Shown here: piece by piece, positions 1-64,000 of the stretch
Position numbering within the stretch: the stretch's first letter is position 1
How the letters are laid out: every line of letters starts with the position of its first letter
Assembly: GCA_907163375.1 (NCBI GenBank)
Contig: CAJQUW010011250.1
Location: forward strand, 1 to 64,000
Length of the DNA stretch: 64,000 nucleotides
Source of the DNA: Prostheceraeus crozeri
Taxonomy: Eukaryota; Platyhelminthes; Polycladida; Euryleptidae
Reading direction: 5' to 3'
The notes under the pieces: generated by a model
The model's input: the letters and a program-made list of their open reading frames with translations, nothing else
Database searches by the model: none
Told to the model about the DNA's origin: nothing
Position numbers and translations under genes: made by a program

Positions 1-1410
1 CTACAATTGAGTGTTCATCTGAGTGCAAAGCAGTAGATAAATTGTAAGAACGCCAGGAGCGGTCATGATTTGAGCAAGAAAATGATCATAATCACAAATT
101 TGAGATTCTCAACTTTTATGATTTTACAGTGTCCTGGAACGGTCATGATTTTAAGGGTGAAAATTGTAATTCTCAAATTTTGAGATTTTGAAAAATTGGG
201 TATTTTTAAAAACGCCCAAATTTGTGAATTTAGGTCTTCATAACCTGAAAAATGGTTCAAATTCATGAATTTATGTCGTTTTTAAAAATACCATTTTTTG
301 AAAAAATGGTACTTTTTGAATGGACTAAATTCATGTATTTAGGTCTTAAAAACCTGAAAAAGGGTGTAAATTCATGAATTTATGTCGTTTTTAAAGATAC
401 TATTTTTTGAATTTTATGGTGTCCTGGAACGGTCTTTTGCCCATTACTGGCATTTCAGTAGTCAGAGTTCCCGCATATGGTCTAGTGAAAACCCACACGA
501 ATTTGTTGAGAAGCCATTACATCCTCTTATCTCAAGACTACAAATGCTTGGACCGATATTCAACTACTGTTGCAAAAATTATTTGACAAAATTATTGCTT
601 CACTCGTTGACGAATTAAGTGACGATGAAAGTTTGACTACTTATTTCTAGCAAGATGGAGCAACTGCGCATACCGCCAATTCCTCAATTCGATATTTTAG
701 TGGAATATTTCAAACAAGAGTTATCTCTGAAGGAGTTTGGCATCCTAGATCCCGGATTTGAATGTCTTGGACTTTTACTGGTGGTTAGCGAAGAAGCAGG
801 AGGTTTACGGAAGCAGGTCACAAAATCTACAGGAGTCTAGAGAAAACGGCCGACAGCAAATTGACGCTATCAGGCACGAGGAAATTCACCGAATGTTTGA
901 GAATATGAGACGTTGAATTGACATTTGTATTCGTGAACAGGGTGGACATTTTCAAATGTTTTTGTAGTATGTTTGTGATCACACAGAAGTCGAAGTTTCT
1001 ACAAGATAAACTCCACTTTTTATAGTGCCGTGGCAAATTCTAAGCGACAAAAGTATTGCACATACATTGATTTATTAGGTGCACAGTGACTTTATGAACG
1101 CACTGATAAGCCTAGTTTTTTGAAAAATTAACTGGTAGCCTACATCATATATCATTATAGGCTTACCTGAACTTATTTTTATTAATTAATTGCTGCATCA
1201 ATTATCAATCATTTTCGATGATAGTTGATCAGATGTCGCTTTCAGTTGGATGCATGCGACGGTTCCTCCCATCTTCTTGATGTGTGCTTCACACGGTTTT
1301 TCTCCAGTCTCTACCAGGCAGGGAATTTTCTTCCATCCTTCTCCAAAAAGTAAGAGTACTTTCGATTTTAATATGCGCTTCAGAGGAGCCATCACACACG
1401 ATTAACGTGA
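1..1410. other. AT-rich spacer without a supported gene
   Basis: Short open frames occur here but none has recognisable protein features or sustained coding character. The phrase GTGTCCTGGAACGGTC appears at about 127 and again at about 419, around a small tandem repeat. From about 1200 to 1410 I see only unique-looking sequence leading into the hAT element. Confidence 0.6.
219..411 (+). repeat. Two-copy tandem repeat, period about 110 bp
   Basis: A segment containing 'gaatttaggtctt', 'aacctgaaaaa' and 'aaattcatgaatttatgtcg' occurs at about 219-301 and again, diverged, at about 328-411. It is very AT-rich. I see no protein or RNA function. Confidence 0.6.
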
Positions 1411-1418
1411 GTGTAAAG

Positions 1419-3907
1419 TAGGGTTTAATCCCGGTACCGGTACGGAACCGGTTCCATCTACAATTCGGTAAATACCGGAACCGGTTCCAAGTCAATTGGT
1501 ACCGATTCCCTGGAAAAAGCAGATGGTCGCGTTGTTCGATGACGACAGCCATCTCACGACATCCAATGAGAACCAAGCTCCATCAATCACCGTCTGAAAT
1601 CAGTGCTATTGAGTTAATTGTTTAGAGGAAGTCTAAAAATAGATCTGAGTTCATCACATCTTATTCTAAGAAAAGCGCAAAACAACGTTTGATCCACGGA
1701 ATATTTTCATTCGGTCACTCCATCCATGGCTAGTCGATTGAATTCCTCAGCTGTATGGGAGTACTTCTCTCGTCAAAGGAAAGATTGTGCACATTGTCAT
1801 AAATGTTCAAAGTTGATCAGACACAATTCTGGATCTACAAGTGGAATGCTTAAGCATTTGAGGAAAGTACACAACATTCTGAATTGCGCGCAAGAAACGT
1901 CCGATATAAGCCAAGCAAGCGGTCCTCCTCAGAAAGCTTTAAGGCGAGACTATATTACCTCATTTATACCAAAGAAGGAAAGTCTTGAACGAATACTATC
2001 CAAATTGATCGTAATTGACGGATTTTCTATCAATTGTGTTTGCAAAAGTGAGTCTATTTGTAATTCTCTAAACAGAGATGGATATAATCTTCCGAGGAAT
2101 CCGTCTGACATCATGACTTTTACTTCACTCATACGCTTCTAAAATTCGTCACAATTTGCAAAGTGCTTTTGAAGAGAAAATTAAAAAAGGTGAGCGATTC
2201 TCCTGTTCCTTTCATGAATGGACTAGTGGCACCGGACGCCGCTACTTGAATATAATTTTGCATGGCAACGATGAGTCGATGTGGAACCTGGGATTGTGTC
2301 GAATTTCGTCAGAAAACTTGCTTTCAACGATTAATCAGTGTTTCAGTGATTATAATCTCAATCTGCAACATGACTGTGTAGCATTTATATGTGATGGAGC
2401 AAGCGTTAACGTAAAATTTGGAAAACTTTGTGAAACTGACTTGCAACTTTGTTATTCCCATGCCATTCATTTATTTGGCTGTCGCAAATGTGTTGTGTAA
2501 GTCCAACCAACAATCAATGGTTCAGACTGCTACCGACGATGATGAGAACACTGATTCTGACAGTGAAGATCAAGCACACAATTGTGACGCCGATTTTGAC
2601 TTTGACGATAACAGCTTGTTCACTTGTGAATTATCGGATGATTACAAATCTGTTGTTGATAATGTGAGCAAGGAATGCAAAATATTTCGAAGTGGCAACA
2701 ATTTGCAACTACTGCAGAGATATACGATGGAAGAGTTCGATACTGAGCTCCAGCCTCTGCTTGATATGAAGGTCAGGTGGAATACTATTGAAACAATGCT
2801 AGTACGATATGTAAAATTGCGGCCATTGTATTCTAAAAGCTTGCGTTGATTCAAAAAGGCAGACCTTAGTAACTGATGTTGATATGGAGCTTGTACAATC
2901 ACTTATTGATGTGCTGACACCGATCAGACTCGCAACTGAAGCACTTTGTCGTCGAGATTCTACGTTGTTGTCTGCTGAAGGAGTACTACATTTTTTGTTC
3001 AACAGTTTGCACAGTCTCAAAAGCGGATTAGGTTCTCGTTTCTATGATTTCTTGTTTGTTTGTGTCAGTGAGCGTCCCAATGTTAACATTGTATCATTGA
3101 TCATGTTTCTAAATGGTTCAAATTCTCTTGAACGCTCATCCTTGGACGTTGCATCAAAAAATGCGATTAACAAATGTGCGCTCAAGTTTTTAACGAAGTT
3201 TCATGGAAATGAAGATGTGGAGGTTTCTGATGATCATCCCAGTGACACTGCTGAGACTCCGAGCGTGAAGCCTGTCTTGAGTGAGAACTTGAGTCTCCAG
3301 GAGCGGCTTCAGCAAAGTATTGCTGCATATTCACCTGGACAGTTAAAACGTGGTCTAGTTTCAAATGTTGACACAGAGTTTCAGTTATTTCAAAGAAGTG
3401 GTGAACTAACACATCGCTTGAAATTGCTGCTTCAGAAGTCATTGCTGACTATCAGACCAACTTCGGTAGATTGCGAGCGTTGTTTTTCAACAGCGGGAAA
3501 TTTTTGTCGAAAAATAAGATCACGACTTAGCGATCGATCGCTGAATACGCTTATGTTCCTAAAACAAAACATTATCTAAGCGTTGGATGTACTGATGGGT
3601 TCTGTTAATTGGTGTGTTCTCCATTAACTAATTCATTTTTATGATAACTGAATATTTTTTTGTTCGCGTCAACTTTAATATAGCACAATTCGTATACCAC
3701 TTCTACTTTCAATACCTGTTCCCAATCAATCACAACCTTAAATAACTGGCCATATCCATCTGGATGAAACCTACAATTCAACAGAAAATCTGATTAGCTT
3801 GTGTTAAATACTTTGGAAGCATTGGTACCGGAACCGGTTCTTGCAAACTGGAACCGGATTCGGTACCGGAACCGGTTCTTTTAAATTCGGGAATATGTTA
3901 AACCCTA
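1419..3907 (+). mobile_element. hAT-superfamily DNA transposon, complete ends, dead copy
   Basis: The element starts with TAGGGTTTAA (1419-1428) and ends with its exact inverse (3898-3907). It is flanked on both sides by GTGTAAAG (1411-1418 and 3908-3915), an 8-bp target duplication as hAT elements make. Subterminal clusters of GGTACCGG and GGAACCGGTTCC lie inside both ends (about 1430-1487 and 3823-3880) and are probable transposase binding sites. The transposase inside is broken. The length of 2489 bp is normal for an autonomous hAT. The perfect duplication shows a real insertion that has not been rearranged since. Confidence 0.9.
1726..3579 (+). pseudogene. hAT transposase, frameshifted
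   Basis: The gene is split over several frames. 1726-2142 carries a BED-type zinc finger (CAHCHKCSKL, then HLRKVH). 2156-2500 carries the start of the RNase-H-like core (HEWTSGTGRRYLN, ICDGASVNVK). The next part continues in the frame of 2418-2849, and 2884-3579 ends with the hATC dimerisation region (RPTSVDCERCFSTAG, RSRLSD). Frame changes lie near 2140, near 2475 and between 2849 and 2884. The position that usually holds Asp before E-W-T-S is His (codon 2213-2215), so a catalytic residue is probably lost too. The family is ZBED-like hAT. It cannot make an active protein without repair. Confidence 0.85.
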
Positions 3908-3915
3908 GTGTAAAG

Positions 3916-5799
3916 GCAATGTTCTCAAACAAACTAGTATTTCACTTTGTCTCTGATTTGACCTTTGGCGGGCAGGTGTGATCGAAGGCTTGTCTTCTCT
4001 ACTAAATCACCGAGTCCTTTTTTCACTATCACGGTTCATTCCCTCAAATAAGCTTTGTATGCACTGCTGTCTCTGTACTTTTGTTTGACGGAGGTTCATC
4101 ATATTGGCTTCAATAAAGTTCTAAGCTGATTAGACAGTTCAAACATTTCAGAACTCCTCTGAGAGCCCTCCATGACTCAGCCTGCACAAGCCTATAGGTA
4201 CAACCGGTATATGACCCTATGCTTTACAACAAATCCATTGATCTTGTCAATCCCGGGATCGCAAAAGAAATCGGGATCAATTCCGGGATCAGGAAAAGTC
4301 GGGATTTTGAAAACCGTATCGACAAACAAGTGAAACAACTAATTGCTCAGTTGACCAAGTTGCAATGCAAGTTAATTGCTGTCCGATGCATGTTGGGTAG
4401 CAATTTATTTTACATAATTTGAAAAACTTGATTGAAGCATAAAATCATCAAAGTACCAGTGAAAAAGCCGAAGTCGGCCAGACTTTGGCACCGGATTCCT
4501 GCCGACTTTGGCAGTGGGAAAGAGAGCGGAAGTCGAGCCATAGTTGGCATGCCGACTTCCAGCCAAAAAAAATTCGTCAACATGCTACTTGATTCTGATT
4601 CATCAAGTAGTATGTTGACGCTTATCATTATTAAATCTCGGGATATAAAAACACCTCTTTTAACATGATTTAAATATTATATTATAATGCCTACAAATCA
4701 GGATACTCATCATGCGGTAATTCTGACAAGTAGTGACTGTTTCTCCTCGCACTAGAGCCACATTCTTTGTCTTTCGATCCGAATAGGAGAGGTAGCTATC
4801 TACTAGCTATCTCATAGCAGTACTGAATACTTAAAGTTTCAATATAGCAATCTTTGCATTTGCTTCGTCTAACCGAAAAGACAGAAGAAATTGAAGTGTA
4901 GTTGACCGACATTTTTCTTCAATTACAATTACATCATAAAAATTCAACTTTTTTTTGGACACGATCTCATACATTCAGATCGGTTAGTGTCTCAAGACCA
5001 AGCATGCCGGCACGTAAAAGGGGCAGCATGGGCAAGGATAAAAAAAGGCATTTTGCATATGCACACCTATATACAAGAAATTGGACTATTTTATACGCCT
5101 TTATTTATTTAAATTATATAACCATAGACCAGGAAGCACTTACTAGTTTCCCTGCCGCGCGAATCGCGCGGATTTCCATACTAGGCGTGGTGTAGAACGT
5201 TGTAGATCGAGCTTGATTTCATTACATCGGAGCATGATAATCATCGCTTTGCAATAACAATTAGTAGTCCATAGTATTGCATGTTCGCATCGGTATCGGC
5301 ACCTTTATTTGTATCTCAAGTATGGGAACTTTTATTTGAAAATTTTGACTTTATATGTGATTTTTGAATTCCTTTTCTTCTGCTTAAATGAATACGGAGT
5401 TCAAATGATCTTATATAGAGGTTTCTTTTAACAAATGCATAAACATAATGCCATGATTTAACAATATTATAAGTAGGTTCTATTCCGATGAAATAACGTG
5501 TGAAAATATGAGGTTTAAAAATATGACAATGTGATATAACCGAAATCGAATCATATATTGTAGGTTCTATATACACTTTTACATAGTGACTTAAACTTGA
5601 TATTCTTAATGTGTACTTAACTGTAAGGTTATTATTATTCACGACACCGGTATCCAGCTTTGATACGGAAAATATTCAAAAATAAAATATTTGATCAAAT
5701 CATTATGATCTATTTATGTACAAAATATCAAACAATATAATATAAACCTCTGTGATAACTCTAATGATATAAACAAGAAAAACAAGCAAGCTTTTTTTC
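3916..5799. other. Spacer with no supported gene
   Basis: At 4250-4310 the word CGGGAT recurs, and at 4470-4560 GCCGACTT and its inverse recur, so old repeat fragments are likely. One strong hairpin is listed separately. No protein domain is recognisable in any frame. Confidence 0.5.
4575..4620. repeat. Hairpin with 19-bp arms
   Basis: CGTCAACATGCTACTTGAT (4575-4593) is followed by an 8-nt loop and its inverse (4602-4620) with one mismatch. It could be a small foldback element or a structured RNA. Nothing nearby decides between these. Confidence 0.75.
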
Positions 5800-6620
5800 G
5801 TCATTGGCATTGCGTTAAATATATCACAAATTGTTGATATCTTTGTAACCGTCTTTATTCTTGGTTTGATCTGTTCATTTCTCATTTTGAGGAGGACTGG
5901 CAAACCCTTTAGTTCTTCTTCAGATTCTGCTTTGCGAGATTGTTGAAGCTTCATTACTCTGGACACAATTGGAAATATTTTGTCAAATGATTCCTTCTCG
6001 AGTTTGCCATTTACAGAGTCTATCAGGGCTATTTCAATATCTTCTAATATTTTCAAATCATTTTGGGAGAATCTTCTCTGCATTGCTCCGTCAATCAAAT
6101 TGATCAAATCAAAATATTTCTAGGAAAAAGATTGGAACGTTGTATCCGGTGTATCAATATCAGGCAGGTCTGTCATTTCGGACAATATTTCTGGCAGTTT
6201 TCTTTTTCTCCTTTCCTTTCTCTCCATGATGCTATCTGTCATTTCGTCCCTAATTCTGCTTGTAGCTTTTCTGCATGACTCCATATCTTACTAGCTTCGT
6301 CATTGGAGCACATTTCTTTGAATCATTGCTTCGCAAGATTGATGACGAAATTCGCTTCTTGAGCACTAACATCAGATCTTTGAGTAGTCCTGGAAATATT
6401 CTCCATTATACAGATCACGTCGTATGAGCACTTAATGCTAGCGATCAAAAAGGTGTCCTCAATTGATTCACTATTCCTTTCGACTTTTCGCGCGTCTCCC
6501 AACTGTATGACATTACCTATTTTGTAAATGTGACCGCAGACTTGCCCACGCCTTGTGAAAAGTCAGCATTGTTTCTATTTGCTCATCCTCCACAAATTGC
6601 ACAATGGCAAATTGCACCTG
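5800..6620 (-). pseudogene. Decayed protein-coding segment of unknown family
   Basis: On the minus strand, coding-like sequence runs from about 6615 to about 5800, interrupted by stops and frame changes. It begins with a stretch reading FAIVQFVEDEQIETM (about 6610-6565), a start reminiscent of small nuclear proteins that open with 'FxVVxFxD'. It continues through SAVTFTKIGNVIQLGDARK (about 6540-6485) and ends with a charged helical part reading LEDIEIALIDSVNGKLEKE (about 6050-5990). In-frame stops occur near 6325 and near 6112. The latter lies in TTTTTCCTAG, which could be a splice acceptor instead. I do not recognise the family with confidence; a decayed host gene or retrocopy is most likely. 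Confidence 0.4.
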
Positions 6621-6721
6621 CCAAAATGCAAGACACAATAGAATAACTTGGCCGCCGCGCAAAAAGACAACATAGAAACACGTGCCCACCTTGTACTCGT
6701 AAAAAAGGCAACATATGTACA

Positions 6722-8949
6722 TTAACCCTTCTACTGCGCTGCTAAAAAAATCACACATTCTGCGCACATAGAGACAAAATGTCTCGGGTATGTTTATTGG
6801 AAAAAATGAGTACATGAAAGGCCATCTTGGCTAGATAAGTGTAAATATAACACGACACATTACCGAGCGGCATGAATGATAAAGGATTACTCCGGTAAGT
6901 CGTGTGAAACACAAATAGATCCTTTGTTTGAATGGTCATTGCAAACAAATTTGTGACACATCACACAAAATCCGCGAACTTGATTTCGTTTCTCGCACAT
7001 ATGGCATCGTCCTCGTTCAGGTTGATCTCCACGCGCGGCAGGTACCTCGTCATTTGCCTGGGGAGACTTCACGCCACATAAGTCCATCGCAATTCTCACG
7101 GAAGAGTGAAGTTTCACCTCCACGGAACGTCGCCAGATGTGAGGCTTCATGAGGGCTTCTGCCAGATCTTTGAGAAAAAGTCGACGTTTAGCAAGATTTC
7201 TCCGGTTCCAATCGGGATTGTTCGTCATCCATACCACAAAACTGTTCCAACATGCCACATTCAACATGTTCGTGAAAAGTTTTGTCGGGTATTTGCGTGT
7301 TTGACGATTGCAGCTGTAGGTGTTGGTAGTCATATCTATGGTATCCACAGCACCTTTCTTTGAATTGTAATCCAAGATCAATTTTGGTTTCCGCTCCTCT
7401 CCATCGGAAATGATAGCGTCGTGGTGAAGTGAGGAAAGTAAAATAACTGCTTTCCTCTTCTTTGGCACGTAAGAGCACAGTGTAAGCTTTTCAGTGAAGC
7501 CAAATGTCGAGGAATGAACTTCTCGCTGAAAGGTTCCTTGGAAACTTGGTGGAATCTCCGGCTTGTTACTGCGCAAAGTTCCCATCAAGGTGAGTCTCTT
7601 TTCCAATAAATTGTTCGCAAGAGGTACACTCGTAAAAAAATTGTCGGTCGTTATATTTCGCCCTGACTGATAGATAGGGCGGCATAAGTCCATTACAACT
7701 CGGCTAGCTTGGCCAACTTCTGGCAGATTTCCTTCTTTTCCGAGATAAATTTGGGCATTGTAAAAGTAGCAGGTGTCCGAATCCGCCAGAACCCAAATCT
7801 TTATGCCGTACCGGTTTGGCTTTGATGGCATATAAACGCGGAAGGGGCAACGGCCGCGAAATCCGACAAGCATTTCATTAATGGTCCCATTCGGACCAAG
7901 AGAATAACACATTCTGCATCTGCTGAGGAACATTTCCCATATTTCACGAAATGCACTTAGTTTGTCCCGTTGCCGTCGATCCTCCCGAGTATTTTTGTCG
8001 TCAAAACGCAAAAACTTCAAAATAACTTTGAACCTGTTGAGAGACATTGTGGCGCGTAGTTTTGGACGACCATCGTCTTCTGACCAGAGCTCTTCATAGC
8101 TTTCGTTTCCAGATTTGTGGATTCCAATATAAATTAGACAACCAATGAAAGCCTTGAATTCTTCGATGTCTAAGTCCCTCCATCTTCTTGCATACCAACT
8201 GTCCTCATCAGAATCTTCAATAAACTGATTAGCATGTCTATTCGTGTAATCTATCACCTTGTTGAGCAATTCATCTTGAACGAAAAGCTGGAAAGTTTCT
8301 CTAATGGAGTCGACTCGCGTAATTGACGTCGGACCACCCGCTGTGCGAAGCACGTTTTCTCGACGAAAGCGTCCACGTTGACTTGGAGGATCGCGATTCC
8401 ATAAGAAACCATTCCTTCCTCGAAGACCCCTTGTCGTGATAAAGCCTCCTCGGCATCGTCTCCATCGTCGTCGCTCTCACTGTCTTCTTCATTACTGGAT
8501 TCCTCTGTGGCGTGTTCTACCTGATCTTCTTCATCGCTACTCTCATCCATTTCTTCTTCTCTCTCTTCTTGAATCAGATGTTCTACCAGTTGAAATACTG
8601 TGGGTGCAGCTTGTCTTCGGGGTCTTGATGATGAAGCCATTGCAACTACAATGCTCGCGCTAGCAACAGAAAATGACACGACGCAAGACACAAGGCTGTG
8701 CGCTAAATTGTCGCCTGCGTGAGTTACATTCCTGCAGTGTGATGTGATTGACTGTCCATGTCTTTGTTCAAGCGTGCGCACAGCGAATCAGAGTGCACTT
8801 AGCGAATTTTTCTTTTGTCAGCTTGTGACCAACATTTAGAAAGGAAAAGTCACCAAAAATGGAATAATTTGAGAAAGTTTTTAAAAAGTTATGAACAAAA
8901 TATGAAAACCCGAGACATTTTGTCTCTATGTGCGCAGTAGAAGGGTTAA
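6722..8949 (-). mobile_element. piggyBac DNA transposon with TTAA duplications
   Basis: TTAA stands at 6722-6725 and 8946-8949. The terminal repeat CCCTTCTACTGCGC (6726-6739) is exactly inverted at 8932-8945. A 28-bp inner repeat containing TGCGCACATAGAGACA lies at 6761-6788 and, inverted, at 8909-8936. The inner repeat is separated from the terminal repeat by a 21-nt spacer on one side and overlaps it on the other. Such asymmetric spacing is characteristic of piggyBac ends. The transposase gene is on the minus strand and is damaged. Confidence 0.93.
6887..8640 (-). pseudogene. piggyBac transposase, frameshifted, first catalytic Asp replaced
   Basis: The minus-strand start at 8640 opens an acidic N-terminal region (DESSDEEDQ, NEEDSESDDDGDD). 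The frame then shifts near 8400-8440, and the DDE core runs in the frame that ends at 6887. Recognisable motifs are EFKAFIGCLIYIGIHKS, GFRGRCPFRVYMPSKPNRYG, TTDNFFTSVPLANNLL and KKGAVDTIDMTT. A C-terminal Cys/His cluster (CHMCEK, FCVMCHKFVCNDH) follows. The first catalytic Asp of the family, normally in 'DEMLVGFRGR', is Asn here (codon 7877-7879), while the later two Asp are present. The frameshift and this change together make it inactive. Confidence 0.92.
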
Positions 8950-9063
8950 TAACTTATGCCGACCATGTAAAAGGGCAAAATAGATCAATTTGCTCACCCT
9001 ACAAAACGGCAATCATGTTGATCAACTTGCCCACTCTGTCAACCAAAAGGCGACACATATTAA

Positions 9064-9440
9064 AGTAGTAAGAAAACGGCGAACACCAGATAGCGCAAGA
9101 TGGCCGCCATCGCTGAGTCCCCCCCCCCTCTGGTCCGCCAGTGTCGTGATGTGCCGGCGAGGTTCTGCTGCCGTCCCCCCCCCCTCTGGACCGTCAGTGT
9201 GTGAGTCTTGGGTGTCTGTGTGCGACCGCCTGGTGGACTTGGGCGACCGTCTAGGTTGACGTGGGCGACCGTCTAGGTTGTCTTGGTTAACCTGTGGTAT
9301 GTTTTGGTGTGTAGTGTCCAAACGCGGCCTCGGATGTGAAAACGGAGGCCAGATTCGGATTCAGCGTGAAATTCTGCATCTGTATGGTGAATTTGAAAGC
9401 AATCGGAGATAAAAATTTTTCGCTGACGTCCCCCCCCCCT
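9064..9440 (+). repeat. Polinton left terminal inverted repeat, outer part
   Basis: The segment matches 32931-33320 on the other strand with few differences. It contains poly-C runs after CTGAGTC and GCCGTC, and a 22-bp subrepeat (GGGCGACCGTCTAGGTTGAC core) present twice here and three times in the right copy. These ends are the sites on which the integrase would act. Confidence 0.92.
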
Positions 9441-9581
9441 CTGGACAGCTTGCTTCGATCTTGGCTTCTAGTGGACGGATTTTGTCGAGTGAGGTGTCAT
9501 TTGAAAGCTAAAAGTGAGACAAATTCACTGAAACAAACGGCTTGTTCCTATCTGTCTTCGTTTACATGTGAGACGCCATTT

Positions 9582-10546
9582 AAGATTTTAGGTCGGAGCT
9601 CACCTGAAAAAATCCTAAGTGTCAGAGTGACTTTGTATGGGAAAAATTAAAAATTTTCCAAAGTGTGGAATTTCGACCTGGGACCTTTACCAAAGTTTGT
9701 TTCATCAAATTTCGCTGACCTCCCCCCCCCTTTGTTCTAACTTTGGTTCTAGTGGACGGATTTTGTTCGTTCGACTTGCATTGGAAAGAGGATGAAACAC
9801 TGCTCGACCGCATTTTTCGTTGCGAGTCAATCGGAGCAGCCGTTCAAAAGTTAGAGCGGTTACAAGATTTTAGGTCGGAGCTCACCTGAAAAAATCCTAA
9901 GTGTCAGAGTGACTTTGTATGGGAAAAATTAAAAATTTTCCAAAGTGTGGAATTTCGACCTGGGACCTTTACCAAAGTTTGTTTCATCAAATTTCGCTGA
10001 CCCCCCCCCTTTGTTCTAACTTTGGTTCTAGTGGACGGATTTTGTTCGTTCGACTTGCATTGGAAAGAGGATGAAACACTGCTCGACCGCATTTTTCGTT
10101 GCGAGTCAATCGGAGCAGCCGTTCAAAAGTTAGAGCGGTTACAAGATTTTAGGTCGGAGCTCACCTGAAAAAATCCTAAGTGTCAGAGTGACTTTGTATG
10201 GGAAAAATTAAAAATTTTCCAAAGTGTGGAATTTCGACCTGGGACCTTTACCAAAGTTTGTTTCATCAAATTTCGCTGACCCCCCCCCTTTGTTCTAACT
10301 TTGGTTCTAGTGGACGGATTTTGTTCGTTCGACTTGCATTGGAAAGAGGATGAAACACTGCTCGACCGCATTTTTCGTTGCGAGTCAATCGGAGCAGCCG
10401 TTCAAAAGTTAGAGCGGTTACAAGATTTTAGGTCGGAGCTCACCTGAAAAAATCCTAAGTGTCAGAGTGACTTTGTATGGGAAAAATTAAAAATTTTCCA
10501 AAGTGTGGAATTTCGACCTGGGACCTTTACCAAAGTTTGTTTCATC
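9582..10546 (+). repeat. Left subterminal tandem array, about 280-bp units
   Basis: AAGATTTTAGGTCGGAGCTC starts units at 9582, 9864, 10143 and 10422 (periods 282, 279, 279), the last cut off at 10546 just before the first promoter. Each unit carries a C-run of about 9-11 followed by TTTG. A related segment at about 9430-9581 ('cttgcttcgatcttggcttc') joins it to the outer repeat. Open frames in the units are only by-products of the repetition. The same units recur in both orientations at the right end. Confidence 0.93.
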
Positions 10547-10562
10547 AGCTTGATGTTATTGC

Positions 10563-10610
10563 CCAATGAGGATCATCATCCAATGAGAATCAAGCATTTC
10601 TTTATAAATA
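10563..10610 (+). promoter_or_regulatory. Promoter of the first Polinton gene: two CCAAT boxes and TATA
   Basis: CCAAT occurs at 10563-10567 and 10580-10584, 17 bp apart, followed by TATAAATA at 10603-10610. Transcription would start near 10635, leaving a short leader before the ATG at 10701. The arrangement is repeated in front of the DNA polymerase gene at the other end of the element. Confidence 0.75.
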
Positions 10611-10700
10611 GCGAGCCTTCCACAGTGAGAATCATTCCATCGTTGAATCACACGAGTGACGGACGCACATTTTCTCTCTCTATTCTATTATCCAACTAAA

Positions 10701-11476
10701 ATGGTAAGTCGCTACATCCCTCCCTATCCTCCCTTGAACGTAAACTTAATACAATCTTTTTTCATTTTCAGGCATCTACTCCATCTGCTGCACTAGTAGG
10801 ACAAAATGACGGTCAAACGTTACAAGGTTCGCTCCGATCAGATCATCTACAACTGAGGCCAGTGGAAGAAACAACCAAGGTACATAATCCTACACCGCTA
10901 CAGCGTAAATTTAAACAAGTCTTGCGTTATGACGATCATAGCGTAGTACTCCAAACGGGAATGCTCCCTTCCACGGATGTCAAGATAATGCGCAATCAGT
11001 ATGGGGACTACATACTGATCCCCGTGAGTACGTACATTCGCCGCCAACTCGATATTATTGAGGAGTACGTGACATTAAATATGAACATTCCTACTCCTCT
11101 TGCTCAAGAGTGGAAAGCGAGAGATGACAAGGATACTCCCTATAGAAAGATTTGGGATGGTAATCAAATTTGCCTACCGGTATCACATTGGTGTACTTAC
11201 TATAAGAAGGAGGGAGATCATTCAACAATCATCACATGCGACGAGCTCGGAGAAGGTACTTGGGATATCCTTTTCAAAGTGAATGGACTATATTATGGTC
11301 AGCACAAAGATAATAAAATAGCCTCTCTCTCCATGCATATGGAATCCATCCTATATATTCCAAAACCAGCCAGCGTAGATGACATAATTGATCAAATCCT
11401 CAACAGCAGTGGTACGAAGCGCAAGTCGGAGAAGAATGCTACATCAAAACGCAAATCAAAGAAGGAGAATTACTAG
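10701..11476 (+). CDS. Spliced Polinton protein of unknown function (235 aa)
   Basis: The coding sequence is read as join(10701..10703, 10772..11476). Exon 1 is only the ATG, followed directly by GTAAGT. The 68-nt intron ends TTTTCATTTTCAG at 10771, and exon 2 is in frame without any stop. The protein starts M-ASTPSAAL, has a globular middle (GDYILIPVSTYIRRQL, WCTYYKKEGDHS) and ends in a Lys/Arg-rich tail (KRKSEK, KRKSKKEN) that looks like a nuclear localisation signal. I do not recognise a domain. Its position just inside the left terminus, behind a strong TATA promoter, suggests an early or regulatory role; that is inference. Confidence 0.75.
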
Positions 11477-11510
11477 TCCTTTCCTAACTCTACCCTATGA
11501 CAATTCGCTT

Positions 11511-11636
11511 ATGTGCTTTGAGTGTCATAGACGTGGTCTTATTAGATACATTTTACTTCTTCGTTGCCATCATATCATTTGTGTATTTTGTCGTGAAAAG
11601 CATCGATGTAATTCTTCATTTTGTAATATGTTATAG
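11511..11636 (+). CDS. Small RING-like zinc-finger ORF (41 aa)
   Basis: From the ATG at 11511 the frame reads MCFECHRRG, then LRCHHIICVFCREKHRC and SSFC. The spacing is C-x2-C-x15-C-x-H-x2-C-x2-C-x6-C-x4-C, close to a RING cross-brace. The open frame extends upstream through the end of the previous gene, so it might be reached by splicing or be a remnant of a longer protein. A second, longer RING-type gene lies at 12721. Function would be ubiquitin-ligase-like if real. It is short and could be non-functional. Confidence 0.4.
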   Translation: MCFECHRRGLIRYILLLRCHHIICVFCREKHRCNSSFCNML

Positions 11637-11670
11637 AACGCTTCCTTAGATGTGTAAATTTCCGTTTTAG

Positions 11671-12219
11671 GCTTCTATCATCATTTTTATGGATTGTGAG
11701 GGTGAACCTGTACAGGAGCTCAGTGCTATTGCTATGAACAATTGGACATATCAGATTGTTAGTGTCTATCATCAACATGCCAACTGCGATCCCAATGTTG
11801 ATCAATGGGCGAGAAAACACATTCATGGACTTAATCTGAAATATTTGCAAGACTATGGCTTTTCTTGTGAGAGTGCTCTTCTTATTGACTTTAAACGATG
11901 GTTAGCTGCTTTCAATGTTATACGCATCTTTTGTAATAATCCTGGTAAGGAGAGGAAAGTATTTCCCAATCTAATCATTGATGATATTTTGCTCCCGCCT
12001 TGGGATAGTAGAGTGAATCAACATTATCATGAAGTCACGAAACGTTTTAAGGATTTGTGTGTTCCTATTTTGTCTGTTCGTTGTAGTAGCTACGTTCATA
12101 ACCAATGCTTCTTTCCTCCTTACCTCAACACTGCCAAAGTCCTGTATGGTTATCATTGCTCGCTGTATGATAGTTATCAGCTGTATCTATTTTATCTCTT
12201 TCAAACCATTGATTTATAA
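11671..12219 (+). CDS. DEDDh-exonuclease-like protein
   Basis: The first ATG is at 11689 (176 aa). A splice-acceptor-like TTTCCGTTTTAG ends at 11670, and from 11671 the frame is open and adds a hydrophobic strand (ASIIIFM), so the true 5' end may be a spliced exon. Motif I is the DxE of MDCEGEPVQEL, and motif III is H-x4-D in HCSLYDSYQL (codons near 12154-12171). These are the hallmarks of DEDDh 3'-5' exonucleases. The middle contains IRIFCNNP, where motif II would be expected. A poly-A signal AATAAA follows at 12242. A nuclease of this type could process element DNA or RNA; the family assignment rests on motifs only. Confidence 0.6.
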   Translation, partial: ASIIIFMDCEGEPVQELSAIAMNNWTYQIVSVYHQHANCDPNVDQWARKHIHGLNLKYLQDYGFSCESALLIDFKRWLAAFNVIRIFCNNPGKERKVFPNLIIDDILLPPWDSRVNQHYHEVTKRFKDLCVPILSVRCSSYVHNQCFFPPYLNTAKVLYGYHCSLYDSYQLYLFYLFQTIDL

Positions 12220-12241
12220 TGCATGCTTGTTACCGTTATTC

Positions 12242-12247
12242 AATAAA
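12242..12247 (+). terminator. Poly-A signal after the exonuclease-like gene
   Basis: AATAAA lies 23 bases after the stop at 12219, in TTATTCAATAAATG. It is the first canonical signal after the left-end genes and could separate them from the capsid block. Confidence 0.5.
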
Positions 12248-12306
12248 TGTTACTATGAGAAGAGTTGTTGTTTTCATGCAATGGATGGGTTAGATAAAGG
12301 GCGATC

Positions 12307-12718
12307 ATGTCTTTCTCAAACGACTGCGGAACATTACGTTTTCATAGGCAAAGTTTAAAAGGAGCTGTTCAAGATTATGTGATAAATTTTCATAAAGATG
12401 AGACTGACATCGAAGCAGTGCTCGATGATGCTAGCACTCTATTTCTAGAGTTAATGAATACATTCTCTGATAGCATTGTCATGGCGCGATTAGTTGCAAA
12501 AAATTAAGTTTAGTCATTTTGGAAAGGAAGAGGTGGAAACTCGCTCTTTCCATTTTACTTCTTATTCAATGGAAGTGGTAGATCACCCCGAAGAATTTTT
12601 TAAAAGACATATGATAAAAATTGCTGAACGTCTTAACGCATTTAACCATCATGGTAGTAGTCTAGTGATTGAAGCGATTTCAGATATTCACATTCAACTT
12701 TCCATAAAGAAAAATTGA
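12307..12718 (+). CDS. Polinton protein of unknown function, broken by one base
   Basis: An ATG at 12307 opens a frame that stops at 12507, and coding-like sequence continues to 12718 in the frame one base on. The switch lies in the A6 run at 12498-12503 (GTTGCAAAAAATTAAG). The protein has an N-terminal helical part (DIEAVLDDASTLFLELMN) and a C-terminal part (FKRHMIKIAERLNAF, SDIHIQLSIKKN). The pattern resembles short uncharacterised proteins I associate with polymerase-bearing Polintons, but I cannot name it. The break could be a real mutation, a sequencing error in the A run, or programmed +1 shifting. Confidence 0.5.
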
Positions 12719-12720
12719 AA

Positions 12721-13044
12721 ATGCAGTGGTACTTGATTGTAGCACAACTGGTTTTCGAGCTATGTCTGCTCACTCTCGAAGTATATTCCTTCTGTACATG
12801 CGTCTATTATTTAGAAAAGGCTAGCAAATTCATATCTTCAAAAAGACTTGCTATAGACATCAGTAACGGTGAAACTATGTGTTGCGATGTATGTAAACGA
12901 AAGGATGGAAATGAAAAGCGCATCTTCAAGAGATGTAAGCATGCTTTTTGTCAACGCTGTTTCATACGTAATTGCATTCAACTTTGCCAATGTAACCACT
13001 GTGATATTGCTCATTTCGAGTGTCACTTATGCCGCAATAGTTAG
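12721..13044 (+). CDS. Membrane-anchored RING-finger protein (107 aa)
   Basis: ATG at 12721 is chosen because it is the first in frame and lies three bases after the previous stop. Residues 3-28 form a hydrophobic segment (YLIVAQLVFELCLLTLEVYS). The C-terminal half is Cys-rich: CCDVCKRKDG, RCKHAFCQRCFI, LCQCNHC, HLCRNS. The C-x2-C ... C-x-H-x2-C-x2-C order fits a RING finger, the zinc-binding module of ubiquitin ligases. Viral RING proteins often modify host factors; for this one that role is only inference. Confidence 0.6.
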   Translation: MQWYLIVAQLVFELCLLTLEVYSFCTCVYYLEKASKFISSKRLAIDISNGETMCCDVCKRKDGNEKRIFKRCKHAFCQRCFIRNCIQLCQCNHCDIAHFECHLCRNS

Positions 13045-13095
13045 TACCTATGCAAATGTGGTAAAGATAGGTTTTAGCAAAGACTAACACGGAAA

Positions 13096-13452
13096 ATGGC
13101 GAAACGTAAAATGACGAAACGTAAAAGTCAAAAGTTTTCTTCAGCCATTCAAGCTCTCCGACGAATGAAAGCAAATCAGCGATACAATGCTATACGACAT
13201 GCTAACGATAAATTCATTTGTGAAATTATTTCTCATGTGAGAAAGTTGAGGACGAAGAAATTAGCACCAAAACAACGAAAGTTACTTAAGCGATATGCTA
13301 CAAAATTACGTTTCATCTCCAATCCTAAAGTCGCCCTTCAAAGAAAGAGGAAAACTCTAACACAAAAGGGCGGTTTCCTTTCAGCAATACTTCCAATGAT
13401 AGCTCCTGCCGTGGGCAACCTATTGGGTAATATCTTTGGCTCTAAGCGTTAA
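13096..13452 (+). CDS. Small basic virion-core protein, Polinton/adintovirus type (118 aa)
   Basis: The protein is strongly basic (MAKRKMTKRK, KKLAPKQRKLLKRYATK) and ends with a Gly-rich hydrophobic segment (GGFLSAILPMIAPAVGNLLG). This layout of basic helices followed by a 'QKGGFLxxxLP' tail is widespread in Polintons and adintoviruses and is compared with the adenovirus core peptide. It probably binds packaged DNA or destabilises membranes. It sits directly upstream of the packaging ATPase, with which its 3' end nearly abuts. Confidence 0.65.
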   Translation: MAKRKMTKRKSQKFSSAIQALRRMKANQRYNAIRHANDKFICEIISHVRKLRTKKLAPKQRKLLKRYATKLRFISNPKVALQRKRKTLTQKGGFLSAILPMIAPAVGNLLGNIFGSKR

Positions 13453-13483
13453 TTATGCAAATGTTGAGTCTCAAAGTAATAAA

Positions 13484-14101
13484 ATGGATTTCAGACTTCA
13501 ATGCGATAAAGTTCTGACTGTATCAGGTCCATCTCATGCAGGTAAAACTGTTTTCACGCTGAATTTATTGGATAAAAGAAGGGAGTTGTTTAGGGAACCT
13601 ATCAATCGAGTGATTTGGTGTTATGGTATTTATCAACCGTCGCTGTTTCAGGAATTGCAAAGTCGCAACTTTATTCGACATGAAGGAATTATTGCAGTGG
13701 ATAAACTTCAGTCTAATGATGTTGTTGTATTGGATGATTTATTAAAAGAAAGTAAGAATTCAAAAGATGTTACAGATATGTTCACTCGCGCAGCACATCA
13801 TAAAAGGTGTTTTATCATCTATATTACACAAAATTTGTTTCCTGATGGAAAAGAAGCTCGTACACGAAACCTGAATACACACTATTATGCTATTTTCAAG
13901 AATCCGCGAGATAAAAGTCAATTTGAAATTTTAGCGCGACAAGTTGCACCCAGAGGATCAAAAGCCTTAATTGAAATTTTTCAAGCAGCTACTGAAAAAC
14001 CATACGGTTACTTATTCATTGACTTTACGCAAGAGTGTCCGGAAGAATTTAGATTTCGAAGTGATATTTTGAAAACTCCCATGATTATCTACAAACTATG
14101 A
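13484..14101 (+). CDS. FtsK/HerA-type genome-packaging ATPase (205 aa)
   Basis: ATG at 13484 is taken as start because the P-loop GPSHAGKT follows 14 residues later; the open frame extends slightly upstream without a Met. Walker A is GPSHAGKTVF and Walker B is DVVVLDDLL. The later segment RCFIIYITQNLF, with the polar residue Q after a beta strand, fits the sensor of FtsK/HerA ATPases. Length and motifs match the adenovirus IVa2/A32-like packaging ATPases of Polintons, which pump DNA into the capsid. The stop overlaps the next start as ATGA (14098-14101), so the two are likely on one transcript. Confidence 0.9.
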   Translation: MDFRLQCDKVLTVSGPSHAGKTVFTLNLLDKRRELFREPINRVIWCYGIYQPSLFQELQSRNFIRHEGIIAVDKLQSNDVVVLDDLLKESKNSKDVTDMFTRAAHHKRCFIIYITQNLFPDGKEARTRNLNTHYYAIFKNPRDKSQFEILARQVAPRGSKALIEIFQAATEKPYGYLFIDFTQECPEEFRFRSDILKTPMIIYKL

Positions 14102-14790
14102 GTTCTTATTCTCGCATGATTGTTATTCCTCAGGATGAATATGTACAATTGACTGCCATGCAGCAAGTAAAGCAACCTCTTGCAAATCAAATGTATAGGA
14201 AAGAAATAGATTATCAGCAAAATGTTCACATCAAAGATCCACATCGTGCTGTATTATTACAATCGGAAACTGTTGAGCAATTGAAAAACTTGAAGAATAA
14301 GATGCGTGACTCTGTATCGACTGCTACACCTTTAGCATCTCGCGCACATGCCATATCTCTTTTCAACAGTATTGAACCCCATCTCAATGTAAATGATAGA
14401 GGAGAAATCATTACAGATGAAAATAAAGTGATTGATGCTTCACGTTATGAAGACTTGATTCAGTATGCGACACGTAGAAAGCGCCGTCAGGGCTATGTTC
14501 CACCTGGTTGGTCATACTTTCTTAAACTATTGAAAAAGCATAATGTACCAAAATTTGCTTTAAATAATGAGACATTGAAAGAACTTGATTCAACAGTGGC
14601 TACTACTCCAATGCCTCAGGCGATGAAAATGCCAACAAATTGGTTTAAGACGTCACCTGCTACATCCCCTCCCACACTCACTAAGCAAACAAGAGGAAGA
14701 ACTCGACGTAGATCTACATCGCCACTAAAACTGGTAAAAGGAAAACGTAAAACAGCTCCTCCTAGGAAATACATGTTCTCAGACTATTAA
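14098..14790 (+). CDS. Polinton structural-block protein of unknown function (230 aa)
   Basis: The start overlaps the ATPase stop by four bases. The N-terminal half is helical and charged (NQMYRKEIDYQQNVHIKD, LQSETVEQLKNLKNKM). The middle has a short conserved-looking core (QGYVPPGWSYFLKLLKKH), and the C-terminus is very basic (TRGRTRRRSTSPLKL, KGKRKTAPPRK). A protein with this position and layout is common in Polinton structural operons. DNA-binding core or scaffold function is inferred from charge only. Confidence 0.7.
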   Translation: MSSYSRMIVIPQDEYVQLTAMQQVKQPLANQMYRKEIDYQQNVHIKDPHRAVLLQSETVEQLKNLKNKMRDSVSTATPLASRAHAISLFNSIEPHLNVNDRGEIITDENKVIDASRYEDLIQYATRRKRRQGYVPPGWSYFLKLLKKHNVPKFALNNETLKELDSTVATTPMPQAMKMPTNWFKTSPATSPPTLTKQTRGRTRRRSTSPLKLVKGKRKTAPPRKYMFSDY

Positions 14791-14791
14791 T

Positions 14792-15007
14792 ATGAAGCAG
14801 ATGTGTTGCTTGCCATGTAATGAGCCGCCAGAGGTGAATGTCGTTGTCACTTGCACTTGCTGCGCGAGCTCTCATAATGAAACCCCTAAGCAATGTGAAC
14901 ACGATCGCAAAACCGCTAAAGCTAAATGCTGCAGTTGTTGTAAATGTAGAAAGGCAAGAAAGAAAAAAGATGAGAAGGAGGAAAAAGAGTCAGCCGTCAT
15001 CGACTGA
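14792..15007 (+). CDS. Cysteine-rich small protein (71 aa)
   Basis: The ORF starts one base after the previous stop. It contains a dozen cysteines in clusters (CCLPC, TCTCCASS, KCCSCCKCRKARKKK) and an acidic-basic tail. Its 3' end overlaps the proposed integrase start (14970) in another frame. Cys clusters suggest zinc or disulfide binding. I do not recognise the family. The overlap means part of the composition could be forced by the integrase frame, but the Cys-rich part lies before it. Confidence 0.5.
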   Translation: MKQMCCLPCNEPPEVNVVVTCTCCASSHNETPKQCEHDRKTAKAKCCSCCKCRKARKKKDEKEEKESAVID

Positions 15008-16057
15008 ACGTTTGAAGTCAATCTATTATGATGTAAAACATCCGGCAGGATTTGCATCTATCAAGAAATTATCAAAGCGAGTGGTCTTCCACAATCACAA
15101 GTGAAACGATGGTTAAAGGGTCAGGCTACCTATACACTCCACAAACAAGCGAAAAAGAAGTACCGCACCCGCCATTATATTGTTCATGACATCGATGAAC
15201 AGTGGCAAGCAGATTTGTGCGATGTTGCCTCCATTTCAAAACATAACTCGGGCAATAATTTTATTTTAACCGTCATTGATATTTTCTCGCGTTATGCGTG
15301 GGCTCAACCTTTAAAAACTAAAGAAGGGAAAGGAGTAGCAAAAGCATTCCAAACAATTTTTCGAGAAGGTCGCATTCCAAAAAGAATTCAGAGTGATCAA
15401 GGAAAAGAGTTTGAAAATCAGCATGTGACAAGATTATTTGAGAGCCATGACATTGAGTTGTTTAGTGTAAAGAGCGCTTATAAAGCTGCACTCGTTGAAC
15501 GTTTTAATCGCACATTAAAAAATCGCTTGTGGCGACATTTTACTGCCAACTTGACACAAAATTGGACAAAGGTTCTACAAGATACACTCCATGCCTACAA
15601 TCACTCTATCCATCGTTCTATTGGACTCAGACCAGTAGATGTAAATGCTGACAATGTAGATAAAGTGCGCGAATCATTCCAACGTAAACGCACTCATGTG
15701 AAAAGTGATGTGAAAATTGGCGATAAAGTTCGTATCTCAAAAGTGAAAAGTGTTTTTGCTAAAGGGTACCTTCCGAATTGGACAGAGGAGGTATTTACAG
15801 TATCAAGGATTAATCAAAAAGACTCTCCGACCACCTACAAGTTGAAAGATTACGATAATGAAGAAATTGAGGGTAGCTTTTACCGCGATGAGATTGAGGT
15901 AGTCACTGAAAGTGAAACATATTTGGTAGAGAAAATCATTCGATGTAAAAAACGGCAAGGTGAAGAATGGTGTCTTGTTAAATGGACTGGTTATCCTTCA
16001 AGTATGAACTCTTGGATGCGTCGTGCCGACATCTTTCATCTAAGTGATCGACAGTGA
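14970..16057 (+). CDS. Retrovirus-type integrase with chromodomain, one frameshift
   Basis: The N-terminal segment (ERLKSIYYDVKHPAGF) is read from an ATG at 14970. The rest is read in the frame that runs to 16057, so one base is missing or shifted near 15055-15065. From the second-frame Met at 15101, the rve core has D38 (EQWQADL), D99 (SDQGKEF) and E133 (LVERFNRTLK). A basic SH3-like region follows (KIGDKVRISKVK), then FAKGYLPNWTEEVFTV. A C-terminal chromodomain lies at residues 274-313 (YLVEKIIRCKK, CLVKWTGYPSSMNSW). It inserts the element's DNA by acting on the terminal repeats; the chromodomain may read histone marks. All three catalytic acids are present. Confidence 0.9.
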
Positions 16058-16070
16058 TTCATGCAAAGTT

Positions 16071-16088
16071 GTAACTAACAATGTTTAG
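16071..16088 (+). promoter_or_regulatory. Probable splice acceptor before the next capsid-block gene
   Basis: GTAACTAACAATGTTTAG contains a branch-point-like CTAAC (16075-16079) and ends in TTTAG at 16088, eleven bases before the next ATG. It suggests that genes of the tight block are expressed from a spliced long transcript. No donor can be assigned. Confidence 0.35.
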
Positions 16089-16098
16089 GGTTTGAGCT

Positions 16099-16554
16099 AT
16101 GAATCCAACTGCCTCATTTTATTCACGACCCTCCTATGTAAGTGGCGGAGGACAAATTTACATCGGCGCTCGCCGCCAACGTGGAGGTAGCATACTTGGT
16201 GCACTGAAATCTGTTGTAGCACCTCTCATATCCAATGTCGGTAGATCTTTAAAACGAAATGTTTTAAGTAATGCCGTTGGCTTTGCTGGTGATGTTGCTA
16301 GTGATCTTTCCAGAGGTAGAAGTTTTAAGAGCAGTTTGTTGAATCGTGGGAAGGAACGCGGTTTAAAAACATTGAAGCAGACCATTGCTGGTGTTACTCA
16401 AGGAAAGAAATCACCTAAACGAATGAATAAAGGAAGGAGGAAACATCGCGGAGCTGGTAAGGTGCGATCTTCAGTCAAAAGGCATTCACGCAAACGTCGC
16501 AGAGGCTCTAATCATTCATCAGGCGCTAAACGACGACGCTGCTATAACTTCTAA
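16099..16554 (+). CDS. Minor virion protein, pVI/core-like, Gly- and Arg-rich (151 aa)
   Basis: The N-terminus is Gly-rich (SYVSGGGQIYIGARRQRGG). An amphipathic helix follows (SILGALKSVVAPLISNVGRSL), then a Ser/Gly region with NAVGFAGDVASDLSRGRSF, and a highly basic tail ending in SGAKRRRCYNF. Polintons and adintoviruses place such a 'GGGxxx...RGGSIL' protein just before the major capsid gene; it is usually compared with adenovirus membrane-lytic or core proteins. The stop is followed after two bases by the capsid start, so they are co-expressed. Confidence 0.65.
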   Translation: MNPTASFYSRPSYVSGGGQIYIGARRQRGGSILGALKSVVAPLISNVGRSLKRNVLSNAVGFAGDVASDLSRGRSFKSSLLNRGKERGLKTLKQTIAGVTQGKKSPKRMNKGRRKHRGAGKVRSSVKRHSRKRRRGSNHSSGAKRRRCYNF

Positions 16555-16556
16555 TC

Positions 16557-17834
16557 ATGGAGTGTAAAACTTCCGGTTTTTGTTTGTTCGATCAACAAGC
16601 CATACAGACAGATATTCTTAGTTCAAGTATTGTAGATTATCATCCTCGAACAGCTGAGAATGCTGGCCCCATTGAATTTGTTATTCCTGGTGGTAGTGAT
16701 GACTACATAGATTTGAGTTATGCGATGCTTGATTTGAGGTTTAGAATTCAGCAAGCAGATGGAACTGCTATTGACGATGCACATAAAGTTGGACTGAACA
16801 ATTTACCATTGACTACATTACTTCGTGATGTTTCTCTAACGATTGGAGAGCAGCAAGTGGAAGGTGGTCAAAGCGATTATCCCTATAAATCATATTTCAA
16901 TCATGTATCACAGTTTCATCCAGCAGCACAAAAAAGTCATATGGAAGCCATGGGATGGTACAGAGATGAAGCAGGAAAATTTGATGTTGAAACAAACAGT
17001 GGCTTTGTAAAGCGATCTGCTATGATTAAAGATAGTAGAGTATGTCAGCTATATGGTCCGCTGAATTTAGACTTCTTTAGACAGTCAAAGTTTTTACTGT
17101 GTAATACCAGCATGCGACTCAAGCTGACATTGAATAAGCCTGAATTTGCGCTGAATGCATTTGCTAAAGTTGACAATTTTAGAATTCATGTGGAAGATAT
17201 TGCACTTTACATTCGTCGAGTAGTACCGAATCCAAGTGTCATTAGAGGGCATGCTGAAGGCCTTAACCGCCAAAATGCCATTTACCCCATTCAGCATACA
17301 AAGCTTCTCACCTTTACAATTCCGAAAGATCAAAAGAGTTTCATGAAAGATGGCCTCTTTCCATCGGAAGCACCGAAGCTCCTCATGGTGGCAATGGTTG
17401 AAAATGATGCATTTAATGGTAATATAAAGAAGAATCCTTTCAATTTTAAACACAATCAGTTAAGTGAAATTGCTTTACGTGTAAATGGTGTGAGTCATCC
17501 TGGTCCACCCTACAAACCAGATTTTGCTTCAGATCAATTTATGCGCAGTTATGTTGATTTTATGGATGTTTTTGGCTTTTACAATACGGATGACACCAAC
17601 GGACTGACTATGAAAGAGTTTAAGAGTGGATATACTATTTATGCATTTGATTTGACTGCTGACAGCGATATTAGTGCACCCTATCGTCAAGCGAACGTGC
17701 CTCATAATATTCGTTTGGATTTAACGTTCAAAAGAACACTACCTGAGACGATCAATGTATTAATTTATGCAGTCTTCGATTCAAATATTGAAATTACAAA
17801 GTATCGTGACGTGATTCTTCAGTATAATCGTTAA
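16557..17834 (+). CDS. Major capsid protein, Polinton hexon-like (425 aa)
   Basis: The sequence follows the family often annotated in invertebrates as F54H12.2-like. It has an early beta-rich block (PIEFVIPGGSDDYIDLSY), the 'LPLTTLLRDVSLTIGEQQV' and 'YPYKSYFNH' region, 'QLYGPLNLDFFRQSKFLL', then 'KNPFNFKHNQLSEIALRVNG' and a C-terminal 'SGYTIYAFDLTADSD'. This family is the double-jelly-roll major capsid protein of Polintons, which builds the icosahedral shell. The frame is intact and its stop overlaps the protease start (TAATG at 17832-17836). No damage is visible. Confidence 0.85.
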   Translation: MECKTSGFCLFDQQAIQTDILSSSIVDYHPRTAENAGPIEFVIPGGSDDYIDLSYAMLDLRFRIQQADGTAIDDAHKVGLNNLPLTTLLRDVSLTIGEQQVEGGQSDYPYKSYFNHVSQFHPAAQKSHMEAMGWYRDEAGKFDVETNSGFVKRSAMIKDSRVCQLYGPLNLDFFRQSKFLLCNTSMRLKLTLNKPEFALNAFAKVDNFRIHVEDIALYIRRVVPNPSVIRGHAEGLNRQNAIYPIQHTKLLTFTIPKDQKSFMKDGLFPSEAPKLLMVAMVENDAFNGNIKKNPFNFKHNQLSEIALRVNGVSHPGPPYKPDFASDQFMRSYVDFMDVFGFYNTDDTNGLTMKEFKSGYTIYAFDLTADSDISAPYRQANVPHNIRLDLTFKRTLPETINVLIYAVFDSNIEITKYRDVILQYNR

Positions 17835-18295
17835 TGAGTTGGTTGACTGCTGACGATATTAAGACTAAAGTGCAGCGTAATGCAGACGAAGCGACGTTGA
17901 AAGCTTTCGATAATGTCTATTCACTCGATACCTTACCACCTGCAGTAAATCACTATCCCATCTTTATTGTGCTAAACACTCATTCACAGAATTTAGGCGG
18001 TGAGCATTGGAAAGCGATCTTTATTGGAGAAGACCGACGTGGTGAACTATTTGACTCTCTTGCTCAACCTCCAAATATACCAACACAGCAGTGGTTGAGA
18101 AAACATACGCGTCAATATCAGCGAAATGAACGCATACTACAACATCCACTTTCATCAACGTGTGGTGCTTTTGTACTGTACTTCATCTTAAGACGTTTAC
18201 ATGTATCTCGATTTGTATCTGTTATTCAAAACTTTTCATGTAATCCATCCTCTAATGAAAAAATGATTTGTAAGTTCTATCATGATTTGAAATAA
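17834..18295 (+). CDS. Adenain-like cysteine protease (153 aa)
   Basis: The catalytic set is visible: H58 (GGEHWKAIFI), D74 (ELFDSLAQPP), Q103 (ILQHPLSS) and C110 (SSTCGAFVLYFI). The seven-residue Gln-to-Cys spacing is as in adenovirus protease (C5 family). The enzyme matures capsid and core proteins during assembly. It starts inside the capsid gene's stop codon, and its own stop lies within a poly-A signal, which closes the plus-strand block. Confidence 0.9.
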   Translation: MSWLTADDIKTKVQRNADEATLKAFDNVYSLDTLPPAVNHYPIFIVLNTHSQNLGGEHWKAIFIGEDRRGELFDSLAQPPNIPTQQWLRKHTRQYQRNERILQHPLSSTCGAFVLYFILRRLHVSRFVSVIQNFSCNPSSNEKMICKFYHDLK

Positions 18296-18326
18296 AAACA
18301 TCATGTTGGAAAAATTGTTTTTTATT
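18291..18326. terminator. Convergent poly-A signals
   Basis: AATAAA on the plus strand at 18291-18296 overlaps the protease stop. AATAAA on the minus strand (18326-18321) overlaps the stop of the TBP-like gene. The two transcripts therefore end back to back within about 35 bases. Confidence 0.7.
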
Positions 18327-19188
18327 TTACAATCCGCTGGGTACGTACATACTCAATGAGATAGTCTAGGATCATATTTGCTTGTACATGAGATTTTAGT
18401 CCAGTAATGATCACTTTACTATTATGAAAGATTGCCACATGCACAGGTAACCAACAACTAATGAGAGCTGCAGGAAAAAGTTCGGGTTCATAACACAAAC
18501 TGTAACTGCTGGTACGAATCTTCAAAAATGATAGACTGTCACTCAATTGAGTAGAGATCACCATATTGTCCACAGTCAGATTCGACATCACACACCTCTC
18601 CCTCTTCCATATCCGACGTAGTAGTCTTTGTAGCTCTAAGCGCATTGACTGCGCGATGAATGAGAAAGGGCGCCGAGAATCTGTACAGTCCCATTTGGGA
18701 AGAGTTGAAGATTCCGTGAATTGTTCATCTTCACCACTAACATTTGAGGACGACCCGGGTAATACTTGCTGTTTGGAAGCTGTTGGTGTAATGTTGTGAG
18801 ATCGATTTTGGTGTAGAGTCTGAAGCGACGGAGAATGTTGACGATGGTGTAGCGATGGCGCTTCATGATGAAAGAATGAGTAAATTGAGCGATGTACCTT
18901 CCTTTTATACTTTTCCCAACTACCTTGATGAAATGTGAAGTTAGTATGAAGTTGGGAATGATAGAGTTGAATTCGCCGATTGTTGACGCGCAACCAGATG
19001 CGATTTCCAATACGTGAATGTCTTTTCATATAGAAGTATTTTAAATCCTTCATGATATGATGTAGAGATTGAAAATGGCGATAAGATAAAGCAAACTCTC
19101 TTCTCACATTTCCAGTTGAATCTTTGAAATAGACGTTTCGATCATGATCCGTTTCAATACGTTGTAGGGAATCTAATTTCCAACTCAT
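18322..19188 (-). CDS. TBP-repeat protein with PC4-like N-terminal domain (288 aa)
   Basis: The C-terminal 90 residues (199-288) read like one repeat of TATA-binding protein: VDNMVISTQLSD, then YEPELFPAALI, then VHVAIFHNSKVIITGLKSH. YEPELFP and the 'IFxxxKVxxTGxK' turn are TBP signatures. Only one of the two TBP repeats is present, so DNA binding as a saddle would need a dimer or host partners. Residues 1-113 form a separate domain (RNVYFKDSTGNVRREFALSY, FQSLHHIMKDL) resembling the PC4/p15 coactivator and paralogous to the neighbouring gene. A Ser/His/Gln-rich linker joins them. Probable role: directing host RNA polymerase II to element promoters. The TBP call is strong, the PC4 call tentative. 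Confidence 0.75.
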   Translation of the reverse strand: MSWKLDSLQRIETDHDRNVYFKDSTGNVRREFALSYRHFQSLHHIMKDLKYFYMKRHSRIGNRIWLRVNNRRIQLYHSQLHTNFTFHQGSWEKYKRKVHRSIYSFFHHEAPSLHHRQHSPSLQTLHQNRSHNITPTASKQQVLPGSSSNVSGEDEQFTESSTLPKWDCTDSRRPFSFIAQSMRLELQRLLRRIWKRERCVMSNLTVDNMVISTQLSDSLSFLKIRTSSYSLCYEPELFPAALISCWLPVHVAIFHNSKVIITGLKSHVQANMILDYLIEYVRTQRIVK

Positions 19189-19210
19189 GGTGCGTGATAG
19201 TCATGTCTGA

Positions 19211-19567
19211 TTAAGATTTGCATAGTAGGGCGATGAACTCACGACGAATAAATGTCATGATGGAGCGATGTATGTATCTTCTATACTTCTCCCAATTGTA
19301 TTTGCGAAATGAGAAACAGTTTGCGGAATGAGAATGGTAGATTTGAATTTCATTTCTGTAATGTTGAAGCCAAACTTGATCACCCAGGGAGATGAATCTT
19401 AATGTTTCAAAATATTCCAAATCCCTCATGATATCATTGAGGTTGACAAATTGTCGCCATGTTAATGTAATTCCTCTTGATGTATGACCATGAGAATTTT
19501 TGAAATGTACGTTTCCATCACGATCAACTCTGATATATTGTAGAGAGTCCAAAATCCAAGTCTTCAT
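19211..19567 (-). CDS. Stand-alone paralogue of the PC4-like domain (118 aa)
   Basis: ATG at 19567 is the first Met codon in frame. The protein aligns along its whole length with residues 1-113 of the preceding TBP-repeat protein: LDSLQ, DRDGNVHFKNS against HDRNVYFKDS, FVNLNDIMRDLEYF against FQSLHHIMKDLKYF, and NWEKYRRYIHRSI against SWEKYKRKVHRSI. It is thus a tandem duplicate without the TBP part. Resemblance to PC4 single-strand-DNA-binding coactivators is by pattern only. Its start lies 35 bp from the oppositely directed structural gene at 19603, so the two 5' regions overlap. Confidence 0.65.
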   Translation of the reverse strand: MKTWILDSLQYIRVDRDGNVHFKNSHGHTSRGITLTWRQFVNLNDIMRDLEYFETLRFISLGDQVWLQHYRNEIQIYHSHSANCFSFRKYNWEKYRRYIHRSIMTFIRREFIALLCKS

Positions 19568-19602
19568 GATGTTATGCAAAGTTGCAGATTAGCAATATAA
19601 AA

Positions 19603-21000
19603 ATGTCGTTTTATCATATTTTGCTTAGCAATGCGGCTACAAAGAGATTTACTAGTAATCGAGCCGCAGTCTTTTCTACTCCCATTGATCATGCACAACA
19701 GCTAAATGGGAATTGGGAAGTGGGTGTCACTCAACTTGTTTATAGCAACTGTGTCTATACTTTTGATCATGAGGTGATGACTATTAATATGAGACGTACA
19801 GCTGCTTACCAATGTGAAAAGGGCTGCCGAGTATACATTCCACAGTGGCCAAAGAAAGATCTCTTATCATGTAAAAAGTTTATATATGATTTCTTGAATA
19901 AAGCGTGTAAACATATTGCCCAATTTACTCCACACAATGATGATTATACTTATATACATCATGTAGTTGAGAAAGATTGGATTGTTGGTTTAAGTCCAAG
20001 TTTAAGAAATGATTTAGGTTACCTCGCTAGCGCCTTGACAAGCTATGATAATTTTAACGTTAATTACCACATAAGTGCTCATAAACAGTTAATATATCGA
20101 GAGGAAGCTTATTATGTAGATCTTATTCCAAAAAATGAGAAGACGTTGGTGAAGAAGATTGTGATTAAGCCAAGAAAGACAAACATGACTCCTGAAACAT
20201 TATTGAAGAAATTTAATTATCTCCTTCGAGTTGATGGTAAACAAGTGGCAACATTGACTTATATTAAATCATCTAATCATATTGCAATAAGTAAATTAAA
20301 TGATGATGATCTAGTATTAATTTGTTCAAAAGATTTTCATCAGTTCTTGCGACATCATTCTGCAGCTGTTCATGGAAAATTTAATATGCAACATTTACCA
20401 TGTGAAAGGTCAAATCAATTTGATACAGAATGGAGCGTATCTTTATACAGAAAGTGTGTAGAGCCTTTCGGTGGTATCTTACATGAAACAAGAGTGCTGA
20501 TGCCTCGCATCATTACTTCAGTTAAATTGGTTGTAGATTATTTAAATGAAGTGATTAATGACCAACATATTTCATTTTCTGAAAAAGAAGGTACTTTGTC
20601 TCTCACTATAAGTGGAAAAGGTATTGAACTAATTATGGATAAAACTCTAATGGACATTTTGGGTTTTGACCAAAATATCTTTAAAAGTGGTACTGTAACC
20701 AAAGCTAGCGCAGACATGTCGCTATCGCGTCGTATTAACTATTTTCAGATATATTCCAATATTGGTGAAGATGTACGTGTGGGAGATGTTGAAGCTCCAT
20801 TGTTAGCAATGATACCATACCAGCCAAAGAGCTGCAGTATTTTATCTGAGCATACTTTCAAGAAAGTGCATTATACAAAGCTGAAATCAAACTACATCCC
20901 ACAAATTGATATTGCCATTTATGACGATGCTGGTGCGTTGATTCCTTTTCATAAAGATGCTGTGACAAGTATCACACTCCATTTCCGAATGAAGAGTTAA
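19603..21000 (+). CDS. Large Polinton structural protein, minor-capsid/penton-type, copy A (465 aa)
   Basis: The start MSFYHILLSNAATKRFTSNR, followed by LNGNWEVGVTQLVY, is the signature of a family found next to the capsid genes in Polintons and adintoviruses. A central beta-rich part and a C-terminal 'YFQIYSNIGEDVRVGDVEAP ... IDIAIYDDAGALIPF' close it. It is most likely a vertex or minor capsid protein. TATAAAA lies only a few bases upstream of the ATG (19595-19601). The downstream neighbour is a diverged paralogue. The exact virion position of this family is uncertain to me. Confidence 0.7.
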   Translation: MSFYHILLSNAATKRFTSNRAAVFSTPIDHAQQLNGNWEVGVTQLVYSNCVYTFDHEVMTINMRRTAAYQCEKGCRVYIPQWPKKDLLSCKKFIYDFLNKACKHIAQFTPHNDDYTYIHHVVEKDWIVGLSPSLRNDLGYLASALTSYDNFNVNYHISAHKQLIYREEAYYVDLIPKNEKTLVKKIVIKPRKTNMTPETLLKKFNYLLRVDGKQVATLTYIKSSNHIAISKLNDDDLVLICSKDFHQFLRHHSAAVHGKFNMQHLPCERSNQFDTEWSVSLYRKCVEPFGGILHETRVLMPRIITSVKLVVDYLNEVINDQHISFSEKEGTLSLTISGKGIELIMDKTLMDILGFDQNIFKSGTVTKASADMSLSRRINYFQIYSNIGEDVRVGDVEAPLLAMIPYQPKSCSILSEHTFKKVHYTKLKSNYIPQIDIAIYDDAGALIPFHKDAVTSITLHFRMKS

Positions 21001-21039
21001 TGCAAACGTATGCTAATATATTTTTCCAATGTGAATAAT

Positions 21040-22559
21040 ATGGAAAGTGAAAATAAGGACTCGTTTCTAATCTACTTGCCCAGTAATGCTTCTATGAATA
21101 AATTTCCCAAAAATAAACCATCAGACTATCGAGTAGAATTAAATCGCCCACTGCATTTAGAAGGTGAATGGGGGTTGGCGTTTCTAGTATTTGCTATGAT
21201 AGCAATATTCAGAATGTGAATGATTTGGAAGAAATGATATTGACTCCTCGCACCCATGATGGAATAACGATGAATAATGCATTTCAGTTCCCATACAATT
21301 TAACATCAGATGGAAAGTGGAACTATGAATGGATTCAGATAAAATCAGATTCTTATGAGCCATTTGGGAATGAGAAAATTATTAAGGCATTCAACAGTGG
21401 TAATACTTCCATCATGAAGAATAAAAATCAGAAAGCTTATGAGTTTACTATCTATCATTGGAGTGGGAGACAGTTCCTCCGCTTTCATTCTTTTACTAAA
21501 GGTCTTACGCTGAGGTTGGATAGTGAATTCTATCCGCATCTCGGTTTTGGTCATGGACTACATCTAACGTCAATTGCTACTGCAAATGTTAGAAAAGTTT
21601 ATTCAAATCGAATCAACAAATTTCATTATAGATTTAAAATATTTGATGAAGATGTTGTAGAATGCGAAGAACGCATCATTTTGAAAAAGCGTGGTGTTCA
21701 ACCTTTATCACTTATTGAGTTAGTAAAACGATGGAATGAGACTGTGGGTAAGAAGTATGGAGAGAAAATTATGGCGGACAAAAATAAGTTGGTTATTCAG
21801 AAATATAATGACAAACTTACAGTTTATTTCTCTCCAACCTTGCGTCATTTTGTAAGACATTATACACCTATTATTGGAAGCGGTGTGGTATATGCTTCTC
21901 ATGAATATCACACTAAAGCTGATTCAGTTAATGATGAATGGTGGGTGGACATCTATGGCGATCGCATCAAGAAAATTTACCAGTCTTATGAAGAATCTAA
22001 AGTTGCTATCAATATAATGCCGCGTCTATATCATACAGTTGAAAGCTTCATTCATGTAGTAAATCCTTATATACAACAGAAGTTGAAGCATGTGATGAAA
22101 AGTAAATATGATGTAAAGACACACCACATTTCGTTTTCAATTGAAAATCAACGCGTTGTTCTGAGACTGGGTGATGACATTCAATGTCAATTGAGTAAAA
22201 ATTTGAAAAAACTCTTTGGTTTTTCAATGCTACAAACTGTGTTTGCTGCTGCGCATACGATTGGTATAGAAACACCAATGACACTTGATAAACATGAACA
22301 GCACCTTTACATTCAAAGTGATTTGATTCTACCTATTTCTGTTGGTGAGAAAAAAGAATACATTTTACGTGATTTCATTCATGATAAAGACGCTTCATAT
22401 GGAATAGTCGAGAAGATGTTTGAATCTATTTTCTATCATCCCGTCGTCAAACAAACTATACCCTCTATTGCTATCAAAATTACCAATGGTTTACAAGAGT
22501 GCATCCATGTGAAAGATACTAAATCCCTCATAACGTTAGTGTTTCGGAAAACAAAGTGA
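21040..22559 (+). CDS. Large Polinton structural protein, copy B, one frameshift
   Basis: The N-terminal part (SFLIYLPSNASMNKFPKNKP, HLEGEWG) carries the 'LPSNASM' signature of the same family as copy A. The frame is lost in the G5 run at 21170-21174 and resumes in the next frame as VGVSSICYDSN, open to the stop at 22559. The C-terminal half repeats the landmarks of copy A (PMTLDKHEQHLYIQSDLI, PVVKQTIPSIAIKI). Two such genes in tandem suggest different vertex or fibre-like roles. The single missing base could be mutation or a homopolymer error. Confidence 0.7.
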
Positions 22560-22864
22560 AGTCTTTATACAACATTTATTGAAATATGTACATGAATGTG
22601 AAGGAATAGACTTTATACAACATCCACTGAAAATATATACATGAGCGCACTTCAATAAACATTGTTATATACAAAAAGTCTTTTTACTTCGTGAAGGGTG
22701 GAAATATACAGGGATAGGAAAAATGTCTTTCAGTGGAAAAGTCATCACATGGGGAATGTACAGATGTGGACACATATTCACAAGGAAAAAACAATCTCAT
22801 GCGATACATAAAACAACAATGTTTATCTACAGAAATCAACATCAAAATACTAAGTTAAGGATGA
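22560..22864. terminator. Convergent intergenic region with poly-A signals
   Basis: Between the structural gene and the polymerase lie AATAAA on plus (22654-22659) and on minus (22580-22575). 'gactttatacaacat' occurs twice in tandem (about 22564 and 22609). No gene is visible. The transcripts of the two convergent genes would overlap slightly. Confidence 0.6.
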
Positions 22865-25800
22865 TTATGCTAAGACGTCTCCTGAATGTGGTAGTGTGAG
22901 TTTAATTCTTTTGGGTGGTGGTATGTTTGTGTCAGGATGTCCATGTGGAAGAGATATGTTGTGTTCTAGCCAGCACCTCTTATCCTCCCATGCTGAAAGC
23001 GCCCGTTTCCTAAAAGTATGAGTTTTGATCTCATGCGACTTAGATTTTAAGATTGTCATATTGACAAACGTTATATTTTTATTTCTATAGGCTTTCCTGA
23101 AATTCTTATGTTTCATGTTAGAGACCAATGATCTTGATATGCCTTTAGCGCGCTTAATGCTATCATCACTATCCTTTAATTTCATAGAATACATTTTAGG
23201 GCGGAGGAGAATCATTTCAGCTATCTCCTTCCCTGCTGTCTCATCCTTAAAGCAGCCAAGTTTTGCCTTATTTTTGATGGAGTATAGTGGATGATTAGCA
23301 GGATAATTTGATGTATCAAAATATCTTTCTAAAGATTTTCCTACTTCATTAAAATTTAAATCTTTTTGAGTGGTAATACCTAAAAAGAAACTATCTGTGT
23401 CACCACCCAACAAACGAACCTCTTTTACGAGAGGACACGGTTTTAGTATTTTATAGAAGAGTTGATACATTTCAAGCTTGGAGTAATCTAGAACAGCTTG
23501 ACCAATATAGATGGGTTTGCACAACTCAACTTCAGATTTTATCATTTTAATACCTACAAGATCCTCATCGATTATGTCTCTATCGATGAATAGAGGTGAT
23601 GAGATCAATTTGTGATACTTTTGATCATCATTAACTAGTTTGTAGTTTACGCGCTTTCTAACATCCTCCATCGTCTTACCAAATAGACTGTTGTTCTTAT
23701 ATTTATAAAAATCTTTTTCAAAATTATTTTGGGCTAGTGCACGTTTCTGACTGTTACTATCTATGTAGGGTTTGAGGAAGGCTTTCTGTCTAAATTTAAT
23801 AATGCGGTGAACTCTTTTTAAAATCATGCCCATTTCTAAATAAAATTTTAAGATGCTAAAGTGGACTAGATAGTTTTCCTTATCATATTGAGTGAGTAAA
23901 AGTTTGCGGCAAGGCTTATACTTGGGTTGTCCACATGATTCTAAATCTTTATGAAATTGTTTCATAAAGTCGGAAAACATATCTTTACTCACTTCACCTG
24001 ATTCGGGTGCGAGTGGAAAATCTACGGTTTTATGTTTAATATTATTTGGATAGATTAGATCTATCTCAAAATAATATCCCCATTCACCTTCATCTGGAAT
24101 TGCTAGTATGTTGGAAGGGTTGGAGAAATGTTGAATTTCACTATCATCTAACCAGCTAAACTCAGAGTGAGGTAGCGGTTTGGATAATGAACTACCATAC
24201 AAATTATTTTGGTCATAATACTTCAGATGAGTCTGGTCATTACCTACTATTTTTGATTTTAACCTATGTTTATTTACAAATGTGAGACCACCGCGAATTC
24301 CTCGCTCAAATAAATTATACATCTCTGGATCTTGTAAGAGATGAATGGTCTCACCAGTCATTTTAAAAGCAGACTTAAATGACATGGCTGGCAGACTGAC
24401 AAAGTGGACGGGATCTAACTTATCTTCTTCTAATGCCACTCGTCGAAACTCCTGAAATACATCAGCCAGCAAAAATACATCTAACTTAAGGTAGGCAATC
24501 ATATATTCACCAAATGTATGGCAGTCAAATTTTATCCATGCATCTTGTGCATGATCATAATCTTCGGTCTTACATTCTGCGCCGCTCAAATCATTTTTAA
24601 ATTTATCTATGGGCGGAAGAGAAGTCTCGCCGAGTTTACTAATTGCATCAAAATATGCATATGGAAAGACTCCTTTCCGTGTGATGACTTCATCGGTTAG
24701 ATTTGGATATTGTTTCTTAAGATTTTGTGTTAGTGGAAGAGACTTTAGATTTTGCACGAGAGAGGCCAGTGATGCAGTCATAAATTGGTAGGAATCTAAA
24801 AATTTTATATCAAAATAGACCGTCTTATTTTCTTTAGTTTTATCGACAGGCACTTTTGCTGTCATGGCCATAAACTTCTCTCTCGTTTGTGCTATTACAT
24901 CAAGCTTCCACTCTTTCATTTGACCTAAACCTCCTTTTATTATCATATGGCTGTCGTAGCCCTTGAAATTATGGAAAATGACGGGTAATGTACGCCGCTT
25001 CATCCTCAGCGAAAAATTACATTTTGAACAGAGTGCGTTTCTAAATTTACCAGTGATGTGGTCATGGTCGCGCACTTTCTTAATCTTATCATCGTCAAAT
25101 GTTTTCCTACATTTGGGGCAAACGTTGCAACTATCAAATTTTGCTTGATCATCTGCTGTCATATGCAATGATCTGCGATAGAGTTCACCATCATACTTTT
25201 GTTGAAATTTTACAGCCTGTTCGAGGAATTGTAGGAATTGGTAAATACAATCCTCACCTTGCCAGACGTGCATTTTATTTTTTCTATTTTGGAAATGGTC
25301 ATGCCATACTTCATAGCAGGAAATGGCTGCTGGTCGATGGATGTTATCATCGATATAACATTCGATGTCAGCATAGATGACACGAAGAGGACTTAGTTCA
25401 TCGCCATTCTCTCTATATGAAAACTCCTTATCTTTGGGCATGCGTTCCATTTGCAGTTTACCTCGCTTACACCACTCATAATGAGTTTCAAATTTGTTTT
25501 TACTCCTAAAGTTCCGAATGCATCTGTCACAGTAATAAATCTCTGATGAGGTAGAATTTCTTAAGTGGTGGTATAAGCGAGAGATTTTGGGAATGCCGCA
25601 GTAGTGCCATTCCTCACTATCATCCTGTCTTACTAATAAAAGGTTGACAACATGATCATAACAACTCGAACGCGAGTTGTAGCGCACACCCTTCAATCCC
25701 TTTTCCCAAACATGGAGAACTATTTTAATGTTGTTCAATTTTTCAAATTTTTCTATATCTTTAATTTTCATATCGTCACTATTACAGTCATCGAAGTTTA

Positions 25801-26839
25801 ATTCATTCTCCCACTGCCTATAGCTATATGTACGATTTCGATTCGCATTGATGTCATTATAGTGGAGAATGGAGAGGACAGCATATTTAAAACATTGCGA
25901 TTCGCAATCGACATTGATGACTGCTGTTTTGTTTTTTAAATTTTTTGGAAGTTTAAAGGAGCCTCGACCACTATGATTTCCTAATAAACTGATTTTAAAT
26001 AAGGCGGACTCAATGCCGTCAAAAATGAGACCGCTATCGCGCTCGTTAAATTTATCAATATTTAATTTTAATCCTTGGATGTGAAAATTTATCCAAGACT
26101 CATAGTCTACAACCTCGGTTGCAGGAGAGGAGGGTATGTGAAACTCCAACCTCTCTATTATTTGTCCAGTATGGTGGTCGATTTTTACATATTTTATTTT
26201 AAGATAGATGAGCGCCTTCATCCTAAAATTGTCTAAATTGTTGAAGAGCGCTTCTATCAATGATGAATTTTGATGAAACCATTCCTCAAAGTTAGCAATG
26301 GTTTCTGAGGAGTCCATCTGGTAGTTCCTCACTAAATTATTTATGGACACTTCAGTGAGTTGGATAGAGGAGGTACCGTTGGTGTAGCTATCGTTCGTGT
26401 GTGTATGTTGAAGTCTGTGCGAAGATAGTTCAAAACGTGTCTCGAAAGACTGAGCGCACAAGTCGCAAGAAAAGGAGACGACGTTAACAGAATCATCCCC
26501 ACCTCCGGAGATTGATGCCGGCTTAGGTCGACAAACACCTCGCTTGATGTGTCGGGTGAGATCCCATTTCCTCGTGAAGATGTGCCCACAGTCAGCACAT
26601 TCCCACTCGTTACCATGTCGCGACAGTTCTGAGCTGGAACTCACATCGCCTGAAAGAGAAATCATTCTATCATCTCTGTTCAAGCCTCAGTGTATTGTTG
26701 CAACCTACCTTGACTCAATAACTCTAAACTTTCCTCGAGAAGGGAGGGCGTTGGTGATGAAGTTGATGCCTGAAATTGAGGAAGATGCTATGAACCACAC
26801 GTTTGAGGGAGATGAGAGAGGAAATCTTCAACTTACCAT
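22865..26839 (-). CDS. Protein-primed family-B DNA polymerase, spliced (1282 aa)
   Basis: The minus-strand CDS is read as complement(join(22865..26649, 26709..26769, 26837..26839)). Exon 1 is just ATG followed by GTAAGT. Introns of 67 nt (26770-26836) and 59 nt (26650-26708) end in AATTTCAG and TCTCTTTCAG, and the frame is preserved. The N-terminus has two C2H2 fingers (CADCGHIF, CDLCAQSF). The exonuclease motifs are ADIECY (about 25365), HNFKGYDSH (about 24960) and YLKLDVFLLADVF (about 24470). An endonuclease-VII-like Cys/His module (CPKCRKTF, VRDHDHITGK) lies between the first two. Polymerase motifs A (YDQNNLYGSSL), B (NSLFGKTM) and C (GGDTDSF) are all present. It replicates the linear element from a protein primer. 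Confidence 0.95.
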
Positions 26840-27011
26840 TTCAATGAAATCAAGTTTAAGGTTGATGCTTCAATAAGATAGAGACTTCACTCAATTAATA
26901 TGTCTCAAATTTGGAATTCACTTGTACACCTCAAATAATAGCAGAATTCGCTAGAGAATACTTCACTTATACGTCTCAAAGACAGAGTGAAATGACACGG
27001 ATGTCACTTTG

Positions 27012-27059
27012 CTTATATCCTTTCATGCTCATCATTCATTGGCTGTTCATTCTGATTGG
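27012..27059 (-). promoter_or_regulatory. Promoter of the DNA polymerase gene: two CCAAT boxes and TATA
   Basis: On the minus strand CCAAT occurs at 27059-27055 and 27042-27038, 17 bp apart, followed about 20 bp on by ATATAAG (TATAAG at 27017-27012). The geometry copies that in front of the first gene at the left end (10563-10610). The plus-strand gene at 27133 starts on the other side, so CCAAT-bound factors might serve both. Confidence 0.7.
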
Positions 27060-27132
27060 TTGCTTGTTGATACTTAAGAATTAGAAAAATGTTAAAGTTA
27101 TCATTATTCAAAGTCAGCATTTCAAAGACAAC

Positions 27133-27563
27133 ATGACAAGTCCTCCAACAACACCAAATGCCGCATTGGAGTTCTCCTCTCCATGCACATCAGCAAAGGT
27201 GCTCGTTACACCAAATGCACCAAGAAAGGCGAAGGTGGAGAAGACATACAATCTCGACAATATACGAAAGTTATCGGAGGACGATGAAGAGGAGTTGCCC
27301 GACCTAACAGGCATACGGTGGAAATATTTACAATATGATGTCGAAGGGGTGATGGAGATGACCAGCAAGTCGCAGTTGCATCAAATATGGGAGTGGTACA
27401 CCCTAACTCCCAACCGCGAACCGTGGCGGAGTGGGCGTACATTGACAACGTGAGGGACGCTGCAGAAGAACGTTTAAAGCAGCTCAACTGTTTTTGTGAT
27501 CTATGTGAAGTCAGACTCTGGGACGATATTGACGATGAAGACCTTTTAAAATACATGCCATAA
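27133..27563 (+). CDS. Acidic protein of unknown function, one frameshift near the 3' end
   Basis: The ATG at 27133 opens a frame with a Pro/Ser-rich start (MTSPPTTPNAALEFSS), an acidic patch (SEDDEEELPDLTG) and IWEWYTLTPN. It stops at 27453, but coding-like sequence (AEWAYIDNVRDAAEERL, then LNCFCDLCEVRLWDD) continues in the next frame to 27563, so one base is out of place near 27415-27425. The end overlaps a poly-A signal (AATAAA, 27562-27567). It is divergent from the polymerase gene with about 290 bp between the starts. I do not recognise it. Confidence 0.5.
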
Positions 27564-27763
27564 TAAATGTTTATTTCGTATTATCTTTGCTTTCATACTG
27601 ACTTACTTGAATGGGGCTTTAGTGAATAATTTAACCATGTATACTTTTTCATTTGGAAATAGTAGCACGCTTAGTTTAACTTGCAAATCTTATAACATTT
27701 CATATGGGTGATAATGGTAGATGAAATAGTGTTAAATAAAATTAAGATAGCTTACATGATTCT

Positions 27764-28302
27764 GGGATAGCAATCGACTGCGATCCATGTGTAAAGAGCT
27801 TGTTAGACTATGGAAGAGAGAAGTGTGTTATGTTGCGTGTGGCGCGTGAGTGTCCTCCCTTTCATTCCATTCATCAATTCGTCTCATTGATAGAGACAGG
27901 TAGAACTCATGGCTCTCATAACGTATGCAATGGAAAGTTTTAGGCAACCTTCGACAGTTGGCTAAATGTCGCCCTGGCGCGAATGCATACTACGTTGAGA
28001 CAGAGGCAATCACTTGCAAACATGACGCAGAGAGGTTTAACAAGATTGACCATTGCCGAATGTCCCTTGCGGTATACATAGCTACGGGTTTCACCGCCGC
28101 CCTTTACAGGAACGCCCGTCGAAAGGAAGTATTACACCGAACTTCATTTGCAACGTTCAAGTTGACTGATAGCAGATTCAACTTAATGATAGTATTCGCC
28201 AGTCCGAAGACTGCCCAGGGCAAACCGCGTGGAGGTTCTATCATGTCTTGCCCCATGGTGGCCCTTAAGAGAGCCGATGGTTCATTCTCGGGATTAGGCT
28301 GA
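27764..28302 (+). pseudogene. Duplicate 5' copy of the spliced Cys-rich gene, no start codon
   Basis: 27764-28294 is nearly identical to 28648-29169. The same 98-nt intron can be seen (27846-27943, GTGAGT ... GTTTTAG), and exon 2 stays open to 28302. Upstream of the duplication the frame meets a stop without any ATG, so this copy lacks its first codons unless it is spliced to another exon. It carries nine extra bases (GTGTGGCGC) directly before the splice donor, adding three codons. It is probably a pseudogene or a donor of alternative exons. Confidence 0.65.
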
Positions 28303-28554
28303 CTATTGGCTTGAATAGTCAAGGGGTATGACGCTTAGATTGTCATAAACCCTATACCGCCGAGGTCGTACTGGTGCATCCGGCACCTTTCGGATGCGGG
28401 TGGTATTTGGAGTCCACACCTCATCCGTCCAAATGATCCTCTTGATCTTCCCCTTCTTCTCATCCTCATCCCACTCGTCGAGGATGACGAACTCGGGAAT
28501 GGCGTTATCTTCATCAATGAAGACGGGAATGTTGTCGGCAGATGTGGCTTCCAT
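28303..28554 (-). CDS. Small acidic protein between the duplicated units (83 aa)
   Basis: Starts with ATG at 28554; a TATATAAG on the minus strand lies about 45 bases upstream (28602-28595). The protein reads acidic in the first half (VFIDEDNAIPEF, LDEWDEDEKKG) and ends with a basic-aromatic tail (RPRRYRVYDNLSVIPLD). It has no recognisable domain. It lies in the unique 350-bp segment separating the two duplicated gene copies. Confidence 0.5.
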   Translation of the reverse strand: MEATSADNIPVFIDEDNAIPEFVILDEWDEDEKKGKIKRIIWTDEVWTPNTTRIRKVPDAPVRPRRYRVYDNLSVIPLDYSSQ

Positions 28555-28594
28555 CGTGACTTCAAATTGAATGAGAAGCGCTACAATCTTCTAG

Positions 28595-28602
28595 CTTATA
28601 TA
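28595..28602 (-). promoter_or_regulatory. TATA box for the small acidic minus-strand gene
   Basis: CTTATATA on plus gives TATATAAG on minus, placing a start of transcription near 28570 and a leader of about 15 bases. The same AT stretch lies only 12 bases from the plus-strand ATG at 28615, too close to serve as a normal TATA box for that gene. Confidence 0.5.
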
Positions 28603-28614
28603 GGGTTTTCAACA

Positions 28615-29171
28615 ATGAATTGCTCAACAGCGAATCAGAATGCTTCAGGGATAGCAATCGACTGCGATCCATGTGTAAAGAGCTTGTTAGACTACGGAAG
28701 AGAGAAGTGTGTTATGTTGCGTGAGTATCCTCCCTTTCATTCCATTCATCAATTCGTCTCATTGATAGAGACAGGTAGAACTCATGGCTCTCATAACGTA
28801 TGCAATGGAAAGTTTTAGGCAACCTTCGACAGTTGGCTAAATGTCGCCCTGGCGCGAATGCATACTACGTTGAGACAGAGGCAATCACTTGCAAACATGA
28901 CGCAGAGAGGTTTAACAAGATTGACCATTGCCGAATGTCCCTTGCGGTATACATAGCTACGGGTTTCACCGCCGCCCTTTACAGGAACGCCCGTCGAAAG
29001 GAAGTATTACACCGAACTTCATTTGCAACGTTCAAGTTGACTGATAGCAGATTCAACTTAATGATAGTATTCGCCAGTCCGAAGACTGCCCAGGGCAAAC
29101 CGCGTGGAGGTTCTATCATGTCTTGCCCCATGGTGGCCCTTAAGAGAGCCGATGGTTCATTCTCGGGATAA
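28615..29171 (+). CDS. Spliced Cys-rich protein of unknown function (152 aa)
   Basis: The CDS is read as join(28615..28720, 28819..29171). The 98-nt intron begins GTGAGT and ends AGTTTTAG, and splicing keeps the frame. Exon 1 gives MNCSTANQNASGIAIDCDP and CVKSLLDYGREKC. Exon 2 gives LRQLAKCRPGANAYYVETEA, HCRMSLAVYIATGFTAALY and SIMSCPMVALKRADGSF. The whole gene body is duplicated upstream at 27764. The recent duplication suggests selection for dosage or a rearrangement of this end of the element. I do not recognise a family. Confidence 0.6.
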
Positions 29172-29180
29172 TTTAAGGAC

Positions 29181-30519
29181 TCAAGCTTGCCGCTTCGCCT
29201 CCGGCTCGTTCACGGAAGCAGGTGGTCGCTTCTCTTTGATATCTGTAAAGAAAGAAGTTGTTAGTTATTATCTTGAACTCTAAGTTACTTGTTTTAAACT
29301 TACAGATCTTCTCAGGACGTGGCTCGAACAGGAATCCTGTGATCGCCTCCTTGTGGTCGAATGTAAAGTGAAGGCATTCGATACCTTTTTTAGCCCTGCT
29401 ATAACACATCTCGTCTCTGCCACGTTCACAGAGGAGCGGTCTTGCGGGCACACGTCCTTTCTTGTCAAGGGGAATGTGGAGGCGACTTGATCGTCGAGTA
29501 CTGCTACTCATTACTTGCTGGTGCAGCTCCTGATTAGTCGCCACCACCTTCCCCAACTGCTTTCGCAGCCCTTCCACCTCCTCCCTCATCTTTCTTAACT
29601 CCTTCTCCTGACTCTCTCTCTCGATGAGGAGCTGCTCTTCTTTAGCCTTACTAGCGAGGTGCGAGAACCTCTCGCGATCGAGCTCTCCTTCTTTCTCAAA
29701 AAGACTAGCTTGAGTCTTCTTGAGCTCCTGAGTGACTCGCGAGAGGTTCTCGGAACTCGCTTTATAGAAGAAGCAGTCCCTCTTCCACACCTCCAACTCA
29801 TTCTTCAGCTTGTCATAGTTATCAACCAGTGGTGGGCGCATAATGAAGTTGCGACATTGAGCCGCAATCCCACCACTGGTTGATAACTTAGCCGGCTGCA
29901 CCTCGCTATCGAGGTCAACGTCCCTCACCGCCTCTACCTCGCTATCGAGGTAGACACTCTCGACTAGGTCAACCTTCGTCGAGCCTTTATCCTCCTCCTC
30001 TTCCTCACTGTCGCTGCTACTTGTAGCCGACTCATCGCTAGAGGAGGAGGAGGAGGAGGATTTACTCGACTTCGGAGAAGACTCAATCGGAGTGGGTGAG
30101 AGAGCCTTTGCTGGCATGCTAGAAGATGGAGCCTCTGCTGTCGTGATAGACTCGACAGCAGACTGAGCCTCTAGAATCGGGGTGGGCGAGAGAGCCTTTG
30201 CTGGTGCACAAGATGAGGGAGGCTTTGCTGACGTGATAGCCTCGATAGCACACTGAGTCTCCAGAGCTTTCAACTCTGAGCTGAAGAGACTTTGCTTCGC
30301 CTCCTCAGTCAGCTCTGGTTGACTGCAGCTGCTATGCTTGGCATGCCACTCCGGTAGCGTCTCGACAAGGCGAGATGCATTATGGCTGCTACAAAAGTAT
30401 CGAATGCCCCCTACCATTCGCTTATGTGCACAAGAATGCTTCTTAAAGGCATCGCTGCGAAAAATCTTTGAGCAGACGCAAAGCTTAAAAGCCGTCTTTG
30501 CGTTGTTGTAGTTAACCAT
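29181..30519 (-). CDS. Coiled-coil, Ser-rich regulatory-looking protein, spliced (425 aa)
   Basis: The CDS is read as complement(join(29181..29242, 29304..30519)). The 61-nt intron has GTAAGT and TTCTTTACAG ends, and splicing gives a short basic tail with a proper stop. ATG at 30519 follows a splice acceptor (CACTTCAG at 30523). The N-terminus has Cys/His pairs (FKLCVCSKIF, FKKHSCAHK) resembling a zinc finger. A duplicated 'PAKALSPTPI' segment follows, then a Ser/Asp/Glu-rich stretch and a long coiled coil (KNELEVWKRD, LRKMREEVEGLRKQLGKVV). Function is unknown; nuclear DNA-associated or scaffold roles would fit. Confidence 0.65.
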
Positions 30520-30522
30520 TTT

Positions 30523-31140
30523 CTGAAGTGAAAAGGGGAAAACAATGATTATAATTCCGTAAACGTTTGATAGCAAACGGAAAAGAATGATTTTACACTT
30601 AGTGAGGAATGATAGATTTGAGTGTAGTGAGTGGCACTAGATCCCGTCGACAGCCCGAAGGCCTTGTACTGATCACTAGGGAAGTGAGAGATCTTCCCCG
30701 ATACCCGCTCTTTACAGCTGAAGACATCATTGTCACTGCCCCGAAGTGGTAACAGGAACGCCGAGTCAAAGGTAGTGATCAGTAGCTGGGATCCAACCCC
30801 TCAAAGCTGCCTTAGACTTAGTTACATTTCAAATCTGATAGCAGATTTGAACTCAGCATACTTGAAAACCTTAGTCTACATGTTAAAACTTTGAAAAAAC
30901 TGAAAATTAAGAATTTTTAAAAAATTCCGCATTTTACTACTCATACTACTTTTAAAAAATTTTATCAGTAGTAAAGACACTATCAAACTCTATCACACAA
31001 ACTTTGAAGTAAGAAGATAGCTTGCCTACTTCAAAAGATAGAGTCCTTTGCAACCCGATATCGGGAGCTCAGAGCGACGACCGTCGCTTACCTCGTCTTT
31101 CGATGAAGTGATCAGACTTGCGTTGTCGGGGGTTTATATA
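30523..31140 (-). promoter_or_regulatory. Promoter and 5'-UTR intron of the coiled-coil gene
   Basis: TATATAAA on the minus strand (31140-31133) is followed about 40 bases on by a donor GACGAG/GTAAGC (intron starts at 31091). The acceptor TTTTCACTTCAG at 30523 lies three bases before the ATG. The implied 569-nt intron holds no ORF. It explains the 600 bases without a gene between the coding region and the terminal repeats. Confidence 0.55.
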
Positions 31141-31310
31141 TGCTCGGAAGAAAACTTAAAATGGCTCTATCTCCGAAAGTATTCATCGTAGCGACATGCG
31201 GTTTGTTGCAAACGATTTGTCTCATCATTCTTTACAATATGACACCTCAACCATTCTCATATGACCACGGGAAGTTGGTGTGTCAGCACATGACCATGTA
31301 ACATGCCACA
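31141..31310. other. Spacer between the right-end promoter and the terminal repeats
   Basis: About 170 bases without gene or repeat that I can recognise. Confidence 0.4.
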
Positions 31311-32484
31311 AGTGAAAAAATTCCTAAGTGTGGGAGCTCCAGTGTGGTGAAAATTTTGAAAAATTTAAAACTTCCGAATTTTGACCTGGGACCTTTACCA
31401 AAACATTTTCCATCAAATTTCGCTGACGTCCCCCCCCCCCTCTGGACAGCTTGCTTCGATCTTGGCTTCCAGTGGACGGATTTTGTCGAGTGAGGTGTCA
31501 TTTGAAAGCTAAGAGTGAGACAAATTCAGTGAAAGAATCGGCTTGTTCCTATCTGTCTTCGTTTACATGTGAGACGCCATTTAAGATTTTAGGTCGGAGC
31601 TCACCTGAAAAAATCCTAAGTGTCAGAGTGACTTTGTATGGGAAAAATTAAAAATTTTCCAAAGTGTGGAATTTCGACCTGGGACCTTTACCAAAGTTTG
31701 TTTCATCAAATTTCGCTGACTCCCCCCCCCCCTTTGATCTAACTTTGGTTCTAGTGGACGGATTTTGTTCGTTCGACTTGCATTGGAAAGAGGATGAAAC
31801 ACTGCTCGACCGCATTTTTCGTTGCGAGTCAATCGGAGCAGCCGTTCAAAAGTTAGAGCGGTTACAAGATTTTAGGTCGGAGCTCACCTGAAAAAATCCT
31901 AAGTGTCAGAGTGACTTTGTATGGGAAAAATTAAAAATTTTCCAAAGTGTGGAATTTCGACCTGGGACCTTTACCAAAGTTTGTTTCATCAAACTTTGAA
32001 ATTTCACTGACTCCCCCCCCCCTTTGATCTAACTTTGGTTCTAGTGGACGGATTTTGTTCGTTCGACTTGCATTGGAAAGAGGATGAAACACTGCTCGAC
32101 CGCATTTTTCGTTGCGAGTCAATCGGAGCAGCCGTTCAAAAGTTAGAGCGGTTACAAGATTTTAGGTCGGAGCTCACCTGAAAAAATCCTAAGTGTCAGA
32201 GTGACTTTGTATGGGAAAAATTAAAAATTTTCCAAAGTGTGGAATTTCGACCTGGGACCTTTACCAAAGTTTGTTTCATCAAATTTCGCTGACTCCCCCC
32301 CCCCTTTGATCTAACTTTGGTTCTAGTGGACGGATTTTGTTCGTTCGACTTGCATTGGAAAGAGGATGAAACACTGCTCGACCGCATTTTTCGTTGCGAG
32401 TCAATCGGAGCAGCCGTTCAAAAGTTAGAGCGGTTACAAGATTTTAGGTCGGAGCTCACCTGAAAAAATCCTAAGTGTCAGAGT
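31311..32484 (+). repeat. Right subterminal repeats in direct (left-end) orientation
   Basis: A diverged unit (31311-31430) and the 'cttgcttcgatcttggcttc' segment (about 31450) come first. Units starting AAGATTTTAGGTCGG follow at 31583, 31866, 32156 and 32438. Their orientation equals that at the left end, opposite to what a simple terminal inverted repeat demands here. The last unit is cut at about 32484, where an inverted unit begins. Confidence 0.88.
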
Positions 32485-32930
32485 GAGCTCCGGCCTAAAA
32501 TCTTGTAACCGCTCTAACTTTTGAACGGCTGCTCCGATTGACTCGCAACGAAAAATGCGGTCGAGCAGTGTTTCATCCTCTTTCCAATGCAAGTCGAACG
32601 AACAAAATCCGTCCACTAGAACCAAAGTTAGATCAAAGGGGGGGGGGAGTCAGCGAAATTTGATGAAACAAACTTTGGTAAAGGTCCCAGGTCGAAATTC
32701 CACACTTTGGAAAATTTTTAATTTTTCCCATACAAAGTCACTCTGACACTTAGGATTTTTTCAGGTGAGCTCCGACCTAAAATCTTGTAACCGCTCTAAC
32801 TTTTGAACGGCTGCTCCGATTGACTCGCAACGAAAAATGCGGTCGAGCAGTGTTTCATCCTCTTTCCAATGCAAGTCGAACGAACAAAATCCGTCCACTA
32901 GAACCAAAGTTAGATCAAAGGGGGGGGGGA
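32485..32930 (-). repeat. Right subterminal repeats in inverted orientation
   Basis: From GAGCTCCGGCC at 32485 the 280-bp units run on the minus strand, with CTT of the unit start at about 32502 and 32784. They join the outer right terminal repeat at about 32930. Together with the preceding block they form a large palindrome with a centre of about 23 bases at 32460-32483. Confidence 0.88.
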
Positions 32931-33320
32931 CGTCAGCGGAAAAATTTTTATCTCCGATTGCTTTCAAATTCACCATACAGATGCAGAATTTCACGCTGAA
33001 TCCGAATCTCACCTCCGTTTTCACATCCGAGGCCGCGTTTCGACACTACACACCAAAACATACCACAGTTTAACCAAGACAACCTAGACGGTCGCCCACG
33101 TCAACCTAGACGGTCGCCCACGTCAACCTAGACGGTCGCCCAAGTCCACCAGGCGGTCGGACACAGACACCCGAGACTCACACACTGGCGGACCAGAGGG
33201 GGGGGGGGACGGCAGCAGAACCTCGACGGCACATCACGACACTGGCGGACCAGAGGGGGGGGGGGACTCAGCGATGGCGGCCATCTTGCGCTATCTGGTG
33301 TTCGCCGTTTTCTTACTACT
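32931..33320 (-). repeat. Polinton right terminal inverted repeat, outer part
   Basis: Inverted counterpart of 9064-9440, ending CTTACTACT at 33320. It has three copies of the 22-bp GGGCGACCGTCTAGGTTGAC-type subrepeat against two on the left, plus scattered substitutions and longer G-runs. The two ends have therefore not been recently homogenised. Confidence 0.92.
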
Positions 33321-35675
33321 CCTATGTGCTATGGAAATAACTTTCTGATCATTTATCAATCAAGCATCAATCCTGCAATCATTTTGTGAAGAGATCTTCG
33401 TATATTTGGCAATGACAAAAATAACTGCAATTAATTGATTGTTCATATTATCCAATTAAACTAATTGATTGCTATAAAAAATGAGGCCAATTAATGTGTA
33501 ATTAATTTTTCCAGCTCTTGTCTCTGAAGCTGGTTTTGTTGAGTAACGACATTCGAAAGTTAGAATTTATTTCTCAGTAATTTTTATGTAATTAATCAGG
33601 ACGCGTCCATAATTAGCCTCGAAGTATTTATTCAAATTAAACTTTCTGTCGTAAGGAACTCCTTGCAAATATTGTGTTAAATTAAGAGTTTGCATAGACA
33701 TCAATGGGTAATCGAAGTAAACTGATCTCTCGGTTGATAAATGAAGCAACGGCAAACATCCTTAGAATTCAGTTCGTCAAATACTCGAAACTTGAGACTT
33801 AAGTCCAATAAAATGACTATTTATAACATCTCTTGATGTGAAAATATTGTTTTGATCTGGAAATGTAGGCGGTGGCAATTTCTCTATTTGTCATTAACTG
33901 AATTATTTATGTGCTCTGATAAATAGCAACTTACTGTTCCCGTTGAAATGTAAACATTAAAGTCAACAATTATTTCGTGATTGCTATTTATTAATAGCCC
34001 GTGTTTAAAGACTACACCAATAACTGACTTTAAAGAAATGCCACTTGTGGTGGCAAACTATCTGTATCGAAAACAAGAACGTCTTTTAGCAGACACGTTG
34101 ATCCAAATTTGGCCGAAGAATTTATTGCAGTTGTAAATTTTACGTTTCTCTTGACCTGGAAGAAGCTTGGTCGTGGTCATTGTAGATTTGTCAATGACAT
34201 TAAAATTCATTCATCTATTGGAATGTACGTCTTGTTCTATCGACATTCGAGGATTTGACAGTCAACAAACCGTTAAATTTTAGATACGACCCAAAATTGA
34301 ATGTGAGGTTCGACTGTCCTTTGAAAAATGGATATTTAATTTGTTATTAACATCCGGTACCGAATAGTGAATTCCAACTATCCGGTGTGCAACTGGGATA
34401 AAGTGCTATTAAGTATAATCGAGTACTGCAGTGTGTTATTCATTGAGCAAGATAAAGATAAGCGCAGAAATGTTGGAAAAGATATCTCGAATGACACATC
34501 AAATCATCTTTGGCAATCATTGCACCGAATTCCCGCGGATTCGAATGCACTCCCGTTATAAATGAGTCAGAAGACATAATCCCGTAAAACGTCACATCAA
34601 TATGAAATTCGTGTAAAATTGTAGCAGAATATCCAACTATGAGACATCGAAATGCAGTAATCCAGAGGTTGGCAGCCTGCGGGCCGCGGTTCCTCTTCAA
34701 AACAGACAATACAGAGGCATAAATTAGTTTTTAGCTTTAGATTAATTGCACAATTTTTGCTGGGTTTAGCAATCTATTATTGCATTTTGTACAGTTTTTT
34801 TTCGATTACTTCTTTGTGAATCAGAATCCACATTAACAGCAGACAAATAAATTGAAGTTATCCTCCGTTTTCGATTCAGTTACAAAGAAGAACTTAGATT
34901 GAGGTACAAAAGATTTATTGATTGTGTTATTGAATAAAATATCTACATCAAGTAAGCCTGCAGGCTTGGAGATGCATTAAATTTCTAGATTCTTGACAAA
35001 AGCTGGTTGGAATAGCAAATAGAAAGTGTGAATCCACCCCTCTACCACTGATGTCAAAACAGCCTGAAAGAAATAATTGAGTTATCAAAGAAATCAAGCT
35101 ACTATTGAAATACTACATCCTCGTCTAGATGGATAACATGAGTATGCAGTGCCGTTACCGGATAAGCCTAGTGCATATACGAGTGCAAATGAATTACGTG
35201 CAAACATAAGCTCAAATGATAGATGTGGACTAAGCTTGAAAAGTTCACAAGAAATCGACGTTTGATTGGGAAAAATGTAGAAGAAAAACTGGAAACTAAT
35301 TCACAAGGCAATTAATGAAATTCATGAAAACAAACTTCATAATGCATAATGTGCATGCTATACATATATTGTAATATGTAGAAAAAATAATGTTGCATAT
35401 AGAGTTTGCTGAAACTATAATTGCATTTTGCTTCGTTGTTTGATTGAAACTAATCTTGGAGCGGTGAAATGAAAAGGTAGGTATGCCTGCATAATTAACA
35501 TGAAACTGCGGTCAGTTACCTAAAGAGGCTCTTACAAGATGGAAGACAATATTTTTCATTGAATATTTGTGGGCGTGAAAGTTATTACCGTACAAAACAC
35601 AATACTTTATTTTGTCGACATTTCTCAAAACTTTAATCCAAACACTATTCGCGATTTCACACATATCTGTAGAAG
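33321..35675. other. AT-rich flank without a gene
   Basis: No sustained reading frame with protein features. One possible hAT-type end is listed separately. Spans such as 33420-33500 are rich in TTAATTGATT words. Confidence 0.5.
34663..34692 (+). repeat. Possible hAT-type terminus, solitary
   Basis: CAGAGGTTGGCAGCCTGCGG followed by GCCGCG resembles the CAGRGGT...GGCAACCTGCGG ends of Charlie/ZBED-type hAT elements. I could not find a matching inverse end or an 8-bp duplication nearby, so it may be a fragment. Confidence 0.3.
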
Positions 35676-35920
35676 CCGTAAATCGGCAACACATCTGCTG
35701 AGACCGTAAATTGGCACAATGATAAACCGCAGCCAAAATTGTCGAAATTCGCCTACAGTATTGGTCTACCGCGGGGTAATATTCTGACGGAAAATCATAA
35801 GCATTGAATCAATACTTTTGGAGAAAATTGAAAATTTAGAAAAATATTTTAGGACGCTGAAATGCGTAAATCGGCAACTTTAATTATTATATGAACTCAT
35901 ATTCACGCTGCCGATTTCCG
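35676..35920. repeat. Cluster of CGTAAATCGGCAAC motifs
   Basis: CCGTAAATCGGCAAC occurs at 35676-35690, a variant CCGTAAATTGGCA at 35704, GCGTAAATCGGCAAC at 35864-35878, and an inverted variant GCTGCCGATTTCCG at about 35909. The same word family recurs in the 189-bp satellite and at 46741-46819, so it marks a dispersed repeat. Confidence 0.55.
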
Positions 35921-36227
35921 TACTCTACAAGTAAAATTTCACCAGACAAAACATTGTTTCCTAGTAATGGGTACTAATGGTTGCCATCAGCCTCAGTACT
36001 GTAATACATTTAACACAATGTGATATGGCAAAATGGCAAATAGCCTAATAATTAATGATTTAAAATATGAATCATTGCTTACATTTGATGTTGTGTGATG
36101 AACCAGTAAATTAATTAGAAACATCTGCTGTGTCAAAATCTGATACAGTAAGAATATTCAATTAAAGTACTTTAGAGGAACGGTAATGAACAACAACATC
36201 GTGACTAGAGCAATGCGATCTGTCTGA

Positions 36228-37735
36228 TATGACTGAGAAATGCGATATGTCTGTTGAAAGGAGGCCATTGTATCGGTTGTCAAATCGGTTACTTGCTTCT
36301 TTAAAATATTGTAGAAGGTGTAAATCGACAACTCGTGCCGCCAGAGAAGATACAACAATCTTTCCCTGGCTTCTGAGTTCTGAGTGATGCACGAGATTCA
36401 ACAGCATCATAATGACCTAAAACAACCCGATCTGACTGATATTCGGCTGAACATTACTCTCTGAATCGGCAAACTGGTTACTTGCTGCATTAAGAGATTG
36501 TAGAAGGCGTAAATCGACAACTCGTGCCGCCAGAGAAGATACAACAATCTTTCCCTGGCTTCTGAGTTCTGAATGATGCACGAGATTCAACAGCATCATA
36601 ATGACTTAAAACAACCCGATCTGACTGATATTCGGCTGAACATTACTCTCTGAATCGGCAAACTGGTTACTTGCTGCATTAAGAGATTGTAGAAGGCGTA
36701 AATCGACAACTCGTGCCGCCAGAGAAGATACAACAATCTTTCCCTGGCTTCTGAGTTCTGAGTGATGCACGAGATTCAACAGCATCATAATGACTTAAAA
36801 CAACCCGATCTGACTGATATTCGGCTGAACATTACTCTCTGAATCGGCAAACTGGTTACTTGCTGCATTAAGAGATTGTAGTAGGCGTAAATCGACAACT
36901 CGTGCCGCCAGAGAAGATACAACAATCTTTCCCTGGCTTCTGAGTTCTCAATGATGCACGAGATTCAACAGCATCATAATGACTTAAAACAACCCGATCT
37001 GACTGATATTCGACTGAACATTACTCTCTGAATCGGCAAACTGGTTACTTGCTGCATTAAGAGATTGTAGTAGGCGTAAATCGACAACTCGTGCCGCCAG
37101 AGAAGATACAACAATCTTTCCCTGGCTTCTGAGTTCTGAGTGATGCACGAGATTCAACAGCATCATAATGACTTAAAACAACCCGATCTGACTGATATTC
37201 GGCTGAACATTACTCTCTGAATCGGCAAACTGGTTACTTGCTGCATTAAAATATTGTAGAAGGCGTAAATCGACAACTCGTGCCGCCAGAGAAGATACAA
37301 CAATCTTTCCCTGGCTTCTGAGTTCTGAGTGATGCACGAGATTCAACAGCATCATAATGACTTAAAACAACCCGATCTGACTGATATTCGGCTGAACATT
37401 ACTCTCTGAATCGGCAAACTGGTTACTTGCTGCATTAAGAGATTGTAGTAGGCGTAAATCGACAACTCGTGCCGCCAGAGAAGATACAACAATCTTTCCC
37501 TGGCTTCTGAGTTCTGAGTGATGCACGAGATTCAACAGCATCATAATGACTTAAAACAACCCGATCTGACTGATATTCGGCTGAACATTACTCTCTGAAT
37601 CGGCAACTGGTTACTTGTTTCATTAAAATATTGTAGAAGGTGTAAATCGACAACTCGTGCCGCTAGAGAAGCTGCAACAAACTCTCCGCAGCATCTGAGC
37701 TAGCTGGAAGCAATAAGAAAAGACACAGTAACTTA
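36228..37735. repeat. 189-bp tandem satellite, about eight copies
   Basis: The unit (ACCCGATCTGACTGATATTC ... CAACAGCATCATAATGACTT) repeats with a period of exactly 189 bp at 36417, 36606, 36795, 36984, 37173, 37362 and 37551. The first copy (36228-36416) and the last (37551-37735) are diverged; the middle ones are nearly identical. 189 is a multiple of three, so each unit shows the same 60-residue minus-strand frame ending in a stop. I take this as a by-product of repetition, not a protein. Confidence 0.9.
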
Positions 37736-40700
37736 AACAATGCGATCTGTGTAGATCAGAACTCACTGAATCGCCAAACAGGCTGTTATGAGCTCTCTAT
37801 GACTTTTAAGCGAAATAAGAGAGAGATAGACGAAGATATCCTAGTGACTCAGAACAATGAATGTACGGTAGAAAAGGCATGCAGCTCATGCTATCGCCAA
37901 ACGTGTTACTTGCTTTTTTAAGAAATTGTTAAGTTGCAATCGTCAACTCTTGCTGCTACAGAAAATCTTCAACGACCTTTCATAAGTTAATGAGCGTGGT
38001 GAGAAATACAAGAGCAGCATAGTAACTGAAAGAAATGTGCTCAGTCTGATGATCGTCTAAGATCGGTCACTCAATGAAGAAAACGGATTACTTGGCTCTA
38101 CTAGAGCATGATTTGCAGTGTATTCATCTTATTCCTAGGCAAATTTGCGTGGCTGCAGGTTTCTACATCGTTTCAATTTTATCATTATTCTGACCATCTT
38201 ATTACGATTTTCTACATGTATAGTCTTTATTCTGTAGTAGTATACATTCCACAGAATTAGATTCATCTGCGCGCGCTTCGGTTTCCTAGAAAGGAAGAGT
38301 TATATGTAACCTTAATATCGAAATTGCACATCACAGAATTTGACACCTTGTTCCTTCTCGAATGGATAATTCGTGTATCGCTTGCTATTGGAAATGGCAA
38401 ACAATGAGCTGTCACCAGAGCCAGTGAGAGATGCGTGCGTGCTGTGATATCATTACGCACACACCAAAACACACATCGTGTCGGGTTAACATTCGATTCA
38501 TTGAATGCACTATACAGTGAGAAATGCCGAGGAATGGATGTGAAAACATCAAGTGAACTAATTTTCGTACGCCTGGTAGTTTCTTTAATAATGATCGGAG
38601 GGGCCAACATTATGGAGAAAACTTGTGCGCAATGATCTGAATTCTTCGAATCCTAAGGAAATTTGGCAATCGAAGCACTCAGCTGGAACTCACATTAATC
38701 CGCAAACGACGCACGACTTTTTTTTCCTATTTCTGTAAGGTATTAGGAATTCCTTTTTGCCCACTTAATAGGTTCTTCGATGGGTAATAGGTTTCGTATT
38801 TATCACACTTCTAGCAAACCGAAGCAGACAAACAAAATATTTAATTCTGTGATACATTCATTTTAACTTGAATTCGCTAACGTGTAGCAGCTAAACTCAC
38901 TGGTTTATATTGGTTCCCGGACTAAACAATACAACCGTCACAGCAGGTCACTCCATCCCAGAGTTACTACCATATTTAAAGCCATCGCTGAAAGCATGCG
39001 ACTCGAGAGAGAACGAATATTGTGTTGGTGTCTCTTGTCTGTCAGCGATGACTCACGTTCACGCTGCAATCGGGAGCAAGCATGATTGACGCCAGGCAAA
39101 TTCTGCACCACAGACGTAATTGAAGAACCAATTAAATTGATTGTCTTCTCACAGGTTCAGTTAACTGAAGGTGACCAGATTTTTAAATCCAAAACCGGGT
39201 CACCTTACAAAGTAAGAAAATGGGTCCATAAGTGCATAGGAAAATTGTTGGGTAATCATCAAACTATGAGAATCATGGAATCTTTTTTTTACTTCGTTCT
39301 CTCGCCTAATGTAACGTAAATCGATTTAGGCAGCTGTGTTTGGTTTTACATTTCTCTGTTATTTCGTGTGTATATTCTGGTGTTAGCTTTTCATATCAAC
39401 AATTATGCAGTCATTTACTGAATACCTTCCCATTTTCAGTAGTTTTTAGTGCATTTCTTCAATCGATGTTCAATCATTGATTGTTTACCTCGTTACGTTC
39501 AATACATAGAACTTGATTTTAGCGCTCATGGTATAGATATAGACTGAGATCTTTTTCTATGGTTCAGGACTTATTGCCTCGACCTCGCTATGATCCATGA
39601 CTGATTCTTATTCTTATGACTGACTTTCATTCCCCTCTGTCACACCGAGAGAAGACTGCGAACATTTTTTCCTTATGCATGCACCTTATATAATCAGTAC
39701 ATTTGAATGTTTTCCTATTGTTCTGACCACAGAAATACTTACGACTATATTTATACGTATTTCTACTTTTCTGACTTTGTAACTCGACCTTTTGTAATGC
39801 AGCTTATGATTTTCAGTCTACAAATATACGTACGCATTCTATTCTTAGCACACGTGGTGTACTATGCTTTAAACTAAATTTAAATAAAAATATCTGAAGC
39901 TGAAATTTTGAACTGAGACACGGCAAAACCGGGATGTCTGGCCATTTTGAGTTAACTTGACTCTAAACACTAGCCTGATTCCCGTATTCGTCCACAACTC
40001 CGTATGAGGGTTGCGAAATCATACATCCGAAAAGGACATTTCATTTTCAACTTCTCATCTACTCAGCATAAATAACCTCACAGTGAACAACTCATCTTTA
40101 TATTATTTTTGAGATTAAAATGATTATTTCGTGAGGGGACTCGGTCTTACGCACGCATGCTTCTTTTGCGCACGACGATTACTCAAACTGAATTGAAGAT
40201 TACTCGTGCGTGATTGTCTGTGCGTAATGAGGGGTCTTTATCACGCCTCGCCAATCAATAGCTCCTCAACCTATCGAATGAAGAGGAGAGGGATTTAAGG
40301 TGTGATTAGGTTAGTGTTTATCGCAGTGACAGAATGCACGCGTGTTGACAACTTCTGCTATCGAACTCGTCCACCTCAAGAATGAGATTGTACATGAACA
40401 GAGACAAACTGACCGAGGGTCAGATTAACGACTGTCTCCATGACCATTATACTGAACATCATAGAAACAGGAGACCCCAACGATCGCGCTGTATCCAGAT
40501 CTCTCATTTGCTGTCAAAAATGTAACGATCATTGTTTAATTCAAGAAATTACCTAACCAATTTCAAAAAGCATACATGGCAAACATGACTATTCTAAGGG
40601 TAGTAAAACTGAAATTATGTTTTCAATCATTAATTTCATGCAATTCATCGGATCACAATTAGGCCTTATCAAAAATACGGCATTTCACTGTAATTTCGTG

Positions 40701-43700
40701 CAAAGTAAAAAGAGCATATAGCTCTCGGTCAAGAGAATCCAAACATCAATGTTTCCACTTGATCATACGATATGTGCTCGCAGCACTCCCTTCATCTCAC
40801 CGGGGCACTACGAGTATGCATCTGAGTGATCTGTTTTTTGGCCCGGGATAATGAAAAACATTCAAGCAAAGTGGGGTGCATGCATGTTGGTGCTGCCAAA
40901 CTGCACCGTCAAAACCTCAAATGCCACCCAGCACCCACCGCCCCTTCATGTCAGAGTATCCGCGTTTCAGCAATTGGTCATGGACTGCATTCGGCTGATA
41001 GTTAAACTTGCGGAGTATCTGCTGACTTTTACTCAAATTGGGTTGGCACCCACGCCGGGAGTTGAGGATCAGCAACCTTGACGTTTGTAATGATAAAGGA
41101 ATTTACTGACAGCGGATTTCCAGAACCATAGTATGACCTATGTTTTGTGGTTATTGCATAACGGAATATATCAGGCGATTGAGAGCAACATTCTTACCGC
41201 AGCATGCTGAAACTTACGCTTCAACTAAGATGCTGCATATACCACTATGCGCACCGATAGAATTCATGTTGGACAGCATCTTTTGCCACATCGAAATTTC
41301 ACTATGTTTGTAATAGGCTATTTAGGTCGGTCAGTTATTGCATCTTCCGAAATCTCTGTAGCGCTGAGACAGGAGATTCGAACTCCTGATGCTTAAAGAC
41401 TGACACGACACTAATGGCTTTCATTATGTTTTGAATGATAATTTACGTTGATTTATGCATGAAAGATTAAACTTGGTTGAGTAAATTATTTTTGCGTACT
41501 CGACCAAATATTCCAGCGCCTTACATCAACGAAACATAATTAGGTACCGGTAGATTGGTGGCTAATTATCAAGATACAATACTTAGCTTACATAGCGAAA
41601 CGGACAGAGAATAAAAGGATACGGACACAGAATCGTAAAAGAATTCTAAAAACATGAATATTTTCAAAAATCGGCCGTCCTAAAGTTTTACGCTTTTTGA
41701 TAATGGGGTTTAATTGAAGCAAACAAACGGAATCTTTTTGAAAATTACCTTGTATTAGTTACATAAGTTACGTACGAATGTTTTCATCAACTCAATACTC
41801 CCCGTGAAGTCACCACTGTCACATATATTTTATTTCCTTTGGATCAAATAATAGAGGATCGTATTTTTCTCGAAACATGATGCGCTGTTCCTCTATAAAA
41901 ATTCTTTAGAGGTCTTCAATTGTTATAGGATTTCTTTGGATTATATTTTCCTTCAAAGTGTCAGATATATTCAATAACAGATATACCGATAGATCAAGTA
42001 TAGTCAATTGGTTGTGGTTGAAAAAAGTGAGTAGGCCTATAGTTTTTCTCCAAAAATCTCCTTGAGTCTACATGCAATTCAGTGCACTAGATGTCCAGCT
42101 ATTAGGAAATGCAAATTCTTCGTATGAGATATGCGGCAGGACGACACTCAATACTCAGACAAATTCTCAAAAATCAACTCTTACATCACACAACTTCCTG
42201 GAACCCACTTCATTGATAGCGCTTCTAATCATTACGTATGACGGTATATTGTTCTAAGTGTGAATATTTCTTGCTTTCAACTTACTGTCAATGTAACATG
42301 AAAATGCCAGTTAATATTGAGGTTTAGCAATTATTTATCAAAGAAAACGATTTTTCTCAATCTGCTGCAGATAATTTCTGACGATACCGTTCAAACCGAT
42401 TTCTACACTCAAGCCGTGACCTCATATGAAGTAGGCCTCCGGTTTCAGAATCATACCAAGTCTGTTTAATCCGCATCTTCGACGTGTTCTTTAAACTATG
42501 TTCAAGGATGCGGTATTGCTGAGACTGGACTCTTGCAGGACACGTATTTTATATTCTGGCACTTTCATTGGATATATACATGTATGTATGATAGGTATGG
42601 AGAGTGAAGTATTTGCATTTTGGACGATAAATAGGTGATATTGGTGATATCCCTGAATCTTCTGAAGATATATCGAATTGAGCTCTGACTTGTGTAAAGA
42701 AGTTTGGTGAATAACGTCCTCTTCGTCCCATTTTCTGATAATTGGGAAAATTAACTGCGTTTCTTGAACTGGCTGGATGTCAATCTCGTGATGCATCCAC
42801 CAAATAAACGCGACAATTAATGTCAGTCGCTATTTTGTGTTGAAAGAATGTCGTTCTAACGGTATGATAGATCTTCTTCACGTTTTTCTGATATCCATTA
42901 ATAGCTGATGGAAATAGATAGCACTACCATTTTCCGGAATAGATTACAGTTGTAAATATCCATTTTGGTGATGATGTTATCATGTATATTTATGCAAACC
43001 AGTTAATATTTTTAAGAACATCATTGAAGTGCCCAGCAGATTAAAGAATCGTTTTTGTGTTGCTAGCACAAGGTTTTATTTACACACTAGATTGAAAATT
43101 ATACATCGATAAGTTTTGCAAATGTCGTAGGCCCTGCGTGGGCCTATATTCAAGAAAAAATCTGCACACCTGATCTGAAAATGTACGTAGATCGCACTCT
43201 GTGCTTGCGGAGTACTTTTTTAGGAAATTTCACTGGGCGACATTAATGCAAAATAGGTGGCGTCTTACGGAATCTACTAGATTTGTTCTCTTTTCGACTG
43301 AATGAAAACATATATATTCTGTATCTTGTCTGGTGTAGGTAAAATTAAAAATGTGGGCATAGCATCCGGCCTACATCTTTAAATTAAACTATCTTTGGAT
43401 TTGCTTGAATGCATAGTCGAAAGCCGTCATTCCTCTACAATATTTTCATATTCATTAAATTGTTCATAAGCAGAATAATTACTTTTACACGATTGTTAAA
43501 ATGAGACTGATCTAGCCAGTCGATATGCATTTAACCACGAAATAAAAATCAAAGTTGTCATTCCAAGACGATGATAAAAATGATTATGAAAACGATGATG
43601 ATATTATGATTAGCCGTTGTAGCTAATCATTCGCGAAAATGTCCTCGTAAGGTACTGAAATTAACAGACTTGATTAACTTTTTAAGGAAGTACGCAATTC

Positions 43701-46700
43701 CCAAACTGTAACAACTCAATCATTATAATGATAAATCACACAAACATGTACTAACCGAAACCAAAGAACAAGGTTTAACGAGTAACGCAGGCTGTCTATA
43801 TTTAGGTTCTGTTGCTCCATCATCATTATCGGAAAGCAAAAACAAGACATCACAAGACGTATGTTACACTCAGCATGAAAATACACATTTGTACAGGATT
43901 TGCATGTCGACAAAACGTCAAAAATTGAGTGCCATCTCAATGCATGATATTCGACTGATGTCATCGACTATCAATTTCTGAGCAATGAAATTTAAATTAG
44001 TAAACAATTAATTTTTTTTGCACTTTTTCAAATTAAAAATGGTAACGAAAGACTATGAATCATTCATAGTCTTTGTGGTGGACAGCCCAGTGAGCTTTTT
44101 AAACGTGTATAGATTTTTACCTTTTGCGCATCTCCTCTCAAAGCTGGAATAAGATGGTATCAATCAAGAAAATTTCATAAGAATAGTTAATGGGGTCTAC
44201 TGTATCTAACAGAATTTCTGTCACTGTTCGCCTATGTGTCATTCCAACAAGATTCAATTTTTTTTAGAAATTGTGTGATAGGGTTAAATGTTTACTAAAT
44301 CGCCTCAAACTGTCAAGATATGTAAACCTATGTCTTAATAGTAAAATCACTAATTCTGGCGTAAACCTCTCATTATTTCTTTTGTTATACAGACATTTAC
44401 ATGAGTAGTTCAAATGTTTTAAATAGAACGTGAAAGCCACTCATGAGTAGTACTATTTGCAAACGGCACAGTCCAAAGAGGGTAAATTAGTTCATAAAAT
44501 TCTTAGAATATAAATTAGTTCTTGCGAATTTACGTAAAACATAAAACACATTTAGTTTTGTGTCGAGGATGTGGAATTCCATCTCCATGTGTTTATACCT
44601 GTTCAATTTGCTTAACTAACTTTCTGAGTTTTGAGTATATCATACTCGAATCACAAATCGGAACCATGAAAAAGAAGACGCGAAAGCTGCATATCAGTGA
44701 AACTTTGAAGGATTCCCGTCAGATCTTATCGATTGCTTGCTCTAGACTCAAGACTTTGGGAGCTGTATCTGCAAATTCAGTGACGTAGATGGCTTGGTGG
44801 TCTCTCGACCTGAACTATTGCAAAATTCAAGTATGACTGCAGACAAACTACCTTCTCACATAAAAGTATAAGTAGAGTTGAGGTTGAGTATGAAAAAGTT
44901 GAGGTCAAAAAGTTATTATCAATTCTCTCTCCTGTGATGATCATTTGCTAACTTACACCGAAAAGATTTTTCCAAATCTGCGTATACGTGAAATAATCTT
45001 AGCTTGATTTACAAAATGAGTCCGACTTACCCCGACTTGCTCTATAGACTCAGTGTGGATCGTGAACGTTTGATCAAAATTGATATTACTGGTATTATTT
45101 AAATCATTTCTCACTATTATCCAGATGACAGAAACAACTTTTCAGTTAGATGCGTTTCGTGTATACTTGAACACTTGGACAGAGTATACATGCCGAGTAC
45201 AAAAAAACAGTTTTCCGTTTTTAATATGTAAGTCCATTCTACCTACTTCATTGGTTGCCATAATTTTGAGGACCAAAATGTTAAGAAATAGCCATTATTA
45301 TAAATTGTCCAATTTTTAACTACGGGTAGATATTTAGTAGACCCTATTTACTATTGCAGGGTTTATAATGTAGGTAGGCCCCTACTTTAAATAGCTGGTT
45401 GGCCCCTATTATTTATTGGAAGAAGGTTTTTTTCCAATGTACCCGACCACAAATTTAATGCTAGCTACGCGTCTGACATTGTATAATTAGCATTTTCGAT
45501 TAGAGCCAAGTAGTTGTAATTGTAGGTCTTTTATAAGTGAAGGTATACAACTTCCGGACGAAACATTTCGTGAGAATAACATTTTTAGTAGAATTTACTT
45601 ATCCACACGAAAGATGCCGTGGGAATAACATTTTCAGGGGAATTAATTTACTTATTCGCATGAAAAATATCGTGGGATTAATCACTGCCTTTCAACTTAC
45701 ATAATTTCAACACTGCAATTTTCTGACATATATGTGAAAAGGACAACAAATTATATAAGCATGCAGTATTAAATAATCAATTTAAAACGAGTTTACGCAC
45801 AAAGATTTATGTGACTAAGTATAATCATATGTTCAGATGTTATGTATTATCTGACACAGGCCATAAATGCTACATTATTAGAATATATCAACAACACTTC
45901 TAATAATATTCTTTATATCCTGTAATGTGATGTATATATATATATGTTTCAACATGTATGTATATGTTGAAATTTTATGCCTATTGCTATACAATTGTAA
46001 AATCAGCTGATACTTCAAATGATGGCAAAATGAATTTATGGCATTTAATCATATATTACAATTTTAGCATAATACAATTTTGATAATTGATTTGCTAGAA
46101 ACTCATTTTTTTGTCGATTGATCACTGCACATAGTGATAATTATCACCATTTACTACACATTGACAGCAAAAATGATGGCTGTCATTTAATTGCATTGAT
46201 CTAATTATGAATATCTTATAAATTATCTTAGTAAATTTATACGTAGAATTGCTTGGATGGTCTGAGTGCGGATCTACAAATGGAAATAATGATTACGTGC
46301 GATATCATAGCCTACATCTATATTCGCTCATGATTCCACTTGAGTTCAGCTATGCAAATTATCTAGTCTAGCTGGCGGAATATATTCTCTTTTCATATTA
46401 ATGAATTAGCAAACCACAAATCTCCCATTTGCAAGTTATCCTTTCGTCGAATCAAATCAGCTGGAGTTTCCCCCACGTGTTGAATGATTACATTCAAATA
46501 ATTAGTCATCCTTTGTTTTAATACTCATTTCTGGTTTAGAGTACTTAAACAATCAAAAACAGGTTTTCGCAACTTGTAAGTGCCAATTTCCGCATTCACA
46601 AATTCATGAGCTAAAATGGCAACCGGGCGACGGGAAATGTTGAAATTCACAGAAGAGATAGCGAAACATTCGATCATTCGATTAAAACTTTATTGTTGCT

Positions 46701-46740
46701 CAAACTGCCACAGGTAATGAAAAATATTTCATCTTCCATG
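37736..46740. other. Long gene-free stretch
   Basis: I find no conserved protein segment, RNA gene or complete transposon in these 9 kb. Small open frames are scattered and lack domain features. A perfect short palindrome, AAAGACTATGAAT (44048-44060) with its inverse (44062-44074), is the only strong local structure. Intronic or intergenic host DNA is likely. Confidence 0.45.
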
Positions 46741-46819
46741 CGTAAATCGGCAACTGTGCCGATTTACTGTGGGTTGCCAATTTACTGCTGGAGAACTTGT
46801 AAGAGTTGCCGATTTACGG
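46741..46819. repeat. Direct and inverted CGTAAATCGGCAAC motifs
   Basis: CGTAAATCGGCAAC (46741-46754) is followed by inverted variants GTGCCGATTTAC (about 46756), GTTGCCAATTTAC (about 46773) and GTTGCCGATTTACGG (46805-46819). Outer members are inverse to one another, giving a small hairpin-capable cluster. Further GGCAACC/GGTTGCC pairs follow at about 46925-46960. Confidence 0.55.
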
Positions 46820-46969
46820 TTCTGCAAGCCCACAGGCTTCTGTAGAATTGCAAAGAGATTCAGAAAATATATTGATAAGTTTCTTCTAGCGGTTGTGACC
46901 GAGAGAAGGTTTAACTTATCCCAGGCAACCTTATCGGCAACCTTAACTTCAGGTTGCCGACCCGTGTTG

Positions 46970-49900
46970 TAATCGATTCACCATCGAGGTCAAGCTCGCA
47001 ATACTCGTATCAACGTCATCGCATACGATCTACACTGTTATAAATATTATTCAAAATCGAAACAAGCGCCTAGATGAAGATAGCTCAGTATCATTAGCAT
47101 CTTGTGATTTCAGTCTATAGAAATGATTGCCTGATCAGTTCACCATACATCGGTAACCCACGTAACAATTAATTCGTAAGGGGCGGGCCGTCTACCAATG
47201 TGCGTGAATTACTTTTCATCTTTGGTTATTCCATCATACAGTAGGAGAGGAGAATCACCGGCACAAGGATGTAGATGCAAATATAGATAGGCATAAGGCT
47301 CTGAAATAGATTGTTTTATCATTAACTGGTGATAAGCTTGCTAACCGCGATAAAGAAAAAGAAAGCTTCTTAAATTGATAGCAAAGATACATCATAGTAA
47401 ATGCAATGCAGCTTCATTCTATTATGAGTTTTATCAAATTAAAAGATAAATTTCAAAATTCAAGATCACCAACGACGGGATTCGGACTGGCTTTTCAACC
47501 CCTAGAACTGATGATCCGCCAAATGCAACAGAAAGAGCTTTAGTTACAAAGAGTTTTATTTACTTTGTTAGTCATTAGTCTCTTTTACTAAGAGAACCTT
47601 CATGCATAGTTTCTCTTTACCCCATAGATGACGATTTGGTAGTGCAAAATAAATTGTGTCCCCATTTACAAATTTGAGTGTTGATTTGTGGTAAATTGTG
47701 TAATCAAGCCGATTAAGAATATTCATAAGTATTTCATTCAATCGAATGCTCAGCGTAGTTATGGCTAAGGGGCTTTCGGAAGAAATAGCTATCTTCGGTG
47801 TGTACATGTCTGTATCCCTATTTATCCAAGCTTTTATCAGGACTATTGGCTAGCACTTTTCTGATGTATTGATTATAATAGAAGTGGCTACATAATGAAT
47901 ATACAAACTCCTCCGAACATACTCATTCGCTCTAAATGCATTAGAATGGGTACATCTGCTCTTCAATCAGTGTACAATTATGTTTTCCTTATATGATGCA
48001 TTATCAACTTTCCGATAATCTTGATTTTTCTTGATTACTTTTTCTTATTTTGCAGACTGTATCAGAGGCATTGCGAGAGGCTAATTTGGCGGCATATTGT
48101 GGAAAAGCGATCAATTTCAGTTGATCATAAACTGTGAATATTTCTCCGGACAGCGATACCTGTTGATAGGTTCAAAGATTGTGATGTATCAATAGAAAGT
48201 ATTTTCAAGAAATGAAATTTCTGCTTTTAACTAGCTGAATTTGCTACAGACAATCTTGAAGCAGGGGTTCAATAATTTATCACAGAAGGAAAATGCTAGC
48301 TTGACAGATTCAGATAATGACATCGAACAAACACGCATGCATCAGAAAAAAAAACATTGAGATATTCTAATAGCAGCTGGCATGATAGGCCTATTTCTAC
48401 AATACAGGGAAAATCCATGTTACCGGCAATAGTTACCCAAATCATAAATAGTCGTCAATTTTATATCCTTGCTTTTGCTGGTGATATATTATGCTCGGAC
48501 TATAAGCCACTCAATGAAGAAATAAGGACGAGAATCTCCTCTCAGAAGATCTGACCGTAATCTGCATGCTAAAATTTTGATTGCGCTATCTGTCTGGGTG
48601 ACGCAATTTTGGAACATTTCTTACTATATCGGAATGACGAAGTGACAGCTAACTGGCAGACCTGCAAATAAGTCACGGAAGAGATCCTTGTCGAACCTCT
48701 TCAAATGACATGCATAAGTTTGTGATTGAAGTTGTGTAGACTATAAACACTAAAAGACAGAGGAAGGAAATAGATTGCAATTAATTATATTTTGTTCGCC
48801 AGATTGTTGAGGATCAAGGCGATTGCTCAGAATATGCAATTTACATGTAGGTTATTTGAAAATGTAATACAGAACTGCCGAGAATGGGGAGGGGAGCTGT
48901 CCGCAAACCGCGATCATCATTTGTATATTGATGAATTGGTTTACCTGTGTAACACTAATTCAGGCCTACTGTATTACGGATGTATTTGACAATGACAGCT
49001 TTCCTTAGTATTCCTCCATCTGCTTTATAAGCATACGGTACTCAAAATTATCAATTGGATTTCTTTTATTGCATTTATTGATTCGAGGTTTGTTGGTTGA
49101 TTGATGGAGAAAACATTCATCTTATTTATAAAATACAACTCCATTACTGATGATCAGGAGTCTTTATTCAAGTTACAGAATTCAATGCCTCTGACTTTCT
49201 ACGAAGTCGAAAAGATTTTTATTGGACGCAGTTGCTATTGTTATTCAAGCTGTTTTGACGCATGAATTAGGCTTAGCACTCAAAAAGTAACATCCGTTAA
49301 TTTGTATGGGCACAACTGGGTAAATTATTGTCATATGTAGGCCTACTGTATGTGATGCTACTTTTATTTGCTATGGAAGCAACTCAATAATTATAATATT
49401 GCAACCAATCGCACCCCTCTAGCACGGCATTGATGTATGTATATGTAGGATACCTGGCTCACCTGCACAAAATATGCACTCTCTGTGATTATAATATCAA
49501 AGTGCTCTCAACAAGTCTACAGCATAGACTAGCTACTCACAATTGCTGGTAGGCCTATCTAAATTTCAGTTTTAAAAGGAATTATGTATTTTAAAAGCAT
49601 GCAAAATTGATTTCTGAAAACACGACTTAGACATATGTTTAGAAACAGAATTTTTAAAACAATGATAAAAACATAACCACAGTAACATGATTTAAACTCA
49701 TTCAAACGAGCTGATCTACAAACATACAAGACAAGATTCTGGTGCAATAGGCATTTAGATAACAAAAAAAGGGCAATGAGACCTTGTTTCAAAATTGTTC
49801 TTTTGTTCCTCTGACAACTTCCTTCAGTAGAAAATCCGATCGTGTCTCTCTCCCGTCTGTGTGAAGCAGTACGATTTCTTGCATTTTTTGCAATTTGGTC

Positions 49901-50925
49901 ACATCGATTTCGCAACATCGATGTCGTGGCATGAGGCTCTTTATCCTGGTGTTGCCAATTTTTCTGTTTAGGATACATTTTTGTCGACGGGCTATTTTCA
50001 ATCTTTGCCTTCGAAAGTGATGATCGTTTAGTGTGAATCGTGAAATTTGCAGCCACTGCAGTGCGTTCTTCTTTTGTCCTTATTGTTCTCAGAAGTTAGG
50101 TCTGGATTGTCAACCGTCTACATTTTTCTTGTAGCGCTGTAATTGTCAGTACATTCTCTTGTCAGCTGATTTCGTCAATTGTAGGAGGAATTTCTGTCCA
50201 AATTTTCTTTGATTATTGATTTTTTGTGACGTCATTCTTATTCACGTGTCACGACGTTGTATGAATGAGACAATGAGTGATAAAACACCTAAGCCTACTT
50301 TACACTGGCTGTCGCTGAGGGGGAAACATATAAGTGACACGCCCGTCACGTGATTGTAACGCAACATGAAATAGCTATGAAACAGAAATGTGCAGCACCT
50401 AATTTGCATTGCGAACAGCAAGTCAGCTGCTGCACTATCCAATCACATATGTTGACATGATGGACGATGACCTGTCACGTTATTGTGACAAGATCTGGTA
50501 GATTAAAAAGAGAAAATTTACCAATCAGATGACTCTATCATTGCAACACGTTTCAAAGAAATAAATTTCTGTCTAATTGCTGAACTGCCACTGCAGCACT
50601 GACGTCATGTTCAGTGTCAGAAGAAATTACGATTAACGTCATAACAAGGTCATCTTCGTCATCTGCTGCACACATAGAAATTGACAACAATAAAACCTCT
50701 AGAATGGAAATTAAGCTTCATGAAATGCACAATAACGGCACATAAATCGCACGCATTTTCACTTAGATGCACCTGCCAACGTCTGTATCATTGGGTTAGA
50801 ATCAGTCACATGAGTAAATCGAAGCTTTTAATTGGTTCTTCATGCCCCAACTTAGTTCCCCCTGATGTGCCGCGACCTTGAGTCAATTTCCATTCTAGCG
50901 AACTTCAGATAAACAGTTTATTTCT
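46970..50925. other. Gene-free stretch
   Basis: Open frames of up to 165 codons (for example minus 50056-49559) have no recognisable domain and a composition like their surroundings. I would not call any of them a gene. Several taggccta words occur. Confidence 0.4.
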
Positions 50926-51963
50926 ATGGCTGCACAGCACATTAACTACCAGTGTAAAGCAGGCCTTAAAGGAGTTCGTACTCGTTCTGGCTCTTCATCT
51001 GCCATAATGCTGAACGATATAAAATCTCTTATTGACGGTCACGTGAAAGATTTATCCAGAAAAATTTACAATACACGTGAAGGTATTGTCGCTTCTTTGA
51101 GAGACGAAATCTCTCAAATCCGTCAGAATGTTGCAGAGCTCAGCCTATCCTTCCAAGAAATCTATTAAGATGAGAACAAGCACTTGAGATTGCGAGATAA
51201 AGAGATAGACAACGAAATTTCAGATTTGAAATCCAGTCAATTTGAGGCCATAGAAGTCGCAGTGAACGAAATAATTAAAAGAGGTAAACGGAAAATGAAT
51301 GTGATGATTTCAGGTATTACAGAGTCTACTTCAAATGTTCTGGATACTCGTACAGAACATGACCTCTCAAAATGCTCTCAGCTACTGACTACACTCCCTG
51401 TGGGAACGCATCTTGCTAATATCAACAGATTATGGCGAGTGGTAGATTTGTGGGATATCATCATTTATCCAAAAACATGTGTAAAAAAAAAAAAACGACA
51501 GGTGCGAAAAAGTTCAACCGGCGAAATCGTGGGATATTGTAGCAACTAAAGTTGGTAAGTAGTAAAATGTTCGTATACCCTTCACATGAAAATATATTTT
51601 TATACTCATCAGATGTGGGATAGACAATAGAGCCTCGGCTGTAGAGGCGGAACAGGGCTGGATATTGATGGCTCTAATGACATAGAAAACGTTCACAGAA
51701 TTTGTAAACAGAAAAATGGGAAAAATAGGCCCATAAAGGTAGTTCTCAAGAGCATCAAAACAAAGAACACTCCTTAGAAAAGCTAAGAAATTGCGAACTG
51801 TCCCTGAATATAGGGATGTCTTCATCAACGCAGATAGAACTCAATGTCAGCAAGTACTGTTCAAGAAATTGAGTAAAGAAATCGAGAATCGTGGAAGCAA
51901 GTGTGAAGATGTCGTAATTTTCCATGATCGAGTTATTCAAGGGAATCAAATTCAGAATTTTTG
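50926..51963 (+). pseudogene. LINE ORF1 (nucleic-acid-binding protein) remnant
   Basis: 50926-51168 has a coiled-coil-like part (AIMLNDIKSLIDGHVKD, LRDEISQIRQNVAELSLSF). 51184-51549 continues with DKEIDNEISDLKSSQFEAIE and an RRM-like strand KMNVMISGITESTSN. After a disrupted stretch with an A-run at about 51484, a C-terminal piece at about 51700-51963 reads RPIKVVLKSIKTKN and then, after a frame change, LLRKAKKLRTVPEYRDVFIN. That order (coiled coil, RRM, 'RPxKVxL...LLRxAKxLR' domain) is typical of non-LTR retrotransposon ORF1 proteins. No reverse transcriptase follows it here. Confidence 0.65.
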
Positions 51964-52871
51964 AATCCATTTTTTACTACTTGTTTATGTAGACCTACTA
52001 AATCAACGGGTGTTGAACCTCTGCTCTGTTATGTAGAATTTGATTTTAGAAATCTTCTAAGTTGTTGGAGATAAGGCATCAATTAAGCACGCACCATTTG
52101 TTCACTGAAAAATTCCATATTCCGTAAAAAAAGCTGTGTAGAATTATGTTCGCTCGTTAGTTACTTTGCGTTTGCTCGTTACATTTCCCATTTTCTTTTT
52201 ATGAAGAAGAAATTAATTGTGCATGAAGGTATTGTGCTGTATTTGTCGAGATACAGACCAGCCACATAAGGAGCAGGAGGGTGGGGAGGGCTGAGCCCTC
52301 TGAAATTCTCATTTGCTCCCGCGAATCTCCGAATTTTTCAGCCAAACACATCTATCATGGAATATAATTCATCGACAGACTAAATCAAGTGTATTTGCGA
52401 AACACGCATATCTTTGATTCAGAATGATGTATGAATGAAGTATAACTCAACACTCAGCGCAGCCAGCGAGCTCAGAAATACAAAGCCGCTCACAGGAACT
52501 CATAGATATAAATTGTTCAAACTCTTTAGTTTATTAGAGGTTCGATTTTTAATGGAGCAGCTGCGAGAACTCATTCTTAGAAGGAGAGAATCTCAATACA
52601 TCTGATAAACCGCGAAAACAGCCTTTCATCGTTTGCGCATGTCAATGAATGTCTTCAGAATTTTCAAATTGACAAGATTCCATCAAGTTTGAAGAATTCA
52701 AATCCATGTCTCCATATGCGGCCGTGATAACCTGACACGACTCATCCTTAACGAGAAAACCCTTCATGGATTTTATTTCATGTCATCTCTCGCAGAAGTA
52801 ATACGGTACACCAGATCTTTACCCTTTCTGGGGTGCCCAACTTTTGGCAGAGATCTTGTGTTTTACTTGGC
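51964..52871. other. Spacer without a gene
   Basis: No supported feature. A GC-rich phrase at about 52280-52310 (GGTGGGGAGGGCTGAGCCCTC) looks like a transposon end, but no partner was found. Confidence 0.4.
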
Positions 52872-53321
52872 TACACTAGGTGACATGCCACGCGTAATTA
52901 CGGGAGCACCCCATTCATCCGTGGTTAAAGACATTCTATTCTTCTACTCGCGTACATACGCGCGGCACTAAGAGTCAGAAATCACTTGATCTGATGCTCT
53001 TAAAACATGGGGAATGTTTATGAATACACGCGGGCGAGCGTTTATAGTTTGCGCGTCGTCTACAGTGGTATGCTTTGCCACATGAACCACGGATGAGCCT
53101 CGAAGCATGTTCTGTCTTCCCTGAGCATGAAATTGAGGTCCTATCACATTGTTTAGCCTCTGATACATGCAGACACATGAGACGCAAAGTCTTCATAACA
53201 GGACTGCCGACAGATGTCGCAGCAATGTCACGCATAGCCAGGGATGTTTGGGGTCATGTGTAATTGCGCGTAGTTTACGCGTGAATTACGCGCAATTGAG
53301 CGTGGCATGTCACCTAGTGTA
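52872..53321. mobile_element. Tc1/mariner-type MITE
   Basis: CACTAGGTGACATGCCACGC (52874-52893) is perfectly inverted at 53300-53319, and both copies are bordered by TA (52872-52873 and 53320-53321), the target duplication of Tc1/mariner elements. GCGTAATTACG-type words lie inside both ends. The 446-bp interior has no convincing protein, so it is non-autonomous. Confidence 0.85.
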
Positions 53322-53827
53322 TGGCCATTACTGCCTTCGCCTGTCTCTTCGCAAGCTTGTACATGTACATTCATTGTCCTCAGCAGGACAGCTTGACGAA
53401 CTGTTATACACTTGACTTTGTCACCTTCAGGTTTCTAAATCACTTTTGCCGTCTCAATTATAAAACGCAATCTGCCTTGACAGCATCAATCAGTTCAGTT
53501 CGATAATTTTTGCTTGAAATTTTGCTTCTAACTCCAGCATCATGGTACTCTTTGGAAACCTATTGATGTGTGTATGAATGTAAATTATATCAAAAACGTA
53601 GGATTGGGGCTTGTTTAATTTCCATAGTTCACCTTTTTGCTGCAATGTTTTAACTGTTTACGTTGTATGGATCTTTCTGGTGATAAAACGTGGCTTGAAG
53701 CTGATTTGCTGTGAGAACATTTTCTGATTATCTTATTACAAAGTAGATTGAGCTACATTCACAAAACTGCAAAAGAATATCTTATTATGTATTTTGAAAA
53801 TATTATTGATTTTCACATCCAGTAAAT
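53322..53827. other. Spacer without a gene
   Basis: No supported feature. Confidence 0.4.
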
Positions 53828-53915
53828 AAATTTGAATGAAATATTGGCCTCACATTCCTGTTTGAATAGACAGTCTATTCAAACTGGAGTGTGAGGCCAA
53901 TCTTTCATTCAATTT
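53828..53915. repeat. 88-bp near-perfect palindrome
   Basis: The 44-base arm 53828-53871 (containing TTGGCCTCACATTCCTG and TTTGAATAGAC) pairs with 53872-53915 with only a few mismatches and no loop. It could be a minimal foldback element or the source of a hairpin RNA. Confidence 0.8.
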
Positions 53916-54040
53916 ACATAATTTATCTTTCATTCATACTGAAACGAGTAGATTTAAGATTAATAGACTAGGATAATCAATCGGACTTATTTTTTCTCTA
54001 GAAAAAAACGAAGCTGGAAATATGATCTCATCGTCATCTT

Positions 54041-54088
54041 GACTTGGCATGACTCCATTACTTTAGAGTAATAGAATCATGCCAAGTC
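54041..54088. repeat. 48-bp hairpin with 22-bp arms
   Basis: GACTTGGCATGACTCCATTACT (54041-54062), with two of the 22 positions mismatched, pairs with 54067-54088 around a 4-nt loop. It lies 125 bp from another long palindrome. Confidence 0.75.
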
Positions 54089-55593
54089 AGTAAGAGACCA
54101 GAGACCCATTTTGCAGCTTGAGATCCTTAAAGAACCCCAAACGTCGTTTAACTATCCAACTCGCATTGCTTCGTGAATGAGCAGATAATTATTTCAATCC
54201 AACAACTCCTCTTTTTTAGTGCTACCATACCATTATGATCAATGTTCAATGCATGCTATCATGCTACCATCTTCAGCTTTTTATCATGTCAATGCAAATT
54301 GAGTCACATTTCTATATCTAAGCTTATATCGCGATTTTCATAATGAAGATGTCAATAGTGAATAGACAAACTTTCTTTTCATAAAATAGAATGGAAATTT
54401 TTTTAAAAAGTATGTGCATTGTCAGGATATGCGCTTCACGATCTAGCACTTCCTCAGGGAGGGAATTCACTAAAACAAATATGCATAATCAGTCAACGCA
54501 GAGGAGAGCATAGGTGGATAATAGATGACAGCGTACCGACATGTCTACAGTGTAAAACAATCAAATTAAAACAGCCTGGCTTTAAATTTTTCTTAGGCTG
54601 CATAAATACAGCTTTCTAACAAATATACTAAGTAGGCATGCATGTACCGTAACTAGTGAATGCCTTCATTTATTAGTACATCTTACAATTATACCAACTT
54701 AAGGATGTAAAATTAAAATGCATTTCCAGACTTTCTTGATAAGTTTAGTATGACATCTTTTCACTGCTGATTCAATCGGTTGCTGTTGGTAGGTTGGGAG
54801 ACTTCAATCCAAGCACCCGGTTACAATCTTGACATAGAATTGAATTGTATTCAAATTTAGCTTCATAACTAATAAGCTAATTGTTTAGAGTTTGAAGATG
54901 TCTATTAAAAAGGTTACTCTGTGGCATCATTTTACAAAATCTAGTAGGCGTTCCCTCCTGTGTTATATTGCAGACTTGATGACACTTAATAGGAGTGGCA
55001 AGCAGTTATTTCTGCAGGTGCAAATAGAAATCTATTCAGAATGCAATCACCAAGCGTAACGTCAGCGCCTTTTTGAATTAGAAATCCAATAAAGTATTGC
55101 CATTTCATTCAGTGATTAATCTCAACTATAAAATTCAATTTATATATGCCGTAAAACAAGAGAGCGTATGTGATCCAGATCTTTAAGTTATTTTGTGTGT
55201 TTTGCAAATTTGCTCATGCGCAGCAAGTTCATGCACTTTATAATTCATAATGTACTTACTTTTACATATCACTCATTAATCATCTTTATCACAAACTTAC
55301 TGCGGCCATATATTAATCAGTCTAGTGTAATAGTATGGTAATCAGTCACGGGAAATGATTCTGGAAGCATCAGACCATACACATGATAAGATGGTCGCCA
55401 GAAGATCTTAGGAATATCAAAGACTTTTTCAGCTTTCTTTGAAAATGTAAAGGTCAAAGGGCCCATGACATTAATCAAAGCACTCTTGCATCATGTATTA
55501 AAAAATTTTAATTTTTCAACTTAATTGGTGTTTGTGAAAGAGGAATAGATCAGGTTACCAATGTATGTCTCCATTTTTTAAAGAAAATTTAAG
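54089..55593. other. Gene-free stretch
   Basis: No sustained reading frame and no repeat that I can recognise. Confidence 0.4.
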
Positions 55594-56431
55594 TCATAAA
55601 TCAAATATGACAGATTGCTTCTTTGGATAGGACATACAACCAAGAGCATTGACCAAGACTAAGTCTTAGCATTCAACTTAATGCTGCAATAGTAGATTGC
55701 ATAATAGTCCGGCAGCCAGAACGAGTTTCTGCAGAGAACGAGGCCGAAAATGAGACTTTCACAGAATGACACACACCCTATGCCTACTACGAATCGGTGT
55801 GTCTGCCGAGTTCTAGTGAGTTTCTCTTCTTGTCAGACAGGATCAAAGAAAAACACATGTAAATCCAATGGGACTCAGATTGCAGTTTTTGGCTGTAATG
55901 AAATTCTGTACGTTTTCTCTGATTAAACGAAAAGTACTAAACCCAGAGTCATAATTTTTGACATGGAATGTCTTCAGGTCATTTCCTATGATGTTCATGC
56001 ACCCCTGTCTATAAAGCTAAAGACATTTAGATTTGGCGAGCCTCTTAATGTCGGCAAACACAAACATTTTGAGCAACTTTATCCACATTCAACCATATTC
56101 TCACATACTTTGCCGATCAGATGCATGATAAGAGTACATACACATCATAGGAAATAACCTGAAGACATTCCAAGTCAAAAATTATGACTCTGGGTTTAGT
56201 ACTTTTCGTTTAATCAGAGAAAACGTACAGAATTTCATTACAGCCAAAAACTGCAATCTGCGTCCCATTGGATTAACATGTGTTTTTCTTTGATCTTGTC
56301 TGACAAGAAGAGGTACTCACTAGAACTCGGCAGACACAGCTTTTCGTAGTAGACATAGAGTGCACATCATTCGGTGAAAGTCTCACTTTAGGCTTCGTTC
56401 CATGCAGAAACTCGTTCTGGCTGCCGGACTA
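55594..56431. mobile_element. Foldback element, copy 1, with its shared left extension
   Basis: A 727-bp palindromic element (55705-56431) has ends TAGTCCGGCAGCCAGAACGA and its inverse. Its arms of roughly 300 bp pair over most of their length around a central loop of about 120 bp. The flanking trinucleotide TAA appears on both sides. The preceding 111 bp (55594-55704) are also shared with copy 2. No protein is encoded; the 64-codon frame in the centre is repeated simply because the element is. Confidence 0.8.
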
Positions 56432-56898
56432 TAAGACCTTATGGCCTCTTACAAATCAAATTAGCTATTGGAGACCTCGTATTTCTTAGCATTGCTGGTC
56501 AAAGGATTGGTGTTGATTGACATGGCTGCGATGAAGCATTTGATTGATTTCACTATGCATCTGTCGTGTATTGAAGTATTTCCGTACAAATTCAAACAAA
56601 CCTGAGACTTCCAACGATGCCGAAAAGTAGAATGGAAGACGAAAATGGGATGAAAGATGGTCTGACTTTTCGGAACGATAAAATAGTGTATTATCCATGA
56701 AGAATGGTGGTCAGGAAAATGTCAAATTATAAAATTTCTGATTTCCTGTGTTGACATTGTTTGCAACATAGTCTTGGCTTGTTTCTGGATTTTGTTTTGA
56801 TTTGATAATCATTAGACGCTTCTTTGGTCTGTGGCAAATCGAATCATTGGATGATTTTGAAAACTTGCTCATCCTTGATTCGTAGTATCTCATCACAC
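56432..56898. other. Spacer without a gene
   Basis: Short open frames only; nothing recognisable. Confidence 0.4.
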
Positions 56899-57019
56899 CA
56901 GCTTTAGGATTCACAGACAATCAGAACAAAATTTGAAAAGATGATAAGAAATCATAGTTCAAAGCTAGATAGTTCAATAGTCGGTCAATTTGAAATCTAC
57001 GAATGATTTTCGGCCGCAG
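56899..57019 (+). repeat. Dispersed repeat, copy 1
   Basis: Begins CAGCTTTAGGATTCACAGAC and includes AATCAGAACAAAATTTGAAA and TCGGTCAATTTG. A related copy lies at 59480-59624 in the same orientation. Confidence 0.65.
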
Positions 57020-57055
57020 ATGCTACGGTTGGTACTTTTTGGGCTCCTGATCCCT

Positions 57056-57152
57056 GACCAAGGTTGGGGCTTGGGTCTTGGGGTTACTCTTGCGTTTGGG
57101 GAAGTCTTGGGGGTACCCAAGAGTTTGGGCACCCCCAAGAGTGAGAACCCAA
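57056..57152. repeat. Imperfect palindrome rich in CTTGGG/CCCAAG
   Basis: CTTGGGTCTTGGGGTTACTC-type sequence in the first half is matched by inverse CCCAAGAGTTTGGGCACCCC-type sequence in the second half (about 57066-57152). It can fold into a long imperfect hairpin. Confidence 0.55.
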
Positions 57153-59049
57153 GAGATCATTTGCTTTTTGCTTGGAATAATTCTACCTAAGTTTCTGACC
57201 ATATCCTGTCATAGCAAGCCAACTACATGTAAGGTTACATGTATGTTGATACTTCAACCACACGATTGGTCTTTCTATGATAAAACTGTGCTATCATCAA
57301 TTTTGATATATACCTACCGTAAATGTCTATGTGATACCGGTAGTTGTTTAATTAGCTTTTTAAACTATACTTTGATTACTAGACAGCGACAATTTAGGTG
57401 AATCACCTAAAATAAATTTTTTACCTAAATTCCGGATATTTTGTAAAAACACCTAAATTATCTAAATACTGTCATTACGACTAAAACTTGTCATTTGATT
57501 AACTCATCTACTCACATTGGAAAACAGAGAAAATCGTGGTAATGAATTACTTTTATAATCGGAATAATGAAGACATTGATGAGTGATTCTGGGCAGTACC
57601 ACATGTTTCTGGTCATAGTTTCTAGTTCTTTTATATACATTAATAGAGCTTATATTGTATTTGAAATACGAATAATTTTGATCTGTTTGACACATACACC
57701 ATTGCACAATTGAATTGTCAACATACATTTTAAAGCATATGTACATAGTTGCTAATGTTTGATGTGTGCAGTTGTTATAGTTTGAAACAAAATCGTTCCG
57801 AATCGCGATTACATGTAGGACTTACTTGTAACTTTCTTTTCTCTAATTCTTTTTTAAAATTTTTACGTAGATTATTGTCGCGGTATTTATTTACATATTA
57901 GTTACCGAAAGAAGCACAATTCATGAAAATAGACAAAAAAATACCATCGCTCTCAATGAATCCAGGTATTTTGATGGATTTTTCATTCACCTAAATGTAC
58001 AACCTAAATTTGTAAAATTATTCACCTAGATAAAACCTAAAATGACAAAAAAAATTTCACCTAAGATGTCGGTGTCTATTGATTACCTATGGCTTCCTTG
58101 TGAATTTAATCCATTTCATTAGATGTAATGCATATTGTGTTAGACAGAATTTTGTATATATCATTTTGCGTGAAATAAAACAAATAATAAATGAAAAAAT
58201 GTAATGCATGAAACCGATGCCTGTATAGCGCTTATGCTGTTATATTGGTATCCTACAACAATTCGTAGATAACTTGCTTCATATAGCCTCTTGCCTTGGA
58301 AGTTTAAAACTTCGGCCCATATTGTTTATTCTACTATTAGGCTACGTGTATTAGAAATAGAAAGATATCGGTTGCATTTAATGCAGTAACATTCTTTGAT
58401 GATTGCTTCTTACGATTAGTAGAAATATCGTTATATCTACATTTATGCTATTTTCATCTTATACGAGGCTGTCGATAGCATTTATGTTTAGGAATTAGGA
58501 CATATTGAAATAACTATTCATCGTACTTGTAGTCTTTTTTGTACAGTGTTTTGCAGCACCATAAATCATTTAAGGTCATTGCTAGAGTCAGGAATAGTTT
58601 AGTCATGGTTTGAATACTTTAAATAAATCAATGATTGCATATTTGTTAAGTCAATGATGCAAGCAATTCATATCATAATTTCATTACACCCTAAGTATAG
58701 CTGAATGACCGACAAAATTACATATGCTGTACATATATAAACCAAAAATTGATTACAGGTATTTACAAAACAAGAACGCACTGCATCTACGAGTATGAAT
58801 TCTTAGCATGAACGAGAAATTACGAGACCTACAGAGTAACAATAAATAGCTTTATGATCAAACAAAGAAAAAATCTTTACCGCACATGCCGCAGGACTGA
58901 TGCGCCAATTTTCGATGTTGCTTCAATTCCGCAATAACGAATTCATGTAATAAATAGTAATTAATATGAACATTGGATACATATTAACTGGATAGTAATA
59001 TGTACAATATGGTATGATTCAAAATATCTTCATGCAATTTTAAATTTCA
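57153..59049. other. AT-rich gene-free stretch
   Basis: No supported gene. 'CACCTAAAT' words recur at 57390-57460 and 57990-58070, perhaps a degenerate repeat. Confidence 0.4.
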
Positions 59050-59479
59050 ATTATGGTTTCCAAACATATTCTGGAAATTGCTGTCCCACTTCATTAGAGA
59101 AGACCCAAGATTAGACTCAACCTTGCCCAGACTGTGGAGACACCCCTGTAGATGGCATTGTGTTCCTGAGGTTCCAGGTGTCAGGGCATTGAGCCCCTGC
59201 CAATGTGGAGGATTGTTGACAGGGTTCTTTTCGTTGGAAGTCAGCATGGTGCAGTGGAAACGATCCCGGGCTAAGGAGCTTGATGTGGACCTTCACATTG
59301 AAGCAGCTACATGTCTGTCCCTTGTCGGTTTAATGGAGTTTCCCTGCATGCCTGCATCCTTTGGAACATATCAGGGCTTCCAAGGGTGGTACAGGGCTGC
59401 TGTTAGGCTTGTGCTGGGTGGATTGAGGCAGATTGTTGCGACCGTGGGTCCCACTTCGCACCTACTTCGCACTGGCTAT
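59050..59479 (+). other. GC-richer segment with a 136-codon open frame, unexplained
   Basis: The composition differs sharply from the AT-rich surroundings. An open frame runs from 59078 to 59488 (SRAKELDVDLHIEAATCLSL, GFQGWYRAAVRLVLGGLRQI), but the protein has no domain I know. The segment ends exactly where a dispersed repeat begins. It could be part of a transposon, an exon remnant or a processed insertion. Confidence 0.35.
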
Positions 59480-59624
59480 CAGCTTTGAGATTCATAGACA
59501 ATCAGAACAAAATTTGAAAGGATGATAAGAAAATTTAGTTCTAAGTTAGAGGAGCTGCCATGCTCCGCCTTCGCCTAAATCAAATGTCGGTCAATTTGTA
59601 TCTACCAATGATTTTCTGCCGCCG
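59480..59624 (+). repeat. Dispersed repeat, copy 2
   Basis: Matches 56899-57019 (CAGCTTT, ATAGACAATCAGAACAAAAT, TCGGTCAATTTG) with an extra GC-rich insertion of about 30 bp (GGAGCTGCCATGCTCCGCC). Confidence 0.65.
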
Positions 59625-60975
59625 AAGTTTGATATTACGAGCTTCAGTCCCGCGATTGGTGCAACGTCTCTTGAAAGATCATGAAATATGAATTTGTGAA
59701 ATATTCCAATGACTTCCTCCCCTCGTGTGTTGCAATGTCGCGATTTCAACACTAAAACACATTGAAGGAGGTGCTAGAATATCGATATAATCAGGCATCA
59801 TTAAGCTAGGTCTGTACTCCCTCATATCATGAATTTTGCAACAATTTGCAAGCGTTTTTTGTGTGACAACTTTCAATGAAGAGACCCGATTTTCAATATG
59901 AATGCAGCGTTATATGAATTCATATCATGATCATCTATTGCATTACAGACATCGTATGGAGTGTTTAAAATTCAAATATTGTGTCTATTCATAATCACCT
60001 GAATCACCTAATCATAATCACTTTGGGTATCTGTAAGTCTTCCTTCCTCTTTGTTAAAATTTTCCATATTTCATATATCTGTGCATTCCTTGCACAGATT
60101 AATCTTATATATCTCTTTTTGTATTTATGCATGTAAGTGACGTACTACACTCAACTGCAACCAATTTAGGGATCGTAAATAGCAATCAGCGACGCACAAA
60201 GTACTCAATACCCTTATCTTACAAATATTTGTATTCTTGCAGGCGTAGTAAGGTACCGTAGCCGCGGCGAACTCAGGCACGATTTTACCTCATTTAAGGT
60301 TGTCCAACATTAATTTTGCGCTGATGACCCAATAACTTGCATTAACTGCAGTCGTAGTTTTTTTCAGATAATACACATTAATTTATTTCGCACCAACATT
60401 TATATCGAAATAATTTACAGCTTGATGTATACGTTCATGCATTATAAGAACCGGTTAACTTAGGCAGGTCATGCGACTTTAGATTTATCAAGTCCAGAAC
60501 ATTTACACATTAAAAACTAGATCATGCTTTTTGCTGTCAATCAAAAACTTAATAATGAAGCAACAATTCTAGATCATATATCATAAAAAACATGCATAGA
60601 CATGATGATTATGCCTATACAATATTCTTATTAGGCCTATACAGCATAGGCTACACAATAAATCAGTAGAATTCAAAATGCGAGCTTTTACACATGGATT
60701 AAACAGAATCGACGGATTATATGCTCCACCAATGCAATTTGTAACCACCATAAATCCAGAGACTGTATGTCTGACATTGAATCCAATCAGCTTCAGTAGA
60801 TTGAAAGAATGGAGCATGACGCACAAATAATTTTTCATCAATGTTGCTGGCAGATAGATCATCAAAGATGATTCTTCGCCTGGAGTAAATTTCTTTTCTT
60901 TTTTCTTTCTGGTGACCTCGACGCTCTTTCAACATTTGAATGAGAAAGGCGTCGATGTCTTCACGAATCAAATAT
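59625..60975. other. Gene-free stretch
   Basis: No supported feature. A charged frame on the minus strand at about 61031-60850 (RRGHQKEKRKEIYSRRR) runs into the following repeat and is not convincing. Confidence 0.4.
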
Positions 60976-61813
60976 TCATAAATCAAATATGACAGATTGC
61001 TTCTTTGAATAGGACATTCAACCAAGAGCATTGACCAAGACTAAGTCTTAGCATTCAACTTAATGCTGCAATAGTAGATTGCATAATAGTCCGGCAGCCA
61101 GAACGAGTTCCTGCAGAGAACGAGGCCGAAAATGAGACTTTCACAGAATGACACACACCCTATGCCTACTACGAATCTGTACGTCTGCCGAGTTCTAGTG
61201 AGTTTCTCTTCTTGTCAGACAGGATCAAAGAAAAACACATGTAAATCCAATGGGACTCAGATTGCAGTTTTTGGCTGTAATGAAATTCTGTACGTTTTCT
61301 CTGATTAAACGAAAAGTACTAAACCCAGAGTCATAATTTTTGACATGGAATGTCTTCAGGTCATTTCCTATGATGTTCATGCACCCCTGTCTATAAAGCT
61401 AAACACATTTAGATTTGGCGAGCCTCTTAATGTCGGCAAACACAAACATTTTGAGCAACTTTATCCACATTCAACCACATTCTCACATACTTTGCCGATC
61501 AGATGCATGATAAGAGTACATACACATCATAGGAAATAACCTGAAGACATTCCATGTCAAAAATTATGACTCTGGGTTTAGTACTTTTCGTTTAATCAGA
61601 GAAAACGTACAGAATTTCATTACAGCCAAAAACTGCAATCTGCGTCCCATTGGATTAACATGTGTTTTTCTTTGATCTTGTCTGACAAGAAGAGAAACTC
61701 ACTAGAACTCGGCAGACACACCGTTTCGTAATAGGCATAGTGTGCACATCATTCTGTGAAAGTCTCACTTAAGGCTTCGTTCCATGCAGAAACCCGTTCT
61801 GGCTGCCGGACTA
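60976..61813. mobile_element. Foldback element, copy 2, with its shared left extension
   Basis: It matches 55594-56431 at the same length, base for base apart from a few substitutions: 111 bp of common flank followed by the 727-bp palindrome (61087-61813). The flank on the right (CAAG) differs from copy 1 (TAAG) at the first base and diverges after that. Confidence 0.8.
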
Positions 61814-62169
61814 CAAGTCGTGATGCACATTGTGAGCTCGTTGTGCGATTTGAATGCCAACATAGATAGCTTTTTGATGAAGTAATAGCGACGCAGTAGC
61901 ATTATTTCTCAACCTGCCTAAGATAACACGGCTGCCTAAGTTGACGTGACCGGTGCTACAGCATGTTTCTAATACTCCAGGGTTGCATGCAGATCATAGG
62001 CACGTATTTATACTATAGAAATGCCACAAAATATAATCATATGGAGTATACTGCAATATTGCATTCTGAAACATGATCAAATTGTAAAATATAAGATTTG
62101 ACTAATAGAAAAGTATATTAGACATATATGATATATATATAGATAGATATATAAATAATAAAGCAATAC
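61814..62169. other. Spacer with a TA-rich microsatellite
   Basis: A short (TA)n/(TAGA)n tract lies at about 62125-62155. Nothing else is recognisable. Confidence 0.5.
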
Positions 62170-62615
62170 CATCTATTGGTGTATCCCTCCTGTCCTCCTT
62201 TGTTTCGTCCTTAGCTTATGCAGATGACTTGCTACTTTTTGCTGACTCCCCTGAGATGTTGCAAAGAAAACTTGATGGCCTAGCTGAAGGTATCTCAAAG
62301 GTTGGCTTATCTTTAAACGTGAAGAAATCATTCCGTTTACATCTTCGCTCGAACGCTCCGATCAAAAGTTGTGTAGTGAGCTCTACTGACTTTTGCACTC
62401 ATGATGGTGTTCCTATTCGTTCTCTTGGACCTGATGACCAATTCTCTTATCTTGGTATCGAATTCAGCCACCGTGGCATAGCAGGATTTCCTTTCAGGGC
62501 TAAATTTTCCCCTGCTCTTCAAGAACTTTCATCGGCTCCTTTTAAGCCACACCAGAGAATTGAAATTCTTAGAACTTATCTTATGCCGAAGTATTTGCAT
62601 CAGCTGATTGTTTGA
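62170..62615 (+). pseudogene. Non-LTR reverse-transcriptase fragment
   Basis: In one frame the sequence reads SLAYADDLLLFADSPEML, the catalytic YADD box of reverse transcriptase, followed by ISKVGLSLNVKKSF and QFSYLGIEFSHRG. The spacing matches the palm and start of the thumb in R2/NeSL-like LINE elements. Both ends are missing (no fingers upstream, no endonuclease downstream), so this is a relic of about 150 codons. Confidence 0.8.
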
Positions 62616-64000
62616 TCATATGTTTGATATCATCTGATGATCTGTAAATCTATTGCGCTGTTTTTAAGTCGCTAAGATGAATAATGTGAATGCATTACAT
62701 CTGAGCCACTAAATTGTGTAATAATCTGACTGAACTTGTGCTGGAAATATTTCTAAGATTATGGACTTACCAATAAATCATCTCTTGCAATCAGACAGGA
62801 AGCATAGACGTAAAGTGCGTGCTGATATGTCTCTTCATCATGACTGGTAAGCCTTTAGATTGATTTCGTTTAAGGATTTTTCAGAATATCTAATATATTC
62901 AGATGTCACATTTATGTTTAGTTGTAGTGCCCTAAACTCAGACCTTGTATCCTCTGCACAATTTAGCAGCAAGTTAGCGTTAGGAGTTTGCATCATCTAA
63001 AGAAATTGAATTAAACATGGACAGTGTACCATATAGGGTAAAATTCAACAAAAGTGGTCCCCTTTTTGTCCACTCAAAAATATTCTACAAAATTTGATTT
63101 GTTTTGCTCCTGGTAGTTGTATTTGGTTCTTGTAGGATACATCACGGATGATAGACCACAATCTAATTACTATTAGAAGCCGAGCTTGTGATTTCAGGCC
63201 GTCGGTGTGATAACGCTGATGCGTTGATGTGATGACGAAAGCTAATGTGCATCGTTATATGCATATTTTTATTAATTTTTTGCACCAATAATCTGCTGAG
63301 GACACTGAAGACATGCACTCATAATTTTATATCTGTCGTGTTCATGATGAATTCATTAAGCTTAAAATCTAGAAATAAGGTGCTATATAAGTATGCTTAA
63401 TTCGCCTCCAATAGACACGATTCCAAATTTAGATTTCTAAACTGTTTTCAGCTGTCATGCTAATTCAGTAACAAGAGCTAAAAGCTGAAAACAGCATGAA
63501 TGTACTTACTTGTATGCTTCATGGTTGGGTGTCGCATATTCACATGAAAAATAAACCTTCTTGAATAATTAACCCTAGCAATATGAATGTCAAATAGAGG
63601 GGACACAACTGTCCCCACTAGTCACATCCCTCACGCAGATTTATGCTGATATGCATGCCAGTATCTGTGCTTGATAATGTGCGCTAATAATAAGCGCTTA
63701 TCAAGTCTTAGGATCTACGGCAGTTGTCGTAGGTTATATGAGATTCTTTTGAGTTATAATTTTTGAGTTTTATGTGTTAAAGTTATAGATTTATGCAAGT
63801 TTTAGTTGAGGATGAGTATAGGATATCCATGAATAAGTGCAGGATGTAGGTGGGATCCATTTAGGACACATCGACTTCGAATTACCACTCTTTCATCACG
63901 CGGTTTACGCGAAAATTAATTTAGAATGAAAATGAGTTTTGGGTTACTAGTTTATAGAATTTATTTAGGGTTGGTTTAGGAGAAATTTTCGGTTGCTCTG
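62616..64000. other. Gene-free stretch to the window end
   Basis: No supported feature. GAGGGGACACAACTGTCCCC at 63597 is a small palindrome. Confidence 0.4.

Follow-up and report, generated by a model that had tools for sequence, protein, structure and literature searches.

The window analysed here is a stretch of 64,000 nt from Prostheceraeus crozeri (GCA_907163375.1, contig CAJQUW010011250.1, positions 1-64,000). It contains a Polinton (Maverick) element in which the gene for a TATA-binding protein (TBP) overlaps the gene for an unrelated protein, here called FamA. The features of the element are as follows.

9064..10547 (+), inverted-repeat arm at the left terminus; its inner part holds a 279-nt tandem array
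13049, 13454, 16061 and 19573, and 19217 (-), ATGCAAA sites near gene ATGs
13436..14101 (+), A32-type packaging ATPase, a weak match (Pox_A32, E 0.02, below cut-off)
15101..16057 (+), retroviral-type RVE integrase with chromodomain (PF00665, E 5.2e-11; PF00385, E 4.7e-7)
16557..17834 (+), probable major capsid protein
17834..18295 (+), Ulp1/adenain-type cysteine protease (PF02902, 19.5 bits, just below the cut-off of 20.7)
18322..19188 (-), 288-aa open frame, N-domain and linker of the long form of FamA (FamA-long) running into the TBP C-lobe, joined via a copy-specific frame change
18322..18640 (-), second TBP repeat (C-lobe), containing YEPELF (PF00352 and solved-TBP matches)
18542..18673 (-), acidic tail at the C-terminus of FamA-long, read in the frame of FamA (FamA profile positions 174-217 in the window ORF 18542-18724)
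18636..19010 (-), +1-frame ORF overlapping the 288-aa frame, TBP N-lobe (repeat 1) from the ATG at 18866-18864 (PF00352, E 1.8e-9)
19211..19579 (-), FamA paralogue of the short form (118 aa, with its ATG at 19567), directly upstream of the 288-aa ORF
22865..26683 (-), probable protein-primed DNA polymerase B with an endonuclease VII domain (motifs NNLYG and DTDS)
31349..33320 (-), inverted-repeat arm at the right terminus, likewise holding a tandem array

The locus belongs to a Polinton. Its integrase scored over the cut-off, and the best matches of the protease and the packaging ATPase were sub-threshold. The polymerase was recognised by NNLYG and DTDS, which we take to be motifs of protein-primed DNA polymerase B. 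The ORF at 16557..17834 (+) had no Pfam or PDB hit and presumably encodes the major capsid protein, as judged from gene order. No polymerase or capsid hit was obtained for the element ORFs in Pfam, PHROGs or PDB. The inverted arms begin with AGTAGTAAG at 9064 and 33320, and tandem arrays with a unit of 279-290 nt were located at 9582-10547 and 31583-32486, the copies on the right being nearly perfect inverted copies. Polintons make a 6-bp target duplication; no target duplication of 5-8 bp was found at the offset of the arm starts (9064/33320). In its integrase and terminal inverted repeats, and in its putative protease, ATPase and polymerase, the element resembles the Polinton/Maverick gene set as listed, without a TBP, in the available text of PMC4028283, which contains none of the terms TATA, TBP and PC4. 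Outside the element, a hAT-type dimerisation domain (2884-3579 (+)), preceded at 1726-2142 by an ORF for a BED zinc finger, is what remains of another transposon. Just left of the element lies a nearly full-length transposase at 6887-8353 (-) (PF13843, E 6.8e-81), which we take to be of the piggyBac type.

An uninterrupted ORF of 288 aa spans 18322-19188 (-), as the first-pass annotation had recorded, and the TBP signature noted in it proved to be real. Residues 204-280 matched PF00352 (E 6.8e-7, 29.5 bits; cut-off 22.9) and also solved TBPs (E 1.3e-11 and weaker), and TBP was found again in repeated profile searches. That annotation had read the ORF as a TBP with one repeat only, fused to a second domain, and neither point held. 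The repeat thought to be missing lies in a different frame of the same DNA (18636-19010 (-)), and the window thus contains two PF00352 repeats in two frames. The supposedly fused halves are separate proteins in relatives and two overlapping ORFs in other copies of the same genome. A protein search with the 288-aa ORF returned six relatives of two kinds. P0002-P0004 (216-222 aa) matched the first ~62% of the ORF and shared an acidic C-terminal tail, and P0005-P0007 (177-202 aa), which carry TBP, matched its last part (38%). Two PF00352 stretches each were found in P0005, P0006, P0007, P0020 and P0047, with the whole proteins over the cut-off; the two-repeat TBP of the relatives is ~180 aa long. 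In the window copy the acidic tail of FamA-long is out of frame with the 288-aa ORF. The existence of two separate families in the relatives, together with PF00352 matches in two frames, indicates that the fusion is a frame-change product: the 288-aa ORF consists of the front of the FamA-long gene and the back of the TBP gene, joined by the frame change of the window copy. We are nearly certain of the resulting anatomy, in which two genes overlap on one strand and a complete two-lobed TBP starts inside FamA, with its N-lobe in the +1 frame.

FamA-long is ~217 aa in length, and its 14 full-length database members end at one alignment column (SIE or a close variant). The short form has ~118 aa and is without the linker and tail. 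All 17 long members examined combine a basic N-domain (+8 to +18) with an acidic stretch (-4 to -11) in the last 30 residues. No match to FamA was found in Pfam or among solved structures, and no relatives in IMG/VR. The N-domain had been likened to the coactivator PC4. The Pfam search of the window ORF and its relatives gave no PF02229 hit for this domain, and neither PDB profiles nor hhalign gave a confident match. When the N-domain was compared with six PC4 sequences by hhalign, the probability was 6.6% for the whole domain, 11.8% for its first half and 0.5% for its second, with scores of 19 for both the whole domain and the first half against 14.9 and 14.0 for the best of 60 column shuffles each. 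The in-register similarity spans ~25 residues in the first half of the domain, and the two halves did not match each other (0.1%). A search of the genome with PF02229 returned three matches, all of PC4-type sequence and none of them FamA. FamA differs from PC4/Sub1 (PF02229) in its unmatched second half and its tail and linker, with no significant sequence match, and the label PC4-like is no more than a reasonable guess. With its basic domain and acidic tail, FamA could be a DNA-binding partner. Since TBP is ancient and the short FamA has no tail, the tail is probably the later, overprinted reading frame.

The 2.05-Gb assembly contains at least 150 PF00352 matches, all over the cut-off (150 scored of 10,982 first-look candidates). 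Four of these matches appear, by our reading of the sequences, to be host exons; the best is an exon of host TBP, and another host locus is presumably TBPL1-like, which would point to an animal host. Twenty element loci of 8-10 kb each were fetched from the PF00352 list and chosen for variety. FamA and TBP matches were present in all 20, and all 20 held further proteins of the window's element. The loci fell into three lineages. For copies of the window type, identity to the window in neighbour genes was for the most part 84-100%; exceptions included L027 (polymerase 69% identical) and L018. The relative lineage (L009, L011 and L028) showed 27-67% identity to the window. In the second lineage (L010, L015, L016, L020, L021, L023, L024 and L026), the sequence read around the FamA-TBP pair gave matches to ORF204, ORF176 and the polymerase only; matches to a capsid protein, a protease, an ATPase or an integrase were not found in these eight copies, of ~10 kb each. 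The second lineage is possibly a capsid-less Polinton. In L018, several genes were 99% identical to the window, but the polymerase was 53% and the 463-aa gene 45% identical (L018 positions 734-2170 and 8-403); it is possible that L018 is a recombinant between lineages.

Overlap lengths were determined in eleven copies, chosen for open frames from the 20 fetched loci, with start codons picked by script. The overlap of FamA and TBP measured 329 nt in five copies, 314 nt in three, and 335, 305 and 290 nt in one copy each; earlier start codons exist in the lineage of L009 and in the second lineage, so that their lengths are lower bounds. TBP was in the +1 frame relative to FamA in all eleven copies, and both frames were open through the overlap. 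In L026, FamA was broken upstream of the overlap. We then permuted synonymous TBP codons in five copies from three element lineages. The FamA frame stayed open in 1, 0, 6, 1 and 1 of 5000 such shuffles (L022, L012, L009, L015 and L016, respectively), and the real FamA linker reading outscored all 500 scored shuffles in each of the five copies, narrowly so in L009 (35.5 vs 34.7 bits). In the reverse test, the TBP frame was open in 658-1943 of 5000 shuffles. Openness alone is therefore less informative for TBP; its real score was 100-136.5 bits as against 35-62 for the best shuffle. Both overlapping proteins are therefore under selection.

Variation among copies was examined in 30 window-type copies (29 and the window), a non-random sample in which at least six had been picked for their 292-aa frames. 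The TBP frame was intact in 28 and both frames in 19. Among variants shared by two or more copies, synonymous changes accounted for 10 of 13 where the DNA codes for FamA only (expected 23%) and for 9 of 15 where it codes for TBP only (expected 25%); the corresponding counts for singletons were 15 of 59 and 5 of 24. Singletons thus look neutral, and the shared variants reveal purifying selection on both proteins. Within the overlap, six shared variants changed FamA only, five changed TBP only and six changed both.

These comparisons also bear on whether the 288-aa product, FamA joined to half a TBP, is itself a working protein or is made by programmed frameshifting. The frame is open in the window, and fused frames were seen in five of the 20 fetched copies (L013, L018, L021, L023 and L024), as such a protein would have it, but the junction points differ between the copies with fused ORFs. 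Conservation of the FamA acidic tail and of the TBP N-lobe follows the frame of each and continues to the end of each. A DNA search for near-identical stretches gave 403 candidates, of which 40 were scored. Three of these, the window included, have the window's length of 544 nt, whereas 36 have 545 nt and one has 543 nt; 31 of the 545-nt stretches had one identical score, at ~100% identity. The comparison of lengths does not place the one-base difference. Among the 30 window-type copies, a frame-changing indel in the overlap was found in the window alone. The relatives, the other copies and the shuffle test largely rule out the fusion as a working protein, and we consider it very improbable. 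The near-identical window-type copies are very young.

The two-repeat TBP family to which the element protein belongs has 231 members in the protein database at E <= 1e-3, of which 120 were used for residue counts. Its profile aligned with the solved TBP 2z8u, presumably an archaeal TBP, over 174 of 180 positions (E 6.8e-23). Relatives of the element TBP were found neither in IMG/VR contigs nor in GTDB genomes. At least 119 of the 120 members retain each of the C-lobe residues examined that we take to lie on the DNA face, namely Asn, Val, two Phe and Thr. In the N-lobe, the position of what is presumably the first intercalating Phe of host TBP is Pro in 116 of 120, and that of the presumed DNA-face Thr is Leu, Met or Phe in all 120. 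These altered positions mean that binding to TATA by the element TBP is not assured. At five N-lobe Arg/Lys positions of the host protein, Lys or Arg is kept in 6, 3, 23, 0 and 21 of 120 members, respectively. The mean net charge is 0 in the 120 family TBPs, as compared with +4 in the host, a value reached by two of the 120; in the Prostheceraeus crozeri element types it is +3, +4 and +2. The loss of a basic N-lobe patch, by which the TBP might elude host regulators, would accordingly be clear over the 120 members and weak in the P. crozeri types.

Two glutamates, C.L3.2 and C.L3.4, are given as the TFIIB contact in the available text of PMC7221094, and from their spacing the glutamates of the YExE motif of the element TBP seem to correspond to them. 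The first is kept in 116 of 120 members, with Asp in the other four, and the second in all 120. A Phe conserved in both lobes of all 120 family TBPs probably occupies position L5.1 of that text, and the five N-lobe Arg/Lys positions are likely to represent the basic cluster of the paper. It might be argued that the TBP fold serves the element as a DNA-bending or end-binding factor in replication, packaging or integration and not in transcription. The second lineage, in which the pair lies between ORF176 and the polymerase and capsid, protease and integrase were unmatched in the ~10 kb of its eight copies, would suit such a role. The strict conservation of the two TFIIB-contact glutamates would, however, be without obvious purpose there, and we regard this reading as distinctly unlikely.

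The element TBP thus shares with cellular TBP (PF00352) its two repeats, the C-lobe DNA-face residues and the TFIIB-contact glutamates. It differs from cellular TBP in the replaced Phe and Thr of its N-lobe and in a start codon that lies inside another gene. Only 38 of 153 positions are identical to host TBP, and in a tree with only four cellular sequences the 131 family TBPs (120 from the database and 11 from P. crozeri) formed a separate clade with a support of 0.852 and a long stem of 2.28. On the last two results we reject recent capture of a host TBP.

According to the first-pass annotation, several TATA promoters were present in the element. TATA[AT]A was found within 110 bp upstream of one of 15 genes, as compared with a shuffle mean of 2.5, and a count of one was reached by 471 of 500 single-base shuffles, so that the promoters claimed were not borne out. 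An octamer-like sequence, ATGCAAA, occurs upstream of five of the 15 element genes, with TGCAAA 28-45 nt before the ATG. Any 7-mer was present in five upstream regions in one of 300 single-base shuffles. ATGCAAA is not over-represented in the window as a whole and was not seen at the gene starts of the lineage of L009. The motif may serve the element as a promoter box and is put forward here as a lead only.

The absence of TATA enrichment at the element genes would fit a different role, in which the element TBP competes with host TBP, for example by sequestering TFIIB, and shuts down host transcription. The TFIIB-contact residues are kept in the family while the DNA face of the N-lobe is altered, which points the same way. 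On the other hand, the C-lobe DNA-face residues are conserved as well, and a general repressor would presumably be costly to a multi-copy element. Shutdown of the host therefore seems to us rather unlikely.

A search of the 2.05-Gb genome with PF00382 (TFIIB) gave four matches at two loci. One locus has a complete TFIIB-like frame of 311 aa and the other is Brf1-like; from their sequences we take them to be host TFIIB and Brf1. Within ~3 kb of either locus, we detected none of the proteins of the window's element. No TFIIB was detected among the 20 window ORFs scanned; a TFIIB-like protein diverged beyond the reach of PF00382 may have gone undetected. As no TFIIB borne by the element was found, recruitment of the host factor is suggested. 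The element TBP would bind the promoters of the element, and its canonical C-lobe would recruit host TFIIB and Pol II. The changed N-lobe would alter promoter choice and may avoid the regulators of host TBP. On these comparisons of sequence, we put the host-TFIIB mechanism at slightly better than even. The whole of our reading, that an overlapping pair of FamA and TBP is present and that its TBP recruits host TFIIB and Pol II, is in our view the best explanation and probably correct. The earlier idea of a basal-factor mimic thus survives in part: that a TBP carried by the transposon may steer Pol II to the element's own genes is supported by a two-lobed protein, present in many copies, with its TFIIB contacts kept and no TFIIB found in the element, whereas there is no support for a half TBP, a fusion or TATA promoters.

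Conceivably, FamA and TBP together form a compact module for the takeover of promoters. The TBP would keep the contact with host TFIIB, its N-lobe, having lost the contacts with host regulators, would read an element-specific box, for which [T]ATGCAAA is a candidate, and the overprinted acidic tail of FamA would mimic TBP-binding peptides (TAF1, Mot1) and block host TBP. Initiation by host Pol II would thereby be redirected to the element, with both functions locked in one stretch of DNA. That all these parts apply jointly is unlikely.

Many eukaryotic dsDNA viruses are considered to descend from Polintons or to be related to them, and we know of no worked-out mechanism by which Polinton genes are transcribed inside the host nucleus. 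A Polinton TBP that is under selection and has its TFIIB contacts intact, in an element in which no TFIIB of its own was found, is a specific candidate for this role. It would also offer an example of codons shared between the N-lobe of a transcription factor that is conserved universally and a second conserved protein unrelated to it.

TBPs of large dsDNA viruses are already known. As far as the text available for each source goes, a TBP is present in 59% of mirusvirus genomes (PMC10132985), TBPs occur in mirusvirus-like elements of the Polinton-rich genome of one alga (PMC10675990), and the algal virus CpV-BQ1 carries a TBP and two TFIIBs, for which redirection of host RNA polymerase was proposed (PMC12085832). 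The portion seen of PMC7221094 reports a viral TFIIB in almost all TBP-bearing viruses, with none in poxviruses, and the first TFIIB-contact Glu as ~40% conserved in viral TBPs. Going by these partial texts, the Polinton resembles the viral TBP-TFIIB systems in having a two-lobed TBP in a dsDNA virus-like element. It differs in that the TFIIB-contact residues, often diverged in those viruses, are kept and that no TFIIB of its own was found, whereas almost all of the viruses carry one. KSHV ORF24, in the accounts available, is likewise a viral TBP-like factor for viral promoters; unlike the element protein, which matches PF00352 itself, it is described there as a TBP mimic. Text searches of the literature, covering few subscription papers and some sources in part, returned no report of a TBP in a Polinton, Maverick or adintovirus, and none that joined Polintons with PC4.

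Between the polymerase and the right arm of the window's element, two identical stretches of 300 nt were observed at 27844-29018. They are 875 nt apart, and each lies near an ORF of 123-125 aa.
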